Assembly (NCBI RefSeq): GCF_003130585.1
Contig: NZ_QFKX01000003.1
Coordinates: 1 to 64,000 of the forward strand
Source: Brachybacterium endophyticum
GTDB lineage: Bacteria > Actinomycetota > Actinomycetes > Actinomycetales > Dermabacteraceae
DNA: 64,000 nucleotides
Direction: 5' to 3'
Shown here: piece by piece, positions 1-64,000 of the stretch
Position numbering within the stretch: position 1 is the first letter of the stretch
How the letters are laid out: each line of letters starts with the position of its first letter
The notes under the pieces: generated by a model
Databases searched by the model: none
The model's input: the letters and a program-made list of their open reading frames with translations, nothing else
What the model was told of the DNA's origin: nothing
Program-made: the position numbers and the translations under genes

Positions 1-81
1 CAGCTCCATGATCCGGCCGGAGATGTGCGGCTCGAGCGCCGCGTAGTCGTAATCGAGATCGGGAAGCGTGTACTCCGCCAT
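1..81 (-). CDS. sodA: Superoxide dismutase (Fe/Mn type), N-terminal fragment
   Basis: Only the first 27 codons lie in the window; the gene runs off the left edge. The translation opens [20 protein letters not shown], the usual start of Fe/Mn superoxide dismutases: the YTLPDLxYxxxALEPHIS block, whose histidine is the first metal ligand. The enzyme converts superoxide to hydrogen peroxide and oxygen in the cytoplasm. The ATG at 79-81 has a strong ribosome binding site (GAGGAGAGG) just upstream. Its promoter region (120-150) closely resembles that of the divergent ferredoxin gene. Fe versus Mn use cannot be judged from this fragment. Confidence 0.85.
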
Positions 82-119
82 CGTGGATTCCTCTCCTCTG
101 GCTGACAGGGACGGCTCCG

Positions 120-150
120 ACGGTAGAACCTCATGTGCGCTTGAGGTCAA
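120..150 (-). promoter_or_regulatory. Candidate promoter of the superoxide dismutase gene
   Basis: On the minus strand TTGACC (145-150) is followed after 16 bases by TTCTAC (123-128). The overlapping TACCGT (120-125) fits the actinobacterial -10 form TANNNT with a 19-base spacer. The layout TTGACCTCA-N8-TGAGG-TTCTAC is repeated almost exactly, on the other strand, in front of the ferredoxin gene. Which -10 is used is an inference. Confidence 0.45.
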
Positions 151-233
151 GGTAACCCCCACCGAGAGCGTTCAAGGATCCGCGGTACTCGCCGCCGCAG
201 CGCCGCGATCCGAGGCCGACCGGCGATCCGGCA

Positions 234-264
234 TTGACCTCACGCCTGCTTGAAGTTCTACGGT
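234..264 (+). promoter_or_regulatory. Candidate promoter of the ferredoxin gene
   Basis: TTGACC (234-239) is followed after 16 bases by TTCTAC (256-261), with TACGGT (259-264) as an alternative -10 of TANNNT form. The order TTGACCTCA-N8-TGAAG-TTCTAC matches the divergent superoxide dismutase promoter with identical spacing. This gives a 5' leader of roughly 90 bases before the GTG at 362. Confidence 0.45.
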
Positions 265-361
265 CGTGGGAGCCAGCGAGGACGCCGGGACCGAGCGACC
301 AGTTCGGGCACCCGGGACGACGGCCCGAACGAACAGCCCCGGACGGATCGGGAGGACCCCC

Positions 362-691
362 GTGACCTACGTGATCGCTCTGCCCTGCGTCGACGTCAAG
401 GACAGGGCGTGCGTGGACGAATGCCCCGTGGACTGCATCTACGAGGGCGGCCGCTCCCTGTACATCCAGCCCGACGAGTGCGTGGACTGCGGAGCGTGTG
501 AGCCCGTCTGCCCCGTCGAGGCGATCTACTACGAGGACGACGTCCCCGACGAGTGGGCCGACTACTACACCGCCAACGTCGAGTTCTTCGACGAGATCGG
601 CGCCCCGGGCGGCGCCGCCAAGACCGGCGTGATCGACAAGGACCACCCGCTCATCGAGGCGCTGCCGCCACAGGCGAATCCGCTCGAGTGA
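362..691 (+). CDS. fdxA: Ferredoxin, 7Fe type (FdxA family)
   Basis: This 109-residue soluble electron carrier has the FdxA cysteine layout: C9, C17, C21, C25 and then C40, C43, C46, C50 (CVDCGACEPVCP). In characterised relatives the first set plus C50 holds a 3Fe-4S cluster and the others a 4Fe-4S cluster. The opening MTYVIALPCVDVKDRACVDE closely follows mycobacterial FdxA. It is predicted to pass electrons to cytochromes P450 or other reductases; the partner is not visible here. I chose GTG 362 because GGGAGG sits seven bases upstream and family members start MTYVI; an upstream ATG in the same frame (266) would add a non-homologous stretch. It is divergent from superoxide dismutase and shares a promoter layout with it. 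Confidence 0.93.
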   Translation: MTYVIALPCVDVKDRACVDECPVDCIYEGGRSLYIQPDECVDCGACEPVCPVEAIYYEDDVPDEWADYYTANVEFFDEIGAPGGAAKTGVIDKDHPLIEALPPQANPLE

Positions 692-703
692 GGGCGGCTC
701 ACG

Positions 704-746
704 GCCCGGGAGCCAGCGGCGGCGGTCCGCCTCCTGGCTCCCGGGC
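704..746. terminator. Bidirectional terminator between fdxA and the SDR gene
   Basis: Perfect 13-base inverted arms, GCCCGGGAGCCAG (704-716) and CTGGCTCCCGGGC (734-746), lie in the gap between the convergent ends of the ferredoxin and SDR genes. There is no clear T-run, as is common in high-GC actinobacteria. Confidence 0.7.
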
Positions 747-752
747 GGTTCC

Positions 753-1661
753 TCACCGGGTCGAGGCCGTGAGGGCGGGGAAGGTGACGCCCGTGCGCTC
801 CTCGGAGACGGTCCACAGCCGCTTCGCGACCTCGGGGTCCCGGGCTCGCGCGGATCGGCCGACGAGCACCGGCGTTCCCTGCTGCTCGAGAAGACCACCG
901 GGGCCTGCGTAGCTGTTGCCGGGGATCTCGCCGACAGCGGCAAAGAGCGAAGGAAGCGCACCGTCCTCCTCGCTCTGCGAGATCAGCCGGGTCGCCGTCT
1001 GGGCGACGCGGGCGCGCAGCTTGTGCTCCTCGGGGATGCGCAGAAGGTTCGTGGCTGCCGCCCCCGGGTGCGCCGCCACGGCGATCACCGAGGAACCACT
1101 CGCGGTCAGACGTCGCTGGAGCTCGGCCGTGAACAGGAGGTTCGCGAGCTTGGACTGGCCGTAGGCACGCATCGGTCGGTAGCTCCTCCGCTTCCAGTCC
1201 AGGTCCTCGAAGTCGATACGGCCGAACCGATGGCCCATGGAGGACACCGTGACGATGCGGTCAGTGATCCGATCGAGGAGGAGATTGGTGAGCGCGAAGT
1301 GGCCGAAGTGATTGGTGCCCATCTGGAGCTCGAACCCGTCGGTCGTGCGCGAGTACGGCGGCACCATGACGCCGGCATTGTTGATCAGGACGTCGATGAC
1401 CTCCGGGGCTTCCTGCGCGAAGGATCGCACCGAGGCGAGGTCGGACAGGTCCAGCCGACGCACTTCCACGTCACCACGCATCGTGGCCGCTGCAGCCTGA
1501 CCTTTCTCGATCGATCGCACCGCCAGGATCACGCGGGCTCCCCGATCCGCGAGGACCTGAGCGGCCTGGCGGCCGATCCCGCTGTTGGCACCAGTGACGA
1601 TGATGGTCCGGCCGGTCTGGTCCGGAACGCTCTCGCGAGTAAAAGTAGTCATGAGCAACAT
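753..1661 (-). CDS. Short-chain dehydrogenase/reductase
   Basis: A cytoplasmic NAD(P)-dependent oxidoreductase of the SDR superfamily, 302 residues. The Rossmann nucleotide-binding motif TGANSGIG is near residues 24-31, the structural INNAG motif near 92-96, and the catalytic YGQSK (Tyr-x-x-x-Lys) near 167-171. The sequence is most like the retinol dehydrogenase/oxidoreductase group, so the substrate cannot be named. ATG 1652 (MTTFTRES) is a reasonable alternative start; neither start has a good ribosome binding site, and the -10-like TACTAT lies so close upstream that a leaderless transcript is possible. It is divergent from a TetR gene with a palindromic operator between them, so repression by that TetR is likely. 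Confidence 0.88.
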   Translation of the reverse strand: MLLMTTFTRESVPDQTGRTIIVTGANSGIGRQAAQVLADRGARVILAVRSIEKGQAAAATMRGDVEVRRLDLSDLASVRSFAQEAPEVIDVLINNAGVMVPPYSRTTDGFELQMGTNHFGHFALTNLLLDRITDRIVTVSSMGHRFGRIDFEDLDWKRRSYRPMRAYGQSKLANLLFTAELQRRLTASGSSVIAVAAHPGAAATNLLRIPEEHKLRARVAQTATRLISQSEEDGALPSLFAAVGEIPGNSYAGPGGLLEQQGTPVLVGRSARARDPEVAKRLWTVSEERTGVTFPALTASTR

Positions 1662-1670
1662 GGTAGGCAG

Positions 1671-1687
1671 TGGCTACATAGTAGTCA
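1671..1687. promoter_or_regulatory. Candidate TetR operator between SDR and TetR genes
   Basis: TGGCTACATAGTAGTCA is a 17-base quasi-palindrome: arms TGGCTAC and GTAGTCA match at six of seven positions around ATA. Read on the minus strand it contains TACTAT, a good -10 for the SDR gene, so a bound repressor would block transcription. The TetR start lies 27 bases to its right. Confidence 0.55.
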
Positions 1688-1714
1688 ATGGCTAGATGGC
1701 TCTATCCTGGTGGG

Positions 1715-2314
1715 GTGACCGAGCTGCTCGATGACCGTCCGTACCACCACGGCAACCTCCGCGCCGCCCTGCTCGAAGCCGCCGAGGCGAGCCTCGCCGA
1801 GCACGGCGCGGACGGCATCTCGTTGCGTGATCTCGCCCGGGAGATCGGGGTCAGCCACGGGGCGCCCCGCCGGCACTTCCCGGACCGCCAGGCGCTCCTG
1901 GATGCCCTCGCGATCTCGGGTTTCGTCCGCCTGGACGAACAGATCCGCCAGGCCATCGACGCTGTCGCCGCGGACTTCCCGTCCCGCCTCCACGCTGTCG
2001 CCAGGGCCTACACCCGCTTCGCGACCGAGAACGCCGCTCTGCTCGAGCTCATGTACTCGAGCAAGCATCGACCCGGTGCCGAGGGGATCGTCGAGGCGTC
2101 CGAGGCGGCCTTCCGGATGGTGTTCGACCTGCTGAAGCAGGGGCAGGACGAAGGAGCTCTCGGCGGTGAGGACCCCACCGAGACGTGCATGGTGCTGTTC
2201 GCGACCCTGCAGGGCATCGCCACGATGACCAACGCCGGGTTCGTGCCGGGCGAGCAGCTCGAGGCACTGACCGACACCGCCGTCACGCAGTTCCTGCGCG
2301 GAGCGAGGCCCTGA
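1715..2314 (+). CDS. TetR/AcrR family transcriptional regulator
   Basis: About 199 residues. The N-terminal helix-turn-helix is visible as ISLRDLAREIGVSHGAPRRH around residues 36-55, followed by the helical ligand-binding domain (WHG-like, with a TCMVLFATLQGIA segment near residues 153-165). I chose GTG 1715, which gives MTELLDDRPYHHGNLR, the usual opening of this subfamily; ATG 1688 would add nine residues and overlap the operator. It probably represses the divergent SDR gene and itself through the palindrome at 1671-1687. The inducer is unknown. Confidence 0.88.
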   Translation: MTELLDDRPYHHGNLRAALLEAAEASLAEHGADGISLRDLAREIGVSHGAPRRHFPDRQALLDALAISGFVRLDEQIRQAIDAVAADFPSRLHAVARAYTRFATENAALLELMYSSKHRPGAEGIVEASEAAFRMVFDLLKQGQDEGALGGEDPTETCMVLFATLQGIATMTNAGFVPGEQLEALTDTAVTQFLRGARP

Positions 2315-2332
2315 GCGCAGCCCAGGACGCCG

Positions 2333-2710
2333 TCAGCTCCCCTGGAGAACTGCCCAGGCGATGAGGGAGTCGAGGCGCCGGATGTCAGCGCCCTTCTTCA
2401 ACAGGACTTTGATGTGCCCCGCCTTGGTCCAGAGCTCTAGCTCGGAGTTGACATCGAGAAACCCTCCGGCGTTCTCCGAAGACCACATAAAGATGCTCGA
2501 GTATGGAAGGGAGTAGATCTCCACCTTCTTCCCCGTCACGCCCTGAGCGTCACGCACGATCAGTCGTTTCGTCGTGAAAACCGCCGAGTCCCGGAACGTC
2601 TTGAACGCAGCAACACCCCGCTCACCCTCGACGAGCAGATCCGTTATGTCGTCCGGCACCGGAATTTCCTGTTGCAGCGTCCACGACGTGATGGTGGGAA
2701 TCGAGTCCAT
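2333..2710 (-). CDS. PH domain-containing protein (bPH_1/YvbH-like)
   Basis: A small 125-residue protein whose whole length fits the bacterial pleckstrin-homology-like domain family: GERGVAAFKTFRDSAVFTTK, then RLIVRDAQGVTGKKVEIYSLPYSSI and a C-terminal helix RRLDSLIAWAVL. No signal peptide or membrane segment is seen, so it is likely cytosolic. The family has no settled biochemical role. Codon use and base composition are less GC-rich than in the neighbours, which hints at recent acquisition. Its 5' end overlaps the tail of the DUF817 gene by 89 bases in another frame, which suggests that one of the two ends is not original. Confidence 0.75.
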   Translation of the reverse strand: MDSIPTITSWTLQQEIPVPDDITDLLVEGERGVAAFKTFRDSAVFTTKRLIVRDAQGVTGKKVEIYSLPYSSIFMWSSENAGGFLDVNSELELWTKAGHIKVLLKKGADIRRLDSLIAWAVLQGS

Positions 2711-3755
2711 ACCCGAAGTGTCGCACCGGGATCATGCGCTGTGTCGCGCTTTCACCACGCAGCGTCGATGAGTTTTCGAGACTGACTCGTTCAGATCGAC
2801 CCGGCCACGCACTCCGCACCTCATCGACATTTCCATCAGTGGGCCGGTGGACCAGTGTCACCAGAACCACCGAGATCATCATCAGCAGCAGCCAGGCGAC
2901 CATCTTGGTCAGCGGCACCATCTCCCACCCCGCCTGCTGGCTGGGATAGACCCAGGCACCGGCGGCGGTGCCGATGTTCTCGGCGACCCAGAGTAAGAAG
3001 GCGGTGCCCGCGAAGGCGGCGAGCACCGGCATCCGACGCACCCTGCCGCTGCGGTGGTTGCGGAAGGACATGACGCAGCGCCCGTACAAGAGCGCCACCG
3101 CCGCGAGGAGCACCCAGCGGGCGTCGGGCAGGAAGTGGTGCGTGAAGAAGTTCGCGTAGATCGCCGCGGCGACCAGCGCGGTCACCCAGCGGGGCGGGTA
3201 GCGGGTGAAGGTCAGGTCGAACAGTCGCATCACCCGCACCATGTACGAGCCGACGGCTGCGTACATGAACCCCGTGTAGAGCGGGACGGCACCGATGCGC
3301 AGCAGACCGTCGGGCTCGTACTGCCAGGAGCCCACGTGCGTCTTGAAGACCTCCATCGCGGTGCCGACGACGTGGAAGAGCAGGATCGTCCCCATCTCCC
3401 GCGCGGTCTCGAGACGGAAGGCGAGCATGAGGATCTGCAGGGTGAGCGCGGCGAGCACCAGGGCGTCCGATCGCGCGAGCAGGAGATCGTCGGGGTAGGC
3501 GAGCTTCGCGATCACGAGCAGGGCGAGCATCGAGGCACCGAAGACACATGCCCACGCCTGCTTGAGGGTGAACACCACGAGCTCGAGAACGCGTGCACGC
3601 CAGGGCCCCGCTCCGGCGGCGAGCGCCTGCGTGCGTCGGTGCGCCCAGTCGTCGATGCGCTGCTCGAGCGCCGTGAAAGGACGAGCGCGCGGCATCCGGT
3701 CGCCGACCTTCGCGCTCTCGTGCGCGGTCCTGGTCCGTCCCTCGGTATCCCCCAT
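2622..3755 (-). CDS. DUF817 family integral membrane protein
   Basis: A polytopic membrane protein matching DUF817: about eight hydrophobic segments with the conserved stretches FHVVGTAMEVFKTHVGSWQY and RYPPRWVTALVAAAIYANFF. The function of the family is unknown. The frame stays open upstream to 3926, but the first 50 or so codons there are not family-like. I propose ATG 3755 (MGDTEGRT) or ATG 3695 (MPRARPFTALEQ); neither has a clear ribosome binding site. The membrane domain ends near VTLVHRPTDG, yet the frame continues for about 65 hydrophilic residues into the 5' end of the PH-domain gene. That tail looks like a lost stop codon or a frameshifted end. Confidence 0.75.
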   Translation of the reverse strand: MGDTEGRTRTAHESAKVGDRMPRARPFTALEQRIDDWAHRRTQALAAGAGPWRARVLELVVFTLKQAWACVFGASMLALLVIAKLAYPDDLLLARSDALVLAALTLQILMLAFRLETAREMGTILLFHVVGTAMEVFKTHVGSWQYEPDGLLRIGAVPLYTGFMYAAVGSYMVRVMRLFDLTFTRYPPRWVTALVAAAIYANFFTHHFLPDARWVLLAAVALLYGRCVMSFRNHRSGRVRRMPVLAAFAGTAFLLWVAENIGTAAGAWVYPSQQAGWEMVPLTKMVAWLLLMMISVVLVTLVHRPTDGNVDEVRSAWPGRSERVSLENSSTLRGESATQRMIPVRHFGYGLDSHHHVVDAATGNSGAGRHNGSARRG

Positions 3756-3951
3756 GAGGACGAGCGTAGGGAGGGAGCTCAGCAGCGTGGCGCGCAGATC
3801 GCGCAGGCCGGGGAAGGATCCTGCGCAGCATCCGAGGAGAAGGTGTGAGGGTCGCTGCTCCGGCCTCACGGCCGGCCGACACGAGGCCACCGACACGAGA
3901 CCGCCGGCACGGGAGTTCAGGCTCATGGTGCGCAGGCACCGGCTCCGATCC

Positions 3952-4587
3952 CTAGCCCCCGAGCAGCCCTTCGACCCCCGCCATCACGACCCCCAGCTGG
4001 GTCTCGAACCGCGACTCGGGATCGGTGACCAGGTGTCCGGTCTCGCGCACCAGCGGCGAGTCCTCGCCGACGAAGGCGTCGCGCTCGGCGACGTCGTAGC
4101 GCGAGGGGTCCTCGGCCGCGGACTGTGCGCGCTCCTGCTCCTCGATCACGAAGCCGACCACGAACGCGGTCACGAGTTCCGCGGCCGTGCGCACCTCGGC
4201 GAGCGTCGCACCACCGGCGGTCCAGGCCTCGAGCCACGGCTCCTGGGCCCGCAGCACCTCGGGGTCCGTCAGGCGTGTGCCGCTGAAGGTGCGGGCGCCG
4301 TCGCGGTGCAGCAGGTACTCGTGCCGCACGGCGCGGGCGTAGGAGGCCAGACCCGAGAGCGGGCCTGTGGCGGCCTCGGGCTCGAAGGCCGCCTGGACCC
4401 GGCGCTGGATCTCCGTGGCCATCTCGTCCAGGAGCTCCTGCTTCCCGGCGACGTGCCAGTACAGCGCGGGGGCTTTCACATCGAGACGAGTGGCGACCGC
4501 GCGAACGGTGACCGCGTCGGCTCCGCCTTCGTCGAGCACCTCGAGCGCCGCCTCGACGATGCGCTGCCTGGTGATCCCTTTCGCCAT
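3952..4587 (-). CDS. TetR family regulator with TetR-type C-terminal domain
   Basis: 211 residues. An N-terminal helix-turn-helix (VTVRAVATRLDVKAPALYWH, about residues 26-45) is followed by a TetR_C-like domain (RTFSGTRLTDPEVLRAQEPW and GFVIEEQERAQSA). The ALYWHVAGKQELLDEMA segment resembles the tetracycline-repressor class more than AcrR. The start is set at ATG 4587 (MAKGITRQRI); the in-frame ATG at 4611 would lie inside the operator. It is divergent from the MDR reductase gene, with two matching palindromic sites in the gap, so it most likely represses both genes. Confidence 0.88.
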   Translation of the reverse strand: MAKGITRQRIVEAALEVLDEGGADAVTVRAVATRLDVKAPALYWHVAGKQELLDEMATEIQRRVQAAFEPEAATGPLSGLASYARAVRHEYLLHRDGARTFSGTRLTDPEVLRAQEPWLEAWTAGGATLAEVRTAAELVTAFVVGFVIEEQERAQSAAEDPSRYDVAERDAFVGEDSPLVRETGHLVTDPESRFETQLGVVMAGVEGLLGG

Positions 4588-4596
4588 GCTTGACAC

Positions 4597-4612
4597 CTTA
4601 ACAAAGTTCAAG
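4597..4612. promoter_or_regulatory. Operator site 1 of the TetR/MDR pair
   Basis: CTTAACAAAGTTCAAG is an imperfect palindrome (CTTAAC / GTTCAAG halves around AAA). It lies about 10 bases upstream of the TetR start. Together with site 2 it forms a long inverted repeat matching at 15 of 16 positions. Confidence 0.65.
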
Positions 4613-4630
4613 GATTATCGGCCCCACGTA

Positions 4631-4646
4631 TTGAACTTAGTTAAGG
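4631..4646. promoter_or_regulatory. Operator site 2 of the TetR/MDR pair
   Basis: TTGAACTTAGTTAAGG is the inverse of 4596-4611 with one mismatch, and is itself a palindrome around TTA. Its right end overlaps the AAGGAG ribosome binding site of the MDR gene, so binding here would block transcription of that gene and hide its translation start region in the DNA. Confidence 0.65.
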
Positions 4647-4654
4647 AGTCTCTG

Positions 4655-5599
4655 ATGCGTGCTGTCGTCCTTCCATCTGCCGATGCCGCGCCTCGCGCGG
4701 CCGACTTTCCGAGTCCCGAGGCACAGCCCGGCGAGCAGGAGATGACGCTGGTCGGCGCGGGTGTGCACCAGGTCGTGAAGGCGCTCGCGAGCGGTCGTCA
4801 CTACGGCAGCACCGGCGCCTACCCGCTCGTGCCCGGTGTCGACGCCGTCGCGCGAACCTCCGCGGGTGACCTCGTGTACACCGGGTTCGCCCGGTCCCCC
4901 TGGGGCACCATGGCCGAGCAGATGGCCACCCGGGTCGCCCTGCCGCTTCCTGACGGTGCCGATCCCCTCGCGGTCGCCGCCGGGATCAATCCCGCGATGT
5001 CGGGCTTCCTCCCGCTCGAGTCCCATCTCGAGCAGCGCGGGGAGCTCGCCACCATCCTCGCGCTCGGGGCGACCGGCATGGCCGGGCGGGCCGCCGTGCA
5101 GTCCGCCCTGGCGCTCGGTGCGAGCGAGGTGATCGCCGTCGGCCGGGACGCCGAGGCCCTCTCGCAGCTGCAGGACCTGGGCGCACGCGCGGTCTCGATC
5201 GCCGACGGCACGGCCGATCTCGACGCGGCGGTCGCCCGGTCCACGCCCTCCCTCGTCCTCGACTTCGTCTGGGGCCCGGTCGCCGAGGCCGCCTTCGCCG
5301 CCTTCCGGACGCACGGGCTCGAGGACGACCAGGCCGACATCTCCTACGTGCAGATCGGGAGCCTCGCAGGCGAGGACGCGGCCGTGCCGGCGAGCGTGCT
5401 GCGCAGCCGCCGGATCACGCTGCGCGGCAGCGGCGCCGGCTCGGTGAGCACGGAACACCTGATGACGAAGCTCCCCCGCCTGATCGGGATGATCGCCGAC
5501 GGCACCATCGACGTCCCGTACACCGCCTACCCGTTCAGCCGCGTGGAGGAAGCCTGGCGGCACCCCGGGCGCGACCGGGCCGTGGTGGTGCCGGACTGA
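4655..5599 (+). CDS. Medium-chain (MDR) quinone oxidoreductase-like protein
   Basis: 314 residues of the zinc-independent medium-chain dehydrogenase/reductase family. The Rossmann glycine motif LALGATGMAGRAAVQSALAL is near residues 138-157, and the C-terminal YPFSRVEEAWRHPGRDRAVV segment is typical of NADPH:quinone reductase-like enzymes. The cysteine ligands of zinc alcohol dehydrogenases are absent. It probably reduces quinones or enones with NADPH in the cytoplasm; the substrate is unknown. ATG 4655 is preceded by AAGGAG at a good distance. It is divergent from a TetR regulator with paired operators, a typical arrangement for an inducible detoxification enzyme. Confidence 0.85.
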   Translation: MRAVVLPSADAAPRAADFPSPEAQPGEQEMTLVGAGVHQVVKALASGRHYGSTGAYPLVPGVDAVARTSAGDLVYTGFARSPWGTMAEQMATRVALPLPDGADPLAVAAGINPAMSGFLPLESHLEQRGELATILALGATGMAGRAAVQSALALGASEVIAVGRDAEALSQLQDLGARAVSIADGTADLDAAVARSTPSLVLDFVWGPVAEAAFAAFRTHGLEDDQADISYVQIGSLAGEDAAVPASVLRSRRITLRGSGAGSVSTEHLMTKLPRLIGMIADGTIDVPYTAYPFSRVEEAWRHPGRDRAVVVPD

Positions 5600-5639
5600 G
5601 GGACGAACGGCTCACCCGTCGCCGACGTGTGCGCAAGCA

Positions 5640-6476
5640 TCACCGCAGGAAGCGAGCGACTTCTACGTCGAAGACCCCCGGCTGTTCCAGGTTCGGGTAG
5701 TGCGCGGAGGCCGGCACCTCCACGTACCTGCCGCGACCGACCGAGTCCGCCAGTCGCCTGCCCATCCGACGATGGTCCTCGCCGTCCAGGGCGCCGCAGA
5801 GCGCGAGCACCGGGACGTCGATGCGGTGCAGCCGTTTCCAGGTGTCGATGACGGGAGTGCAGGGGATCGGGGGGATCGGGATCCCGTGATCGTCGACGCG
5901 CAGATGATGCATGACGGTGTCCCTCGCCATCGACTCCACCAGCTCGATGATCCCCGGATCGACGTCCGCACGGGTCCGACTCGGACCGACGGTGAACTCG
6001 GTGAAGACCGAGATCCAGACGTCGAGATCGCCGGCCGTCTCGGCCTCCTTCCAGCGACGGAACACATCGAGGCACCAGGGGTCGGTGAACTCGGGCTCGC
6101 TGCTCCCGGTACCGCTCACCACCAGGGCCGAGGCCCTCTCGGGGTGCTCGAGCGCCACGTCGACCGCCGTGCCGCCGCCCATCGAGAGGCCGACCAGCAC
6201 CGCCGACGGGACGCGAAGGGCGTCGAGGAGGGCGACGACGTCGTCGGCCAGTCGGTAGGGCGCCTCGGCATCGGAGGACTCCCCGTGTCCCCGGGCGTCG
6301 GGGACGAGGATCCGCCGACCCGGGAAGCTATCGAGCTGAGGGCCCCACATGCGGTGGTCGACGGCCTCTCCGTGGAGCAGCACGATCGGATCGGGCGCAG
6401 CCGCAGCGCGGGCCGGCTGCGCCGCCGGGACGTCGAGGTAGGAGATCGTCTGGTCGGCGAGCTCGAGATGATGCAT
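5640..6476 (-). CDS. Alpha/beta hydrolase
   Basis: About 278 residues with the full alpha/beta-hydrolase signature: oxyanion-hole LLHG, nucleophile elbow VGLSMGGG (Ser), acid in ALCGALDGEDH and the final histidine in ASAHYPNLEQP. It is related to the 3-oxoadipate enol-lactonase/haloperoxidase-like group; the substrate cannot be told from sequence. Starts at ATG 6476 (MHHLELAD) or ATG 6488 (MIATMHH) are both possible; the frame is open to 6536, but that part consists of the MarR operator repeats. It is divergent from a MarR regulator and probably controlled by it. Confidence 0.85.
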   Translation of the reverse strand: MHHLELADQTISYLDVPAAQPARAAAAPDPIVLLHGEAVDHRMWGPQLDSFPGRRILVPDARGHGESSDAEAPYRLADDVVALLDALRVPSAVLVGLSMGGGTAVDVALEHPERASALVVSGTGSSEPEFTDPWCLDVFRRWKEAETAGDLDVWISVFTEFTVGPSRTRADVDPGIIELVESMARDTVMHHLRVDDHGIPIPPIPCTPVIDTWKRLHRIDVPVLALCGALDGEDHRRMGRRLADSVGRGRYVEVPASAHYPNLEQPGVFDVEVARFLR

Positions 6477-6486
6477 CGTCGCTATC

Positions 6487-6505
6487 ATGACAACCAGGGT
6501 GTCAT
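6487..6505. promoter_or_regulatory. MarR operator site 1
   Basis: ATGACAACCAGGGTGTCAT is a 19-base palindrome with arms ATGACA/TGTCAT. An almost identical copy follows 31 bases later (6518-6536), that is, on the same face of the helix. It overlaps the start region of the hydrolase gene. Confidence 0.75.
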
Positions 6506-6517
6506 GTTGTCTCGAAT

Positions 6518-6536
6518 ATGACAACCAAGGTGTCAT
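6518..6536. promoter_or_regulatory. MarR operator site 2
   Basis: ATGACAACCAAGGTGTCAT differs from site 1 by one base. It ends 10 bases before the marR ATG at 6547, so occupancy should block the marR promoter and autoregulate it. Confidence 0.75.
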
Positions 6537-6546
6537 AATCGGTGGG

Positions 6547-7020
6547 ATGAGCGCTCCTCACCCCTTGGGACCCGATGCCCTGGCCGAACGACTGGCGGAG
6601 GTCTACGTCGCCATCGGCCCCGTGTACCGAACGGTGGCGCGCATCGTGGAGCGCAGCGAAGGCGCGATGGGGATGTCCACGGGAGTCCGCAACGTGCTCG
6701 ACCAGCTGCGCCGTGACGGCGAGCGCACCGTCCCCCAGCTCGCTCGCGCCCAGGACCTCAGCCGCCAGTTCGTCCAGCGCATGGTGAACGATGCCGCCCG
6801 CGAGGGCTTCGTCGAGCTGGCGGAGAACCCGGCGCACCGGCGTTCCTCTCTGGTCCGGCTCACGAACGGTGGACGCCTGGCGATCACGGCCGTCACAGAT
6901 CGCGAACACGACCTGATGACCCGCGTCGGCGGCGATCTCACTGCCGAGGAGGTGGATTCCACCCTGCGGGTGCTCCACCACATGCAGATCGCTCTCGAGG
7001 AGCTCGACATCCAGGACTGA
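6547..7020 (+). CDS. MarR family transcriptional regulator
   Basis: 157 residues with a winged helix-turn-helix: RTVPQLARAQDLSRQFVQRM (residues about 59-78) followed by the wing ENPAHRRSSLVRLTNGGR. MarR proteins bind palindromic operators as dimers and release them on binding small phenolic or oxidising compounds. I chose ATG 6547 because upstream in-frame codons are operator sequence. The ribosome binding site is weak (GGTGGG). It is divergent from an alpha/beta hydrolase, with two 19-base operators between them; the hydrolase is the probable target. Confidence 0.9.
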   Translation: MSAPHPLGPDALAERLAEVYVAIGPVYRTVARIVERSEGAMGMSTGVRNVLDQLRRDGERTVPQLARAQDLSRQFVQRMVNDAAREGFVELAENPAHRRSSLVRLTNGGRLAITAVTDREHDLMTRVGGDLTAEEVDSTLRVLHHMQIALEELDIQD

Positions 7021-7032
7021 TCACCCTGCGGG

Positions 7033-7365
7033 TCACGCTCCGCTCAGCACCACCCGGTTGCCGTCCGGATCGATGAGCGGAAGGATGCGCGCCCCGCCCC
7101 CGGGCTGAAGACCGTCGTGCTCGATCCCCACCGAGTCCAGGCGGGCCACCTCGGCGTCGAGATCCTCGACCTCGAGCACCACCGACGACGAGCCGGCGCG
7201 TTCCGGCTCCGACCAGACCTGGAGTCCGAACGTCTCGGCGAGATGCCATTCGAGCAAGCCGGGCATCGGGCGCGCTTCCGGACCTCCGTCCAACAGCCGG
7301 GAGTACCACTCCTCGGCGCGCCCGAGATCGGTCACCGTGCACTGTCCGAGCAGTCGCGTGATCAT
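7033..7365 (-). CDS. VOC family (glyoxalase/bleomycin-resistance-like) protein
   Basis: A 110-residue single-domain vicinal-oxygen-chelate protein: CTVTDLGRAEEWYSRLLDGG at the start of the first beta-alpha-beta unit and LIDPDGNRVVLSG at the end, the usual VOC C-terminal strand. Such proteins act as dimers, either as metal-dependent enzymes or as drug-binding proteins; the function here is not predictable. It converges with marR with a gap of only 12 bases. Confidence 0.8.
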   Translation of the reverse strand: MITRLLGQCTVTDLGRAEEWYSRLLDGGPEARPMPGLLEWHLAETFGLQVWSEPERAGSSSVVLEVEDLDAEVARLDSVGIEHDGLQPGGGARILPLIDPDGNRVVLSGA

Positions 7366-7620
7366 CGAAGGCCCCTTCGCCTCGTCCTGTGGGCCTCCAT
7401 CATGCCGCCGGGTACGAGGTGATCGCAGAGAGTTCGCGGGAGGGGCGCTGGACCAGCGCTGTCATTGCTGACGGGTGGTTCCGGCCTCAGGGGAGCAGCA
7501 CCACGGGGCCGACGGCTTGCCGCTCTCGATGGAAACGTGGGGCTCGCCCCTCCCTCGGCCGCCAGGCGTGGCCTCGGCCATCAGCAGTTCCTGATGACGC
7601 ACGCCGAGGGCCCTACAGAA
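7366..7620. other. Gap without a recognised gene
   Basis: Between the VOC gene and the terminator of tRNA-Ala I see no open frame with a credible start, no RNA gene and no repeat. Confidence 0.5.
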
Positions 7621-7650
7621 GAGGCCGCTCCCCGGTGGGGAACGGCCTCT
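7621..7650 (-). terminator. Terminator downstream of tRNA-Ala
   Basis: A strong hairpin: the gaggccg / cggcctc arms are extended by TCCCC/GGGGA around a short loop. It lies just 3' of the tRNA-Ala gene on the minus strand. Confidence 0.7.
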
Positions 7651-7661
7651 GAGCTGCTACG

Positions 7662-7737
7662 TGGTGGAGACTAGGGGGATCGAACCCCTGACCTGAAGCT
7701 TGCAAAGCTACCGCTCTACCAACTGAGCTAAGTCCCC
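7662..7737 (-). tRNA. tRNA-Ala (anticodon TGC)
   Basis: 76 bases on the minus strand, with the CCA end encoded. Acceptor GGGGACT pairs with AGTCTCC (one G-U pair). The D arm AGCTCAGTTGGTAGAGC, anticodon loop CTTTGCAAG (TGC) and T arm CAGGGGTTCGATCCCCCT are all intact. It shares a short cluster with DLW-39 and tRNA-Ile, downstream of the gyrA/DUF3566 operon, as in many actinobacteria. Confidence 0.97.
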
Positions 7738-7770
7738 GTATTGGATTGTGCATCCGATCGACGTCTGGTC

Positions 7771-7920
7771 TCAGGCCTTCGGCTGCTCCTGCTCGCTGAC
7801 CCGCTCGGCCTCGGCCCACAGGTCGTTCTCGAGCTTGTCGGACTCGACCTTGCGCCACACCAGCAGACCGGCGACGGTGCTGGTGGCCAGGACCGCGGTG
7901 TAGGTCAGCAGCTTCTTCAT
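7771..7920 (-). CDS. DLW-39 family small protein
   Basis: A 49-residue protein too short for most gene callers. It opens MKKLLTYTAVLATSTVAGLL, a hydrophobic helix, followed by WRKVESDKLENDLWAEAERV. This holds the DLW motif that names the actinobacterial DLW-39 family. GGAGG lies six bases before the ATG. Relatives sit in this same position, near tRNA-Ile and tRNA-Ala downstream of gyrA. The function is unknown; a single-pass membrane protein with a short acidic cytoplasmic tail is the simplest reading. Confidence 0.9.
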   Translation of the reverse strand: MKKLLTYTAVLATSTVAGLLVWRKVESDKLENDLWAEAERVSEQEQPKA

Positions 7921-7943
7921 CGGAACCTCCGAAACAATGTGAG

Positions 7944-8017
7944 TGGGCCTAACTGGACTTGAACCAGTGACCTCTGTCTTATCAGGACAGCGCTCTAACC
8001 GACTGAGCTATAGGCCC
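7944..8017 (-). tRNA. tRNA-Ile (anticodon GAT)
   Basis: 74 bases on the minus strand. Acceptor GGGCCTA pairs with TAGGCCC, the D arm contains AGCTCAGTCGGTTAGAGC, the anticodon loop CTGATAA reads GAT, and the T arm is CACTGGTTCAAGTCCAGT. CCA is not encoded (the next bases are CTC), unlike the neighbouring tRNA-Ala. Confidence 0.97.
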
Positions 8018-8258
8018 GTGCGCCACGGTCCGGGGATCCGGTCCGTACCGACGCTCAACTCTAGCGAAGTGCGTACAGCGGCGTCCAACCGGGCCGGGAC
8101 CCTGTACCGGACGTCACAGGGGTGCGCGACGCGGTCAGCTCTGGGTTCCCAACCTCACGGTTCCATCACAGGTCTCGACGCGAGGCGGTTCGAGGCGAAG
8201 ACTCGCACCAGGAGGTCCCGGCAGACGGGGACCGGCGGACGGGGAGGAACGGCGGACC

Positions 8259-9848
8259 ATGGCAGCTCCCTCCACCCCGCACACCGCGCATCCACCACGC
8301 CCCGACGACGGCCCTCGCGACCATCTCCCCTGGTGGTCCGTCCTCGCCGGGATCGTCTCCGGGATCGTGCTGCTCGCGGTCTCCGGAGCGCTGTCCCTGG
8401 TGTTCAGCTCGTCCTCCTCGCCGCTGGTGGCGGTGGGGAGCGCCTTCGTCGACATCGTCCCGGGGTCGCTCAAGGACCTGGTGATCGGTCTGTTCGGCAC
8501 CCGCGACAAACTCGTGCTGGGCATCAGCATGCTCGTGGTCTACGCGGTGCTGACCGGGGCGGCCGGTCTGCTCGGTGCCCGCCGTCCCGTGCTCGGCGCC
8601 CTAATCCTGGTGGCCCTCGGAGCCTTCGCGGGCATCACGGTGGGCGCCCGCGCCCAGAACACCGCCGCGGACCTGATCCCCACCCTGCTCGGCACAGCGG
8701 TGGCCGTCCCGAGTCTGCTGGCGCTGCTGCGTGTTGCCCGCGCATCTCCAGCACGAGTCACCACCGCGCCCCCGTCGGCCCCTCCACGGCGGGCCGTGAT
8801 CCTGGGCAGCGGCGTTCTCGCGGCGATCCTCGCCGTCGGCGCCCAGACCGTCGCCGGCAGCCGGGAGATGGCCCGCAGGGCAGCGCAGTTCGTGCTGCCC
8901 TCCCCGGCGCACCGCGCGCGGCGGATCCCCGAGGACGCGCAGATCGACCTCGCGGGCATGCCGCCGTACCTGACGCCGAACGACGACTTCTACCGGATCG
9001 ACACCGCCCTGGCCGTGCCGCGGGTGGACCCGACCAGCTGGCAGCTGCGCATCGGCGGGATGGTCGACCACGAACTCACCCTCGACCTCGGGCAGCTGCT
9101 CGCCGAGCCGATGACCGAGACCCACGTGACGCTCACCTGCGTATCCAACACCGTCGGCGGTGACCTCGCCGGCAATGCGACCTGGCTGGGGGTGCCGGTG
9201 CGACGCCTCCTCGAGCGAGCCGGCGTGCAGGACGGTGCCGACATGGTCCTCTCCCGGTCGATCGACGGCTTCACCGCCTCCACCCCGCTCGAGGCGCTCA
9301 CCGACGACCGCGACGCGCTGATCGCCGTGGGCATGAACGGGAACCCGCTGCCGCCCGAGCACGGGTACCCGGTCCGGATGGTCGTGCCCGGTCTCTACGG
9401 CTACGTCTCGGCCACGAAGTGGCTGACGGAGATGATGGTGACCCGCTTCGCCGACGACACCGCGTACTGGACCAGTCGTGGATGGTCGGATCGCGGTCCG
9501 ATCAAGACCGCCTCGCGGATCGACGTGCCCCGAGCGCGGGCGCGTCTGGAGAGGGACGGAGAGGGCGCCGTCGTGCTCGGCGGGACCGCCTGGGCGCAGC
9601 ACCGCGGGATCACGGGCGTGCAGGTGCGGATCGACGACGGGGCGTGGAAGGACGCCCGGCTCGGCGCGGAGGTCAGCACCGACACCTGGACCCAGTGGGC
9701 TCTGCGGTGGCCCGACGCCGAGCCCGGGGAGCACACGGCGACCGTGCGCGCGATCGACAGCACCGGGGAGGTCCAGACCGCCGAGCAGGCGGATCCTGCA
9801 CCCAACGGCGCGAGCGGGTGGCACAGCGTGGACTTCACCGTGACCTGA
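8259..9848 (+). CDS. Membrane-anchored molybdopterin-dependent oxidoreductase (sulfite oxidase fold)
   Basis: 529 residues. Four hydrophobic segments fill roughly residues 25-205. A sulfite-oxidase-type molybdenum cofactor domain follows (about 220-430): SWQLRIGGMVDHELTLDLGQ, the cofactor cysteine in HVTLTCVSNTVGG (C294), and GYPVRMVVPGLYGYVSATKW. A C-terminal dimerisation domain (about 430-529) ends GWHSVDFTVT. It is predicted to oxidise or reduce a small substrate at the outer face of the membrane; the substrate is unknown. The ATG has GGAGG about 10 bases upstream (8246-8250). No redox partner gene is adjacent. Confidence 0.9.
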   Translation: MAAPSTPHTAHPPRPDDGPRDHLPWWSVLAGIVSGIVLLAVSGALSLVFSSSSSPLVAVGSAFVDIVPGSLKDLVIGLFGTRDKLVLGISMLVVYAVLTGAAGLLGARRPVLGALILVALGAFAGITVGARAQNTAADLIPTLLGTAVAVPSLLALLRVARASPARVTTAPPSAPPRRAVILGSGVLAAILAVGAQTVAGSREMARRAAQFVLPSPAHRARRIPEDAQIDLAGMPPYLTPNDDFYRIDTALAVPRVDPTSWQLRIGGMVDHELTLDLGQLLAEPMTETHVTLTCVSNTVGGDLAGNATWLGVPVRRLLERAGVQDGADMVLSRSIDGFTASTPLEALTDDRDALIAVGMNGNPLPPEHGYPVRMVVPGLYGYVSATKWLTEMMVTRFADDTAYWTSRGWSDRGPIKTASRIDVPRARARLERDGEGAVVLGGTAWAQHRGITGVQVRIDDGAWKDARLGAEVSTDTWTQWALRWPDAEPGEHTATVRAIDSTGEVQTAEQADPAPNGASGWHSVDFTVT

Positions 9849-9917
9849 GGTCCCCAGGGCTCGCCGGTCCGGACCACGCAACGTGCTCGCTCCCGACCTC
9901 TCCCGACCCTCCTCCAT

Positions 9918-9962
9918 GCGTGAACGCCCGGCACCGCTCGAGGCGGTACCGGGCGTTCACGC
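9918..9962. terminator. Bidirectional terminator between the oxidoreductase and DUF3566 genes
   Basis: Perfect 14-base arms GCGTGAACGCCCGG (9918-9931) and CCGGGCGTTCACGC (9949-9962), with an inner CCG/CGG pair, lie in the gap between two convergent genes. Confidence 0.75.
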
Positions 9963-9976
9963 GCGAGGAGGGCTGC

Positions 9977-10714
9977 TCACTCGTCGGTGAAGGTCATCTT
10001 CAGCCCGCCCAGCAGGGCGGCGACGATGTTGTAGAGGAACGCCAACAGGGTTCCCAGTGCCGTGATGATGACGATGTCCACCACGGCGGCGATGGTCGCG
10101 TAGCTGATCATCTTGGAGAACTTGAAGTAGTCCATGAACGGCAGCGGTTTGTCGTTGTTGAGGTCGCGACCGATCTCGTCGATCTTGTCCCAGATGCCGA
10201 TGACCTCGACGAGGTTCCACAGCACGGCGACCGCGACGACGGTGGCGATGCCGACGGCGATCGAGATCAGGAACGCCATCTTCATGACCGAGAAGGGGTC
10301 GATCCGCGAGAGGGTCAGGCGGATGCGGCGGGGGCCGGTGCGAGCGGTCGGGCTCGGCGCCGTCGCGGTCTTGGCCGGGGAGCGGCTCGCTCCTCGGTTC
10401 GCGCTGCTCTGACTCCGCGACGGGGCGCCCGAGGAACCGGTGCGAGCGGCGCCGGTGCTCTTCGCGCCGGTGCTGCGCGCGGCGGAGCCGCCGGCGCCGC
10501 CGCTCGAGGACGTGCCGGTCCTGCTGGAGCTCCCGGAGCCCGAGCCGCCGGTGCGGCTCGTGCCCCGCGAGGAGTCGGAGCCCTTCGAGCGCTCGGACGG
10601 CGACCCGGAGTCCGTGGTGTCATCGGTCGGGGTGAACGTCGCGGTCGGAGTCTCCTTCGAGGAGCCCGAACCACCCGGACGTGCACCGGTCGAACCGTTC
10701 TTGCTGCTTGCCAC
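9977..10714 (-). CDS. DUF3566 domain membrane protein
   Basis: 245 residues. The first 120 or so are Ser/Gly/Thr-rich and disordered. They are followed by the DUF3566 domain with two membrane segments (about 139-165 and 200-232) and the conserved RRIRLTLSRIDPFSVMKMAF and GIWDKIDEIGRDL. In actinobacteria this gene almost always follows gyrA; its role is unknown. The start is GTG 10714, with GAGGAG inside the end of gyrA, only three bases after the gyrA stop, so the two genes form one transcript. Confidence 0.9.
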   Translation of the reverse strand: MASSKNGSTGARPGGSGSSKETPTATFTPTDDTTDSGSPSERSKGSDSSRGTSRTGGSGSGSSSRTGTSSSGGAGGSAARSTGAKSTGAARTGSSGAPSRSQSSANRGASRSPAKTATAPSPTARTGPRRIRLTLSRIDPFSVMKMAFLISIAVGIATVVAVAVLWNLVEVIGIWDKIDEIGRDLNNDKPLPFMDYFKFSKMISYATIAAVVDIVIITALGTLLAFLYNIVAALLGGLKMTFTDE

Positions 10715-10717
10715 GGA

Positions 10718-13582
<2,865 letters not shown>

Positions 13583-13732
13583 CAGCGGGCGCCTTTCGTG
13601 GAGGGCCTATCGGCGGTGTCGTGGGGGCGGGCGCGGGATCGGCGGTCGCCGCCAAGGCGGCGGTCAGGGGCCGACGGGCGCCGCGGGCCGCTCGGGCCGC
13701 GCGCTGCGGGAGCACTCCCGCGCCCGGAGGGA

Positions 13733-15886
<2,154 letters not shown>

Positions 15887-16340
15887 GTCGGGGTTCGCTC
15901 CTCGGGTCTCGATGCACCGGGATCAGGGGCCCCAATGGGGTACCGATCTCGCTGCCGTGCCTGCCGGCCGGGCTCGAGGCACGAATCCGGCGCACCCGAG
16001 GCATCACGACACGTGGACCGTGCGTTGACCAGGGGCGACCCGAGTCCCCGACGCGTGCCGACGGCTCGTGATCCGCGGCCGAGAGCGTCTCCGACCGAAC
16101 CCTTTCATTCTAGCGGATCAGAGGCCCCGATTCACGCTCCTGTCCCGGATTATGGGGACGGATCGCGCGCCCAAGTGCCTCTAGGAGGCTCTGGGACGCA
16201 CCTGGGAGTGCACAGGGGTGGTGGATATGAGGGCCGGTACGCCCTCGGGGCCGTTGACGCGTCTGGAGGGCGTCTGGCACTTCGGGAACGGGGCGCCGGT
16301 GCGAGGGTCGTCGGCAGAACAGCTCCACGACCGCCGGGCC
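15887..16340 (-). promoter_or_regulatory. gyrB upstream region with candidate promoter
   Basis: This 450-base gap between dciA and gyrB holds no credible gene. On the minus strand TAGAAT (16107-16112) is a good -10 and would give a gyrB leader of about 215 bases. I find no convincing -35. A long leader would fit supercoiling-sensitive control of gyrase, but that is inference. Confidence 0.4.
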
Positions 16341-17123
16341 TCACCCGTACGTGTCGCGCGGCCCGCGCCAGGTGACGGTGCGTCGGCCGCGCTTCCAGGA
16401 GCGCTCGGCCGCGGCGGGTCCGCTCACGCGCAGCTCGGAGACGACATGGGCACCCACGTGCTCCTCGATCGTCGAGATCAGGCGAGGGCTGAGCATGCGG
16501 ATCTGGGTCGCCCAGGCGGACGAGCTCGCGGAGACCACGAGCACGCCGTCCTCGAGGGAGACCGGTGTGCAGTGCTCGGCGACGCTGGGGCCCACGATCT
16601 CGTCCCATTCCTCCAGGACACGACCGGAGTTCATGCCCTCGACCCAGCCCAGGTCACCCAGCACGCGCCGCATGACCGTCTCGAGGCCCTGGGGATCGCG
16701 CGGGTCGGGGCGGGACCCCGAGTACCCGGGCGTGCTGCGAGCCCGGCGCTCGTGCAGGCCCTGGGTCTTCGCGGAGATCGGGAACAGTCCGCGGTCCCGG
16801 GCCGCTGCGCGCGAGCGGTTCACCGTCCGCCGGGCCAGTTCGAACGAGTCGTCGCTGCGCGGCAGCTCGGGAGGATCCACCGGCTCCTCGGACTCGGAGC
16901 CTTCCTGACCACGGCGTGCGCCGCCCGGGGCGGACGATCCCCGCGCCGCGGCCGGCCCCTCCGGTTCGTCGTCCGAGGTCGCCGCCGGCACGGTGCGGCC
17001 GCCTCCGCTGCGCCGCGGGGTGCGTTCATTCAGCGCTCGGCGACGCTCCTCCTGGGCGGCGCGCTCGCGCCAGGTGCCCAGGTCGTAGGGGTTCGGGACC
17101 GACGGTCCGCTGCCGCTCACCAC
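16341..17123 (-). CDS. dciA: DciA family replicative helicase loader/regulator (DUF721)
   Basis: 260 residues. The N-terminal 140 are charged and disordered. The C-terminal DUF721/DciA domain (about 150-245) reads LGDLGWVEGMNSGRVLEEWD, then EIVGPSVAEHCTPVSLEDGV and ATQIRMLSPRLI. DciA proteins interact with the replicative helicase DnaB and help its loading at the origin in bacteria lacking DnaC. It starts at GTG 17123 or GTG 17120, overlapping the recF stop, so translation is probably coupled to recF. Its place after recF is the standard actinobacterial order. Confidence 0.9.
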   Translation of the reverse strand: MVSGSGPSVPNPYDLGTWRERAAQEERRRALNERTPRRSGGGRTVPAATSDDEPEGPAAARGSSAPGGARRGQEGSESEEPVDPPELPRSDDSFELARRTVNRSRAAARDRGLFPISAKTQGLHERRARSTPGYSGSRPDPRDPQGLETVMRRVLGDLGWVEGMNSGRVLEEWDEIVGPSVAEHCTPVSLEDGVLVVSASSSAWATQIRMLSPRLISTIEEHVGAHVVSELRVSGPAAAERSWKRGRRTVTWRGPRDTYG

Positions 17124-18394
17124 GAGCTGCCTCCGCCGTGATGCAGTGTCCCCTCGCGCACGCGCGCCTGCCCGAGCTCGACGTCGACCACGTGGATCTC
17201 GCCCTCGAGCGAATCGGGGATGTCGGAGTCGTTCGCGGTCGTGATCAGGACCTGGGAGGCGTCGGTGACGATGCGGCCCAGACGTTCGCGACGGCTGGTG
17301 TCGAGCTCGCTGAAGACGTCGTCGAGCACGAGGATCGGTTCGCCGTCGCCCAGGTCGCCCTCCTCGAGCCGCAGCAGGTCGTAGGAGCCCAGTCGCAGCG
17401 CGAGGGCGAGGGACCAGGACTCGCCGTGGCTCGCGTAGCCCTTGGCGGGGAAGCCGTGCAGACGGATCTCCAGGTCGTCGCGATGCGGGCCGACAAGGGT
17501 GACGCCCCGGTCGATCTCCTCCTCACGTCTGGCGACCGCCTCGGCGAGCAGGGCGTCGTGGATCTCCTGGAGGCCTGGCAGTTCGCCGTCGGGCGTGTCC
17601 AGGGTGTCCAGGACGGTGGACCGGTAGCCGACGTCGGCCGGGGAGTCGACGCTCCCGCGCTGGTCGGGCGGGAGGTCGAGGGAGGACTCGGCACCCGCTT
17701 CGGTCGCGACCCGCAGGTAGGAGTAGCCGACGTGGGGTCGCAGACGGTTCACGAGGTGGACCCGGGCGCGCAGGAGCTCGGCCCCGGTGCGCGCGAGCTG
17801 GGCGTCCCAGACCTCGAGGGTGGAGGCCGCGGCCTCCTCCGGATCCAGACCGCCGACGGATCGGCCGGCGCCGCCGCGACGCATGCTGCGCATCTGCTTC
17901 AGCAATCCGGTGCGCTGCTTGACCACGCGGTCGTAGTCGGCCTTCACCCCGGCGAACCGGGGCGCGATCAGGAACAGCAGCTCGTCGAGGAAACGCCGCC
18001 GACCCTCCGGATCGGCCTTGACCAGGCCCAGGTCCTCGGGGGCGAAGAGCACGGCACGGACCTCTCCGAGGAGGTCCCGCAGACGGTTCAGCGAGGCACC
18101 CTGCACGCGCGCCCGATTGGACTTGCCGGGGGTGATCTGCAGATCGACCTGCAGATCGCGCCCGGCGCGCACGAAGGCGGCATGGATGATCGCCGTGGTC
18201 GCCCCGCGGCGCACGAGCGCCGTGTCGTGCGGGACCCGATGACTCGAGAGGGTCGAGAGGTACCAGAGCGATTCGACGATGTTGGTCTTGCCCTGGCCGT
18301 TGGGGCCGACGAACACGGTCACGCCGCTCGCCAGCGGCAGCTCGAGGTGCTCGTAGGAGCGGAAGTCGGTGAGATCGAGGGAGGTCAGATGCAC
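17117..18394 (-). CDS. recF: DNA replication and repair protein RecF
   Basis: 425 residues of the SMC-like ABC ATPase family. The N-terminus MHLTSLDLTDFRSYEHLELP is typical. Walker A is GPNGQGKTN (about residues 30-38), the ABC signature lies in the GESWSLALALRLG region, and Walker B is ILVLDDVFSELD. RecF binds single-strand gaps and helps RecO/RecR load RecA. It starts at GTG 18394, with GAGGTGAT upstream, 20 bases after the dnaN stop. There is no gnd gene between dnaN and recF, unlike some actinobacteria. Confidence 0.97.
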   Translation of the reverse strand: MHLTSLDLTDFRSYEHLELPLASGVTVFVGPNGQGKTNIVESLWYLSTLSSHRVPHDTALVRRGATTAIIHAAFVRAGRDLQVDLQITPGKSNRARVQGASLNRLRDLLGEVRAVLFAPEDLGLVKADPEGRRRFLDELLFLIAPRFAGVKADYDRVVKQRTGLLKQMRSMRRGGAGRSVGGLDPEEAAASTLEVWDAQLARTGAELLRARVHLVNRLRPHVGYSYLRVATEAGAESSLDLPPDQRGSVDSPADVGYRSTVLDTLDTPDGELPGLQEIHDALLAEAVARREEEIDRGVTLVGPHRDDLEIRLHGFPAKGYASHGESWSLALALRLGSYDLLRLEEGDLGDGEPILVLDDVFSELDTSRRERLGRIVTDASQVLITTANDSDIPDSLEGEIHVVDVELGQARVREGTLHHGGGSSW

Positions 18395-18414
18395 GGGAGC
18401 ATCACCTCACCCGC

Positions 18415-19539
18415 TCAGATCCGCATCGGCATGATCAGGTACTTGTAGTCGCCGTCGGCGTCGCCCTCGAGGGACTCCTGGCCGCTCATCACGGAGGGCT
18501 TGATGGAGTCGGTGAACGTCAGCCGCGCGAAGTCCTCGCCGAGGGCGCTGAGGCCGTCGAGCAGGAAGCCGGAGTTGAAGCCGACCACGAGCTCTTCGCC
18601 CTCGAGCTGCGCCTCGAGGGACTCGGAGGCCTGGGCGTCGTCCCCGGCGCCGGCCTCGAGGGTCACGTTGCCCTCGGTGAAGGAGAAGCGCACGGGGGTG
18701 TTGCGCTCGGCGACCAGGGAGACGCGCTTGACGGCGTCGATGAGGGGCGCGGTCGCGACCACCGCGGTGATCGGGGTGGAGCCGGGGAACAGACGGCGCA
18801 CGGGCGGGTAGTCCCCGTCGACCAGCGTGGAGGTGGTGCGGCGGCCGCCGGCCTCGAAGCCGATCAGGTTCGCCGAGGACTCCTCGGAGATGGCGACGTC
18901 GACGCTTCCGCCGGTCGCGAGCGAACGGGCGACCTCCTGGAGGGTCCGGGCGCGCACCAGGGCGGTGATCTCGAGGTCGGGCCGCGAGGGTCGCCAGGTG
19001 ATCTCGCTCATGGCGAGGCGGTAGCGGTCGGTCGCCATCAGGGTCATCTTCTCGCCGACGATCTCGACGCGGACGCCGGTCAGCAGCGGGAGGGTGTCGT
19101 CCTTGGAGGCGGCGACGGTGACCTGCGAGATCGCTTCGGCGAAGACGTCGGCCGGGATCGATCCCGCGACGGGCGGCATCTCGGGGAGCTGCGGGTACTC
19201 CTCGACGGGCAGGGTGGCCAGCGAGAACGCGGCGCTGCCGCAGCGCACCTCGACCTTGGTGCCCACGAGCTCGATCGAGACGTCCTTGTTGGGCAGCGAG
19301 CGCACGATGTCCGAGAGCATGCGGCCCTGGACGAGGACCTCGCCGGGCACCTCGACCTCGGCGGGAAGGGTGATCTGCGCGCTGACCTCGTAGTCGAAGG
19401 TCGAGAGCAGCAGTTCGCCCGAGCCCTGGGCGAGGATGCGCACCCCCTGCAGGATCGGCATCGCGGGCCGGACGGGGAGCGTACGGGTCGCCCAGGTGAC
19501 GGCGTCACCCAGGACGCCGCGATCGAGGTGGAACTTCAC
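18415..19539 (-). CDS. dnaN: DNA polymerase III sliding clamp (beta subunit)
   Basis: 374 residues. The N-terminus MKFHLDRGVLGDAVTWATRT and the central PVRPAMPILQGVRI are typical of the beta clamp; the C-terminus YKYLIMPMRI matches the conserved end. Three repeated clamp domains are spanned. It forms a ring dimer that tethers polymerase to DNA. I place the start at GTG 19539, 12-15 bases after an AAGGAG; the frame stays open to 19656, but that part has no homology. It is transcribed with recF and dciA. Confidence 0.97.
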   Translation of the reverse strand: MKFHLDRGVLGDAVTWATRTLPVRPAMPILQGVRILAQGSGELLLSTFDYEVSAQITLPAEVEVPGEVLVQGRMLSDIVRSLPNKDVSIELVGTKVEVRCGSAAFSLATLPVEEYPQLPEMPPVAGSIPADVFAEAISQVTVAASKDDTLPLLTGVRVEIVGEKMTLMATDRYRLAMSEITWRPSRPDLEITALVRARTLQEVARSLATGGSVDVAISEESSANLIGFEAGGRRTTSTLVDGDYPPVRRLFPGSTPITAVVATAPLIDAVKRVSLVAERNTPVRFSFTEGNVTLEAGAGDDAQASESLEAQLEGEELVVGFNSGFLLDGLSALGEDFARLTFTDSIKPSVMSGQESLEGDADGDYKYLIMPMRI

Positions 19540-20059
19540 CGTTGCCACTCCTTCGCAGGTGGTCGAGGTCCATGTCGGGAAGATCGCGCCCCGAGATCCT
19601 CGGATCCCCAGGGCGCGGACGTCAGCGTAGCCGTTCGGAGGCACTTCTCGCGACACACCGAATCACACGCTTGACATTCACTGCCCGGATCGCACGGGGC
19701 TCGGAGGCGACGTCCGCGGAGCACGGGACGCCCACTTCTCCACATCAGCAGCGGAACAAGAACAGGATTCCTCTTCTTCACGGCTGTTGATGTCGTGGAA
19801 AACCTGCATCACTGCAGGACACACCCACGAACCTCATCGTGAACGACACGTTGACGACAGTCAGGACGTTGTGGGAGCTCTGTGCACAAACGCCCGATAC
19901 GGGCGCTCAGGACGCTCAGAACCGTGCACACCGTCCCCTGCGGGAACGCTCGTCGCTCCACATTGTCCACATAGTTGTTCACACTGGGGACAGAGTCGCC
20001 ACGACCAGCCATGTGATCCCGGTACGACTCCGAGGAGCCTCGAACCGGCCCAGGAACCC
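19540..20059. other. dnaA-dnaN intergenic region with degenerate DnaA boxes (candidate oriC)
   Basis: This 520-base gap has no gene. DnaA-box-like sites on the plus strand are TTCTCCACA (19736-19744), TTGTCCACA (19963-19971) and TTGTTCACA (19975-19983). On the minus strand there are TTTTCCACG (19794-19802) and TTGTGCACA (19881-19889). The stretch 19750-19805 is clearly richer in A and T than its surroundings. In many actinobacteria oriC lies exactly here, so this remains the default candidate even though no box is perfect. Confidence 0.55.
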
Positions 20060-21781
20060 TCAGGCGTCCTTCGAGCTCGAGTTCTTGATCCTGGCGGTCA
20101 GCTCCGTCACCTGGTTGAAGATCGCCCGACGTTCCTTCATGAGCTCGGAGATCTTCTTGTTCGCATGCATGACGGTGGTGTGGTCACGCCCGCCGAACTC
20201 CTCGCCGATGCGGATCAGCGGCATGTCGGTGAGCTCACGGCACAGGTACATGGCGATCTGTCGAGCGGTGACGAGGATCCTGGTGCGGGCACCGCCGGTG
20301 ATCTGGTCGACCTGCAGACCGAAGTACGCGGCGGTCTGGGCGATGATCGTCGAGGCGGTGACCTCGGCGCCGTCGTCGTGGGCGAGGAGGTCCTTGAGCA
20401 CGCTCTCGGCGAGGGAGACGTCCATCGGCTGCCGGGACAGCGAGTGCAGGGCCTGGACGCGGATCAGTGCGCCCTCGAGCTCACGGATGTTGGTGGAGAT
20501 GCGCGAGGCGATGTACTCCAGGACGTCCCGGGGGACCTCCTTGGTGCCCTCCATCTCGACCTTCTTGCGGAGGATCGCGATGCGGGTCTCGAGGTCCGGC
20601 GGCTGCACGTCCGTCATCAGCCCCATCTCGAAGCGGGAGCGCATGCGGTCCTCGAAGCCTCCGAGCTGCTTGGGCGGCAGGTCGGAGGTGATCACGATCT
20701 GCTTGTCGGCGTTGTGCAGCGTGTTGAACGTATGGAAGAAGGCCTCCATCGTCTCGGGCGCCCGCTGCAGGAACTGGATGTCGTCGATGAGCAGGATGTC
20801 GATGTCGCGGTAGCGGCGGTGGAACTCCTGAGCCTTGCCGAACTGACCGGACTGCACGGAGTTGATGAAGTCGTTGGTGAACTCCTCCGAGTTCACGTAC
20901 CGCACCTCGACGCCCGGGTACAGCGACTGCGCATAGTGCCCGACGGCGTGCAGCAGGTGGGTCTTGCCCAGTCCCGACCCGCCGTAGATGAACAGGGGGT
21001 TGTAGGCGCGAGCAGGGGCCTCGGCGACGGCCGAGGCGGCGGCCTGGGCGAAGCGGTTGGAAGAGCCGATCACGAAGGTGTCGAAGGTGTACTTCGCGTT
21101 CAGCCGGGAGTCCGAACCGAGGGTGGACTCCTCGTCGTCCGGTGGCGGCGTCGCGGAGGTGGTCGCCCGAGCGGCAGAGGGGAACGAGTAGCTCGCCCGC
21201 CCGGCGGGGGCGGCATCCTCCGCCGACGGGGCGGTGCTCTCACGAGCGGCCCACTCGGGATCCTGCCGGCCCAGCCGGGGGGCGTCGTCGTTCGGGGCCG
21301 TCCCGCGCTGCTGCCACGCGGGCTCTCCCGGTTCGGCCGAGGACTGCCCGGATCGAGGGGCCAGGGAGGAGCGCTCGTCGGCGTCCGTGCGGGGCTCCGA
21401 GGCCGACGGACGCGTCGAGTTATCCACAACCGGGTCCACAGTCGCGGTGGACGCGTCGGCCGTGGCGCGGGGTGCGGCCGGCGCGCCGCGCACGGGCTCC
21501 GGGTCGTCCTCGAACAGGGACTCGTCGACGGTGACCGCGAACCGGGTCTCCCGACCCGTGGCCTCGCACAGCGCCTCCTTCAGAGCACCGGCGATGCGCT
21601 GCTCGAAGAGGTCCTTCGCCCAGGTGGAAGGGGCCGCGACCAGTGCGGTGTCCGCCACGACGGCCATCAGTCGGGAGAGGGTCAGGAACGCCATCGCGCG
21701 TTCGCTGACGTTCTCGTCGCGACGGAGGATCCGCAGGGTCTCCTCCCAGGTCGCGTCGTAGTCGACCGATGTCTCGTCCAT
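20060..21781 (-). CDS. dnaA: Chromosomal replication initiator DnaA
   Basis: 573 residues. Domain I (about 1-85) is followed by an unusually long Pro/Ala/Arg/Ser-rich linker (about 90-225). The AAA+ domain has Walker [16 protein letters not shown] (about residue 265) and Walker [12 protein letters not shown] (about 328). The C-terminal DNA-binding domain carries the DnaA signature [15 protein letters not shown] (about 530-545). DnaA-ATP binds TTATCCACA boxes and melts oriC. A perfect box (21420-21428) lies inside its own linker-coding region. It is divergent from rpmH, and the gap between them contains further boxes. Confidence 0.98.
21420..21428 (+). promoter_or_regulatory. Perfect DnaA box inside dnaA
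   Basis: TTATCCACA matches the DnaA consensus exactly. It lies in the dnaA linker-coding segment, where the gene reads VVDNS. It may be chance, or it may serve autoregulation or DnaA binding near the origin. Confidence 0.5.
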
Positions 21782-22174
21782 GCTGCTCTCCGTACGGGCT
21801 CAGGGTTGTCCACCCAGTTTTCCACAGCTTCGCGGCATCTGGGGACAAGTGGTGGCTGACCACGCACGACGGTGCGACGGGGTGGCAGGATCACAGGGAG
21901 TGGACGCTTCGGGAGCCCGTGGGACCCCGCGTGATGCGCTCGGCGACGGTGAGAATCGCACCACAATCGGGCTGACCAGCGCCGTGTTCGTTGACCCCCT
22001 CGGCGGCCGAGCCTAGGATCGTGCAGTCGTCGCTGTGCCGTCCTCGAGGTCGGCGGAGTCGCACGGAGCAGGACCCTCCCGGGCCCGCACCGGTAGCGCC
22101 CGCCCCCGTGCTCGTGCAGCGGCCCCAGAGCCACCGCGAGAGGCACGCCCCTGTGCCGCGATCGAGGAGAACCG
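21782..22174. other. dnaA-rpmH divergent intergenic region
   Basis: This 390-base gap has no gene. DnaA-box-like TTGTCCACC (21806-21814) and TTTTCCACA (21818-21826) lie directly in front of dnaA and could mediate autorepression. The rpmH promoter (21991-22019) is at the right. Gene direction switches here from minus to plus, as expected beside the replication origin. Confidence 0.6.
21991..22019 (+). promoter_or_regulatory. rpmH promoter
   Basis: TTGACC (21991-21996) and TAGGAT (22014-22019) are separated by 17 bases, an excellent housekeeping sigma promoter. The predicted leader before rpmH is about 150 bases. It probably drives rpmH, rnpA and yidD, and possibly yidC. Confidence 0.65.
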
Positions 22175-22312
22175 ATGAGCAAGCGTACGTTCCAGCCGAA
22201 CAACCGCCGCCGCGCCCGCAAGCACGGCTTCCGCGCCCGCATGCGCACCCGCGCCGGCCGCGCCATCATCAACGCGCGCCGTTCCAAGGGCCGCTCCGAG
22301 CTGTCGGCCTGA
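22175..22312 (+). CDS. rpmH: 50S ribosomal protein L34
   Basis: 45 residues: [20 protein letters not shown], then [23 protein letters not shown], the full-length basic L34 sequence. It binds 23S rRNA in the large subunit. GAGGAGA lies upstream of ATG 22175. It heads the plus-strand cluster rpmH-rnpA-yidD-yidC. Confidence 0.99.
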
Positions 22313-22348
22313 TCAGGCGGCTCGAGCGGTGAGCACGCAGGCCGGGCC

Positions 22349-22768
22349 ATGAACTGGTCCCGCCACCGCCTGCACACCGCGCAGCAGTTCCGCACCGCGA
22401 GCCGGCGCGGGGTGCGCGCAGCACGATCCCACGTGGTCGCCCACCTGGTCCTCCGTACGGAGGGGCCCCAGGAGGCCCGCGTGGGATTCGTCGTCTCCAC
22501 GAAGGTCGGCAACTCGGTGATCCGTCACCGGGTCACGCGGCGTCTGCGGGAGATCACCCGTGCGCACCTGGCGGAGATCCCGGAGAGCTCCGACCTCGTG
22601 CTGCGCACCCTTCCCGGGATTCAGGACGTCCCCTTCGCCGAGCTCGAGGAGCAGGTGGTCGGGGCACTCTCCAGTGCGCGTCGCAAGCTCGAGCGTCGCG
22701 GCGCCCGATCATCCTCCGAGGGCTCGTCGGCCGCGGCGTCGGCCCCTGCTCCCGGACCACGGGCATGA
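22349..22768 (+). CDS. rnpA: Ribonuclease P protein component
   Basis: 139 residues. The RnpA core is [20 protein letters not shown] followed by [12 protein letters not shown], with the conserved RNxxRR-like basic helix. A C-terminal extension of about 25 residues is rich in Ala/Ser/Pro. It assists the RNase P RNA in 5' maturation of tRNA precursors. ATG 22349 gives [20 protein letters not shown], the family opening. Its stop overlaps the yidD start (ATGA). Confidence 0.96.
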
Positions 22769-23067
22769 GCATCGCGGCGCAGGTCCTGCGCCTGCCGCGC
22801 CGGATCCTCATGCTGCCGGTGCGGGCCTACCAGCTGGGCATCTCGCCCTACACCCCGCCCGCCTGCCGCTATGACCCCGTGTGCTCGCAGTACGGCATGG
22901 ACGCCCTGCGTCGCCACGGCGCGATCAAGGGCAGCGCGCTGACCGCCTGGCGGATCGTGCGCTGCAACCCCTTCACGCGGGGAGGGATCGATCCCGTCCC
23001 CGCTCCCGGGATGTGGAGCAACCCACGCCCGGACCGTCACACCCGAGGGTGGACCCCGGCCCGTTAG
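22765..23067 (+). CDS. yidD: Membrane protein insertion efficiency factor YidD
   Basis: 100 residues. The family core is [20 protein letters not shown], then [29 protein letters not shown], with the cysteine pattern of YidD. It is a membrane-associated amphipathic protein that aids YidC-dependent insertion. It overlaps rnpA by four bases (ATGA), so it is translationally coupled. The last 20 residues are outside the conserved domain. Confidence 0.95.
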
Positions 23068-23152
23068 GGCCTACCCTTGTCCGAGACCCCGACCCGCAGC
23101 CGTCACATCGCATGAACGACATGCGCCTACCGACGGCAGGAAGATCAGGCCG

Positions 23153-24268
23153 ATGCCGAACATTCTCTACCCCATCGAGTGGGCCGTCGCATGGATCATG
23201 GTGCTCTTCCACCGGTTCCTCGACCTCTTCATGGACGGCAGTTCGGGCTGGACCTGGCTGCTGTCGATCGTGGGTCTGACCGTCGTGGTCCGCACCCTGA
23301 TCACGCCGCTGTTCGTGCGGCAGATCCGCTCCTCGCGCGCGATGCAGGCCGTGGCTCCCCAGCTGAAGGCCGTGCAGAAGAAGTACAAGGGGAAGACGGA
23401 TCAGGCGTCGCGCCAGGCCATGAGCGAGGAGACCATGGCCATCTACCGCGAGGCCGGGGCGAACCCGCTCTCCTCGTGCCTGCCGCTGCTGCTGCAGATG
23501 CCGATCTTCTTCGCCCTGTTCCGCGTGCTGTTCTACAAGCTCAAGGACGCTGCGAACGGACAGCCCTTCGGGCCGCTCACCCACGAGCTCGCCTCGAACG
23601 CGTACCACGCGACGCTCTTCGGCGACGTGACCATCGCCGACAGCTTCCTGCGCACGGCCGACACCGGTGACGGGTCGAGCATCTCGACGAAGATCGTCGC
23701 CGGCGTCATCATCGCCCTGATGTGCCTGGGCTCCTTCATCACCCAGAAGGAGCTGACCATGCGCAACATGCCGCCGTCAGCCCTCGAGGGACCGATGGCG
23801 AGCACCCAGAAGATGATGATGTACATGCTCCCGTTCGTCTACGTGATCACGGGACCGGGCATGCCGATCGGTGTGCTCATGTACTGGCTCACGACGACGG
23901 TCTGGACCCTGGGCCAGCAGGCGATCGTGGTCTACACCTATCCGACCCCCGGTTCGCCGGCCGCGACCGCGCACCAGACGCGCGTGAACGCCAAGCGCGA
24001 GAAGAAGGGTCTCGAGCCGATCGACCTGACCCCCAAGAAGCCCACGGTCGTCGACGATGACGCCCCGATCCGGGTGCAGCCCAAGGCCAACAAGGGCGGG
24101 AAGAAGATGTCCGACGCGGAGCGCCTGGAGGCGGCTCGCGAGGCCCGTCGCAAGGCCCAGGAGGAGCGCAGGACCCAGCGCGAGTCCCAGCAGGCCGACG
24201 GCAGTGGCAACGGATCGAAGAAGTCCGGCAACGCCTTGCAGAAGAAGGGCTCGAAGCGCGGCCGCTGA
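23153..24268 (+). CDS. yidC: Membrane protein insertase YidC
   Basis: 371 residues, the Oxa1-like form without a large periplasmic domain. Five hydrophobic segments are seen, beginning with WAVAWIMVLFHRFLDLF. The conserved core is TPLFVRQIRSSRAMQAVAPQ with SSCLPLLLQMPIFFALFRVL. The last 110 residues are highly charged (Lys/Arg/Glu) and cytoplasmic, as expected for ribosome contact. It inserts membrane proteins alone or with SecYEG. GGAAG lies upstream of ATG 23153. Confidence 0.97.
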   Translation: MPNILYPIEWAVAWIMVLFHRFLDLFMDGSSGWTWLLSIVGLTVVVRTLITPLFVRQIRSSRAMQAVAPQLKAVQKKYKGKTDQASRQAMSEETMAIYREAGANPLSSCLPLLLQMPIFFALFRVLFYKLKDAANGQPFGPLTHELASNAYHATLFGDVTIADSFLRTADTGDGSSISTKIVAGVIIALMCLGSFITQKELTMRNMPPSALEGPMASTQKMMMYMLPFVYVITGPGMPIGVLMYWLTTTVWTLGQQAIVVYTYPTPGSPAATAHQTRVNAKREKKGLEPIDLTPKKPTVVDDDAPIRVQPKANKGGKKMSDAERLEAAREARRKAQEERRTQRESQQADGSGNGSKKSGNALQKKGSKRGR

Positions 24269-24354
24269 GGCCCGCTCGCCCGTGCCGACAGCGGCGAGAG
24301 CCCCAGCTCGCGATCGGCGTCGGGCATGCCATCCACCCCCTCAGGAGACACATC

Positions 24355-25062
24355 ATGACCCAGTCCCATTCCTCATCCGAGTCCGCCGTCGAGGCCGCTG
24401 ACGCACCCCACGAGGACCCTGCCGCCCCCGAGGAGACCGTCGTCGCGGACACCGCCGAGTCCGTCCAGGACGCCGAGGTCACCGATGCCGAGGTCGGCGA
24501 CGCCGAGGCCGATCAGATCGTCGCCGGGGAGTCGGAGAGCGACGGGTCGGAGGAGGCCGACGGGAGCTCCGAGGAGGCCGGGAGCGGCTCCCAGGAGCAC
24601 GTCAAGGGCCTCGAGGAGGAGGGCGACATCGCCGCCGACTACCTCGAGGAGCTCCTGGACATCGCCGATCTCGACGGGGACATCGACATCGATGTCGACG
24701 GCGACCGTGCGTCCGTGGAGATCCGCGGCGCCGACCGCCTGGCGCGACTGAACCGGCCCAAGGGCGAGCTGCTGGACGCCCTCCAGGAGCTCGCGCGATT
24801 GGCCGTCCAGACCCGCACGGGCAACCGCTCGCGACTCATGCTCGACATCGGTGGCTTCCGCGCGGAGCGCAAGGAGGACCTCGAGGGCCTGGCCGAGGAT
24901 GCTGTCGCCAAGGCCGGGGAGACCGGTCAGCCGGTGCCGCTGCGGCCCATGAACCCCTTCGAGCGCAAGGTCGTCCACGATGTCGCGAAGGAGGCCGGTC
25001 TGCGCTCCGAGTCCGATGGCGACGGCAAGGACCGCCACGTCGTGATCTACCCCGCCTCCTGA
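24355..25062 (+). CDS. khpB: RNA-binding protein Jag/KhpB (KH and R3H domains)
   Basis: 235 residues. An acidic low-complexity N-terminus (1-85) is followed by a KH-like domain (about 95-165: VEIRGADRLARLNRPKGELL, then ALQELARLAVQTRTG) and an R3H domain (about 170-235: RPMNPFERKVVHDVAKEAGL). The Jag_N domain of Firmicutes is missing; the acidic stretch takes its place. KhpB binds small RNAs and mRNAs with KhpA in other bacteria. Its stop shares a base with the rsmG start (TGATG), so translation is coupled. Confidence 0.93.
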   Translation: MTQSHSSSESAVEAADAPHEDPAAPEETVVADTAESVQDAEVTDAEVGDAEADQIVAGESESDGSEEADGSSEEAGSGSQEHVKGLEEEGDIAADYLEELLDIADLDGDIDIDVDGDRASVEIRGADRLARLNRPKGELLDALQELARLAVQTRTGNRSRLMLDIGGFRAERKEDLEGLAEDAVAKAGETGQPVPLRPMNPFERKVVHDVAKEAGLRSESDGDGKDRHVVIYPAS

Positions 25063-25772
25063 TGGCGGAGGTCGAGCGGGCCCACGGGCCGGCCCTCCCG
25101 GAGCACCTTCGTGAGGTCGCGGGACGTCTGCTGGGGGATCGCCTCGAGCTGGCGGAGCGTTTCGTCGCGATGCTCGCGACGGACGGTCTCGAGCGCGGAT
25201 TGATCGGTCCGCGCGAGGTGGACCGGCTGTGGGAACGCCACGTGATCAACTGCGCCCTGCTGGTGGACGCGATAGGTCCGGAGGCGCGCACCCTTGCCGA
25301 CATCGGCTCCGGGGCGGGGCTGCCCGGCGTGGTCCTCGCCATCGCTCGGCCTGACCTGCGGATCACTCTTGTGGAGACCATGCAGCGTCGTGCCGTCTGG
25401 CTCGAGGAGGTCACGGACGTGCTCGGTCTGGACGTCGAGGTCGTGCGTGCACGCGCGGAGGATCTGCACGGAGACCGCACTTTCGACGTGGTCACCGCGC
25501 GCGCCGTCGCCGCCCTGGGGAAGCTCGCCGGATGGACCCTTCCCCTGGTCTCCGACGGTGGCGAGCTGCTGGCCCTCAAGGGCATCTCCGCGGCCGACGA
25601 GATCGAGGCCGCGGGGAAGGCCCTGCGCCGCGTCAAGGGCACCGATCCCCAGGTGCTGACCCTCGGCTCGGGAGAGGTCGAGGTTCCTACTACAGTGGTC
25701 CGGGTGCGCCGGGGCCCGTCGACGACGGACCCGCATGCCGCTGGGACGAGGAAGGGAGAGGGACGTGGCTGA
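25062..25772 (+). CDS. rsmG: 16S rRNA (guanine527-N7)-methyltransferase RsmG
   Basis: 236 residues. The SAM-binding site is LADIGSGAGLPGVVLAIARP (about 76-95), preceded by the family block LWERHVINCALLVDAIG and followed by TARAVAALGKLAGW. It methylates G527 of 16S rRNA; loss of this activity gives low-level streptomycin resistance in other species. Its 3' end overlaps the parA start by eight bases, the usual gidB-parA arrangement. Confidence 0.96.
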   Translation: MAEVERAHGPALPEHLREVAGRLLGDRLELAERFVAMLATDGLERGLIGPREVDRLWERHVINCALLVDAIGPEARTLADIGSGAGLPGVVLAIARPDLRITLVETMQRRAVWLEEVTDVLGLDVEVVRARAEDLHGDRTFDVVTARAVAALGKLAGWTLPLVSDGGELLALKGISAADEIEAAGKALRRVKGTDPQVLTLGSGEVEVPTTVVRVRRGPSTTDPHAAGTRKGEGRG

Positions 25773-26688
25773 GAGCCGCAGCCGATCCGCCGGGAGCACC
25801 GGGAACATGGACGACACCCCTCTCATGCGCCAGCTCGCCCGGGACCATGCCCGCCGACGGGAATTGGAGGGACTCGTGTTCGATGCTCCCGAGAGCACGC
25901 GCGTGATCACCGTCGCCAACCAGAAGGGCGGCGTGGGCAAGACCTCCACGACCGTGAACCTGGCGGCGGCCCTGGCGATGGGCGGACTGAAGGTCCTGGT
26001 CATCGACATGGACCCGCAGGGCAACGCCTCCACCGCCCTGGGCGTGGATCACCGGTCCGAGGTGGCAGGGATGTACGACGTGCTCGTCGAGTCGACCCCG
26101 CTGGAGGACGTGGTCCAGGAGGTCGGCGAGGTCGAGGGCATGCTGTGCGCCCCCGCCACGATCGATCTCTCGGGCGCGGAGATCGAGCTGGTCTCGATGG
26201 TCGCTCGCGAGAACCGTCTGCGCGGCTCGATCCGCGACTACCTCGCCTCCCGGGAGACCGATGGTGGCCAGCGTCTGGACTACGTCCTGATCGACTGCCC
26301 GCCGAGCCTGGGCCTGCTGACCGTGAACTCTCTGGTCGCGGCCCGCGAGGTGCTGATCCCGATCCAGGCGGAGTACTACGCACTCGAAGGGCTGACGCTA
26401 CTGCTGAAGAACATCGATCTGCTGCGCCAGCACCTGAACCCCGAGCTCGAGGTCTCCTCAATCCTGCTGACGATGTACGACGCCCGCACCCGGCTCGCCG
26501 CGCAGGTCGCCCAGGACGTGCGCACGCACTTCCCGGATCAGACCTTCGAGACCACGATCCCGCGGTCGGTCCGGATCTCCGAGGCGCCGAGCTATGGCCA
26601 GACGGTGTTGTCGTACGATCCCACGAGCAGCGGAGCGCTGGCCTATCGGGCAGCAGCTCGGGAGATCTCCACTCGTCCCGCCCCTTGA
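25765..26688 (+). CDS. parA: Chromosome-partitioning ATPase ParA (Soj)
   Basis: 307 residues. The deviant Walker A motif is ANQKGGVGKTSTTVNLAAAL (about residues 46-65). Walker A' VLVIDMDPQGNAST and Walker B YVLIDCPPSLGLL follow. ParA-ATP dimers coat the nucleoid and pull ParB-parS complexes apart. I chose GTG 25765 (MAESRSRSAG) because AAGGGAGAGG precedes it at a normal distance; the in-frame ATG 25735 would lie deep in rsmG. parB follows after 100 bases. Confidence 0.97.
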   Translation: MAESRSRSAGSTGNMDDTPLMRQLARDHARRRELEGLVFDAPESTRVITVANQKGGVGKTSTTVNLAAALAMGGLKVLVIDMDPQGNASTALGVDHRSEVAGMYDVLVESTPLEDVVQEVGEVEGMLCAPATIDLSGAEIELVSMVARENRLRGSIRDYLASRETDGGQRLDYVLIDCPPSLGLLTVNSLVAAREVLIPIQAEYYALEGLTLLLKNIDLLRQHLNPELEVSSILLTMYDARTRLAAQVAQDVRTHFPDQTFETTIPRSVRISEAPSYGQTVLSYDPTSSGALAYRAAAREISTRPAP

Positions 26689-26788
26689 CCTGCGGCGTAG
26701 GACGCCGAAGAGATCTTGACCCCCATGATGGGTTCACGCGGCAGGGATGCTTCGAGAATCCGGACGATCATTGAGCAGTGAGGATGCC

Positions 26789-28870
26789 ATGACGCAGAAG
26801 CGAGGACTCGGACGAGGTCTGGGTGCGCTGATCCCCGGGGGATCGTCGACCCCCGCCGAGCAGCCTCTGCGCACGCGCAGCCATCCGCGGACCTCGGCCG
26901 ATCCGGGAGAGCCCGGCGCCAGCAGTCGCCCGGTCGACATGTTCTTCTCCGGCGATCCCGCCGAGGCAGGCGCTCAGGAGCGTGAGCGCGGCGTGCGCGG
27001 CGACATCGCCGGAGACATGGCACGGGACGCCCGCAAGAAGCGTGCGGCCTCGCGCACCTCCTCGCGAGCGAACCGTGGGCGCAGCAGCATCGCGGAACGC
27101 ACGGTCGAGCCCGCCGCGGCGCCGAGCGCGAGCACCGAGGACGCCCCGGCCACGAGCACGTCGCAGAAGACCCCGTCCGACGCGTCGACCACCACCGCCC
27201 GGACCGCGTCGGCGGGGAAGAAGAGCACCAAGGGGACGCAGGCCGACACGTCGACCGACAGCACGTCCTCGACCGCGCGTGCGTCTGCCCCCACGGCGTC
27301 GACCAGCAAGACCTCGACGTCCAAGGCCTCCACGTCCAAGAGTTCGACGTCGAAGACCTCCACGTCGAAGAGCTCGACGACCGGGAGCACTGCGAAGAGG
27401 AGCTCGACGACCTCGTCCGGCCCGACGTCGTCGAAGACCGCCGGGAGTACGACCGCTGCGGACAAGACCCCCGCCAGGACGGCCGAGAAGGCTCCAGCGA
27501 GGACGGCGGAGAAGGCGTCCACGAAGACGTCGGACAAGGCGCCCACGAAGACCGCCGAGAAGGCGCCCTCGGCGGCTTCCGCACCGAAGAAGCAGACGGA
27601 GACGCCCCCGACGCCGGAGCCTGCCGCAGCGGAGGCCACGACGGCGGAGACATCGCCGCATCCGACTCCGGAAGCGTCCGCACCGAAGGACGGCCGGTCC
27701 CTCGAGGACAGCCCCGTCGTCGACGTCCAGCCCGGACATCGCTTCCCCGCACGCGAGGAAACATCCGCGGCTCCCGACGACGATGCCGTTGCTGCTCCGT
27801 CCGAGCCGGTCTCCACCGAGGACGCCGTCGAGAGCAGCTCGTCGGATGCGGAGCCCGCCGAGGACACCGACGTCACTGCCGGCCCGGAACAGGGTTCGGA
27901 TCCGACTCCGGAATCGCAGGTGGACGAGGGTCAGGACCAGGCTCGTCCGGGTGAGCGACCGAGCGCTGAGGACGATGCCGAGTCCCGCCGAGAAGAAGAC
28001 TCCGTCGCCCTGGAGGGTGACAACGATCTGATGCCCGTCCCCGGGGCCGAGTTCGCCGAGATCCCGATCCACGAGATCCGTGAGAACCCGCGCAACCCCC
28101 GTACCGATTTCGACGACGACCAGCTCGACGAGCTCGCTTTCTCCCTTCGCGAGGTCGGCGTCCTGCAGCCGGTCGTGGTGCGCCCGATCCAGGTCAGCGA
28201 TGCCGGTGAGTCGTTCGAGCTCGTCATGGGTGAGCGTCGCTGGCGCGCGGCGCGCCGGGCAGGTCTCGAGACCATCCCCGCCATCATCCGTGCGACCAGC
28301 GACGACGATCTGCTCCGAGACGCTCTGCTGGAGAACCTGCACCGCACGGAGCTGAACCCCCTCGAAGAGGCGGCTGCGTACCAGCAGCTTCTCGAGGACT
28401 TCGGGTGCACACAGGACGAGCTGGCGGATCGTATCGGCCGTTCGCGCCCGCAGATCTCCAACACGTTGCGGCTGATGCGCCTTCCCGCGCTCGTGCAGAG
28501 GCGACTCGCGAGCGGGGCCCTGTCCGCCGGGCACGCTCGCGCTCTCCTTGCCGTAGAGGACCCCCGTCTGCAGGAAGAGTTGGCACAGAGGATCGTGGCG
28601 GACGGTCTGTCCGTGCGCGAGACCGAGCGTCTGGCCTCTCGCGGCACCGAGCCGGCGTCCGCGGGTCCCAACCGTCGTCGGACGAGCTACAACCCGCGCG
28701 TCGTGGACCTCACCAGCCGGCTGTCGAACCGACTGGAAGCACCGGTGAAGATCGACGTCGGCAAGCGCAAGGGTCGGATCACGATGGAGTTCACCAACCT
28801 CGATGATCTCGAGCGACTGGCTGAGCGCATCGGGCTGGAGCTCGGGGAGGGCTTCTCCCCTCAGGAGTAG
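26789..28870 (+). CDS. parB: Chromosome-partitioning protein ParB with giant low-complexity insert
   Basis: 693 residues, about twice the usual 300-380. The ParA-interacting N-terminus is MTQKRGLGRGLGALIPGG. Residues of roughly 85-410 are Ser/Thr/Lys/Ala-rich, then acidic, with STSK and ARTAEKAP-type repeats. The ParB/CTPase core begins near residue 421 (EFAEIPIHEIRENPRNPR), with GERRWRAARRAG (about 479) and ENLHRTELNPLEEA (about 515). The parS-reading helix-turn-helix is at about 541-566 (TQDELADRIGRSRPQISNTL). The C-terminal dimer domain ends ERLAERIGLELGEGF. It loads at parS and slides as a CTP-bound clamp. GAGGA precedes ATG 26789. A parS array lies directly downstream. Confidence 0.96.
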   Translation: MTQKRGLGRGLGALIPGGSSTPAEQPLRTRSHPRTSADPGEPGASSRPVDMFFSGDPAEAGAQERERGVRGDIAGDMARDARKKRAASRTSSRANRGRSSIAERTVEPAAAPSASTEDAPATSTSQKTPSDASTTTARTASAGKKSTKGTQADTSTDSTSSTARASAPTASTSKTSTSKASTSKSSTSKTSTSKSSTTGSTAKRSSTTSSGPTSSKTAGSTTAADKTPARTAEKAPARTAEKASTKTSDKAPTKTAEKAPSAASAPKKQTETPPTPEPAAAEATTAETSPHPTPEASAPKDGRSLEDSPVVDVQPGHRFPAREETSAAPDDDAVAAPSEPVSTEDAVESSSSDAEPAEDTDVTAGPEQGSDPTPESQVDEGQDQARPGERPSAEDDAESRREEDSVALEGDNDLMPVPGAEFAEIPIHEIRENPRNPRTDFDDDQLDELAFSLREVGVLQPVVVRPIQVSDAGESFELVMGERRWRAARRAGLETIPAIIRATSDDDLLRDALLENLHRTELNPLEEAAAYQQLLEDFGCTQDELADRIGRSRPQISNTLRLMRLPALVQRRLASGALSAGHARALLAVEDPRLQEELAQRIVADGLSVRETERLASRGTEPASAGPNRRRTSYNPRVVDLTSRLSNRLEAPVKIDVGKRKGRITMEFTNLDDLERLAERIGLELGEGFSPQE
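27309..27378 (+). repeat. Short tandem repeats coding STSK units in parB
   Basis: Imperfect 12-15 base repeats of the form ACSTCSACGTCSAAG encode about five (T/S)STSK units in the disordered ParB linker. Confidence 0.7.
27473..27568 (+). repeat. Four 24-base repeats in parB
   Basis: Four imperfect 24-base units encode ARTAEKAP, ARTAEKAS, TKTSDKAP and TKTAEKAP. These are lysine-rich octapeptides like those in DNA-binding tails of histone-like proteins. Confidence 0.7.
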
Positions 28871-28886
28871 TGCCCGTACGAACCAC

Positions 28887-28926
28887 GGGGCTCCTTCTCG
28901 CGTCGAGCGGGGAGGGGCCCCTTTTT
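28887..28926 (+). terminator. parB terminator
   Basis: The hairpin GGGGCTCC / GGGGCCCC is followed by TTTTT, a classical intrinsic terminator 17 bases after the parB stop. Confidence 0.8.
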
Positions 28927-29027
28927 GGTGCTGTGGGAGCCGGGTCCCGGATCGTCTGGCGCAGGTGTGCAATCCCGGGTAGCCACTTCGCGGGCATGGC
29001 TAGTCCGCGTGAAGCGAAGGGCGCCGG

Positions 29028-29059
29028 TAATACAATCTCTGATACAAAAGTGTGGTAAC
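29028..29059. other. AT-rich island
   Basis: Only 10 of 32 bases are G or C, in DNA that is otherwise strongly GC-rich. It could be an unwinding element or a promoter; nothing downstream needs a promoter. Confidence 0.4.
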
Positions 29060-29176
29060 TGCACGAAGGGCCTGGCCAGCGGGTTCGGCTGTCTGATACG
29101 CAGTGTCTCGTTGGTGGAGAGAACGTATAGGGGTCAGGTGAGCCCGTGTTGGAGAGTCGGGCTTCGCGGGATCAGG

Positions 29177-29190
29177 GTTTCCCGTGAAAC
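29177..29190. promoter_or_regulatory. parS-like site 1
   Basis: GTTTCCCGTGAAAC differs by one base from the parS core GTTTCACGTGAAAC. Confidence 0.7.
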
Positions 29191-29278
29191 CCCCTCCCCT
29201 GGGGCTAGGTCGCGCCCCAGCTTCTCGGGTAGCGGCCCGCAGTCAGATCCGCCTACTGTGCTGAGGGCTCGCTTCACG

Positions 29279-29292
29279 GTTTCACGTGGAAC
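29279..29292. promoter_or_regulatory. parS-like site 2
   Basis: GTTTCACGTGGAAC has one difference from the parS core. Confidence 0.75.
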
Positions 29293-29341
29293 TGCAGCTG
29301 TATGCGAACGTCGGTGGCGCCTCGCGTGGCACTGCTTCTAA

Positions 29342-29355
29342 GTTCCACGTGAAAC
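29342..29355. promoter_or_regulatory. parS-like site 3
   Basis: GTTCCACGTGAAAC fits GTTNCACGTGAAAC exactly and is the best site of the array. Confidence 0.8.
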
Positions 29356-29506
29356 CGCTCGCACTCGGTGAGGTCACCTCGTCTGCACTGAGGACCAACT
29401 CACGCGTCTTTGCTGCAAGACGGATTCCAGTCCGCCCCCAAATGCCGCGGCGTGCTACGGCTCAACAGGAGGGACGACGATCGCGAGGCGGTGGCACAAC
29501 CCCTCC

Positions 29507-29520
29507 GTTCCACGTGGAAC
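29507..29520. promoter_or_regulatory. parS-like site 4
   Basis: GTTCCACGTGGAAC is a perfect palindrome, with one difference from GTTNCACGTGAAAC. Confidence 0.75.
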
Positions 29521-29633
29521 GTCGGTGCTCACCGGCGACACCACGCCTCCCTAAGCATGGCGCTCAGCACACCGAGCCCGTCCGAGCGCAGCTTCAGACC
29601 TGGACGGGCCGCTTTCGGACGTTGCCCACACAC

Positions 29634-29647
29634 GTTTCAGGTGCAAC
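29634..29647. promoter_or_regulatory. Weak parS-like site 5
   Basis: GTTTCAGGTGCAAC has two differences, including the central CACGTG, so it is probably weak or a relic. Confidence 0.45.
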
Positions 29648-29816
29648 TGGCCGCCCTCCAAGGGGTCATCGGTGGCCAGATCGTCAGGCTCTCTATGGAG
29701 CCCAACCGGACCGCGAGGCACTGCTGCGCGGGCCGAGGTGCTGCCGTTGTCTTCCTCGTACTGGCGGGCATGCGCTGCGCGGGGTGTCCCAGAGCGATGG
29801 CCTTACGCAACGCTTT

Positions 29817-29830
29817 GATTCACGTGAAAC
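29817..29830. promoter_or_regulatory. parS-like site 6
   Basis: GATTCACGTGAAAC has one difference from the core; an identical site starts 37 bases further on. Confidence 0.75.
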
Positions 29831-29853
29831 GTACCCGTCACAGGCAACGCTCT

Positions 29854-29867
29854 GATTCACGTGAAAC
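29854..29867. promoter_or_regulatory. parS-like site 7
   Basis: GATTCACGTGAAAC is identical to site 6; the two lie within a short direct repeat. Confidence 0.75.
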
Positions 29868-30042
29868 CGATCGGTCTCTCGCTCCACCCTGATTCATGCG
29901 AGGCGTGGCGCTCCATCGCGATGGCCGGACAAGGTCACTTCACCCCGTGTCGCGACTATGTGCCGTGTCTTTGTTGAACACTCGAGCCACTTTCGCTGCC
30001 CTCGCTCACGGAGACGGCCGATCCTCAGGCTGACACCGCACC

Positions 30043-30056
30043 GTTTCACGTGCAAC
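30043..30056. promoter_or_regulatory. parS-like site 8
   Basis: GTTTCACGTGCAAC has one difference from the core. Confidence 0.7.
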
Positions 30057-30187
30057 GCACGTACCTAGCAGGCTGAGCCGCATGAGATCCATGCGTGCGT
30101 CACCAACGACCGCCTTGAGCGCTCGCGCGAGCAGAACTGCAGATGGCTTGTGCGACTGTCTACGTGACGCATGGTCTGGCTTGGCTT

Positions 30188-30201
30188 GTTCCACGTGGAA
30201 C
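30188..30201. promoter_or_regulatory. parS-like site 9
   Basis: GTTCCACGTGGAAC is a perfect palindrome, identical to site 4. Confidence 0.75.
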
Positions 30202-30391
30202 GCCCCGAGTGCAGAAGCGCGCTCGTAGGGCGAGAGGGAGCGCGGCGCCGTACGTGGTCCATGGGCATGGATGCCGTCGACGGAAAGCATTGGTGACCTG
30301 GGGTTATGTGGCTCTGCAGCACCAACTCTGAAGACTCGACCTAGCACCCGACTGCCTCGTATCGGAGGGCAGGAGTGGGTCGTGAGCTGTA

Positions 30392-30405
30392 GTTTCACGT
30401 GACAC
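30392..30405. promoter_or_regulatory. parS-like site 10
   Basis: GTTTCACGTGACAC has one difference from the core and is the last site of the array. Confidence 0.7.
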
Positions 30406-30647
30406 GATGCCGCTCGACGTAGCTAAAACGCACGCACCACGATTGAACATCCGCCTCCTCGGGCGGGCCGGGGGAAGAGCGGCGCGCACATCGCGTGCGT
30501 TGCTGTGGACGTTCCTATCGCACGCTCTCCCAAGCGCTGGACACCGATCTCATTCGGCCTCGTGCCCCCAGACGGCGTGGCCAACGAGGCTCCTGTTCGC
30601 GCGTCACAACCTAGCCGCGCATGCGAAGTGCACAGTGTGCATAGTCG

Positions 30648-30896
30648 TGTGGAAAACTGGGTTCAACGGCCGCATAGCAGGGTGCAGGGTGGTGGACAAC
30701 CGAGTCGCGTTGAGTGAGAGCCACATCACAGCCCTCGAGACGAGGCGGCGTTCTTGCAGGTCAGCCGGGTTCTTGCGACAGAGCGCAACCTGGTGCGGAG
30801 CGACGCCTGGTCAGGACAGGCGGGGGACACATTGTGGATAAGTCTGTGGAGAAGGCGCACTTCTGTGTGGAAAGCGGTGTGCGCTGCTGTGGATCA
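30648..30896 (-). promoter_or_regulatory. Cluster of DnaA-box-like sites
   Basis: Six sites in one orientation, written as the minus-strand box: TTTTCCACA (30648-30656), TTGTCCACC (30691-30699), TTATCCACA (30833-30841, perfect), TTCTCCACA (30845-30853), CTTTCCACA (30866-30874) and TGATCCACA (30888-30896). The last four start 12-22 bases apart. The group could be part of oriC, a DnaA-titrating locus, or chance in a region of relaxed composition. Confidence 0.6.
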
Positions 30897-31082
30897 TCGC
30901 CCCGGTATCGATGAAGGTGCACGTGGCCGCGGGGTGTCGTTCCACGGTTCCGTGATCGGTCGATGTCGCCTCTGTACCCGGGGATCGCCTGCCGCGAATG
31001 GTGTGAGGCGGTATCCGGCCGTTCCCGCTCCCGCGCGCTCCCCGGCTCAGTGGTCCCTCGGTAGCCGCGGTGGCATGCTCGA

Positions 31083-31664
31083 TCAGCGCGTGCGCTCTCC
31101 GTCGTGAAGCGTCGTTCTCACGAGCTCGTCGATCTCGTGCTTCGCGGCCGCGCCGATGTGTCGTCGCGAGAGTGCCCACCGTCCGCGGAGTCCGATGTTG
31201 CCGCCCTCGACGTCGGCTCCCTCGATGGCCATCGGTTCCGTGACCGCGAGGTCGGAGTCGGCGTCATCCGCCCCGGGGTGCAGGGAGAACCCTTCGGCGG
31301 AGGAGATGGGCACCTTCGCATCGCGGCCCGTCGCCGGTTCCATATCCGCGCAACGGTCCCGCCCTCGCTGAACATGGGCACGGCCGCCAGGTGTGACGAC
31401 GATCCAGGTCGGCAGCTCGGTGATCGAGAGGGAGTCGAGTATGTCCTCGGCGGGGTCCTCGAGGATCACCGCGAGAACCCTGCTGCCCCACCGAGCCTGC
31501 AATTCCCTCAATAGGGTCGTCGCAGGACGGCAGGGCAGACACCACGAGGCCGTCACCAGAACGATGACGGCCTCGTGAGGGGTCGGTGAATCAGGCCTCG
31601 CGGGCACCGGCGGTCGCGACCTGCTCGGGCTCGTCGTCCTGGAGGGCGAGCCAGCGCTCAGCAT
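31083..31664 (-). CDS. Thioredoxin-like protein
   Basis: Up to 193 residues. The thioredoxin fold is seen in [20 protein letters not shown] (active site CLPC instead of CGPC), then [10 protein letters not shown] and the cis-proline strand [14 protein letters not shown]. The remaining 95 residues are not thioredoxin-like and end in a helix [12 protein letters not shown]. It takes the place of trxA after trxB. The ATG at 31664 overlaps trxB by 74 bases and has no ribosome binding site; GTG 31613 is an alternative. A variant disulfide reductase or thiol-linked regulator is likely. Converges with parB across the centromere region. Confidence 0.7.
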
Positions 31665-32661
31665 CCAGCGCGGCCTGGCAGCCGCTGCCGGCAGCGGTGA
31701 TGGCCTGGCGGTACGTGTGGTCGACGACGTCGCCGGCGGCGAACACGCCCTCGACCGAGGTGTGGGTCGAGCGGCCCTCCACGATGATGTACCCCTGGTC
31801 GTCGAGGGCGACCTTGTCGCGGAACAGCGCCGAGCGGGGCTCGTGTCCGATCGCTTCGAACACCGCCGAGGTGGGCAGCGTGCGCTCCTCCCCGCTCTCG
31901 GTGTCCTTGATCGTCACGGACTCGACCTGCTCCTGGCCGTTGATGCCCACGAGCTGGGCGTTCCAGGCGAACTCCAGCTTGGGGTCGTTCTCGGCGCGAC
32001 GGGCCATGATCTTCGAGGCGCGCAGGGCGTCGCGGCGGTGGATCAGGGTCACCTTGGTCGCGAAACGCGTCAGGAACGTGGCCTCCTCGACCGCGCTGTC
32101 ACCGCCACCGACGACGACGATCTCCTTGTCCTTGAAGAAGAACCCGTCGCAGGTCGCGCACCAGCTGACACCCTTGCCCGAGAGCCGCCGCTCGTCCTCG
32201 ATGCCCAGCTCGCGGTAGGCGGAGCCGGTAGCGATGATCACGGCACGACCGCGGTAGACGGTGCCGTCCTCGAGCGTCACGGTCTTCACGGCACCGTCGA
32301 GCTGGACGTCGATCGCGTCCTCGAAGACGATCTCCGCGCCGAAGCGCTCGGCCTGCTCCTGCATGGTGCCCATCAGATCGGGCCCCATGATGCCGGTGGC
32401 GAAACCGGGGTAGTTCTCCACGTCCGTCGTGGTCATCAGGGCGCCGCCGGCGTCGAGCGCGCCCGCGATGACGACGGGGTTCATCTCCGCGCGGGCCGCG
32501 TAGATCGCGGCCGTGTACCCGGCGGGCCCGGAGCCGACGACGAGGATGTCGTGAACGGTGTCATCGGCGGCAGAGCTGGAGACGCCCTGCGTGGCCGGCG
32601 CGGTCGACGACGCGCTCGAGGGCGTGCCGAGGATGTTCAGGGCCTGGATGGGCTGCGACAT
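31591..32661 (-). CDS. trxB: Thioredoxin-disulfide reductase
   Basis: 356 residues. FAD-binding [20 protein letters not shown] is near residues 41-60. The redox-active CATC pair is in [10 protein letters not shown] (about 169-172), NADPH-binding [13 protein letters not shown] follows, and the C-terminal FAD motif is [17 protein letters not shown]. About 30 extra N-terminal residues precede the fold. It reduces thioredoxin with NADPH. GGAAGG is eight bases before ATG 32661. Upstream lie tandem GGACCGGTCC palindromes. Confidence 0.97.
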
Positions 32662-32743
32662 GGAGAAGCCTTCCTATCGAAGTCTGGAGTGCTTGGCCTG
32701 CGACGGCAGGCGCCGAGTGAGCTGAGGGCGAGGGGTCTGCACC

Positions 32744-32779
32744 GGAGCGGGACCGGTCCGGGACCGGTCCGGTCGCTCC
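32744..32779. repeat. Tandem GGACCGGTCC palindromes inside a larger inverted repeat
   Basis: Two perfect 10-base palindromes GGACCGGTCC (32750-32759 and 32761-32770), 11 bases apart, are flanked by GGAGCG (32744-32749) and CGCTCC (32774-32779). They lie about 85 bases upstream of trxB and may act as a terminator of the upstream operon, an attenuator or a protein site. Confidence 0.5.
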
Positions 32780-32858
32780 TGGAGTAAACGAGGCGTGCGT
32801 GAGGGTCGTGGCGAGTGGGGGGCGTGGAACACGCCGAGGGCATCGAGGGGTGTCGCGG

Positions 32859-33404
32859 TCAGACGCTCCCGATCTTCGTGGAACCGTTCCAGATCAGTGT
32901 CTCGTCGGCCGAGGCACCCTCGCTGCCACAGGTGGGCCGCACCACGGTGACCTCCACGATGCCGCCGTTCGCGCGCAAGGAGTCGCGCTCGTTGGGTCCG
33001 TGGACGATCAGCCAGTACTGGCCGGAATCGGCGCCCCATTCGACCTCCTCCATCACGATCGGCGCATCGCTCACGCCTTGCTGCCGCAGACACAGGTTCA
33101 CGTCGAACGTGGCCGGGGCCTGGAACGACGTCCCCGACGCGACCAGCCGCTGCGCCTCCGCACCCAAGGTGCTCTCCGTGACAACGGGAAGACCCGATGC
33201 ATTCTTCCCCGGTGCGTTCCCCGTCTCAGCCGACGAGCCCGCGCTCCCGCGCGAGACCTCCGTCGTGGACTGCTGGAGCGCCTCGGAGAGGAGGAGGCCG
33301 ACGAGGGCGGCCAGGACGAGCGCGAGGACCACCGCCCACGTGCTCACCCCCGGACCGGAGGAGGACGGCCGGGGACGCCGATGGCGGATCCCGGGGGCGG
33401 TCAT
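32859..33404 (-). CDS. Single-pass membrane protein of the murJ operon, function unknown
   Basis: 181 residues. A basic, Pro-rich N-terminus is followed by one membrane helix STWAVVLALVLAALVGLLLS (about 21-40). The rest is extracytoplasmic, with two cysteines (in NLCLRQQG and VRPTCGSE) that could pair. I recognise no family. Its ATG overlaps the stop of the pseudokinase gene (ATGA), so the two are translationally coupled and may act together at the membrane. Confidence 0.7.
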   Translation of the reverse strand: MTAPGIRHRRPRPSSSGPGVSTWAVVLALVLAALVGLLLSEALQQSTTEVSRGSAGSSAETGNAPGKNASGLPVVTESTLGAEAQRLVASGTSFQAPATFDVNLCLRQQGVSDAPIVMEEVEWGADSGQYWLIVHGPNERDSLRANGGIVEVTVVRPTCGSEGASADETLIWNGSTKIGSV

Positions 33405-36268
33405 TCGGCCTTGATCTCCGTGATCCGGGCCCGGTAGCCGTCCCCTGCCGTGTTCGAGGGGAGCTCCGAGATGTGCAGCTCGACGCCCTCGGTCTCGACC
33501 GGCTTGTCCGGCTTCAGCTCGAGCTTCCCGTCCTCGGAGAACGAACCGGTGGCCAGCTTGTCGCCCCGGTCCCCGTCGGAGTCGAGGGCGTAGAGCTCCA
33601 CGCTGCCACCGTCGGCGTCGGCCGTGGAGACGGTCAGGTCCTTGAGCGTGGACTTCTTCTCGAAGGGCAGGTTGATGCTCAGCCCGTCCTTGAGGCCACC
33701 GAACGTCGCCGACTGGTAGGTCTTCGAGGACCAGTTGTTGTCGGTCGACCCGTCGGAGAGGCGACCCGCGTCCTCCGCGTTGTCCGTGTTCCCGTTGCCA
33801 CCCTGGGCGACGATCTCCGGCTCACCGAGGGTCGGCGGCGGCACCGGAGCTTTCGACTCCGTGGCCTCCGTGGGCTGGACCTGTTCGTTCGTGGCCGAGT
33901 CCGTGGGCTGCGTGGCCATGGTGGTCTGCTCGTTCAGACCCGAGTTCGCCTCACGCAACCCCGAGGTCACGCTGGTGATCGCGAAGACGAGGGCGATGAT
34001 CACGACGAGCACCGCTCCGATCAGGATCCACTGGATCTGCCGGGACCTCTCGGACTCCGGCTCGGTGCTCGTGGTGTAGATGTTCGAGCTGTCCTCGGCG
34101 CTCATCGCCACACCCACGACGTCGCGCATCAGGGCGCTGCCACGATGTCCGCGGTCGCCGGACCGACCGACGTCCTCGGGAACGGCCGGCCGGCCACGCA
34201 CGATGATCGGACCGGGTGTCTCTCCCTCGTCCTCGAGGGGTGTCTGGGCGACCCCGTCCCTCCAGTCGGCGTCCTCGTCACGGCGTACCGGGAGAACGGC
34301 GTTGCGCCCCGCAGCCGAGGGCGGGATCGCGGCCGCGGCCAGCGGATTCTCCTTCTCCTCGACGTCCATGTGCCCGGGGAAGGCCGCCTTGTTGCGGGAC
34401 TCGTCCAGATGGAGCGTGCGCACGAACTCCGCGGCCGCCGGGCCGTTCGGATCCTCCTGGGCTGCTGCGTGCCGTGCGTCCTGGGGGGACTCGGCCTCAT
34501 GCTCGGCCGGCGCGTCGGACGAGGACTCACCTTCCGCGGTGTCCGAAGCGGAGCCCTTCCGTGTGCCGGCGGCGGAGGTCGCAGCTGCTGAAGCTGCAGC
34601 GGTGGAGGCTGCGGCGGTCGTGGCCGCGCCGGTGGACGCCGCGTCGGCCTGCGACTGCGGCTCTGCCGCGGTGGCACGCGATGATGCCGGCTGTTCGGGT
34701 GCGGCTTCGTCCGATGCCGGTGCCGACGCCGGTGCCGACGCCGGAGCCGACGGCTGCGCGGAGCCCGCTTCTGCGCTGGTGGCGGGTGCCTGGTCGGTGG
34801 CCCGGTCGTCGGTGTCGCGGTCGGCGGCGCTCTTCCGGTCCCTCGCGGCCTTCGCGTCCCCGTCGCGTCGACCCTTCGCGAGGACTGCGGCGCCGGCGGC
34901 AGCCCCCAGGGCCTCCATGGCCCCGAGTGCCCCGCGGCGACGTCGAGGGCGCTCCGACTCGGCTTCGGCCTCGCCCGCCGATTCGCCATCGGCCGACCCG
35001 TTCGACCGGGTCTCCGATGCCGTCGACGCCGCCGGCGCCGCGCTCGCGGTCCCCTGCGGCGTGGTCGGAGTCTGCTTCGTGCCGCTCGCGGACTGCTGTC
35101 CGGAATCGGATGCGGAGGCATCGACGGAATCGGCCTCGCGGCTGCGTCGGGCCTCCTTCTCGGCCGCGGCGCGACGCGCGGTGCGACTCGTGTGGACGGC
35201 GGAGATGTCGGCGCGGGGCTCGTCGTCGCCGAGGACGCTCGGGCTCTTGGCATCGGAGCGCGCTGCGGTTCCCCGGTCGCTCCCGGGATCCGCCGCGGTG
35301 CGAGGGGTCGTGGCGGCCGCGGAAGCCGCGCCGGCAGCGGATCCCGCGCCGGCCGCGGAACCATCGTGGGTGGCTGATCCCGTGGTTCCCGTGGAGTCGG
35401 TGCTGCTCGCGGAGTCCTTGCCGGCCCCAGCGTGGGACGACGCGTCGGCTGATCGTGCGTCCTGCGGGTCGTACGCCTCCAGCGTGACCGGGATCGACTG
35501 CCACGGCTCCAGCTCCGCGATCAGCTCGCCCGTGGTCTCGGGAACGGTCTCCTCGCCGTCTGTCAGGACGAGCTCGCACAGCAGGTCGAGGTCCTGCGGG
35601 ATCCGTCGGTCGCTGACGGCGGACGGCCTGGGCAGCTCCTCGCCGTCGCGCGCGGAGGGAGAGGTTCCGGTCAGCGCCCGGTAGAGCAGCGCCACCAGCG
35701 CCGTGGTGTCGAGGAAGGAGGCGACACGCCCGTCGCGCTCGGCGTGGGGGTGTGCCGCGGCCTCGACTCCTGCGCCGAGCACACTCACGGCGCCGCTCTG
35801 GGTGTCCACGAACACGCGGTTCGAATCCAGGAACTGGTGGCGCAGACCGCGTCGACGCGCGGCCTCGAGTCCCGTCGCGGCCTCACCGATGATCGAGCGG
35901 GCCGTCTCCGGGCGCAGCGCGCCCTTGGCGAACAGGGCGGCGAGAGGCGGGGCCGGCGGCGCCGGGTACTCGACCACCGTCAGCGGACCGTCGCCGGCCG
36001 ATGCGTCCTCACCCTCGCGAGGATCGCCGATCACCGTCACGTCCAGGACGGGCAGCAGACGCGGGTTCTCCACCAGATACGCACGTCGTGCCGCGTCGGC
36101 GACCTCGAGCGCGAGGTCGCCGTGGACCATGAACAGCGTCACGAGCTCGCCGGTGCTCACGGACCGGGCGCGATGCCAGGACGCGTTCTCGGCCACGCCC
36201 GACAGCGGGATCGCTGCCTCGACGCTCCAGCGTTCGCGCACTGCGTGCTCGTGGTGTCGTTCGTTCAC
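33401..36268 (-). CDS. Membrane pseudokinase, MurJ/MviN partner type
   Basis: 955 residues. A protein-kinase-like domain fills about 15-255, but the key residues are gone: the HRD/DLKPEN loop reads LRHQFLDSNRVFV, DFG is replaced by VLGAG, and no VAIK lysine is visible. A disordered Ala/Ser/Thr-rich region (about 260-730) is followed by one membrane helix (QIQWILIGAVLVVIIALVFA, about 739-760). An outer beta-sandwich of discoidin-like type (about 800-955: AGRLSDGSTDNNWSSKTYQS) ends the protein. This is the layout fused to MviN/MurJ in mycobacteria; here it is a separate gene directly after murJ. GTG 36268 has AAGGAC upstream. It probably regulates lipid II export through phospho-dependent partners. 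Confidence 0.85.
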   Translation of the reverse strand: MNERHHEHAVRERWSVEAAIPLSGVAENASWHRARSVSTGELVTLFMVHGDLALEVADAARRAYLVENPRLLPVLDVTVIGDPREGEDASAGDGPLTVVEYPAPPAPPLAALFAKGALRPETARSIIGEAATGLEAARRRGLRHQFLDSNRVFVDTQSGAVSVLGAGVEAAAHPHAERDGRVASFLDTTALVALLYRALTGTSPSARDGEELPRPSAVSDRRIPQDLDLLCELVLTDGEETVPETTGELIAELEPWQSIPVTLEAYDPQDARSADASSHAGAGKDSASSTDSTGTTGSATHDGSAAGAGSAAGAASAAATTPRTAADPGSDRGTAARSDAKSPSVLGDDEPRADISAVHTSRTARRAAAEKEARRSREADSVDASASDSGQQSASGTKQTPTTPQGTASAAPAASTASETRSNGSADGESAGEAEAESERPRRRRGALGAMEALGAAAGAAVLAKGRRDGDAKAARDRKSAADRDTDDRATDQAPATSAEAGSAQPSAPASAPASAPASDEAAPEQPASSRATAAEPQSQADAASTGAATTAAASTAAASAAATSAAGTRKGSASDTAEGESSSDAPAEHEAESPQDARHAAAQEDPNGPAAAEFVRTLHLDESRNKAAFPGHMDVEEKENPLAAAAIPPSAAGRNAVLPVRRDEDADWRDGVAQTPLEDEGETPGPIIVRGRPAVPEDVGRSGDRGHRGSALMRDVVGVAMSAEDSSNIYTTSTEPESERSRQIQWILIGAVLVVIIALVFAITSVTSGLREANSGLNEQTTMATQPTDSATNEQVQPTEATESKAPVPPPTLGEPEIVAQGGNGNTDNAEDAGRLSDGSTDNNWSSKTYQSATFGGLKDGLSINLPFEKKSTLKDLTVSTADADGGSVELYALDSDGDRGDKLATGSFSEDGKLELKPDKPVETEGVELHISELPSNTAGDGYRARITEIKAE

Positions 36269-36299
36269 CTGTGTCCGTCCTTCGCTACGTCCGGCAAGG

Positions 36300-38335
<2,036 letters not shown>

Positions 38336-38339
<4 letters not shown>

Positions 38340-40705
38340 GCCTTCTCCTCGTCGGTCGCGTCGGCGACCGCGCTCTCCCCCGTGTCGTCCAGTTCGTCGG
38401 CGCGTCGGCGTGATCCCGTGCGCCGGGCTCGCAGCACCCCCACCACCACGAGCCCGCCCAGCGCGCCCACCAGCACCAGGGTGGTCCAGTTCTCCCACGC
38501 CGGGTTCACGTTCAGCGGGACCGACACGGGGTCGTCCAGTCGTGTGCCGTCCTCCGAGCGCACGGTGGAGGTGAGCGTCACCGTGCCGTTCGCGATCGCG
38601 TCGATCGGAACGGTGACCTCCTTCTTCTGGCGCGCGGGGACGCTGACGGTGGTCGGTTCCCCCACCCGCACGATCGGACGGTCCGTGCTCACGGCGACCT
38701 GGACGGTGATCGGGCTGTCCAGCTCGTTGGTGACCGTGATGGGCACGCCCGCGGAATCCGAGACCAGGTTGTAGCCGGAGGCCGGGTCCACGTGGATGGC
38801 GCCCCGCAGGGAGGCGACCTGCTTCTCGGCGTCGGCCGCGCGGGCCTTCGCCACCTCCCCGCGACCGGCCAGGGTCTGCGAGGCCGTGGTCAGGATCAGG
38901 GTGCGGGTCGCGCTGAACGGAGCGTCCTCCTCGGCGACCGTGGTCACGGTGCTCAGGTCCTTCAGGGACTTCTGGAGGGAGCGGAGGATCTTGGGGTCGA
39001 CCTCCTCGCGGGTACGTGCTCTGGGGAGCTGCGCCCAGGTGCCGTCCTCTTCCGGGCCCGAGGGATGCACGTCCCCGGGACCGAGATCGCCGAGCGCGTA
39101 CAGCTTCTTGCCGCTGGCACCGGTGTCGGTGACCATGCTGTCCTTCTTCGCGGCGTCCAGCAGGTCCCCGACCGGGGCGTGCTGCAGCCACGGGGCGTCG
39201 TCGAGCGCGTCGAGCGTCGAGGTCACGGCGTCGACGTCGGTGTCGCCGGTGATCTCGGGCGCGATCAGCACCTGGCGCGGGGCGCTGGACTGCTCCGAGG
39301 CGAGCACCGCCGTCTCGGCGATCACGCGCTGGCGCTGCGCGCCCGGGTCCTCGTCCTGGCGCAGTCCGGAGATCTCGTCCGAGAGGGTCGGGTCCGGAGC
39401 GAGCACCGGCACCGTGCGACCGTCGTTGCTGAAGGTCCCCACCGACGACGGCGTCACGGTGCCCATGGGGTCGGCGCGCAGGGAGGAGGAGGGGACGACC
39501 AGCGTGTCGGCTCCGGCGTCGACGGCGTCCGCGAGAGCGTCGCCGTCGGCCTCGCGTCCGTCGATCACCGTGGCCTGGCCGAGCGGGTTGATCCCCGAGT
39601 CCTTCCAGGTCGAGCTCGCGCGGTCCTCGAGGGCCGACTGCAGGCGCTCGGTGCCGGCCGCCTTCAGGGCCGCGGTGTCGGCCTGACCGTAGGGCGTGCC
39701 GATGACGTCGTGATCGGCGGCCGAGTCCTTCAGCGAGTCCGCGAGGCCCTTCGCGGCCTCGGGCTGCGCGTAGGAGGCGGGAGCGGCGGGGTCCCCGTCC
39801 TCGGACCCTCCGTCCGAAGTGGCAGCGGCCTTGTCGGAGAGCTGCGGCGGATCCAGCAGCGCGGGATCGAGCAGCCAGTCGGCGTCCTTGCGGGAAGCGA
39901 GGTCGGCCAGTGCGCTCTCCCGGCCCGAGAGCGTCGAGGGCTGCGAGGCGTCAGGATCCGCGACCGCGGCCCCGGGGTCCTGGGAGGTGAGCGGGAGCAG
40001 GAGCGAGGTCCGCACGCTCGCGTCAGCGCCCTCGGGTCGCCAGACGGTGAAGGTCCGCAGCGAGGTCAGCGGGCCGTCGTCCGAGGTCGCCGTCACCGAC
40101 ACCCGGCGGGCGCCCCACAGGTAGGAGGCGGCGGACAATCCCAGCTCGTCCGTGTCGACGGAGAGGGTGACGTCGGCGGAATCGCCGGGGGCGATCGTCG
40201 AGGGGCCCGAGACGGTCTCCGCCGGCACGCCATAGGTGTCCGGTCCCTGCTGCTGCTCCCAGGTGCTCAGGGCGCCGCGCGAGGTGATCCGGTCGGTGCG
40301 CACCCGCAGCTCGAGGGCGGGATCCTCCAGCGGGGTCGACCCGTTGTTCGTGATCCGCACCTTCATCGTCATCGTCTCACCGGGGTGCAGCGAGGTCGCT
40401 CCGCCGTCCAGCAGCTCGAGCTCGGTGTCACCGGAGCCCGATGGCGAGGCGGGATCGGGGTCGGCAGGATCGGGCGCGGCCGGGGCGGACTGTGCCGATG
40501 ACGAGGAACTGGCCTGACCCCGGGATGCTGCGGACGTCGTCGACCCCTGAGCGGACGCCGACCCGACGGGCAGTGCGACAAGCGGAGCGAGCGCGAGCAG
40601 GAGCACCAGCGCCGCGCGGATCGCCACCGACGTCGGCGTCGGCCGAGGGTCGTGGAACCCGCCGGCGGGCGCGTTCGGGCGCACTGGCGGGCTCGGCTCG
40701 GACAT
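38336..40705 (-). CDS. Secreted DUF6049 family protein
   Basis: 789 residues. A signal-anchor segment IRAALVLLLALAPLVALPVG ends in an AxA-like site (SASAQ). A large extracytoplasmic part opens with an immunoglobulin-like domain (TMKVRITNNGSTPLEDPALE), and a C-terminal membrane helix WTTLVLVGALGGLVVVGVL precedes a basic tail. The family lies between pcnA and murJ throughout actinobacteria (Rv3909 position); its function is unknown but probably concerns the cell envelope. It is the first gene of the operon with murJ, starting at ATG 40705 and divergent from pcnA. Confidence 0.9.
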
Positions 40706-40822
40706 GAGGACACCCTATGCGGCCGATACGGTTGGAGCCTGGCAGGTGAACGGGCCTGCCGCGAGATCTCCACAGGGGATTCATCCCATCCGCACGGGCA
40801 GCGCGTCCGGGCGGGAGGGACC

Positions 40823-42376
40823 ATGCTCCGACCTCCGCGTACCGACAGGACCTCCGTGACCGACCCGCAGTCGAACCAGCCCTCCCCGCAGGACGTTCGT
40901 TCCCAGGACCTCCAGCAGCGGCTGAGCGCCGCGCGCACCCGCGCGACCTCGATGTTCCGTGCCCTCCCCAGCGAGGTGCACGATCTCGGCGCGCTCTTCG
41001 AAGAGGCAGGTCAGGAGCTCGCGATGGTGGGCGGTCCCGTGCGTGATGCGGTGCTCGGACGCTCCAGCGCGGACCTGGACTTCACCACCTCCGCGTTGCC
41101 CGACCAGACCGAGGAGATCCTGCGTCGCTGGACCCACGGGCGCGCGATCTGGGACATGGGACGCGAGTTCGGGACCCTGGGCGCGACCCGCGACGGCGTG
41201 AAAGTGGAGATCACCACATACCGCACGGAGTCCTACGACCCCGCCAGCCGCAAACCCGAGGTGGCCTTCGGCGACACCCTCGACGGGGACCTCTCGCGCC
41301 GGGACTTCACCGTCAACGCGATGGCGGTGCGCCTGCCCTCGCTGGAGTTCGTGGACCCCTTCGACGGCCTGCGCGACCTCGCCGCATCCCTGCTGCGCAC
41401 ACCCGTCGCCCCCGAGCAGTCCTTCGACGACGACCCGCTGCGGATGATGCGGGCCGTGCGCTTCGTCTCCCAGCTCGGCTTCACGATCGAACCGGGGACG
41501 GCGGAGGCCATCCGCTCGCTCGCCCCGCGGATCGAGATCGTCTCGGCCGAGAGGGTCCGCGACGAGCTGGTGAAGCTCCTGGTCGGCGCCCACCCTCGGC
41601 GAGGGCTCGAGCTCCTCGTCGAGCTCGGCCTGGCCGAGCACGTGCTGCCCGAGCTGCCCGCCCTGCGCCTCGAGCGCGACGAGCACCACCACCACAAGGA
41701 CGTCTACGAGCACACGCTGACGGTCCTCGACCAGGCGATCGACCTCGAGAGCCCGGCCGGATCGGGAGGGCCCTGCGAGGCCCCCGATCCGGTGCTGCGC
41801 CTGGCCGCGATCATGCACGACGTCGGCAAGCCCGCGACCCGGCGCTTCGAGCCGGGAGGCCAGGTCACCTTCCGCTTCCACGAGACCGTCGGCGCCCGGA
41901 TGACCACCAAGCGGATGAAGACGCTCGCCTTCGACAAGGAGACCACCAAGGCCGTCTCCCGACTGGTCGAGCTGCATCTGCGCTTCCACGGCTACGCCGA
42001 CTCCGGGTGGACCGACTCGGCCGTGCGCCGCTACGTGACCGACGCAGGCCCGCTGCTGCAGCACCTGCACCGGCTCACCCGGGCCGACGTCACCACCCGC
42101 AACCGTCGCAAGGCCAACGCCCTCGCGCGGGCGTACGACGACCTCGAGAAGCGGATCGACGAGCTCGCCGAGCGGGAGGAGATCGAGAGAATCCGCCCCG
42201 ACCTCGACGGCAACCAGATCATGAGGATCCTCGACCTCGCCCCCGGGCGGGAGGTCGGCCAGGCGTACTCCTATCTGCTCGAGCAGCGCATGGAGGACGG
42301 GCCGCTGGGCGAGGAGGAGGCCGAGCGCCGCCTGCGCGAGTGGTGGGCCTCGCGCACGCCGTCGGCAGAGGCCTGA
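40823..42376 (+). CDS. pcnA: CCA tRNA nucleotidyltransferase
   Basis: 517 residues. The class II nucleotidyltransferase head is LAMVGGPVRDAVLGRSSADL, with catalytic DLDFTTSA. The adaptor segments RRDFTVNAMAVRLP and DDDPLRMMRAVRF follow. A C-terminal HD domain has LAAIMHDVGKPATRRF. It adds or repairs the 3' CCA of tRNAs; tRNA-Ile and tRNA-Leu in this window lack an encoded CCA and need it. ATG 40823 has GGGAGGG four bases upstream; an in-frame start at 40652 lies in the DUF6049 gene and is unlikely. Confidence 0.96.
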   Translation: MLRPPRTDRTSVTDPQSNQPSPQDVRSQDLQQRLSAARTRATSMFRALPSEVHDLGALFEEAGQELAMVGGPVRDAVLGRSSADLDFTTSALPDQTEEILRRWTHGRAIWDMGREFGTLGATRDGVKVEITTYRTESYDPASRKPEVAFGDTLDGDLSRRDFTVNAMAVRLPSLEFVDPFDGLRDLAASLLRTPVAPEQSFDDDPLRMMRAVRFVSQLGFTIEPGTAEAIRSLAPRIEIVSAERVRDELVKLLVGAHPRRGLELLVELGLAEHVLPELPALRLERDEHHHHKDVYEHTLTVLDQAIDLESPAGSGGPCEAPDPVLRLAAIMHDVGKPATRRFEPGGQVTFRFHETVGARMTTKRMKTLAFDKETTKAVSRLVELHLRFHGYADSGWTDSAVRRYVTDAGPLLQHLHRLTRADVTTRNRRKANALARAYDDLEKRIDELAEREEIERIRPDLDGNQIMRILDLAPGREVGQAYSYLLEQRMEDGPLGEEEAERRLREWWASRTPSAEA

Positions 42377-42642
42377 GACCTCTCGGGTGGCCGAGGGATG
42401 CGCCGTACCGCGCCCACGAACGGCTCGGACGGGGCAGAATCGGCGTGTGGCTCTCGCCACCCTGGTGCCCGCTGATCGCTCGGGTCGCGTAAAGAGCGTG
42501 TGATGGTCGCCGCCGGGGCGTTCCCTTTCGCGCGAGCGTGCGGATACTGGAGGACTGCGACGCCGTGCGTTCTCGGCGCCCCGCCCTCGGATGTCTGACC
42601 GGACCTCCGGGATGCCCTGGAGTCGAGCCGTCAGGAGCAGCT

Positions 42643-45462
42643 GTGAGCGATTCTCGTGGACCCTCGCGTCCCTCGTCCGGATCCGGACAGAGCGACGCCG
42701 GCAAGCGCCGTCAGGGCGCCTCCGGATCCGACTCCTCCACGCGGAAGGCATTCCCCGGGAGCACGGGGAGCGGTTCCCGGAGCGGCAGCGGCCAGGGCCG
42801 CAGCGCCCAGGGACGCGGCGCCGGTTCAGGTGCAGGCGCCGGCGGTACCTCCGAGAAGCACTCCAGCCGTACCGGTCGCAGCAGCGGCAACGGCGGGCGG
42901 AGCTCCGCGGCCGCCGCAGGGAGCGGCAGGACCGCCGGAACCGCACGCTCGAGCGCGGATGGGAAGACCGCCGGGTCCTCCAAGGGCACCAGCCGGACCG
43001 CCCGTCGCGCCGGCGCGGCCGGTGCCGCCGGTGCCGGAGCAGGGGCCGCGAACAGGCCCGCGAAGTCCGCGAGCTCCGCAGGTGCGGGCCGCCGCGGCAC
43101 CCGGGCCACGAAGAAGCCGGCTCGTCGCAACGGCTTCGCCGCCGCCCTGAACTACCCGCGCGCCGGGAAGAAGGGCGCCATGCGCTGGTTCCCCTCCTTC
43201 CGCCTGCTCGGCGGGACCCTCGGCCTGCTGATCCTGCTGGGGCTGGGAGGCGGGATCTGGCTCTACAACAGCATCGCCGTCCCCCAGGCCGACGATGTCG
43301 CCGTCGCCCAGACCTCTCGCGTCTACTTCTCCGACGGCAAGACCGAGATGGGGCAGTTCTCCGAGGTCAACCGCACGATCATCCCCAACGACGAGATGCC
43401 GCAGACCGTGAAGGACGCGGTGGTCGCGAGCGAGGACTCGAGCTTCTACGAGAACCGCGGCGTGTCCCCGAAGGGCATCGCGCGCGCCCTCTGGAACAAC
43501 CTCAGCGGCGGTTCGCGCCAGGGTGCCTCCACGATCACCCAGCAATACGTGGAGCGGTACTACACGGGCACCACGACCTCCTACGCCGGCAAGGTGAAGG
43601 AGATGATCATGGCGCTCAAGGCCGATCAGGAGCTCAGCAAGGACGAGATCCTCTCCCGCTACCTCAACACCATCTACTTCGGGCGTGACGCCTACGGCAT
43701 CCAGGCGGCATCGCAGGCCTACTTCGGCAAGGACGCGAAGGACCTCGACGAGTCCGAGGCCGCGCTGCTGGTCGCCGTGATCCCCGCGCCCTCGACCTAC
43801 GACCCCGCCAACGACGAGCAGGCCTCGGCCAAGAAGTGGGACCGGGTGATCACCCGTGAGGTCACCCAGACCGGGGCCCTCACCGAGGCGCAGGCCGACA
43901 AGCTCAAGTTCCCGGAGACCCAGAAGAAGAAGAAGCAGAACTACCTCAAGGGCACCAACGGGTACCTGCTGATGATGGTCCACAGCGAGCTCGAGCGCGA
44001 GGGCTACTCCGAGCAGGAGATCAACACCAAGGGCTTCAAGATCGTCTCGACGATCGACAAGAAGGACCAAGAGGCCACGGTCGACACGATAAAGGGCCTG
44101 AAGGACGAGGGCCGTCCCAAGAAGAACCGGACGGGCACCATGTCGATCGAGCCCGGCAGCGGAGCGATCACCGCGATGTACGGCGGCCCCGACTTCGTCG
44201 AGCAGTCGATCAACGACGCCACCCAGTCCCGCATGCAGGCAGGCTCGATCTTCAAGACCTTCGCACTGGTCGCCGGCCTCCAGAACGGGTACGGACTGAA
44301 CTCGACCTGGGACGGCGACTCGCCGCGCAGCTTCGGCGGCTGGAAGGTCAACAACTTCGGCCACACCTCCTACGGGCCGGTGACCCTCAAGGAGGCGACC
44401 ACCGACTCGGTCAACACCGCCTACGCCGGCATGAACGTGGCCATGGGCGCGGACAAGACCCAGGAGGAGGCCATCAAGCTCGGCCTGCCCAAGGACACCC
44501 CGGGTCTGGACGGCGACGTCACCAACGTGCTGGGCACCGCGTCCCCGACCGTGCGCGAGATGGCCGAGGCCTACGCGACGATCGCGGACAACGGCGTCTA
44601 CCACAAGTCCTACATCGTGAAGTCCGTGCAGAACTCCGACGGCTCCGACGAGTACGAGCACGAGGACTCCTCGAAGCGGGTGCTCGACAAGAAGGTCGCG
44701 ATCAACGCGACCGTCGCCCTGCAGGGGCCGCCCTCGACGGGATCCGCCAAGAGCGTCAAGGAGGCCATGAACGGGCGTCCGGTCGCCGGCAAGACCGGTA
44801 CCTCGGAGAACTTCAAGTCGGCCTGGTTCGTGGGCTTCACCCCGCAGATGGTGACCGCGGTGGGCATGTTCCAGCCCAGCGCCGACAACACCTCCGAGGA
44901 GGCCCTCACGCCCTTCGGTGGCGTCACCAGCATGACCGGTGGATCCTGGCCCGCGACGATCTGGGGGCGCATCATGTCCCAGTCGCTCGAGGGCGAGCCG
45001 ATCCAGCAGTTCCAGGACCCGGTGATCCTGGACAACCAGAAGTCCCAGGCCGGCAACGCGACCACGCCGCCGCCCACGACCAAGGCGCCCTCCACCACCA
45101 CGAAGGCGCCCACGACGGAGGCTCCGAGCACCACCTCGAAGGCGCCGACCACGACGACGTCGAAGTCGGAGAAGCCCAGCAAGTCGCCGAGCGAGGAGCC
45201 CAGCGACGACGAGTCCGACGACGACAAGTCCTCGTCCAAGACGACGGAGAAGCCCTCCTCCAAGCCGCCGGAGGAGGACGAGGACGAGGACAAGCCGAGC
45301 TCGAAGCCCCCGAAGACGACCTCGGACAAGCCCACGTCGAAGCCCACCAAGGACAAGCCGAGCTCGAAGCCCAAGCCGACCAAGGACGGGGACAAGGAAG
45401 CGGGCGGCGCGACCTCCGGGACGACGGACACCACGGGCGGCGCCTCCGACGGCGACGCCTGA
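42643..45462 (+). CDS. ponA: Class A penicillin-binding protein (transglycosylase/transpeptidase)
   Basis: 939 residues. A disordered Ser/Gly/Ala/Arg-rich cytoplasmic N-terminus (1-183) leads into one membrane helix (about 184-208, LLGGTLGLLILLGLGGGIWL). The GT51 glycosyltransferase follows (catalytic Glu in VVASEDSSFYENRGV; QGASTITQQYVERYYTG). The transpeptidase has SIFK (nucleophile Ser about 535), SVN in TTDSVNTAY, and KTGT at about 717. A 150-residue Lys/Thr/Ser/Glu-rich outer tail ends the protein. It polymerises and cross-links peptidoglycan. I chose GTG 42643 (MSDSRGPSRP) with AGGAG upstream; the frame is open to 42538 without a good start. Confidence 0.95.
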   Translation: MSDSRGPSRPSSGSGQSDAGKRRQGASGSDSSTRKAFPGSTGSGSRSGSGQGRSAQGRGAGSGAGAGGTSEKHSSRTGRSSGNGGRSSAAAAGSGRTAGTARSSADGKTAGSSKGTSRTARRAGAAGAAGAGAGAANRPAKSASSAGAGRRGTRATKKPARRNGFAAALNYPRAGKKGAMRWFPSFRLLGGTLGLLILLGLGGGIWLYNSIAVPQADDVAVAQTSRVYFSDGKTEMGQFSEVNRTIIPNDEMPQTVKDAVVASEDSSFYENRGVSPKGIARALWNNLSGGSRQGASTITQQYVERYYTGTTTSYAGKVKEMIMALKADQELSKDEILSRYLNTIYFGRDAYGIQAASQAYFGKDAKDLDESEAALLVAVIPAPSTYDPANDEQASAKKWDRVITREVTQTGALTEAQADKLKFPETQKKKKQNYLKGTNGYLLMMVHSELEREGYSEQEINTKGFKIVSTIDKKDQEATVDTIKGLKDEGRPKKNRTGTMSIEPGSGAITAMYGGPDFVEQSINDATQSRMQAGSIFKTFALVAGLQNGYGLNSTWDGDSPRSFGGWKVNNFGHTSYGPVTLKEATTDSVNTAYAGMNVAMGADKTQEEAIKLGLPKDTPGLDGDVTNVLGTASPTVREMAEAYATIADNGVYHKSYIVKSVQNSDGSDEYEHEDSSKRVLDKKVAINATVALQGPPSTGSAKSVKEAMNGRPVAGKTGTSENFKSAWFVGFTPQMVTAVGMFQPSADNTSEEALTPFGGVTSMTGGSWPATIWGRIMSQSLEGEPIQQFQDPVILDNQKSQAGNATTPPPTTKAPSTTTKAPTTEAPSTTSKAPTTTTSKSEKPSKSPSEEPSDDESDDDKSSSKTTEKPSSKPPEEDEDEDKPSSKPPKTTSDKPTSKPTKDKPSSKPKPTKDGDKEAGGATSGTTDTTGGASDGDA

Positions 45463-45557
45463 GCCGGGCGGCGGCCCGGTCGCCGCGATCGCGCCACGCA
45501 CGCTGTGATCCCCCGCGCAGCAGCGGAGGACCGCTGGCGGGTGTCCCGTCCCACGGG

Positions 45558-45563
45558 TAGTCT
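45558..45563 (+). promoter_or_regulatory. Candidate -10 of the rpsF operon
   Basis: TAGTCT fits TANNNT; a poor -35 (TGGCGG, 45535-45540) is 17 bases upstream. The leader would be about 95 bases. Confidence 0.35.
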
Positions 45564-45614
45564 TGGCTGGTCCGTGCCGCGATCCGAGCGGCACGGCCAG
45601 CATGGAACCCTCCT

Positions 45615-45633
45615 GCCACGGAAGTCCCGTGGC
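45615..45633 (+). promoter_or_regulatory. Leader hairpin before rpsF
   Basis: A perfect seven-base-pair stem GCCACGG/CCGTGGC has loop AAGTC. It lies in the leader of rpsF, where many bacteria have an S6:S18-binding autoregulatory structure; the identity of this hairpin with that motif is not shown. Confidence 0.35.
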
Positions 45634-45664
45634 CGCTGAGACCACAGGAGGTGGGTACTCGAAC

Positions 45665-45955
45665 ATGCGCAAGTACGAGATGGTCGTCATCCTCGACCCG
45701 TCGATCGACGAGCGGACCGTCGGCACCACTTTTGAGAAGCTCGTGCAGGTCATCCCTGCCGAAGGCGGCACGATCGACGAGGTCGACGTCTGGGGCAAGC
45801 GGAAGTTCGCCTACGAGATCCAGAAGAAGACCGAGGGCGTGTACGTCGTCCTGTCCTTCACCGCGAAGTCGGAGACCGCCAAGGAGCTCGACCGCCAGCT
45901 CGGACTCAACGAGTCCGTCCTGCGCACGAAGCTCATGCGCCTCGACGCGAAGTGA
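45665..45955 (+). CDS. rpsF: 30S ribosomal protein S6
   Basis: 96 residues: [20 protein letters not shown], then [20 protein letters not shown] and [15 protein letters not shown], a complete S6. It pairs with S18, encoded two genes downstream, on the platform of the small subunit. AGGAGGTGG precedes ATG 45665; codons upstream in frame are not homologous. First gene of the rpsF-ssb-rpsR-rplI cluster. Confidence 0.98.
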
Positions 45956-46053
45956 TCCGCGAGAGCTGATCCGCGCCGCGACCACAGGTCCGGCCGCCAT
46001 CGGCTCGCACGCACCGCCCCCGCACGACCGCACACGGAGACCAGGAGCAGAAC

Positions 46054-46629
46054 ATGGCCAATGACACCGTCATCACAGTGGTCGGGAACCTGACGGCCGA
46101 TCCCGAGCTGCGCTTCACGCAGTCCGGCGTCGCCGTGGCCTCCTTCACCATCGCCTCCACCCCCCGCACGTTCAACCGCCAGTCGAACCAGTGGGAGGAC
46201 GGCGAGGCCCTGTTCCTGCGCTGCTCGCTGTGGCGCGACGCGGCGGAGAACGCCGCGGAGTCCCTCGAGAAGGGCACCCGCGTGGTCGCGCAGGGTCGCC
46301 TCAAGCAGCGCTCCTTCACCGACCGTGAGGGCAACAACCGCACCTCGATCGAGCTGGACGTCGACGAGATCGGCCCGTCCCTGCGCTACGCCACCGCGAA
46401 GGCCAACAAGGTCCAGCGCGGCGGCGGCGGAGGGTTCAACGGCGGCGGTCAGCGCGGCGGCCAGGGTGGCCAGGGCGGCGGCTTCGGCGGCCCCCAGGGC
46501 AACCAGGGCGGTGGCTTCTCCGGCGGCGGCCAGGGCGGTCAGGGCTTCGGCGGGAACCAGGGCGGCGGCGCCGACCAGGACCCGTGGGCCGGCGGCAACC
46601 AGGGCGGGTACGACGACCCGCCGTTCTGA
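46054..46629 (+). CDS. ssb: Single-stranded DNA-binding protein
   Basis: 191 residues. The OB-fold occupies about 1-110: [20 protein letters not shown], then [21 protein letters not shown] Gly/Gln-rich linker follows, and the acidic tip GGYDDPPF recruits replication and repair proteins. It coats single-stranded DNA at forks. AGGAG lies upstream of ATG 46054. It sits between rpsF and rpsR as in most bacteria. Confidence 0.98.
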
Positions 46630-46795
46630 TCCAGGGCTCGTTCGGCACCCGGTCTGAGACCGGAGCCGCGCAGCACGAGGATCGGACGGGCGGACCGCGT
46701 CCCCGACCACCGCGGAGCACATCAGCTCCGTACGCACATCATTCATCCATCCCGGGGAGACCCGGGCTCCGCATCAAGGAACAAGGAGCACCACG

Positions 46796-47032
46796 ATGGC
46801 CAAGCCTGTTCTTCGCAAGCCGAAGAAGAAGCAGAACCCGCTGAAGACCGCGGGCGTCGAGACGATCGACTACAAGGACGCAGCGCTTCTGCGCAAGTTC
46901 ATCTCCGACCGCGGCAAGATCCGCGCGCGTCGGGTCACCGGCGTGTCCGTCCAGGAGCAGCGCAAGATCGCGAAGGCCGTGAAGAACGCCCGCGAGATCG
47001 CCCTGCTGCCCTACTCGACCGCCGGCCGCTGA
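46796..47032 (+). CDS. rpsR: 30S ribosomal protein S18
   Basis: 78 residues, basic throughout: [39 protein letters not shown] and [20 protein letters not shown]. This is the cysteine-free form of S18, so it does not need zinc; high-GC genomes often keep a second, zinc-dependent copy elsewhere. AAGGAG precedes ATG 46796. rplI follows after 17 bases. Confidence 0.97.
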
Positions 47033-47049
47033 GCGAGGGAGGCAAGCAC

Positions 47050-47517
47050 ATGACCACCAAGCTCATCCTCACCAACGAGGTGACCGGTCTCGGCACCGCC
47101 GGCGATGTCGTCGAGGTCAAGGACGGTTACGCGCGCAACTACCTGCTGCCGCGCAGCCTCGCCACCCCGTGGACCGACGGCGGACAGCGTCAGCTCGACC
47201 AGATGCGCGCCGCACGCAGCAAGCGTGCGGTCGCCAGCCTGGACGAGGCGCAGTCGCTGAAGTCGATCCTGGAGTCCAAGCCCGTCGTCGTCTCCGAGCG
47301 CGCCGGTGCCAACGGTCGACTCTTCGGCGCCGTGACCTCCAAGGAGGTCGCCGAGGCCGTGAAGTCCACCTTCGATCGGGACATCGACCGTCGCTCGGTC
47401 GAGTTCGTCACCCCGATCAAGTCGCTGGGCGAGTACAAGGCGACCGTGCGTCTGCACGAGGACGTCTTCGCCAACCTGGTCGTCCAGGCCGTCGCCGCCA
47501 AGGGCGCGTCGAACTGA
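47050..47517 (+). CDS. rplI: 50S ribosomal protein L9
   Basis: 155 residues. The N-terminal rRNA-binding domain is KLILTNEVTGLGTAGDVVEV, followed by VKDGYARNYLLPRSLA. A long central helix and the C-terminal domain (GRLFGAVTSKEVAEAVKSTF) follow. It is attached near the L1 stalk. GGGAGG precedes ATG 47050. The transcript probably ends at the strong hairpin 47553-47593. Confidence 0.98.
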   Translation: MTTKLILTNEVTGLGTAGDVVEVKDGYARNYLLPRSLATPWTDGGQRQLDQMRAARSKRAVASLDEAQSLKSILESKPVVVSERAGANGRLFGAVTSKEVAEAVKSTFDRDIDRRSVEFVTPIKSLGEYKATVRLHEDVFANLVVQAVAAKGASN

Positions 47518-47552
47518 CACCACCGGGTCGCGGCACCGCTCGCGACGACACC

Positions 47553-47593
47553 ACGACGCCCCGTCCCCGATCGCTCGGGGGCGGGGCGTCGTC
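47553..47593 (+). terminator. Terminator after rplI
   Basis: A long GC stem, ACGACGCCCCG-CCCCGA / TCGGGG-CGGGGCGTCGT, with loop TCGC, lies 35 bases after the rplI stop. Confidence 0.8.
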
Positions 47594-47670
47594 GTGCGAC
47601 GGCACCGGTGTGGGCGAATCGCGGCGAACGCTGCGCGACGGGGACCGCGCGCACGACTACGCTCTCGGGG

Positions 47671-49164
47671 GTGAACACCTCCTCCACCCCCGAGGGGACG
47701 CCTCCCCGCGATCCTGGTGAGGGCGCGACCCTCGACACCGCAGGGACGGCCCCCCAGCTCGCCCGCTCGCTCGGCCACGGCCAGATCGCGATGATCGCGA
47801 TGGGATCAGCCCTGGGCACCGGTCTCTTCCTCGGCTCCGGCGAGGCCATCGGCTACGCCGGCCCCGCGGTGATCATCGCCTTCGCCCTGGGCGCTCTGAT
47901 CGCGGTGACGATCGCCCTGGCGATGGGCGAGATGGCCTCCCGTCACCCCGTGCGCGGCGGCTTCGGCACCCTGGCCGCGCACTACCTGACCCCCTATTGG
48001 GGGTACCTGAGCCGCTGGCTGTACTGGGTGGTGACGGTCGCCGTGACCGCGACGGAGCTCGTGGCCTGCGCTCTCTACCTCGCCTACTGGTTCCCCGCGA
48101 TCCCGGTGTGGGTCGGGATCCTGCTGTTCGCCGCCGTCATCCTGGCGATCAACCTCTCCACCGTGGGGTCTTTCGGCGCGATCGAGTTCGTGCTCTCGGG
48201 CATCAAGGTGATCGCCGTGGTCGTCTTCATGCTCGTCGGGCTGTTCCTGGTGTTCCTGGGCACGGGCGAGAACCCCGCACCGGGCTTCTCGCGGATGGTG
48301 GCCGACGGCGGCTTCGCCCCCAACGGCTGGGCCGCGGTATGGATCGCGCTCAGCGTGGTCATGTTCAGCTTCGGCGGCATCGAGCTGCTCTCGATCACCG
48401 CGGCCGAGGCCAAGGACCCTGCCCGCTCCATTCGCACCGCCGCCCGCACGACGATCGTGCGACTGGCCCTGTTCTACGTGGTCAGCATCGGGATCGTGGT
48501 GGCGCTGGTGCCCTGGCGCAGCGCGTCGGCGACCGGCGAGGCGGTCGAGAAGTCCCCGTTCGTCACGGTCTTCGACTCGATCGGCGTTCCTGCCGCCGCC
48601 AGCATCACCAATCTGCTGGTGCTGATCGCAGCCCTCAGCGCCGCCAACGCGAACCTCTACGCGGGCAGCCGCATCATGCACTCGCTGGCGGAGGACCGTC
48701 TGGCCCCGAAGATCTTCGCCCGCGTCACCAAGCGGAAGGTGCCCGCTCTCGCCATCGGCGTGAGCTCCGTGGGCATCCTCGCCGCGGCCGTCCTCCAGAT
48801 GAGCGGCGTGGCCGCCTTCGGCTACCTGATGAGCGTCGTGGTCTTCGCCGTGCTGCTGGTGTGGATGCTGATCCTCGTCACCTACGTGGTCTTCCGTCGC
48901 CGCGGCATCGAGGGGGCCACCTTCCGGATGCCGGGCGGGACCGCCTCCGCGACGATCGGGATCATCGGCCTTCTCGCGGTGTTCGCGACCGTGTTCGTGC
49001 GCGCCGAGATGACGCTCGCAGCCGTCGTCGGACTGATCGCCGCCGCCATCGCGACGCTGCTGTACTTCACCGTCGTGCGTCGCCGCCTGGACCCGGCCGA
49101 CATCGAGGCCGCCTTCGCGGAGGCAGAGCTGGTCAGGGAGCAGCAGAAGGGCGGCGGGGCCTGA
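47671..49164 (+). CDS. Amino-acid permease (APC superfamily)
   Basis: 497 residues with 12 predicted membrane segments. The APC opening reads GQIAMIAMGSALGTGLFLGS (about 37-56), and the segment SVVMFSFGGIELLSITAAEAKDP (positions about 229-251) is typical of amino-acid:proton symporters of the AAT/GABA permease family. It imports an amino acid or amine; which one is not predictable. I chose GTG 47671 (MNTSSTPEG). No Shine-Dalgarno is evident, and TACGCT seven bases upstream suggests a leaderless transcript. ATG 47608 is an alternative. Confidence 0.88.
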   Translation: MNTSSTPEGTPPRDPGEGATLDTAGTAPQLARSLGHGQIAMIAMGSALGTGLFLGSGEAIGYAGPAVIIAFALGALIAVTIALAMGEMASRHPVRGGFGTLAAHYLTPYWGYLSRWLYWVVTVAVTATELVACALYLAYWFPAIPVWVGILLFAAVILAINLSTVGSFGAIEFVLSGIKVIAVVVFMLVGLFLVFLGTGENPAPGFSRMVADGGFAPNGWAAVWIALSVVMFSFGGIELLSITAAEAKDPARSIRTAARTTIVRLALFYVVSIGIVVALVPWRSASATGEAVEKSPFVTVFDSIGVPAAASITNLLVLIAALSAANANLYAGSRIMHSLAEDRLAPKIFARVTKRKVPALAIGVSSVGILAAAVLQMSGVAAFGYLMSVVVFAVLLVWMLILVTYVVFRRRGIEGATFRMPGGTASATIGIIGLLAVFATVFVRAEMTLAAVVGLIAAAIATLLYFTVVRRRLDPADIEAAFAEAELVREQQKGGGA

Positions 49165-49289
49165 CCGTCGTTCCGCCGTACGCCGACTCCACGTGCCCGC
49201 GGGGACGCGCGTCGAGGCTCCGGACGGCGGCCCTGGTCGCACCCCGTTCCCTGCCGTAGTGGCGTTGCGCACCTCACGCCGGACCGGGT

Positions 49290-49318
49290 TTGGGCGACCG
49301 CCGTTCTGCGAGTAGTCT
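49290..49318 (+). promoter_or_regulatory. Promoter of tRNA-Leu
   Basis: TTGGGC (49290-49295) and TAGTCT (49313-49318) are 17 bases apart, about 48 bases before the tRNA. Confidence 0.5.
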
Positions 49319-49366
49319 GAGGACACTTCGGTCTCAGTGAGCTGCGACTCCTGGTGCCGAGGTCGC

Positions 49367-49450
49367 GCGCGAGTGGCGGAATTGGTAGACGCGCACGGTT
49401 CAGGTCCGTGTGCTCGAAAGGGCGTGGGGGTTCGAGTCCCCCCTCGCGCA
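49367..49450 (+). tRNA. tRNA-Leu (anticodon CAG)
   Basis: 84 bases, a class II tRNA. Acceptor GCGCGAG pairs with CTCGCGC. The D arm holds TGGCGGAATTGGTAGACGCG, the anticodon loop GTTCAGGTC reads CAG, the variable arm is long (TGCTCGAAAGGGCGT), and the T arm is GGGGGTTCGAGTCCCCC. CCA is not encoded. Confidence 0.97.
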
Positions 49451-49460
49451 CGCGAGACGA

Positions 49461-49494
49461 GAAGGCCCCCGGGAGAGATCCCGGGGGCCTTCTT
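49461..49494. terminator. Terminator after tRNA-Leu
   Basis: A perfect 14-base stem, GAAGGCCCCCGGGA / TCCCGGGGGCCTTC, with loop GAGA is followed by TT, 10 bases after the tRNA. Confidence 0.85.
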
Positions 49495-49691
49495 GCGTGG
49501 TCCTTTCGTGCCGCCTCCACGAGCGACCTTCGTGCCGACCTGCAGCTTGAGCCGCTGGCGGTCTGTCACTGCACCGGGCCGACTGTTAGCGTGCTCACAC
49601 GTCTGCATTCCCCGGCAGCGGAGTCCTCCTCGTCCGAGAGCGGTTCGACATCCCGGATGCTCGGCGGCTCCCGTGACCCACGGAGGTACCC

Positions 49692-51203
49692 GTGAACTCA
49701 CTGTCCAGTGTCGATTGGGCGGGACTGGGATTGAAGATCCTGGCCGCCATCGTCGTCCTCGTCATCACCGCCATCCTCGCCACCGTCCTCAAGAGCGCGG
49801 CCTCGAAGCTCGCCCAGAAGGTCCCCGCCCTGCGGCGGATCGGTCAGGACGGCGCCTCGCTCGGCAACGCCGTCGGCACCATCCTCTCGATGGTGATCTG
49901 GCTGCTGGGCCTGGTGATCGTGCTGGGGATCTTCCAGCTCAACCAGGTGCTCTCACCGGTGACCTCGATGCTCGAGCAGGGCCTCGGGTTCCTGCCGAAC
50001 ATCATCGGCGCCGTCTTCGTGTTCGTGATCGGCCTGGTGATCGCCAAGATCGTCCGGGCGCTGATCACCACCGCGCTGAACGCCGTGGACTTCGGGAAGC
50101 TCCTGGGCACCGCCCAGTCCGGCATCCAGAAGGCGACCGGCGGTGTGATGGGCGACCAGCAGCGCGCCGGAGCCGGCGCCGCACCCGCCCGGCAGACCGG
50201 CCCGACGCAGACCGCGCCGGTGCACCCCGGCTCGGCCCAGGGTTCGCAGACCGCGCCCCAGCAGACGGCACCCCAGCAGGCCGGACCTCAGCAGACGGCA
50301 CCCGAACAGGCCGGATCTCAGCAGGCCGGACCTCAGCACACCGCTCCGCAGCAGCGTCCGACGCAGCCGCACCCTCAGCAGACCCAGGGCCACCCCCAGC
50401 AGGGTGTCGGCCATCCGGGACAGGGCGGGGGAGCGAACATCCCCGAGATCCTCGCCTCGGTGGTCTTCGCGCTGATCATGATCGTGGTCTCGATCGCCGC
50501 GCTGCAGATCCTCGGGATCGCCTCGATCTCCGACCCGGCCGCACAGATGCTCACCACCGTCTTCACGGCGATCCCGAACATCATCGCGGCGGTCGCCCTG
50601 GTCGGTATCGGCGTGCTGATCGCCCGGTTCGTGACCGGCCTGTTCCGCCCGATCCTCGAGAGCACCGGCATCGACCCCTGGCTGCAGAAGAACGACGTCA
50701 TCCCCGGTGATTCCTCGGCGACCCCGACCATCCTCCGCATCGTCGAGATCGCCGTGGTGCTGTTCTTCGCCGTGATGGCGGCGCAGGTGCTCGGCTTCCC
50801 GCAGATCACCGCGATCCTCAGCCAGATCCTGGATCTGGGTGGGAGCGTCCTGTTCGGAGCGGTCATCATCGCGGCCGGGTTCTTCATCGCCTCCGTGGTC
50901 TCCAAGCTGGTCTCCGGCACCGCCTCGACCATCATCAAGTGGGCGATCATCATCCTGTTCGCCGCGATGGGCCTGAAGTCCATGGGCGTGGCCGACTCGA
51001 TCATCGAGATGGCCTTCGGCGCCCTGGTCATCGGCCTCGCCGCGGCCGCCGTGCTGGCCTTCGGCCTGGGCGGCCGGGATGCGGCCGCCCGCACCCTCGA
51101 CAAGCTCGAGCACAACAAGGGCACGTCGGGCAGCGCCGCCGAAAGGGGCGGCACCGCTGCGAGCGGCGGCACCGCACCCTCGAGCGGACCCGCCGGGTCC
51201 TGA
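49692..51203 (+). CDS. CmpX-like mechanosensitive channel family membrane protein (TM-helix repeats)
   Basis: 503 residues. Two copies of the TM-helix (PF05552-type) unit are seen: residues about 10-140 (LGNAVGTILSMVIWLLGLVI, FVFVIGLVIAKIVRALITTAL) and about 250-480. They are separated by a Gln/Pro/Ala-rich linker (about 150-248) made of short repeats such as APQQAGPQQT. The family is related to CmpX, without the MscS pore domain. A role in envelope stress or ion flow is inferred. GTG 49692 is preceded by GGAGGT. A terminator (51227-51264) follows. Confidence 0.85.
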   Translation: MNSLSSVDWAGLGLKILAAIVVLVITAILATVLKSAASKLAQKVPALRRIGQDGASLGNAVGTILSMVIWLLGLVIVLGIFQLNQVLSPVTSMLEQGLGFLPNIIGAVFVFVIGLVIAKIVRALITTALNAVDFGKLLGTAQSGIQKATGGVMGDQQRAGAGAAPARQTGPTQTAPVHPGSAQGSQTAPQQTAPQQAGPQQTAPEQAGSQQAGPQHTAPQQRPTQPHPQQTQGHPQQGVGHPGQGGGANIPEILASVVFALIMIVVSIAALQILGIASISDPAAQMLTTVFTAIPNIIAAVALVGIGVLIARFVTGLFRPILESTGIDPWLQKNDVIPGDSSATPTILRIVEIAVVLFFAVMAAQVLGFPQITAILSQILDLGGSVLFGAVIIAAGFFIASVVSKLVSGTASTIIKWAIIILFAAMGLKSMGVADSIIEMAFGALVIGLAAAAVLAFGLGGRDAAARTLDKLEHNKGTSGSAAERGGTAASGGTAPSSGPAGS

Positions 51204-51226
51204 GGGCTTCTGCTCCACGAGGTGAG

Positions 51227-51264
51227 AGGACGGGGTGTTCCGCTGCGGCGGGGCGCCCCGTCCT
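51227..51264. terminator. Terminator between the CmpX-like and YrhK-like genes
   Basis: Arms AGGACGGGG (51227-51235) and CCCCGTCCT (51256-51264) lie between convergent genes and are followed by TCTGT. Confidence 0.65.
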
Positions 51265-51313
51265 TCTGTGTCGCCACGGACTGACCGTCGAGCGAGGTCG
51301 GGCGACCGTCCCC

Positions 51314-51637
51314 TCAGAAGTCCATGGCGTGCGGTGCCGCACGACCGGCGACGTTCTGCAGATGGATGCGCCGGGCCAGTCGGATCGCCGGGCGGACCGT
51401 CATCTGGATGCTGCCGATCAGGAACAGCACGGTGCCGGCCGTCATCGTCGAGGCGAAGAAGAAGAAAATGGAGCCGACGATGAACCAGATCCCGATCAGC
51501 ACGTCGTTGGCGATGCTCGCGGTCTCGTAGCGCTTGCTCAGGACGAGCTCGTGATGACCGAGACGCAGGTCCAGGGAGCGGTCCTGGCGCTGTGGGCCGG
51601 AACGAGGCGTCGGGGTGTTCTGGGCGCTGGTCTGCAT
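51314..51637 (-). CDS. YrhK-like small membrane protein
   Basis: 107 residues from ATG 51637 (MQTSAQNTPTP). The YrhK-type domain spans RLGHHELVLSKRYETASIAN, then DVLIGIWFIVGSIFFFFAST and GTVLFLIGSIQMTVRPAIRL: two membrane helices with conserved RYE and FFF patches. The function is unknown. AAGGGG is upstream. The frame is open to 51760, but those residues are Arg-rich noise over the neighbouring gap. Confidence 0.75.
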   Translation of the reverse strand: MQTSAQNTPTPRSGPQRQDRSLDLRLGHHELVLSKRYETASIANDVLIGIWFIVGSIFFFFASTMTAGTVLFLIGSIQMTVRPAIRLARRIHLQNVAGRAAPHAMDF

Positions 51638-51775
51638 GGTGCTGCGAGCCCCTTCTCGGATCGCCGGGCGCAGGTCGAGGCGACCGCGCCGGTGCGGCGA
51701 CGCTAGCAGAGGGCCGACCGACCACTTCCGTCCCTCCCAGCGCCGACCAGGCGCTCGCATCCGGGTCCGGACACG

Positions 51776-51822
51776 GAACTGCCCCGTGCTCCACGCGGAT
51801 CGCGCGGGGCACGGGGCAGTTC
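51776..51822 (-). terminator. Terminator after the small membrane protein genes
   Basis: Perfect 14-base arms GAACTGCCCCGTGC (51776-51789) and GCACGGGGCAGTTC (51809-51822) lie 18 bases downstream of the minus-strand gene ending at 51840. Confidence 0.75.
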
Positions 51823-51839
51823 GCTCTGGTGCTGCGGTC

Positions 51840-52187
51840 TCAGGCCTGCGTCGAGGCGGCGCGCTCGCGGGCGCGACGCGCGATCGCCGTCAGACCCCCG
51901 GCCAGCACGGTGACCAGCGCGCCGAGCGACAGCACCGCGAGCACGAGGCCCACGAAGAAGTCGTTCGTCGTGCCGGCGCTCCACTCGGCGCCGCGCTTCT
52001 GGGTGTCCACCAGGAACGGCGCGAGCATCATCCACAGGCCGCTCAGGGTGAGCAGCCCCAGGATGCCCATGCCGACCTTGTCGAGCACGTTGAGCGGCTC
52101 CGGGGTGCGGACCGAGGCGACGGCGGACTGCGCGGTCTGCGCCGCCGTGGCGCCCTGATCGGGGGCGGTGTGCGAGATCTGGGTCAT
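51840..52187 (-). CDS. Two-helix membrane protein with SPW-like motif (paralogue 1)
   Basis: 115 residues. Two membrane helices flank a loop: GMGILGLLTLSGLWMMLAPF, then TTNDFFVGLVLAVLSLGALV. The GLWxxLxPF ... W(S/T)xxTxxDxxxG layout recalls the SPW repeat family and matches the next gene upstream, so the two are probably tandem paralogues. A polar N-terminus of about 30 residues precedes helix 1. GGAGAA lies before ATG 52187. Function unknown. Confidence 0.65.
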   Translation of the reverse strand: MTQISHTAPDQGATAAQTAQSAVASVRTPEPLNVLDKVGMGILGLLTLSGLWMMLAPFLVDTQKRGAEWSAGTTNDFFVGLVLAVLSLGALVTVLAGGLTAIARRARERAASTQA

Positions 52188-52217
52188 CGGAGGTTCTCCT
52201 TCAGGATGCGAATGCGA

Positions 52218-52712
52218 TCAGCGGTCGGCGGCGACGGCTGCCTGGGCGCCGGTGTCGGTGCCCACGGCGCTGCGTCCGTACTCGCGGTGGTGGGTGGTCT
52301 CCGGAGCGCGGCCGGCGGACGCGGCCGGGGCGGAGTCCTCGCGCTCGATGTCACGGGCGAGGGCCGCGATCAGCGGCTCGAGCATCGCGTCCATCTCGCG
52401 GGAGCGGTCGGAGGCGGCGGGAGCGGCAGCGGCCTGCGGGGCCTGCTGCGCCTCGGTGGCATGAGCGGGCGCCGGGCGCGGCGCGATGAAGCCGGACTGG
52501 ACCATGTGCTTGCTGATCGCAGCGGCGAACACGATCACACCCACGAGGCCCACGAGGGCGATGGGGAGACCGGTCCAGACGTCGGCCAGGGTGGCGTCGG
52601 TCCAGTCGGCGTCCTTCTTCTGGAAGCCCAGGGCGAAGGGCGAGAGCACGAGCCAGAGCCCGGCCATCATGGCGAGGAGCGAGGCGATCGCTCCGATCAG
52701 TCGACGAGTCAT
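52218..52712 (-). CDS. Two-helix membrane protein with SPW-like motif (paralogue 2)
   Basis: 164 residues. It shows ASLLAMMAGLWLVLSPFALG, then DWTDATLADVWTGLPIALVG, the same GLW-PF ... W-T-D-G pattern as its neighbour, plus a cytoplasmic Ala-rich tail of about 90 residues with an acidic helix (REMDAMLEPLIAALARDIER). GGAAAGGAAG precedes ATG 52712. It follows the drug exporter gene by 24 bases and probably shares its transcript, so the TetR at 54743 may control it. Function unknown. Confidence 0.7.
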   Translation of the reverse strand: MTRRLIGAIASLLAMMAGLWLVLSPFALGFQKKDADWTDATLADVWTGLPIALVGLVGVIVFAAAISKHMVQSGFIAPRPAPAHATEAQQAPQAAAAPAASDRSREMDAMLEPLIAALARDIEREDSAPAASAGRAPETTHHREYGRSAVGTDTGAQAAVAADR

Positions 52713-52736
52713 CAGGTTCTTCCTTTCCGATGCTGC

Positions 52737-54746
52737 TCAGGACTGGGCAGCGAGCTGAGGGGTCATGAGGTGGGCCGTCGTGTCGGAGGAGGCGGTGCCG
52801 TCGGCATCGCTCCCGTCGGCGTCGGAGCCCGGGGCGGCTGGCGCCCGATGGCGGCCGTGGCGGTGCGCTCCCGCATCCGCTCCGGCGCCGCCGAGCAGCG
52901 CGAGGGCGGCGGGCGCCACCAGGGTGCGCACGGTGTGCTCGGCACGATCGGCCGTGCTGCCGTGACGGTCCCCGGCCAGACGGGCCAGTGCCGCCGTGAG
53001 CTCCGAGTCCTCCTCGGAGGTGCGGGCACGCTGGACGATCAGCGAGAGCACGAGGCCCAGTCGTAGGTCCTCCTCGCGGGAGCTGCGCGCGGCCACGGGG
53101 GACCCGAGGAGCCCGGCGGTCGCACCGGTCGCCGTGCCGGCCGCCGAGGCGTCCTGACCCGCGGTGCCCTCGGTCTGGCCGGAGGCGCCGATGCTGGTCG
53201 CCAGCGGGACCTGGTTGACGAAGAGGACGATCACGAAGGCGATGCCCAGCAGCGGGACGAGCCAGAGGAAGATCGGGGTGAGGGCGTCGGTGTAGGCGCC
53301 CACGACGATGTCTTGGATCTTCTGGGGCAGCTTGTCCACCAGCTCCGGGGTCAGCGAGTTGGTGTCCCCGCTGCCGCCCATCTGGCCGGCGGCCTGGGCG
53401 GGCATCCGCTCGCTCAGCAGGTCCGTCAGCCGGCTGGTGAACACCGAGCCGACGATCGCCGAGCCCAGGGAGGCGCCGATCTGGCGGAAGAAGTTGTTCG
53501 AGGCGGTCGCGGTCCCGACCTCGGAGGACGGGAACGTGTTCTGCACGATCAGGACCAGGTTCTGCATCCCGATGCCCAGGCCCGCGCCGAGCACGAACAT
53601 GAAGGCCATGATCACCCAGGTCGCGGTGTCGACCTCCATGGTGGACAGCAGGAACACGCCGAGCGCGGTCACCACCATCGAGAGGATCGGCGCCCACTTG
53701 TACTGGCCGGTGCGCGAGACGATCTGCCCCGAGAGGATCGAGGTGATCAGCAGGCCGCCGACCATCGGCAGCAGCATCAGTCCGGACTCGGTCGCGTTCA
53801 CGCCGGTGGACATCTGCAGGTAGGTGGGCATGTAGCCGATGACGCCGAACATCGCGATCGCGATCACGAGCGCGGCGATCGTGGTGAGCACGAAGTTGCG
53901 CTTGCGGAACAGGTGGAGCGGGATGATCGGCTCGGCGGCGTAGCGCTCGGCGAGCACGAACAGGGCGCCGAACACGGCGGTCGAGACGAACAGCAGGATG
54001 ACCTGCCAGGAGTCCCACGCGTAGGTGTTGCCGCCCCACGAGGTCGCCAGGATCAGGGAGCTGACGGCGGGGGCCATGGTGAGGATGCCGAAGATGTCCA
54101 CGCGGGCACGCTGGTGCTTCTTGGGCAGCTTCAGGAAGAACGTCGCGGCGAGGATCGCGAGGATCCCCAGCGGGATGTTCAGCCAGAAGCCCCAGCGCCA
54201 GCTCAGCGACTCGGTGAACCAGCCGCCCAGCAGCGGGCCGATCACGGAGGACAGTCCGAACACGGCGCCCATGACGCCCATGTACTTGCCGCGCTCGCGC
54301 GCGGGGACGACGTCGGCGATGGTGGCCTGCGCCAGCAGCATCAGGCCACCGCCGCCGATGCCCTGGATGGCACGGCCGGCGATCAGCACGCCCATGTTGC
54401 CCGCGAGGGCACCGACCAGCGAGCCGGCCACGAACACGGACAGGGCGAACAGCAGCAGGGGCTTGCGACCGACCAGGTCGCCGAGTTTGCCGTAGATCGG
54501 CATCATGATCGTCGAGGCCAGCAGGTACGCCGTGGTCACCCACAGCATCTGGTCGACACCGTCGAGGTCGCCCACGATGGTGGGCAGGGCGGTGGAGAAG
54601 ATGGTCTGGTCCAGCGCCGCGAGGAACATCGCGACGAGGAGGCCCGCGAACAGCGGGAGGAGTCGGGTGCCGGACGCACCGGAGCCCTGCGCGGCGGTGG
54701 TGCCCTCGCGAGGCGCCGCCGACGGAGCGGTCTGAGTGGCGGTCAT
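52737..54746 (-). CDS. DHA2 family multidrug efflux MFS transporter
   Basis: 669 residues. Fourteen membrane segments fill about 28-515. Motif A is GKLGDLVGRKPLLLFALSVF; the antiporter motif C region reads AVFGLSSVIGPLLGGWF, with the DHA2-typical LDQTIFSTALPTIVGDL in helix 1. The proton gradient drives export of drugs or other amphiphiles. A cytoplasmic tail of about 130 Ala/Asp/His-rich residues after helix 14 is unusual. ATG 54746 overlaps the TetR stop (ATGA), and AGGAAG lies upstream; the open frame beyond it lies over the tetR gene. Confidence 0.93.
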   Translation of the reverse strand: MTATQTAPSAAPREGTTAAQGSGASGTRLLPLFAGLLVAMFLAALDQTIFSTALPTIVGDLDGVDQMLWVTTAYLLASTIMMPIYGKLGDLVGRKPLLLFALSVFVAGSLVGALAGNMGVLIAGRAIQGIGGGGLMLLAQATIADVVPARERGKYMGVMGAVFGLSSVIGPLLGGWFTESLSWRWGFWLNIPLGILAILAATFFLKLPKKHQRARVDIFGILTMAPAVSSLILATSWGGNTYAWDSWQVILLFVSTAVFGALFVLAERYAAEPIIPLHLFRKRNFVLTTIAALVIAIAMFGVIGYMPTYLQMSTGVNATESGLMLLPMVGGLLITSILSGQIVSRTGQYKWAPILSMVVTALGVFLLSTMEVDTATWVIMAFMFVLGAGLGIGMQNLVLIVQNTFPSSEVGTATASNNFFRQIGASLGSAIVGSVFTSRLTDLLSERMPAQAAGQMGGSGDTNSLTPELVDKLPQKIQDIVVGAYTDALTPIFLWLVPLLGIAFVIVLFVNQVPLATSIGASGQTEGTAGQDASAAGTATGATAGLLGSPVAARSSREEDLRLGLVLSLIVQRARTSEEDSELTAALARLAGDRHGSTADRAEHTVRTLVAPAALALLGGAGADAGAHRHGRHRAPAAPGSDADGSDADGTASSDTTAHLMTPQLAAQS

Positions 54747-55477
54747 AGCTCTGCTTCCTGGATGAGTGTGAGGGTGTCGAGGAGGGCCTCCATGAGGTCC
54801 GTGTCCTCGATGTCGGGGTTCTCGACGGTGATCTGCATGGCGTGACGGGCGATGCCCCACCACATGGCGACGATGAATCCGGTCTGGCGGCGGATGAGCG
54901 CCTCGACCTCGGGCTCGGCGGTTTCGGGTTCCTGCTCGTCGCCGTCCGGAGCGCGATCGCCCGGGGCTGCACCGGGAGGGGTGCCCGAGGCCGCGTAGCG
55001 TCTGCGGATGCGCCGGGCGACGAGCTGCTCGAGATCGTGGTTCTTCGCCGCGACCTTCTCGGCGAGCGCCTTGGCGAGATCCATGTCGCCGCGGATCAGC
55101 TCGAGACGCGAGCGCCAGATCCGGGGATCCACGTCGCGCGGCCTGGTCGCCATGGCTCCCAGCAGCATCCGCACGAGGTCCGCGAGGATGCTCCCGCGCG
55201 GACCATGGACGAAGGCCTCCTGCAGGTGCTCGGGGATCGGGCCCGGGTCGGTCCCGATGACCACGGCCTCCTTGGACCCGAAGTAGTTGAAGAAGGTGCG
55301 GCGAGAGACGTCCGCGTGCTCGCAGATCATCTCCACGGTCACGTCCGCGAAGCCCTGCTCGAGCATCAGCTCGAACGCGGACTCCTGGATGCGGGCGCGC
55401 AGCTCCTCGCGCTTGCGCTCGCGCAGCCCCGGCTTCTTCGGGGCCGTGGCGCCGTCCTTCAGCTGTGGCTGGGACAT
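54743..55477 (-). CDS. TetR family regulator of the efflux operon
   Basis: 244 residues. The helix-turn-helix VTVEMICEHADVSRRTFFNY lies near residues 45-64, followed by FGSKEAVVIG. The C-terminal ligand domain has a 30-residue charged insert (GDRAPDGDEQEPETAEPEVE). It is the first gene of an operon with the DHA2 exporter, translationally coupled by ATGA. GAGGTG precedes ATG 55477. Two TGCAY-N3-GTGCA sites upstream (55578-55607) are its likely operators, giving drug-inducible efflux with autoregulation. Confidence 0.9.
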   Translation of the reverse strand: MSQPQLKDGATAPKKPGLRERKREELRARIQESAFELMLEQGFADVTVEMICEHADVSRRTFFNYFGSKEAVVIGTDPGPIPEHLQEAFVHGPRGSILADLVRMLLGAMATRPRDVDPRIWRSRLELIRGDMDLAKALAEKVAAKNHDLEQLVARRIRRRYAASGTPPGAAPGDRAPDGDEQEPETAEPEVEALIRRQTGFIVAMWWGIARHAMQITVENPDIEDTDLMEALLDTLTLIQEAEL

Positions 55478-55577
55478 CGCACCTCACTTCCGACGGTCTG
55501 CGGCCGACGGGATCCTCCGTGTTCCTGCGAGACGCGGCAGGTCACGGACCCGTCGGCGGGTGATGTCCTCCAGAGTA

Positions 55578-55590
55578 TGCACCGAGTGCA
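55578..55590. promoter_or_regulatory. Operator 1 of the TetR/efflux operon
   Basis: TGCACCGAGTGCA is a perfect palindrome (TGCAC / GTGCA around CGA), about 100 bases upstream of the tetR start. Confidence 0.6.
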
Positions 55591-55594
55591 CGTT

Positions 55595-55607
55595 TGCATA
55601 GGGTGCA
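55595..55607. promoter_or_regulatory. Operator 2 of the TetR/efflux operon
   Basis: TGCATAGGGTGCA repeats the TGCAY-N3-GTGCA pattern 17 bases from operator 1, with one mismatch in the palindrome. Confidence 0.55.
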
Positions 55608-55667
55608 CGTTGTCTGCTGCGTCACCCGGCCGGTCGGCAACCTGCCCTCCACCCGCATCCGCGCAGG

Positions 55668-56951
55668 TCAAGGCTTGCGACCGACGATCCTCGTCGCGTG
55701 CTCGGGACGCACACCCACGCCGATGAACCGGCCCACGACATGCCGCATGAACGGCAGCGCGCTCACCACGCGCAGCGCGAGGGGCTCTCCGGTGGCCACC
55801 TCGTCGAGCGTGCGGGGGAAGGCGCCCGCGACCACGCCCGCCTGGATCCGCTGGGTGACGAGCGCCGGCCACAGCCGGCGGCGTCGCACGGCGTCCAGCT
55901 CGCGCGAGCTGGGCGTGCGCGGAGCCCGCCAGGTCGACGGCGAGGGCGCGAGCACCGGCCCCAGGATCCGCGCCGTCGCGACGGCGTCCTGGATCGCCAG
56001 GTTGATGCCGACCCCGCCCGCCGGCGACATGGCGTGCGCGGCGTCCCCGATGCACAGCAGCCCCGGCACGTGCCAACGTCGCAGGTGATCCACGCGCACT
56101 TCGAGCGGGTGGACGTCGTCCCAGGCGAGTGCGCGCACTCGCTCCTCGAGCTCGGGGCGGGCGAGGGCCAGTCGGCGGTGCAGGAACCCGATGCCGCGCT
56201 CGCGGATCGCGTGGATGGTGCCGTGGGGGACGACGAACGCGGCCTGCCAGTACTCGCCGCGATCGATGAGGACGAGCACGCCGGCGCCGCCGGTGAACAG
56301 AGGCAGGTCCTCGTCGGGCTGCTTCGCGATCCGCATCCACAGCACGTCGATGGGGGCGCCCGTGGTGCGCAGCGGCAGTCCCGTCGCCGCGCGGAGCAGC
56401 GAGGAGCGGCCGTCGGCCCCGATCACCAGGCGCGAGGTGATCCGGAGGTCGCCCCGGGGCGTGCGGGCCCGGACGCCGGTGACGCGGTGCCCGGCCTGGC
56501 CCGGTCCCACGAGCTCCGTGATCAGGCCCGTCACCTCGGCCTCGCGCAGCAGGGTGAAGGTGGGCAGGGCCTCGGCCTCGCGGGCCAGGAAGTCCAGGAA
56601 GTCCCATTGGGGGACGAAGACCATGAAGCGGCAGCGGGTGGGCAGGCGCGAGAGGTCGGCGATCGTGCGGCGTCGGCCGCCGAAGGAGACCTCCGCGCGG
56701 CGCATCTCGTCATGGGGCAGGGCGAGGAACTCCTCGAGAAGGCCGAGCTCCCCGAGCAGCTCGAGGGTCGAGGGGTGGATGGTGTCCCCGCGGAAGTCAC
56801 GATGGAAATCCGGGTGCTTCTCGAGCACCGTCACCTCGACGCCCTGTCGGGCCAGCAGGTATCCGGTCATCAGGCCCGCGGGGCCACCGCCCACCACGCA
56901 CACCCCCGTGCGCAGGGAGGCGGGGGCTGTGGGAGGTGTCGAGGTGCTCAT
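55668..56951 (-). CDS. FAD-dependent monooxygenase (PHBH/UbiH-like)
   Basis: 427 residues. The N-terminal dinucleotide motif is VVGGGPAGLMTGYLLARQGV (about 19-38). The DG motif lies in LVIGADGRSSLLRAATGL (about 170-187), and the GD motif is LLCIGDAAHAMSPAGGVGIN (about 296-315). These three define the class A flavoprotein monooxygenases, which hydroxylate aromatic or similar compounds with NAD(P)H and oxygen; here the substrate is unknown. ATG 56951 (MSTSTPPTAP) has no strong ribosome binding site. It is divergent from a TetR gene with an inverted repeat between them, suggesting induction by a substrate-like compound. Confidence 0.88.
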   Translation of the reverse strand: MSTSTPPTAPASLRTGVCVVGGGPAGLMTGYLLARQGVEVTVLEKHPDFHRDFRGDTIHPSTLELLGELGLLEEFLALPHDEMRRAEVSFGGRRRTIADLSRLPTRCRFMVFVPQWDFLDFLAREAEALPTFTLLREAEVTGLITELVGPGQAGHRVTGVRARTPRGDLRITSRLVIGADGRSSLLRAATGLPLRTTGAPIDVLWMRIAKQPDEDLPLFTGGAGVLVLIDRGEYWQAAFVVPHGTIHAIRERGIGFLHRRLALARPELEERVRALAWDDVHPLEVRVDHLRRWHVPGLLCIGDAAHAMSPAGGVGINLAIQDAVATARILGPVLAPSPSTWRAPRTPSSRELDAVRRRRLWPALVTQRIQAGVVAGAFPRTLDEVATGEPLALRVVSALPFMRHVVGRFIGVGVRPEHATRIVGRKP

Positions 56952-56956
56952 GGCGA

Positions 56957-56992
56957 CATGCTGATGCCCGGGCGAGGCATGATGCCAGCATG
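56957..56992. promoter_or_regulatory. Nested inverted repeat between the monooxygenase and TetR genes
   Basis: Outer arms CATGCTG (56957-56963) and CAGCATG (56986-56992) enclose inner arms ATGCC (56964-56968) and GGCAT (56976-56980). The right arm ends on the TetR start codon. It is a likely operator for the divergent pair. Confidence 0.55.
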
Positions 56993-57595
56993 GTGAATTC
57001 TGGACGGGGTCGCCCGCGGGGTCCGTCGGACACGCGGGAGCGGATCGTTCTCGCAGCCAGACGACAGTTCCTGGACCACGGCTATGATCGCGCGACGGTG
57101 CGCTCGATCGCCCGTGAGGCCGGCGTCGACCACGCGATGGTGAATTACTGGTTCGGCTCGAAGGAGGGTCTTCTGCGAGCCGCGCTCGAGGTGAGCGTCG
57201 CGCCGGGAGAGGACATCGAGCGGGTCCTCGCACGGCGACCCAGGGATCTCGCCACGGCCCTGCTGGGAACGGCGCTCGACCTCTGGGACCGGCCCGAGGT
57301 CGCCGAGACCTTCCAGCGGATGGTCCGCTCCGCACTGGCCGACGCCGACGCCGAGCGGGTCGTGCGGGAGTACATCGGCTCGCGTCTGGCCGGGCGACTC
57401 GAGGAGGCGATCGGGGGACGGGACGCCCGCGCGCGCAGCGCAGCCGCCGCGGCCATCATGGCCGGGGTGTTCACGACGCGGTGCGTGCTGGGCATCGAAC
57501 CGATCGCGAGCATGGACCGGGACGAGGTGGTGCGCGCGATGGCCCCGCCCCTGCGGGCGGTGCTGGAGCATCCGGGAACCGGTGTACGCGGCTGA
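56990..57595 (+). CDS. TetR/AcrR family regulator
   Basis: 201 residues. The helix-turn-helix reads ATVRSIAREAGVDHAMVNYW (about 33-52), followed by FGSKEGLLRAAL. The C-terminal domain is of the TetR_C_33-like type seen beside oxidoreductases (AAIMAGVFTTRCVLGIEPIA). I chose ATG 56990 (MVNSGRGRPRGPSDTRERIV). Its start codon overlaps the right arm of the inverted repeat 56957-56992, which implies tight autoregulation or a leaderless transcript. Confidence 0.88.
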   Translation: MVNSGRGRPRGPSDTRERIVLAARRQFLDHGYDRATVRSIAREAGVDHAMVNYWFGSKEGLLRAALEVSVAPGEDIERVLARRPRDLATALLGTALDLWDRPEVAETFQRMVRSALADADAERVVREYIGSRLAGRLEEAIGGRDARARSAAAAAIMAGVFTTRCVLGIEPIASMDRDEVVRAMAPPLRAVLEHPGTGVRG

Positions 57596-57709
57596 GCAGG
57601 TGCCCCGCGTACCGTCGGCCCCGTGACCCGGGGAGCAGACACGGTGCTGCGCCCGGAGGGCAGCCCCTGGCTGCGCGGACGAGCAGAGGACCAGATCGAG
57701 GAGAGCACG

Positions 57710-58402
57710 ATGAGCAGACCGAACCCCTACGGGTTCCCGCCTGTCGACCGCATCGGTGGTGACACCGCCCGGATCGACGAGTCGGCGCTGCGGTACGCCC
57801 CGCGCGATCCCGCCCCCGGGGACCCGGTGGTGCTGCTCCTGCACGGCCTGGGCAGCCACGAGGAGGACCTGCTCGGTCTGACCCCGGCGCTCCCGGGCGG
57901 CGTCGTCTACGCGTCCCTGCGGGGAGTGCTCGCCTGCGGGCCCGGATTCGGCTGGCTCGCCCCGCCGCCGCTGCAGGCCGAGGACCTGGGTCTGCTCGAG
58001 GAATCCGCTGCCGCGGTCGAGGACTGGATCGAGCGTCGCCTGCCGGGCCGGGTGATCGGCGCGATCGGCTTCTCCCAGGGGGCGATGCTCGCCCTGCAGC
58101 TGCTGCGCCGGAACCCGGAGGCGTTCGAGTGGGTCGTCGCGCTGTCGGGCGCCCCGTTCCCCGCAGAGCTGCCGGGGGACACCGCGCTCGCCGAACGTCG
58201 TCTTCCCGCGCTGTGGGGGCACGGCGGGCAGGACCCGCTGTTCGACGATGCGATGATCGCCCAGGTCAGGGAGTGGATGGAGAGTCATGTGGAGCTCCGT
58301 GAGGAGCTCTCGCCGGCTCTCGGCCACGGCATCGACGAACAGGTCCTCGCCGCCGCCACGGCATTCGTGCACGAGCGGCTCGAGGAGCGCACCGAGGGGT
58401 GA
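57710..58402 (+). CDS. Phospholipase/carboxylesterase family hydrolase
   Basis: 230 residues of the small alpha/beta-hydrolase group that includes carboxylesterases and lysophospholipases. The oxyanion loop is VVLLLHGLGSHEEDLLGL, the nucleophile is in GAIGFSQGAMLALQLL, the acid in WGHGGQDPLFDD, and the histidine in ALGHGIDEQ. It probably cleaves short ester substrates in the cytoplasm. ATG 57710 has GAGGAGAG directly upstream; an earlier ATG (57623) lacks support. It follows the TetR gene by 114 bases in the same direction and may be co-transcribed. Confidence 0.87.
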   Translation: MSRPNPYGFPPVDRIGGDTARIDESALRYAPRDPAPGDPVVLLLHGLGSHEEDLLGLTPALPGGVVYASLRGVLACGPGFGWLAPPPLQAEDLGLLEESAAAVEDWIERRLPGRVIGAIGFSQGAMLALQLLRRNPEAFEWVVALSGAPFPAELPGDTALAERRLPALWGHGGQDPLFDDAMIAQVREWMESHVELREELSPALGHGIDEQVLAAATAFVHERLEERTEG

Positions 58403-58409
58403 CCCGTCG

Positions 58410-58438
58410 GCCCCGGCGGTGCTGCTCGAGGCCGGGGC
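58410..58438. terminator. Terminator between the esterase and MFS genes
   Basis: Arms GCCCCGGC (58410-58417) and GCCGGGGC (58431-58438) lie between convergent genes. Confidence 0.65.
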
Positions 58439-58446
58439 GTCGGCCG

Positions 58447-59739
58447 TCAGTCGCGGGCGGCGAACAGCGCCCACCCTCCGGCCACCGCCGCCAGCACGAC
58501 CACCATCGCGACCAGACCCGGCCAGCCGAGCGCCACGTACACGAGCCCGCCCAGGTATCCGAAGACGCTCGAGCCGACGTAGTACCAGAGGTTGTACAGG
58601 GAGGCGGCCTGCGCACGATCGTGCTCGGCGCGGGCCCCCGACCACCCCGAGGCGATCGAATGGGCGCCGAAGAACCCCATGGTCATCACCACGATGCCGA
58701 CGATGACCACCGGCAGGTGCGCATCCAGCGTCAGCAGCACGCCGAGGATCATCACCGCGACGGACCCCAGCAGCACGCGCCGCCTGCCCAGCCGCTGGAC
58801 GATCCCGCCCGCGACCCGCGAGGACACGGTCCCCGAGAGATAGGCCAGGAACAGCAGGCTCGCCAGGGACGACGGCATCAGGTACGGCGGCGCCTCGAGG
58901 CGGAAGGCGAGGTAGTTGTAGACGGCGACGAAGCCGCCCATCAGCAGGAAGCCCTGCGCGTAGAGCACGAGCAGTCGCGGGTTGCGAAGGTGCGCGGCGA
59001 CGGCCTTCAGCACGCGGGTCACGGAGACCGGGCGCGGGGTGAACCCCCTCGGGGCCGGGGTGCACAGGAAGAAGACGGTGGCGGTGACCGTCGCCAGCAG
59101 CGCGACGGCGAAGGTGCCGGTCCGCCACCCCGTGAGAGTGGCGACAGGGCCGGAGACCAGCCGGCCCAGCAGACCTCCGATGGTCGTGCCCGCGACATAG
59201 GTGCCCGCGGCCACGGCGGCGTGATGGCGCACGATCTCCTCACCCAGGTACACCACGGCGATCGCCGGGATGCCCCCGAGGGCGACCCCTTCCAGCACGC
59301 GGATCACCATCAGCACCTCGAAGCTCGGTGACCAGGGCATCAGAAGGCCCAGCGCGGTCGCCGCGATCAACGAGGCGCGCATCGCCGCGACGCGGCCGAA
59401 GCGGTCGCCCACGAGCGACCAGGGCAGCACCGAGACGGCGAGGCCGAGGGTCGCGGCGGACACGGCGAGGCTCGCGCGGGAGGGGTCCACGTGCAGGTCG
59501 TGGGCGAGGCCGGGAAGGATCCCCTGTGGTGAGTAGAGCTGGGCGAAGGTGGCGATCCCCGCGCACAGCAGCGCGAAGAGGATGCGCCGGTACTCACGAC
59601 TCCCGCGCTCGTGGCCGTTCCACGGCACGGGCCCGTGTTCGACGGTGCTCACGGTGCTCGCAGGGGCCATGGTGTCCACGGCGTCCGGGGTGGGGGACGG
59701 CGCGCTGCGGTCTGCGGTCCGGTAGGCGGTATCGGTCAT
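58447..59739 (-). CDS. MFS transporter (YnfM-like)
   Basis: 430 residues with 12 membrane segments: LFALLCAGIATFAQLYSPQG in helix 1, motif A PWSLVGDRFGRVAAMRAS, and FGAHSIASGWSGARAEHDRA late in the protein. This combination is typical of the YnfM/arabinose-efflux-like branch. It is presumed to export a small molecule. The start is set at ATG 59739 (MTDTAYRTADR) with AGGAG 12 bases upstream; ATG 59799 would overlap the promoter region of the divergent LysR gene. Regulation by that LysR protein is likely. Confidence 0.87.
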   Translation of the reverse strand: MTDTAYRTADRSAPSPTPDAVDTMAPASTVSTVEHGPVPWNGHERGSREYRRILFALLCAGIATFAQLYSPQGILPGLAHDLHVDPSRASLAVSAATLGLAVSVLPWSLVGDRFGRVAAMRASLIAATALGLLMPWSPSFEVLMVIRVLEGVALGGIPAIAVVYLGEEIVRHHAAVAAGTYVAGTTIGGLLGRLVSGPVATLTGWRTGTFAVALLATVTATVFFLCTPAPRGFTPRPVSVTRVLKAVAAHLRNPRLLVLYAQGFLLMGGFVAVYNYLAFRLEAPPYLMPSSLASLLFLAYLSGTVSSRVAGGIVQRLGRRRVLLGSVAVMILGVLLTLDAHLPVVIVGIVVMTMGFFGAHSIASGWSGARAEHDRAQAASLYNLWYYVGSSVFGYLGGLVYVALGWPGLVAMVVVLAAVAGGWALFAARD

Positions 59740-59826
59740 GGGCGGGCGGCTCCTGGGGTCATCGCTGGGAACGCTAGGAGCCTCCGGGGATGCGCACAAA
59801 TGTCATGGCGTAAACGGAGGAATAGC

Positions 59827-60741
59827 ATGAGCGCTATGAATGGGACGGACACCCGCACCGTGCTGCGCTCTCTGCCCACCTTCTGCGCCGTGGCCGAGAC
59901 GGGCCAGGTCAGGCTCGCCGCGGCGGAGCTCGGTGAACAGCAGTCCGTGGTCTCCCGCACGCTGGCCCGCCTGCAGAAGGCCCTGGGCGTGGTGCTGTTC
60001 GAGCGGCGAGGCCGGGGCATCGCGCTCACGGAGGCCGGGCGACGCTTCCTGCCCTATGCCCAGGAGAGCATGCGCCAGCTCGACGCCGGCCTCGGGGAGC
60101 TCGAGCACCACGGATCGGTCGGGCCCGACACCCTGCGTCTGGCCTTCCAGTCGCTGCTGGGTCAGCGGCTCGTGCCCTCGCTGATCTCGCGCTTCCGCGC
60201 CACCTTCCCCGACGTGCGCTTCGAGCTCACGCAGGGCTCGCGGCGACGGGGCCTGCAGCTGCTCGAGGACGGGGCGGTCGACCTCGCTCTGCTGTCCTCC
60301 CCGCCGCGCATGCCCCGGACCACCACCATCGAGATCTCCGGAGAGCCGCTCGTGGCCCTGGTGCGCACGGGGCATCCCCTGGTGAGGGAGGAACCGGTGC
60401 CGCTCCACCGACTCGCGGACGAGGAGCTGATCCTGCTGACCCCGGAGTTCGACGTGCACCAGCTGGTCACCGACATGTTCGCCTCGGTGGGGCGCACGCC
60501 CCGCCTGGGCCTGAGCGCGGAGGACTACTACACCGTGCGCGGACTCGTCGAAGCGGGGCTCGGGGTCAGCGTGATGCCGCCGATGCCGACGATCCGGGAC
60601 CAGGTGCGGGAGCTGCGCATCGACTCGCCCATGGCCCGTCGGACCATCGGCGCGGTCGTGCACGAGGATGCGAGCCGCCCGGCCCTGGCCGAGTTCGTGC
60701 GCATGCTCGAGGCGTCCGGTGCGGAGGGTGCGGCCGGCTGA
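59827..60741 (+). CDS. LysR family transcriptional regulator
   Basis: 304 residues. The N-terminal winged helix reads LPTFCAVAETGQVRLAAAEL, then GEQQSVVSRTLARLQKALGV. A C-terminal periplasmic-binding-protein-like co-inducer domain (about 95-295) follows, with the usual VEAGLGVSVMP. It is divergent from the YnfM-like MFS gene, the classic LysR layout, and is predicted to activate it when a co-inducer binds. ATG 59827 is preceded by GGAGG at seven bases. Confidence 0.92.
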   Translation: MSAMNGTDTRTVLRSLPTFCAVAETGQVRLAAAELGEQQSVVSRTLARLQKALGVVLFERRGRGIALTEAGRRFLPYAQESMRQLDAGLGELEHHGSVGPDTLRLAFQSLLGQRLVPSLISRFRATFPDVRFELTQGSRRRGLQLLEDGAVDLALLSSPPRMPRTTTIEISGEPLVALVRTGHPLVREEPVPLHRLADEELILLTPEFDVHQLVTDMFASVGRTPRLGLSAEDYYTVRGLVEAGLGVSVMPPMPTIRDQVRELRIDSPMARRTIGAVVHEDASRPALAEFVRMLEASGAEGAAG

Positions 60742-60781
60742 GCGTTCCCCGCGCCGACGAGTGCGCCCGCTCCAAGGTGCC

Positions 60782-61096
60782 TCAGCCGCTAACCTTCAGG
60801 CCGACCACGCCGCCGATGATCATCGCGAGGAAGACCACCTTCAGCACGGACACGGCCTCGGCGCCCGTGAGCATCGCGTAGACGACGGTGATCGTGGCCC
60901 CGATCCCGACCCAGACCGCATAAGCGGTGCCGGTGGGCAGATCACGCATCGCATAGGCGAGCCCGGCCATGCTCAGCAGCAGACCGACGACGAAGACGAG
61001 GCTCGGCCCGAGCTTGCTGAACCCCTCGGACCGGCCCAGCGCGGTGGCCCAGACGGCCTCCATCACGCCCGAGACGACCAGGATGATCCACGACAT
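60782..61096 (-). CDS. sugE: SMR family guanidinium exporter (Gdx/SugE type)
   Basis: 104 residues with four membrane helices. The active-site glutamate is E13 in SGVMEAVWATALGRSEGFSK, the Gdx/SugE form of the motif, rather than the EmrE form. GTAYAVWVGIGATITVVYAM gives helix 3, with the Gly-rich stretch of helix 4 following. Small dimeric Gdx proteins export guanidinium in exchange for protons. A guanidine-III riboswitch lies in its leader (61111-61153), which strongly supports this substrate. GGGAGG precedes ATG 61096. Confidence 0.93.
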   Translation of the reverse strand: MSWIILVVSGVMEAVWATALGRSEGFSKLGPSLVFVVGLLLSMAGLAYAMRDLPTGTAYAVWVGIGATITVVYAMLTGAEAVSVLKVVFLAMIIGGVVGLKVSG

Positions 61097-61110
61097 GACA
61101 GCCTCCCAAG

Positions 61111-61153
61111 GGCCGTCTTGTCGCTGTCCGGGTACGGCGCCCCTCGTCCGGGA
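61111..61153 (-). promoter_or_regulatory. Guanidine-III riboswitch (ykkC-III)
   Basis: On the minus strand the blocks CCGGACGAGG, GCGCCGTACCCGG and GACAAGACGG occur in order, with the short spacing of the guanidine-III class. That class is a pseudoknot aptamer known from actinobacteria. It lies 15 bases upstream of the sugE start codon, so the right end of the aptamer is next to the GGGAGG ribosome binding site. Guanidine binding should free translation of the exporter. Confidence 0.9.
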
Positions 61154-61291
61154 ACCCTGTCCTCGGGTTCGATCTCACCGTCGCACGGGAGGGGCGGGGC
61201 GGCAAGGGCAGATGGGTCACCATCGGCGGGCACATGGGATGCTCGGGACGAGGACCCGCCCCACCTCGACACCGGACGACAGGAGTCACCC

Positions 61292-61519
61292 GTGACCGAC
61301 ACCCCCTCCCACGATCACACGCGACCGCAGGTCATCGACCGGATCGACGAGGCGCTGCACGAGGCGAGCGACCGCTTCCCCTTCGTGGTGGCCGTCGGCG
61401 ATCAGGACATGCACGTGCTCACTGCCCCCGATGTCACGGGCGACGAGCTCGACACCGCGAGAGCAGCACTCACCCACCTTCTCGAGCACTGGGAGCAGGT
61501 CGTCCAGCCGGTCGATTAA
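61292..61519 (+). CDS. Small soluble protein, function unknown
   Basis: 75 residues, acidic: VIDRIDEALHEASDRFPFVV, then AVGDQDMHVLTAPDVTGDEL and a C-terminal helix ARAALTHLLEHWEQVV. It has no membrane segment or known motif. GTG 61292 has AGGAG seven bases upstream, and composition is like that of the neighbours, so it is probably real. It is divergent from sugE and converges with the MFS gene. Confidence 0.65.
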   Translation: MTDTPSHDHTRPQVIDRIDEALHEASDRFPFVVAVGDQDMHVLTAPDVTGDELDTARAALTHLLEHWEQVVQPVD

Positions 61520-61536
61520 AGGCTTCGCGCCTGCGT

Positions 61537-62916
61537 TCACCAGCCCTTGGGCACCCGGTACCGCGTGAACTGCGGGACGAGCACACCGCAGGCGACGACG
61601 CCGATGACCACCAGGGCCCCGCCGAGCACCACGGTGAGCGGGGCCCCGAGCGCGTCGGCCGTGGCGCCGTGGACGACGTCCGCGAAGCGCGGGCCCCCCG
61701 CGACGACCACCAGGAACACTCCCTGCAGGCGGCCGCGGACCGCATCCGAGGCGGCGCCCTGCAGCATGGTCTGGCGGAAGACCATCGAGATCATGTCGGC
61801 CACGCCGCCGGCGGCCATGAAGGCCACCGCGATCGCGAGCCAGGGCATGGCCTTCCCGCCGGCCACCCAGGTGGCGCCGCCGAAGCCCATCACCACCACG
61901 CCCCAGGCGCCGACCGCGACCAGCACCGCGAGCCCCACGCGGTGCACACGGCCGAGCCACCCCGAGAAGATCCCGCCCAGCAGGGCGCCGGCCGCCATCG
62001 CGACCGAGAGCGCCGCGAACTCCATGCCGCCCTGGGCGGGCCCGCCGAAGCTCTGGTCCGCAAGCTGCGGGTACAGCGATCGGGGCATCCCGAACACCAT
62101 CGCGATGAGGTCAACCGCGAAGCTGACCAGCAGGATCTTGTGCTTCCAGGTGTAGACGAAACCGTCGAGGACGCTGCGCAGGTCCGGTCGGGAGATCGCG
62201 CCCTCGGGCCGCAGCGCGGGCAGGCGGATCACCGCCCACAGGGTGGCCAGCAGGCACACGGTGTCGATCACGTAGAGCAGCGAGAAGCCCAGGAAGGGCA
62301 GCAGCGCTCCGCCGACGAGCGGACCCGCGATGGCGCCGAACTGGCCGACGGTCATGTTCAGGGCGTTCGCCGCGGGCAGCTGCGCGCGCGGGACGATCGA
62401 GGGGATGAGCGCGGTGCGCGCGGGCTGGTTGACCGCGAAGAAGGCCTGCTGGGCGGCGAAGATCCCCAGGATCACCCACACGTCGCGCACGTGCAGCAGG
62501 GCCTGCAGGGCGAACAGGCCGCTGGTGAGGATGAGGCCCAGCGTCGTGACCAGGAGGATCTTGCGGCGGTCGAAGGCATCGGCGATCGCCCCGCCCCACA
62601 GGCCCAGGACGACCAGCGGCACCAGGCCGAACAGTCCGGTCAGACCGACATACAGCGAGCTGCCCGTGAGCGACCAGATCTGCGCAGGCACCGTGATGAT
62701 CGTGATCTGCGCACCGATGACGGTGATGATGTTGGCCTGCCACAGCCGCCGGAAGTGCTGGTTCTCCAGCGGCCGGGTATCGGCGAAGAGACCGCGAGCG
62801 CGCGAGCGGAGGGTGCGCGGGGCCGCGGAGGAAGACGGTGCGGAGACGATCGGCGTCTCCGTCGTCGGAGTCTCCGTGGTCGGATCCGGGGGATCATGAG
62901 GGTCGACGGTGGGCGT
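61537..62916 (-). CDS. MFS transporter lacking an ordinary start codon
   Basis: About 459 residues if it starts at ACG 62916. The MFS core has 12 segments, with GLWGGAIADAFDRRKILLVT and NQPARTALIPSIVPRAQLPA typical of EntS-like exporters. The first ATG or GTG in frame is GTG 62691, which would cut off the conserved start FRRLWQANIITVIGAQITII (helix 1). Upstream of that the frame is open to a TGA at about 63000 but holds no ATG, GTG or TTG. ACG 62916 has a perfect GAAGGA six bases upstream. Either ACG is used, or an ATG has mutated, or there is a sequence error. Substrate unknown. Confidence 0.8.
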   Translation of the reverse strand, partial: TPTVDPHDPPDPTTETPTTETPIVSAPSSSAAPRTLRSRARGLFADTRPLENQHFRRLWQANIITVIGAQITIITVPAQIWSLTGSSLYVGLTGLFGLVPLVVLGLWGGAIADAFDRRKILLVTTLGLILTSGLFALQALLHVRDVWVILGIFAAQQAFFAVNQPARTALIPSIVPRAQLPAANALNMTVGQFGAIAGPLVGGALLPFLGFSLLYVIDTVCLLATLWAVIRLPALRPEGAISRPDLRSVLDGFVYTWKHKILLVSFAVDLIAMVFGMPRSLYPQLADQSFGGPAQGGMEFAALSVAMAAGALLGGIFSGWLGRVHRVGLAVLVAVGAWGVVVMGFGGATWVAGGKAMPWLAIAVAFMAAGGVADMISMVFRQTMLQGAASDAVRGRLQGVFLVVVAGGPRFADVVHGATADALGAPLTVVLGGALVVIGVVACGVLVPQFTRYRVPKGW

Positions 62917-62970
62917 GGCGGATCCTTCGGGAGCTGAGCGGGACGGGACGAGCGGGCGGCGGCATGCTGC

Positions 62971-62999
62971 AGCCCCCGCGATCGACGATCACGGGGGCC
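62971..62999 (-). terminator. Hairpin terminator after the VOC gene
   Basis: Arms CCCCCGCGATC and GATCACGGGGG, with loop GAC, lie downstream of the minus-strand VOC gene and upstream of the MFS gene. Confidence 0.6.
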
Positions 63000-63093
63000 G
63001 AGAAGCTGCGGTCCTCGCACGATGCTAACCGCGCTCGATACCGATGGTGAGGTCCGGAGTTCCGCTGTGCGCAGGGGAACAGGCGTGCTGCTC

Positions 63094-63528
63094 TCAGCCC
63101 TGCTCACCCTGCGACGCGCTGATGTTCACCTGCCAGACGATCCCGAAGCGATCGGTGAAGGACCCGTAGACGTCGCCCCACATCTGCTTCTCGAGCGGCA
63201 TCGCGATCGTCCCGCCCACCGAGAGCTTCTCGTAGGCGCTGCGCAGCACCGCCTCGTCATCGCCCATGAGCGAGAGTGTCACGTTGTTGCCCTCGCGGTG
63301 GTCGGGGCCCATGCCCTCGATGACGTCGGAGACGTAGAGCCTGATCAGGTCGGTGACCTCGAGCGAACCGTGCATGATCTTGTCGGCGTTCGGATCGCCC
63401 TCGGGGACGGCGTGGAACTCGCCGAAGGTGGCGAACTGCGGGGTCGTGCCGAGCGCCTCGCCGTAGAACTCGAAGGCCTCGCGCGAGGTGCCGGGGAAGT
63501 TCAGATAGGGATGGAGTGCTGCGGGCAT
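63094..63528 (-). CDS. PhnB-like VOC family protein
   Basis: 144 residues. The family opening is LHPYLNFPGTSREAFEFYGE, with KIMHGSLEV in the middle and VGGTIAMPLEKQMWGDVYGS FTDRFGIVWQVNI at the end. This matches the PhnB/3-demethylubiquinone-methyltransferase-like VOC proteins, most of unknown function. GAGGAGG lies five bases before ATG 63528. It is divergent from the SRPBCC gene, a common pairing in actinobacteria where both respond to one ArsR-type regulator. Confidence 0.85.
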   Translation of the reverse strand: MPAALHPYLNFPGTSREAFEFYGEALGTTPQFATFGEFHAVPEGDPNADKIMHGSLEVTDLIRLYVSDVIEGMGPDHREGNNVTLSLMGDDEAVLRSAYEKLSVGGTIAMPLEKQMWGDVYGSFTDRFGIVWQVNISASQGEQG

Positions 63529-63660
63529 GACGTCCTCCTCGACGTCGGCGCCGGCCGTGTACCGACGACGTGCTCTGCATCGTAGATGCGGGGTGGGACA
63601 GGCGCGACGGGATCGGCCGGGATCCGGGCCGCGGCAGCGGGGCGGGATACGGCGATGGTG

Positions 63661-63697
63661 TTGACAGACGACGACAACGAGGCAACCATAAGGTTGC
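63661..63697 (+). promoter_or_regulatory. Promoter and palindromic operator of the SRPBCC gene
   Basis: TTGACA (63661-63666) is a perfect -35. GCAACCATAAGGTTGC (63682-63697) is a perfect 6+4+6 palindrome that covers the expected -10 (CCATAA, 63686-63691) and ends directly before the ATG. A repressor bound here must shut the promoter. Confidence 0.65.
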
Positions 63698-64000
63698 ATG
63701 AACGCCATGAGAGACGCGATCCGACGCAGCGTCGAGATCCACGCACCGATCCAGCGGGTGTGGGAGCTGGTCTCCGAACCGGGCTGGTGGATCAACCAGG
63801 GTGAGCTCGTGCAGCACCGGATCGAGTACGACGGTGACACCTGCGTCGTGCACGACGAGGCGCTCGGCGCGTTCCCCCTGGGGATCGACGTGCTCGAGCC
63901 GCCGCATCGGGCGGTCTTCACGTGGCTGGCCGGGGAGCAGGGCGGCGAGGGGGCGCGCACGCGCACCGAGTTCGTCCTCGAGGAGAACGAGCCCGGCACC
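63698..64000 (+). CDS. SRPBCC/AHSA1-like protein, 5' part
   Basis: 101 codons are present; the gene runs off the right edge. SVEIHAPIQRVWELVSEPGW at the start and VLEPPHRAVFTWL further on are typical of SRPBCC (START-like) proteins of the AHSA1 type, which bind hydrophobic ligands. ATG 63698 directly follows the operator, so the transcript is probably leaderless; ATG 63707 is an alternative. An ArsR regulator gene often follows such genes and may lie just outside the window. Confidence 0.8.
   Translation, partial: MNAMRDAIRRSVEIHAPIQRVWELVSEPGWWINQGELVQHRIEYDGDTCVVHDEALGAFPLGIDVLEPPHRAVFTWLAGEQGGEGARTRTEFVLEENEPGT

Follow-up and report, generated by a model that had tools for sequence, protein, structure and literature searches.

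Close to the dnaA gene of Brachybacterium endophyticum, a cluster of DnaA-box-like sequences on one strand lies next to an array of parS sites, and this arrangement raises the question of what DnaA may do there: whether the cluster is the replication origin itself, the distant half of a bipartite origin, a regulatory locus that binds DnaA away from the origin or a part of the centromere, or whether box-like words have simply accumulated by chance. The coupling of initiation with segregation is understood in few species. The cluster was analyzed in a stretch of 64,000 nucleotides (the window, i.e., positions 1 to 64,000 of contig NZ_QFKX01000003.1, forward strand) and in the corresponding loci of related genomes. 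The features of the locus are as follows:

18415-19656, minus strand: dnaN (protein-family match).
19657-20059: dnaN-dnaA gap, the most probable oriC, in which DnaA boxes or sites resembling them occur at 19736 (+), 19794 (-), 19881 (-), 19963 (+) and 19975 (+).
19768-19791, minus strand: DnaA-trio-like block of the unwinding type (coordinates worked out by hand), with a degenerate box, GCCGT and GAA GAA GAG GAA; window row TTCCTCTTCTTCACGGCTGTTGAT.
20060-21781, minus strand: dnaA (TIGR00362, E 1.1e-146).
Between dnaA and parA: rnpA, yidC, jag and rsmG (protein-family matches).
25735-26688, plus strand: parA (protein-family match).
26747-28870, plus strand: parB (707 aa; TIGR00180 and TIGR04285 match residues 434-639 only).
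28871-31082: intergenic gap towards which parB and the trxA-like gene converge, with both the parS and the DnaA-box arrays (GC 0.635).
29177-30405: parS array from the consensus scan, nine 14-bp sites at 29177, 29279, 29342, 29507, 29817, 29854, 30043, 30188 and 30392.
29634: a weaker parS-like site, extra to the nine.
31083-31664, minus strand: trxA-like gene (weak Thioredoxin match, E 0.00032, below the Pfam cut-off).
31591-32661, minus strand: trxB (protein-family match).

In the gap of ~2.2 kb, the nine parS sites are followed by the DnaA boxes, and the trxA-like gene borders the gap on that side, with ~240 bp from the DnaA-box array to the nearest parS site. parS sites were called at no more than one mismatch to one of four consensus forms (GTTTCACGTGAAAC / GTTCCACGTGGAAC and mixed forms). 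The nine sites are real and 8.9 kb separate the array from the closer end of dnaA, in agreement with the setting given in the earlier note, a cluster beside a parS array and 9 kb from dnaA; the distance from the array to the dnaN-dnaA gap is ~10.6 kb. The DNA-binding domain of the DnaA encoded in the window retains an 11-residue motif that is presumably the reader of TTATCCACA. A hidden gene or promoter was considered as the cause of the gap motifs and rejected, as none of the seven ORFs tested (of nine with at least 80 aa overlapping the gap) gave a Pfam match and a scan for sigma-70-like promoters found none in the gap. One terminator-like hairpin was found directly after parB, at a frequency no higher than in shuffles. 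With regard to the neighbouring genes, the ParB N-terminus (window 26747-28870) carries a low-complexity extension of ~420 aa, rich in Ser/Thr/Ala/Pro, ahead of the known domain; the closest named relatives of this ParB are Brachybacterium species, and the match to several of them starts at residue 14 or 15. The trxA-like gene is divergent (30-46% identity in matched relatives), and the neighbouring trxB is well conserved. At some distance, a Guanidine-III riboswitch (Rfam RF01763, 61.8 bits) is found on the minus strand at 61107-61173.

DnaA-box-like sites in the window were defined by no more than two mismatches to TTATCCACA. Seven such minus-strand sites span 30636-30896, the one at 30636 being weaker, and together with conserved non-box motifs they make up the array:

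30628-30640, plus strand: conserved left-end motif GTGCACAGTGTGC (consensus of the Brachybacterium alignment TGCACAGTGTGCG).
30636-30644, minus strand: weak DnaA-box-like site CTATGCACA, within two mismatches, overlapping the left-end motif.
30648-30656, minus strand: DnaA box TTTTCCACA, the isolated left box, in a conserved set of alignment columns.
30691-30699, minus strand: DnaA-box-like site TTGTCCACC, shared with the close relatives L025 and L026.
30755-30763, plus strand: conserved non-DnaA motif TGCAGGTCA left of the tandem (motif scan).
30833-30841, minus strand: exact DnaA box TTATCCACA, the first of the tandem (box scan).
30845-30853, minus strand: DnaA box TTCTCCACA in 12-bp register (box scan).
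30866-30874, minus strand: DnaA-box-like site CTTTCCACA at offset 33 (usually 34 in relatives).
30888-30896, minus strand: DnaA-box-like site TGATCCACA at offset 55 (most relatives have 46 or 58).

Four of these boxes fall within 64 bp (30833-30896), and the rescan confirmed the earlier description of six minus-strand DnaA-box-like sites, one of them perfect and four within 64 bases. The array is the densest box cluster of the window (seven in less than 300 bp), followed by the dnaN-dnaA gap with five. Sites with no more than one mismatch number nine in the window, four of them in the array, against 1.4 expected, and none of 100 shuffles reached this count. When up to one mismatch was allowed and the third base left free, the array has six sites in 261 bp, a density that did not arise in any of 500 shuffles of the gap under a first-order Markov model, and elsewhere in this genome 16 stretches (320 kb in total, five of them picked for holding box matches) gave at most four boxes per 300 bp. 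The tandem in 12-bp register, TTNTCCACANNNTTNTCCACA (30833-30853), is the sole zero-mismatch match in the 3.55-Mb genome.

The cluster is also a property of the family. From a sample of 47 genomes, 45 (own included) have trxB and the two without it were dropped; the resulting 45 loci are the window and 44 others, 36 counted as Brachybacterium (the same genus) and nine from other genera. All 45 Dermabacteraceae loci have a DnaA-box cluster of 4 to 10 boxes per 300 bp in the parB-trxA/trxB gap, a count inflated by the close relatedness of the genomes, and the conservation in relatives that the earlier note had named as a check is thereby found. In shuffles of each locus' own gap, the observed density was reached by 0/200 for 44 loci and by 1/200 for one; in one case (L046) only 525 bp of the gap is present on the contig. 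In the nine loci of other genera the count per 300 bp is 4 to 6. Outside the family, 36 loci that represent 16 families of the same order have at most 3 boxes per 300 bp, and none reaches four; they stem from 36 of the 110 non-family genomes in the order sample, one to three per family, and were hand-picked for contig context, with one locus lacking trxB (5 kb after parB were scanned) and another having a gap of just 140 bp. One of seven non-family named loci compared, in a Micrococcales MAG of unknown family (L018:5139-5224), carries TTATCCACA three times in exact form and once as a near match, all within less than 90 bp directly after parB, with parS-like sites found at least 1.9 kb from its boxes. 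In view of this four-box cluster the feature may extend outside the family, possibly as an independent case.

The boxes are laid out in a regular manner. In the 45 arrays (470-bp segments) there are 213 boxes on the minus strand and 53 on the plus strand; the commonest same-strand spacing is 12 bp (70 pairs), followed by 34 (39), 46 (38), 58 (21) and 22 and 24 bp (17 each), and the plus-to-minus spacings are 15 (26), 61 (21), 49 (19) and 73 bp (18). A six-box frame, built from the very arrays on which it was scored, fits 31/36 Brachybacterium arrays with no more than 14 of 48 mismatches (shuffled segments, 24 to 30). It fits none of the nine other-genus family loci (16 to 26 mismatches), and their clusters may therefore not be homologous; in the loci of other families, 12-20 kb long, no position fits with fewer than 19 mismatches. 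In the alignment of 36 Brachybacterium sequences the mean consensus is 0.83 in box columns, which were defined by the box matches themselves, versus 0.52 in other columns. Conserved non-box motifs in the alignment are TGCACAGTGTGCG at the left end (its 8-mer ACAGTGTG is present in 32/36 Brachybacterium arrays), TGCAGGTCAG to the left of the tandem and, on its right, two motifs that are not intact in the window, GCACGTCAG and TTGACA. The motif GCAGGTCA occurs in 25/36 Brachybacterium arrays and 19/30 dnaN-dnaA gaps (raw counts without a null) and shows a candidate likeness to the MtrA site GTCACAGCG given in PMC4285127. Although it recurs in the array and the oriC gap, it was rejected as an origin-specific protein site, since the genome has as many as 63 exact TGCAGGTCA sites.

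The window copy is worn: it lacks the plus box and shows a shift of the later boxes. It has 21 of 48 frame mismatches, no better than a chance search, and is among the five non-fitting Brachybacterium arrays; its closest relatives (L025-L027) have 12 to 14. With this poor fit, the missing plus box and only one exact box, function could be reduced in this strain. A worn copy is also what would be expected if the box-like words were due to chance or composition or were a relic without function. That explanation is already contradicted at the family level by the 500 shuffles, by the occurrence of the cluster in every family locus, and by box columns that were kept while the spacers diverged, and we consider it extremely improbable.

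The parS sites accompany the boxes throughout. At no more than one mismatch to the same consensus forms, 42 relatives have 8 to 18 parS sites in the parB-trxA gap, and the parS cluster shares this gap with the DnaA-box cluster in 43/43 loci scanned for parS (two of the 45 family loci, L046 and L054, were omitted for want of a parB match). DnaA boxes are thus found in or beside the parS cluster, as at a DnaA-centromere of the Caulobacter type, with the main array of Brachybacterium located beyond the last parS site. On the other side, a plus/minus box pair 23 bp apart is found within 900 bp after parB in 24/34 Brachybacterium with parB in view (two-mismatch criterion, raw count without a null), and the parS array is therefore usually flanked by DnaA boxes at both ends; in L055 a parS site precedes the pair. 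The same two-mismatch scan revealed no parB-side pair in ten Brachybacterium genomes, that of the window included.

Other DnaA-box sites occur off the origin. In the same genome, a second locus is located at C1:273889-274159 (L069:9890-10160) between convergent rhomboid and pyroglutamyl-peptidase (pcp) genes. It has DNA matches, some of them short, in 33/38 Brachybacterium genomes and lies on the dnaN side of oriC in 14/14 genomes with both loci on one contig, 90 to ~410 kb away (coordinates compared by hand). Among 21 copies (own and 20 others), TGACCTG (reverse of CAGGTCA) is present in 16, the own copy being without it, and TGTCATTC in 18, the same 8-mer being found in 21/30 oriC gaps. This locus is a candidate datA/DARS-like site, and with a second conserved DnaA-box locus the genus seems to use several off-origin DnaA loci. 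Directly upstream of dnaA (window 21806-21826), TTGTCCACC and TTTTCCACA are found 12 bp apart, and TTTCCACA occurs in 31/32 Brachybacterium dnaA-rnpA stretches; these boxes are likely a site of dnaA autoregulation.

Is the array the functional chromosomal origin, as the earlier note had suggested it might be? It has a DnaA-box cluster above chance, as a functional oriC does, and its boxes are more numerous and better than those of the window's dnaN-dnaA gap. The comparison turns on the unwinding element. A DnaA box followed by a GC step and A-centred triplets is the layout of the DnaA-trio unwinding system, and the dnaN-dnaA gap of the relatives has a minus-strand consensus of this kind (DnaA box, GCCGT, GAA GAA GAG GAC), found with 0 to 5 of 24 mismatches in 29/30 readable Brachybacterium gaps (7 in the remaining one) and with 6 to 10 in seven gaps of other genera; all four triplet centres are kept in 24/37 family gaps. 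The best matches to this block in the array have 8-12 of 24 mismatches, the same as shuffled copies (8-12), a contrast that is partly built in because the consensus was taken from the oriC gaps. A trio-like pattern beside TGTGGA also recurs in the dnaN-dnaA gap of 11/23 readable other-family loci (raw count without a shuffle null), and a stricter scan for at least three triplets, which is too strict where the box is degenerate, found 16/37 oriC gaps and 3/45 arrays. Base composition does not separate the two regions, the mean minimum GC in 30 bp being alike in both (0.40 in 45 arrays, 0.41 in 37 oriC gaps). GC skew, by which the earlier note had hoped to place the origin, is compatible with an origin in the array but brought no decision: in one complete relative (trxB 90% identical) the cumulative skew over 420 kb has its minimum in a broad plateau off both sites, on the dnaN side of the dnaN-dnaA gap at a distance of 11 kb (22 kb when measured from the array), and the synonymous (4-fold-site) skew, with genes called by a crude ORF script, is nearly the same on leading (-0.170, 122 genes) and lagging strands (-0.146, 119 genes), too weak to decide at the 10 kb scale. 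Because the unwinding block is missing, we reject the array as the origin in our main reading; it is probably not an unwinding origin, and that it should be the chromosomal origin at all is very improbable. In a role as the far half of a bipartite origin, DnaA oligomers on the array would loop to the dnaN-dnaA gap and help its opening. The 12-bp box spacing and GCAGGTCA are common to both regions, and dimers of actinomycete DnaA domain I could connect distant box clusters; for the Streptomyces oriC, such dimers and a long domain II are proposed to do so in PMC13270200. The known bipartite origins (B. subtilis, Helicobacter) likewise consist of a pair of DnaA-box clusters, of which one carries the unwinding region; their spacer is short, usually dnaA, and their length is up to ~2000 bp according to PMC4285127. 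Here, ~10.6 kb with dnaA, rnpA, yidC, jag, rsmG, parA and parB lie between the clusters, and TGCAGGTCA is common in the genome. The bipartite origin suggested by the earlier note is thus retained as an unlikely reading, with the ~10 kb separation speaking against it.

We favour another reading, to which we give an even chance: the array would be a conserved satellite DnaA locus at the trxA-side edge of the centromere, ~10 kb from oriC, that limits re-initiation. Judging by box identity, spacing and conservation, DnaA may occupy the minus-strand tandem in a cooperative manner that follows its 12-bp register. Being so close to oriC, the array would be copied very soon after initiation, and the doubled array, the parB-side set (where present) and the rhomboid/pcp satellite would draw off free DnaA. 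This withdrawal may help to prevent re-initiation, as has been suggested for the oriC-proximal clusters of B. subtilis. Because the place of the array beside parS is constant, a second role in segregation is conceivable, and the same DnaA complex might, more tentatively, also touch the ParB-parS complex or the timing of segregation. As the cluster is real and conserved and has parS in the same gap, a centromere-coupled DnaA-regulatory locus is a serious reading. Of the datA/DARS-like locus and the initiation-segregation coupling proposed by the earlier note, a real, non-random and family-wide cluster and its sharing of one gap with parS hold, and the regulation and the coupling themselves are predictions from sequence. 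Against the satellite locus, titration alone leaves the fixed place beside parS unexplained, and the worn window copy with its single exact box may function less well in this strain.

A rival reading is centromere coupling of the Caulobacter kind, in which array-bound DnaA would license or trigger the movement of the ParB-parS complex apart from initiation. The joint presence of the array and parS in one gap in all loci scanned argues for it, as does the box pair at the other parS side in 24/34 Brachybacterium, and in Caulobacter DnaA acts at the parS region at sub-initiation levels (PMC6399470). Weighing against it, the parB-side pair is undetected in ten genomes including the window, the main array of Brachybacterium is outside the last parS site and not among the parS sites, and a non-coding gap of this size would tolerate cis elements of any kind; we hold this explanation to be rather unlikely. 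A composite of origin and centromere may also be envisaged for the Dermabacteraceae, above all Brachybacterium, with oriC ~10 kb away. DnaA arrays of fixed geometry would clamp the parS cluster, DnaA oligomers (domain I dimers) would bridge the clamp to oriC, one DnaA-ATP threshold would set both origin opening and ParB-parS release or loading, and doubling of the clamp would shut initiation off. We regard this scheme as quite doubtful and keep the satellite locus as our working interpretation.

The array is family-wide at the centromere edge, has a fixed geometry in most Brachybacterium, and is missing from that gap in the sampled other families. Off-origin DnaA-box clusters as such are already known. 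In Streptomyces, an off-origin cluster near oriC reportedly affects replication; it is not known to lie at parS. A family-wide array attached to an actinobacterial parS cluster was not found described: among the matches listed in the open-access literature, no title or abstract opening dealt with such an array in either Brachybacterium or the Dermabacteraceae. The boxes are compact, extragenic and alterable without touching dnaA, oriC or parS, so that harmless Brachybacterium strains would allow a direct test of a DnaA-at-parS coupling. E. coli datA, DARS1 and DARS2 are, like the array, non-coding loci with several DnaA boxes, and in DARS the boxes and spacings are conserved (PMC4585315 and PMC5295017); what sets the array apart is its location at the centromere and its distance of ~10 kb to oriC. 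For a titration role, the nearest precedent appears to be the DBCs of B. subtilis, which are box clusters outside but near oriC, as the array is. Removal of six oriC-proximal DBCs together led to early initiation (Okumura 2012, as cited in PMC5295017), although the same paper states that none of them is known to play a significant role singly; here, in another phylum, there is one main array with mostly fixed geometry that is tied to the parS gap. For a segregation role, the nearest precedent would be the centromere of Caulobacter crescentus, where DnaA boxes are also found close to the origin and DnaA binds those of the parS region and supports segregation below initiating levels (Mera 2014, as cited in PMC6399470). 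The Dermabacteraceae array differs from it in that the main array stands beside the parS cluster, in an actinobacterium.
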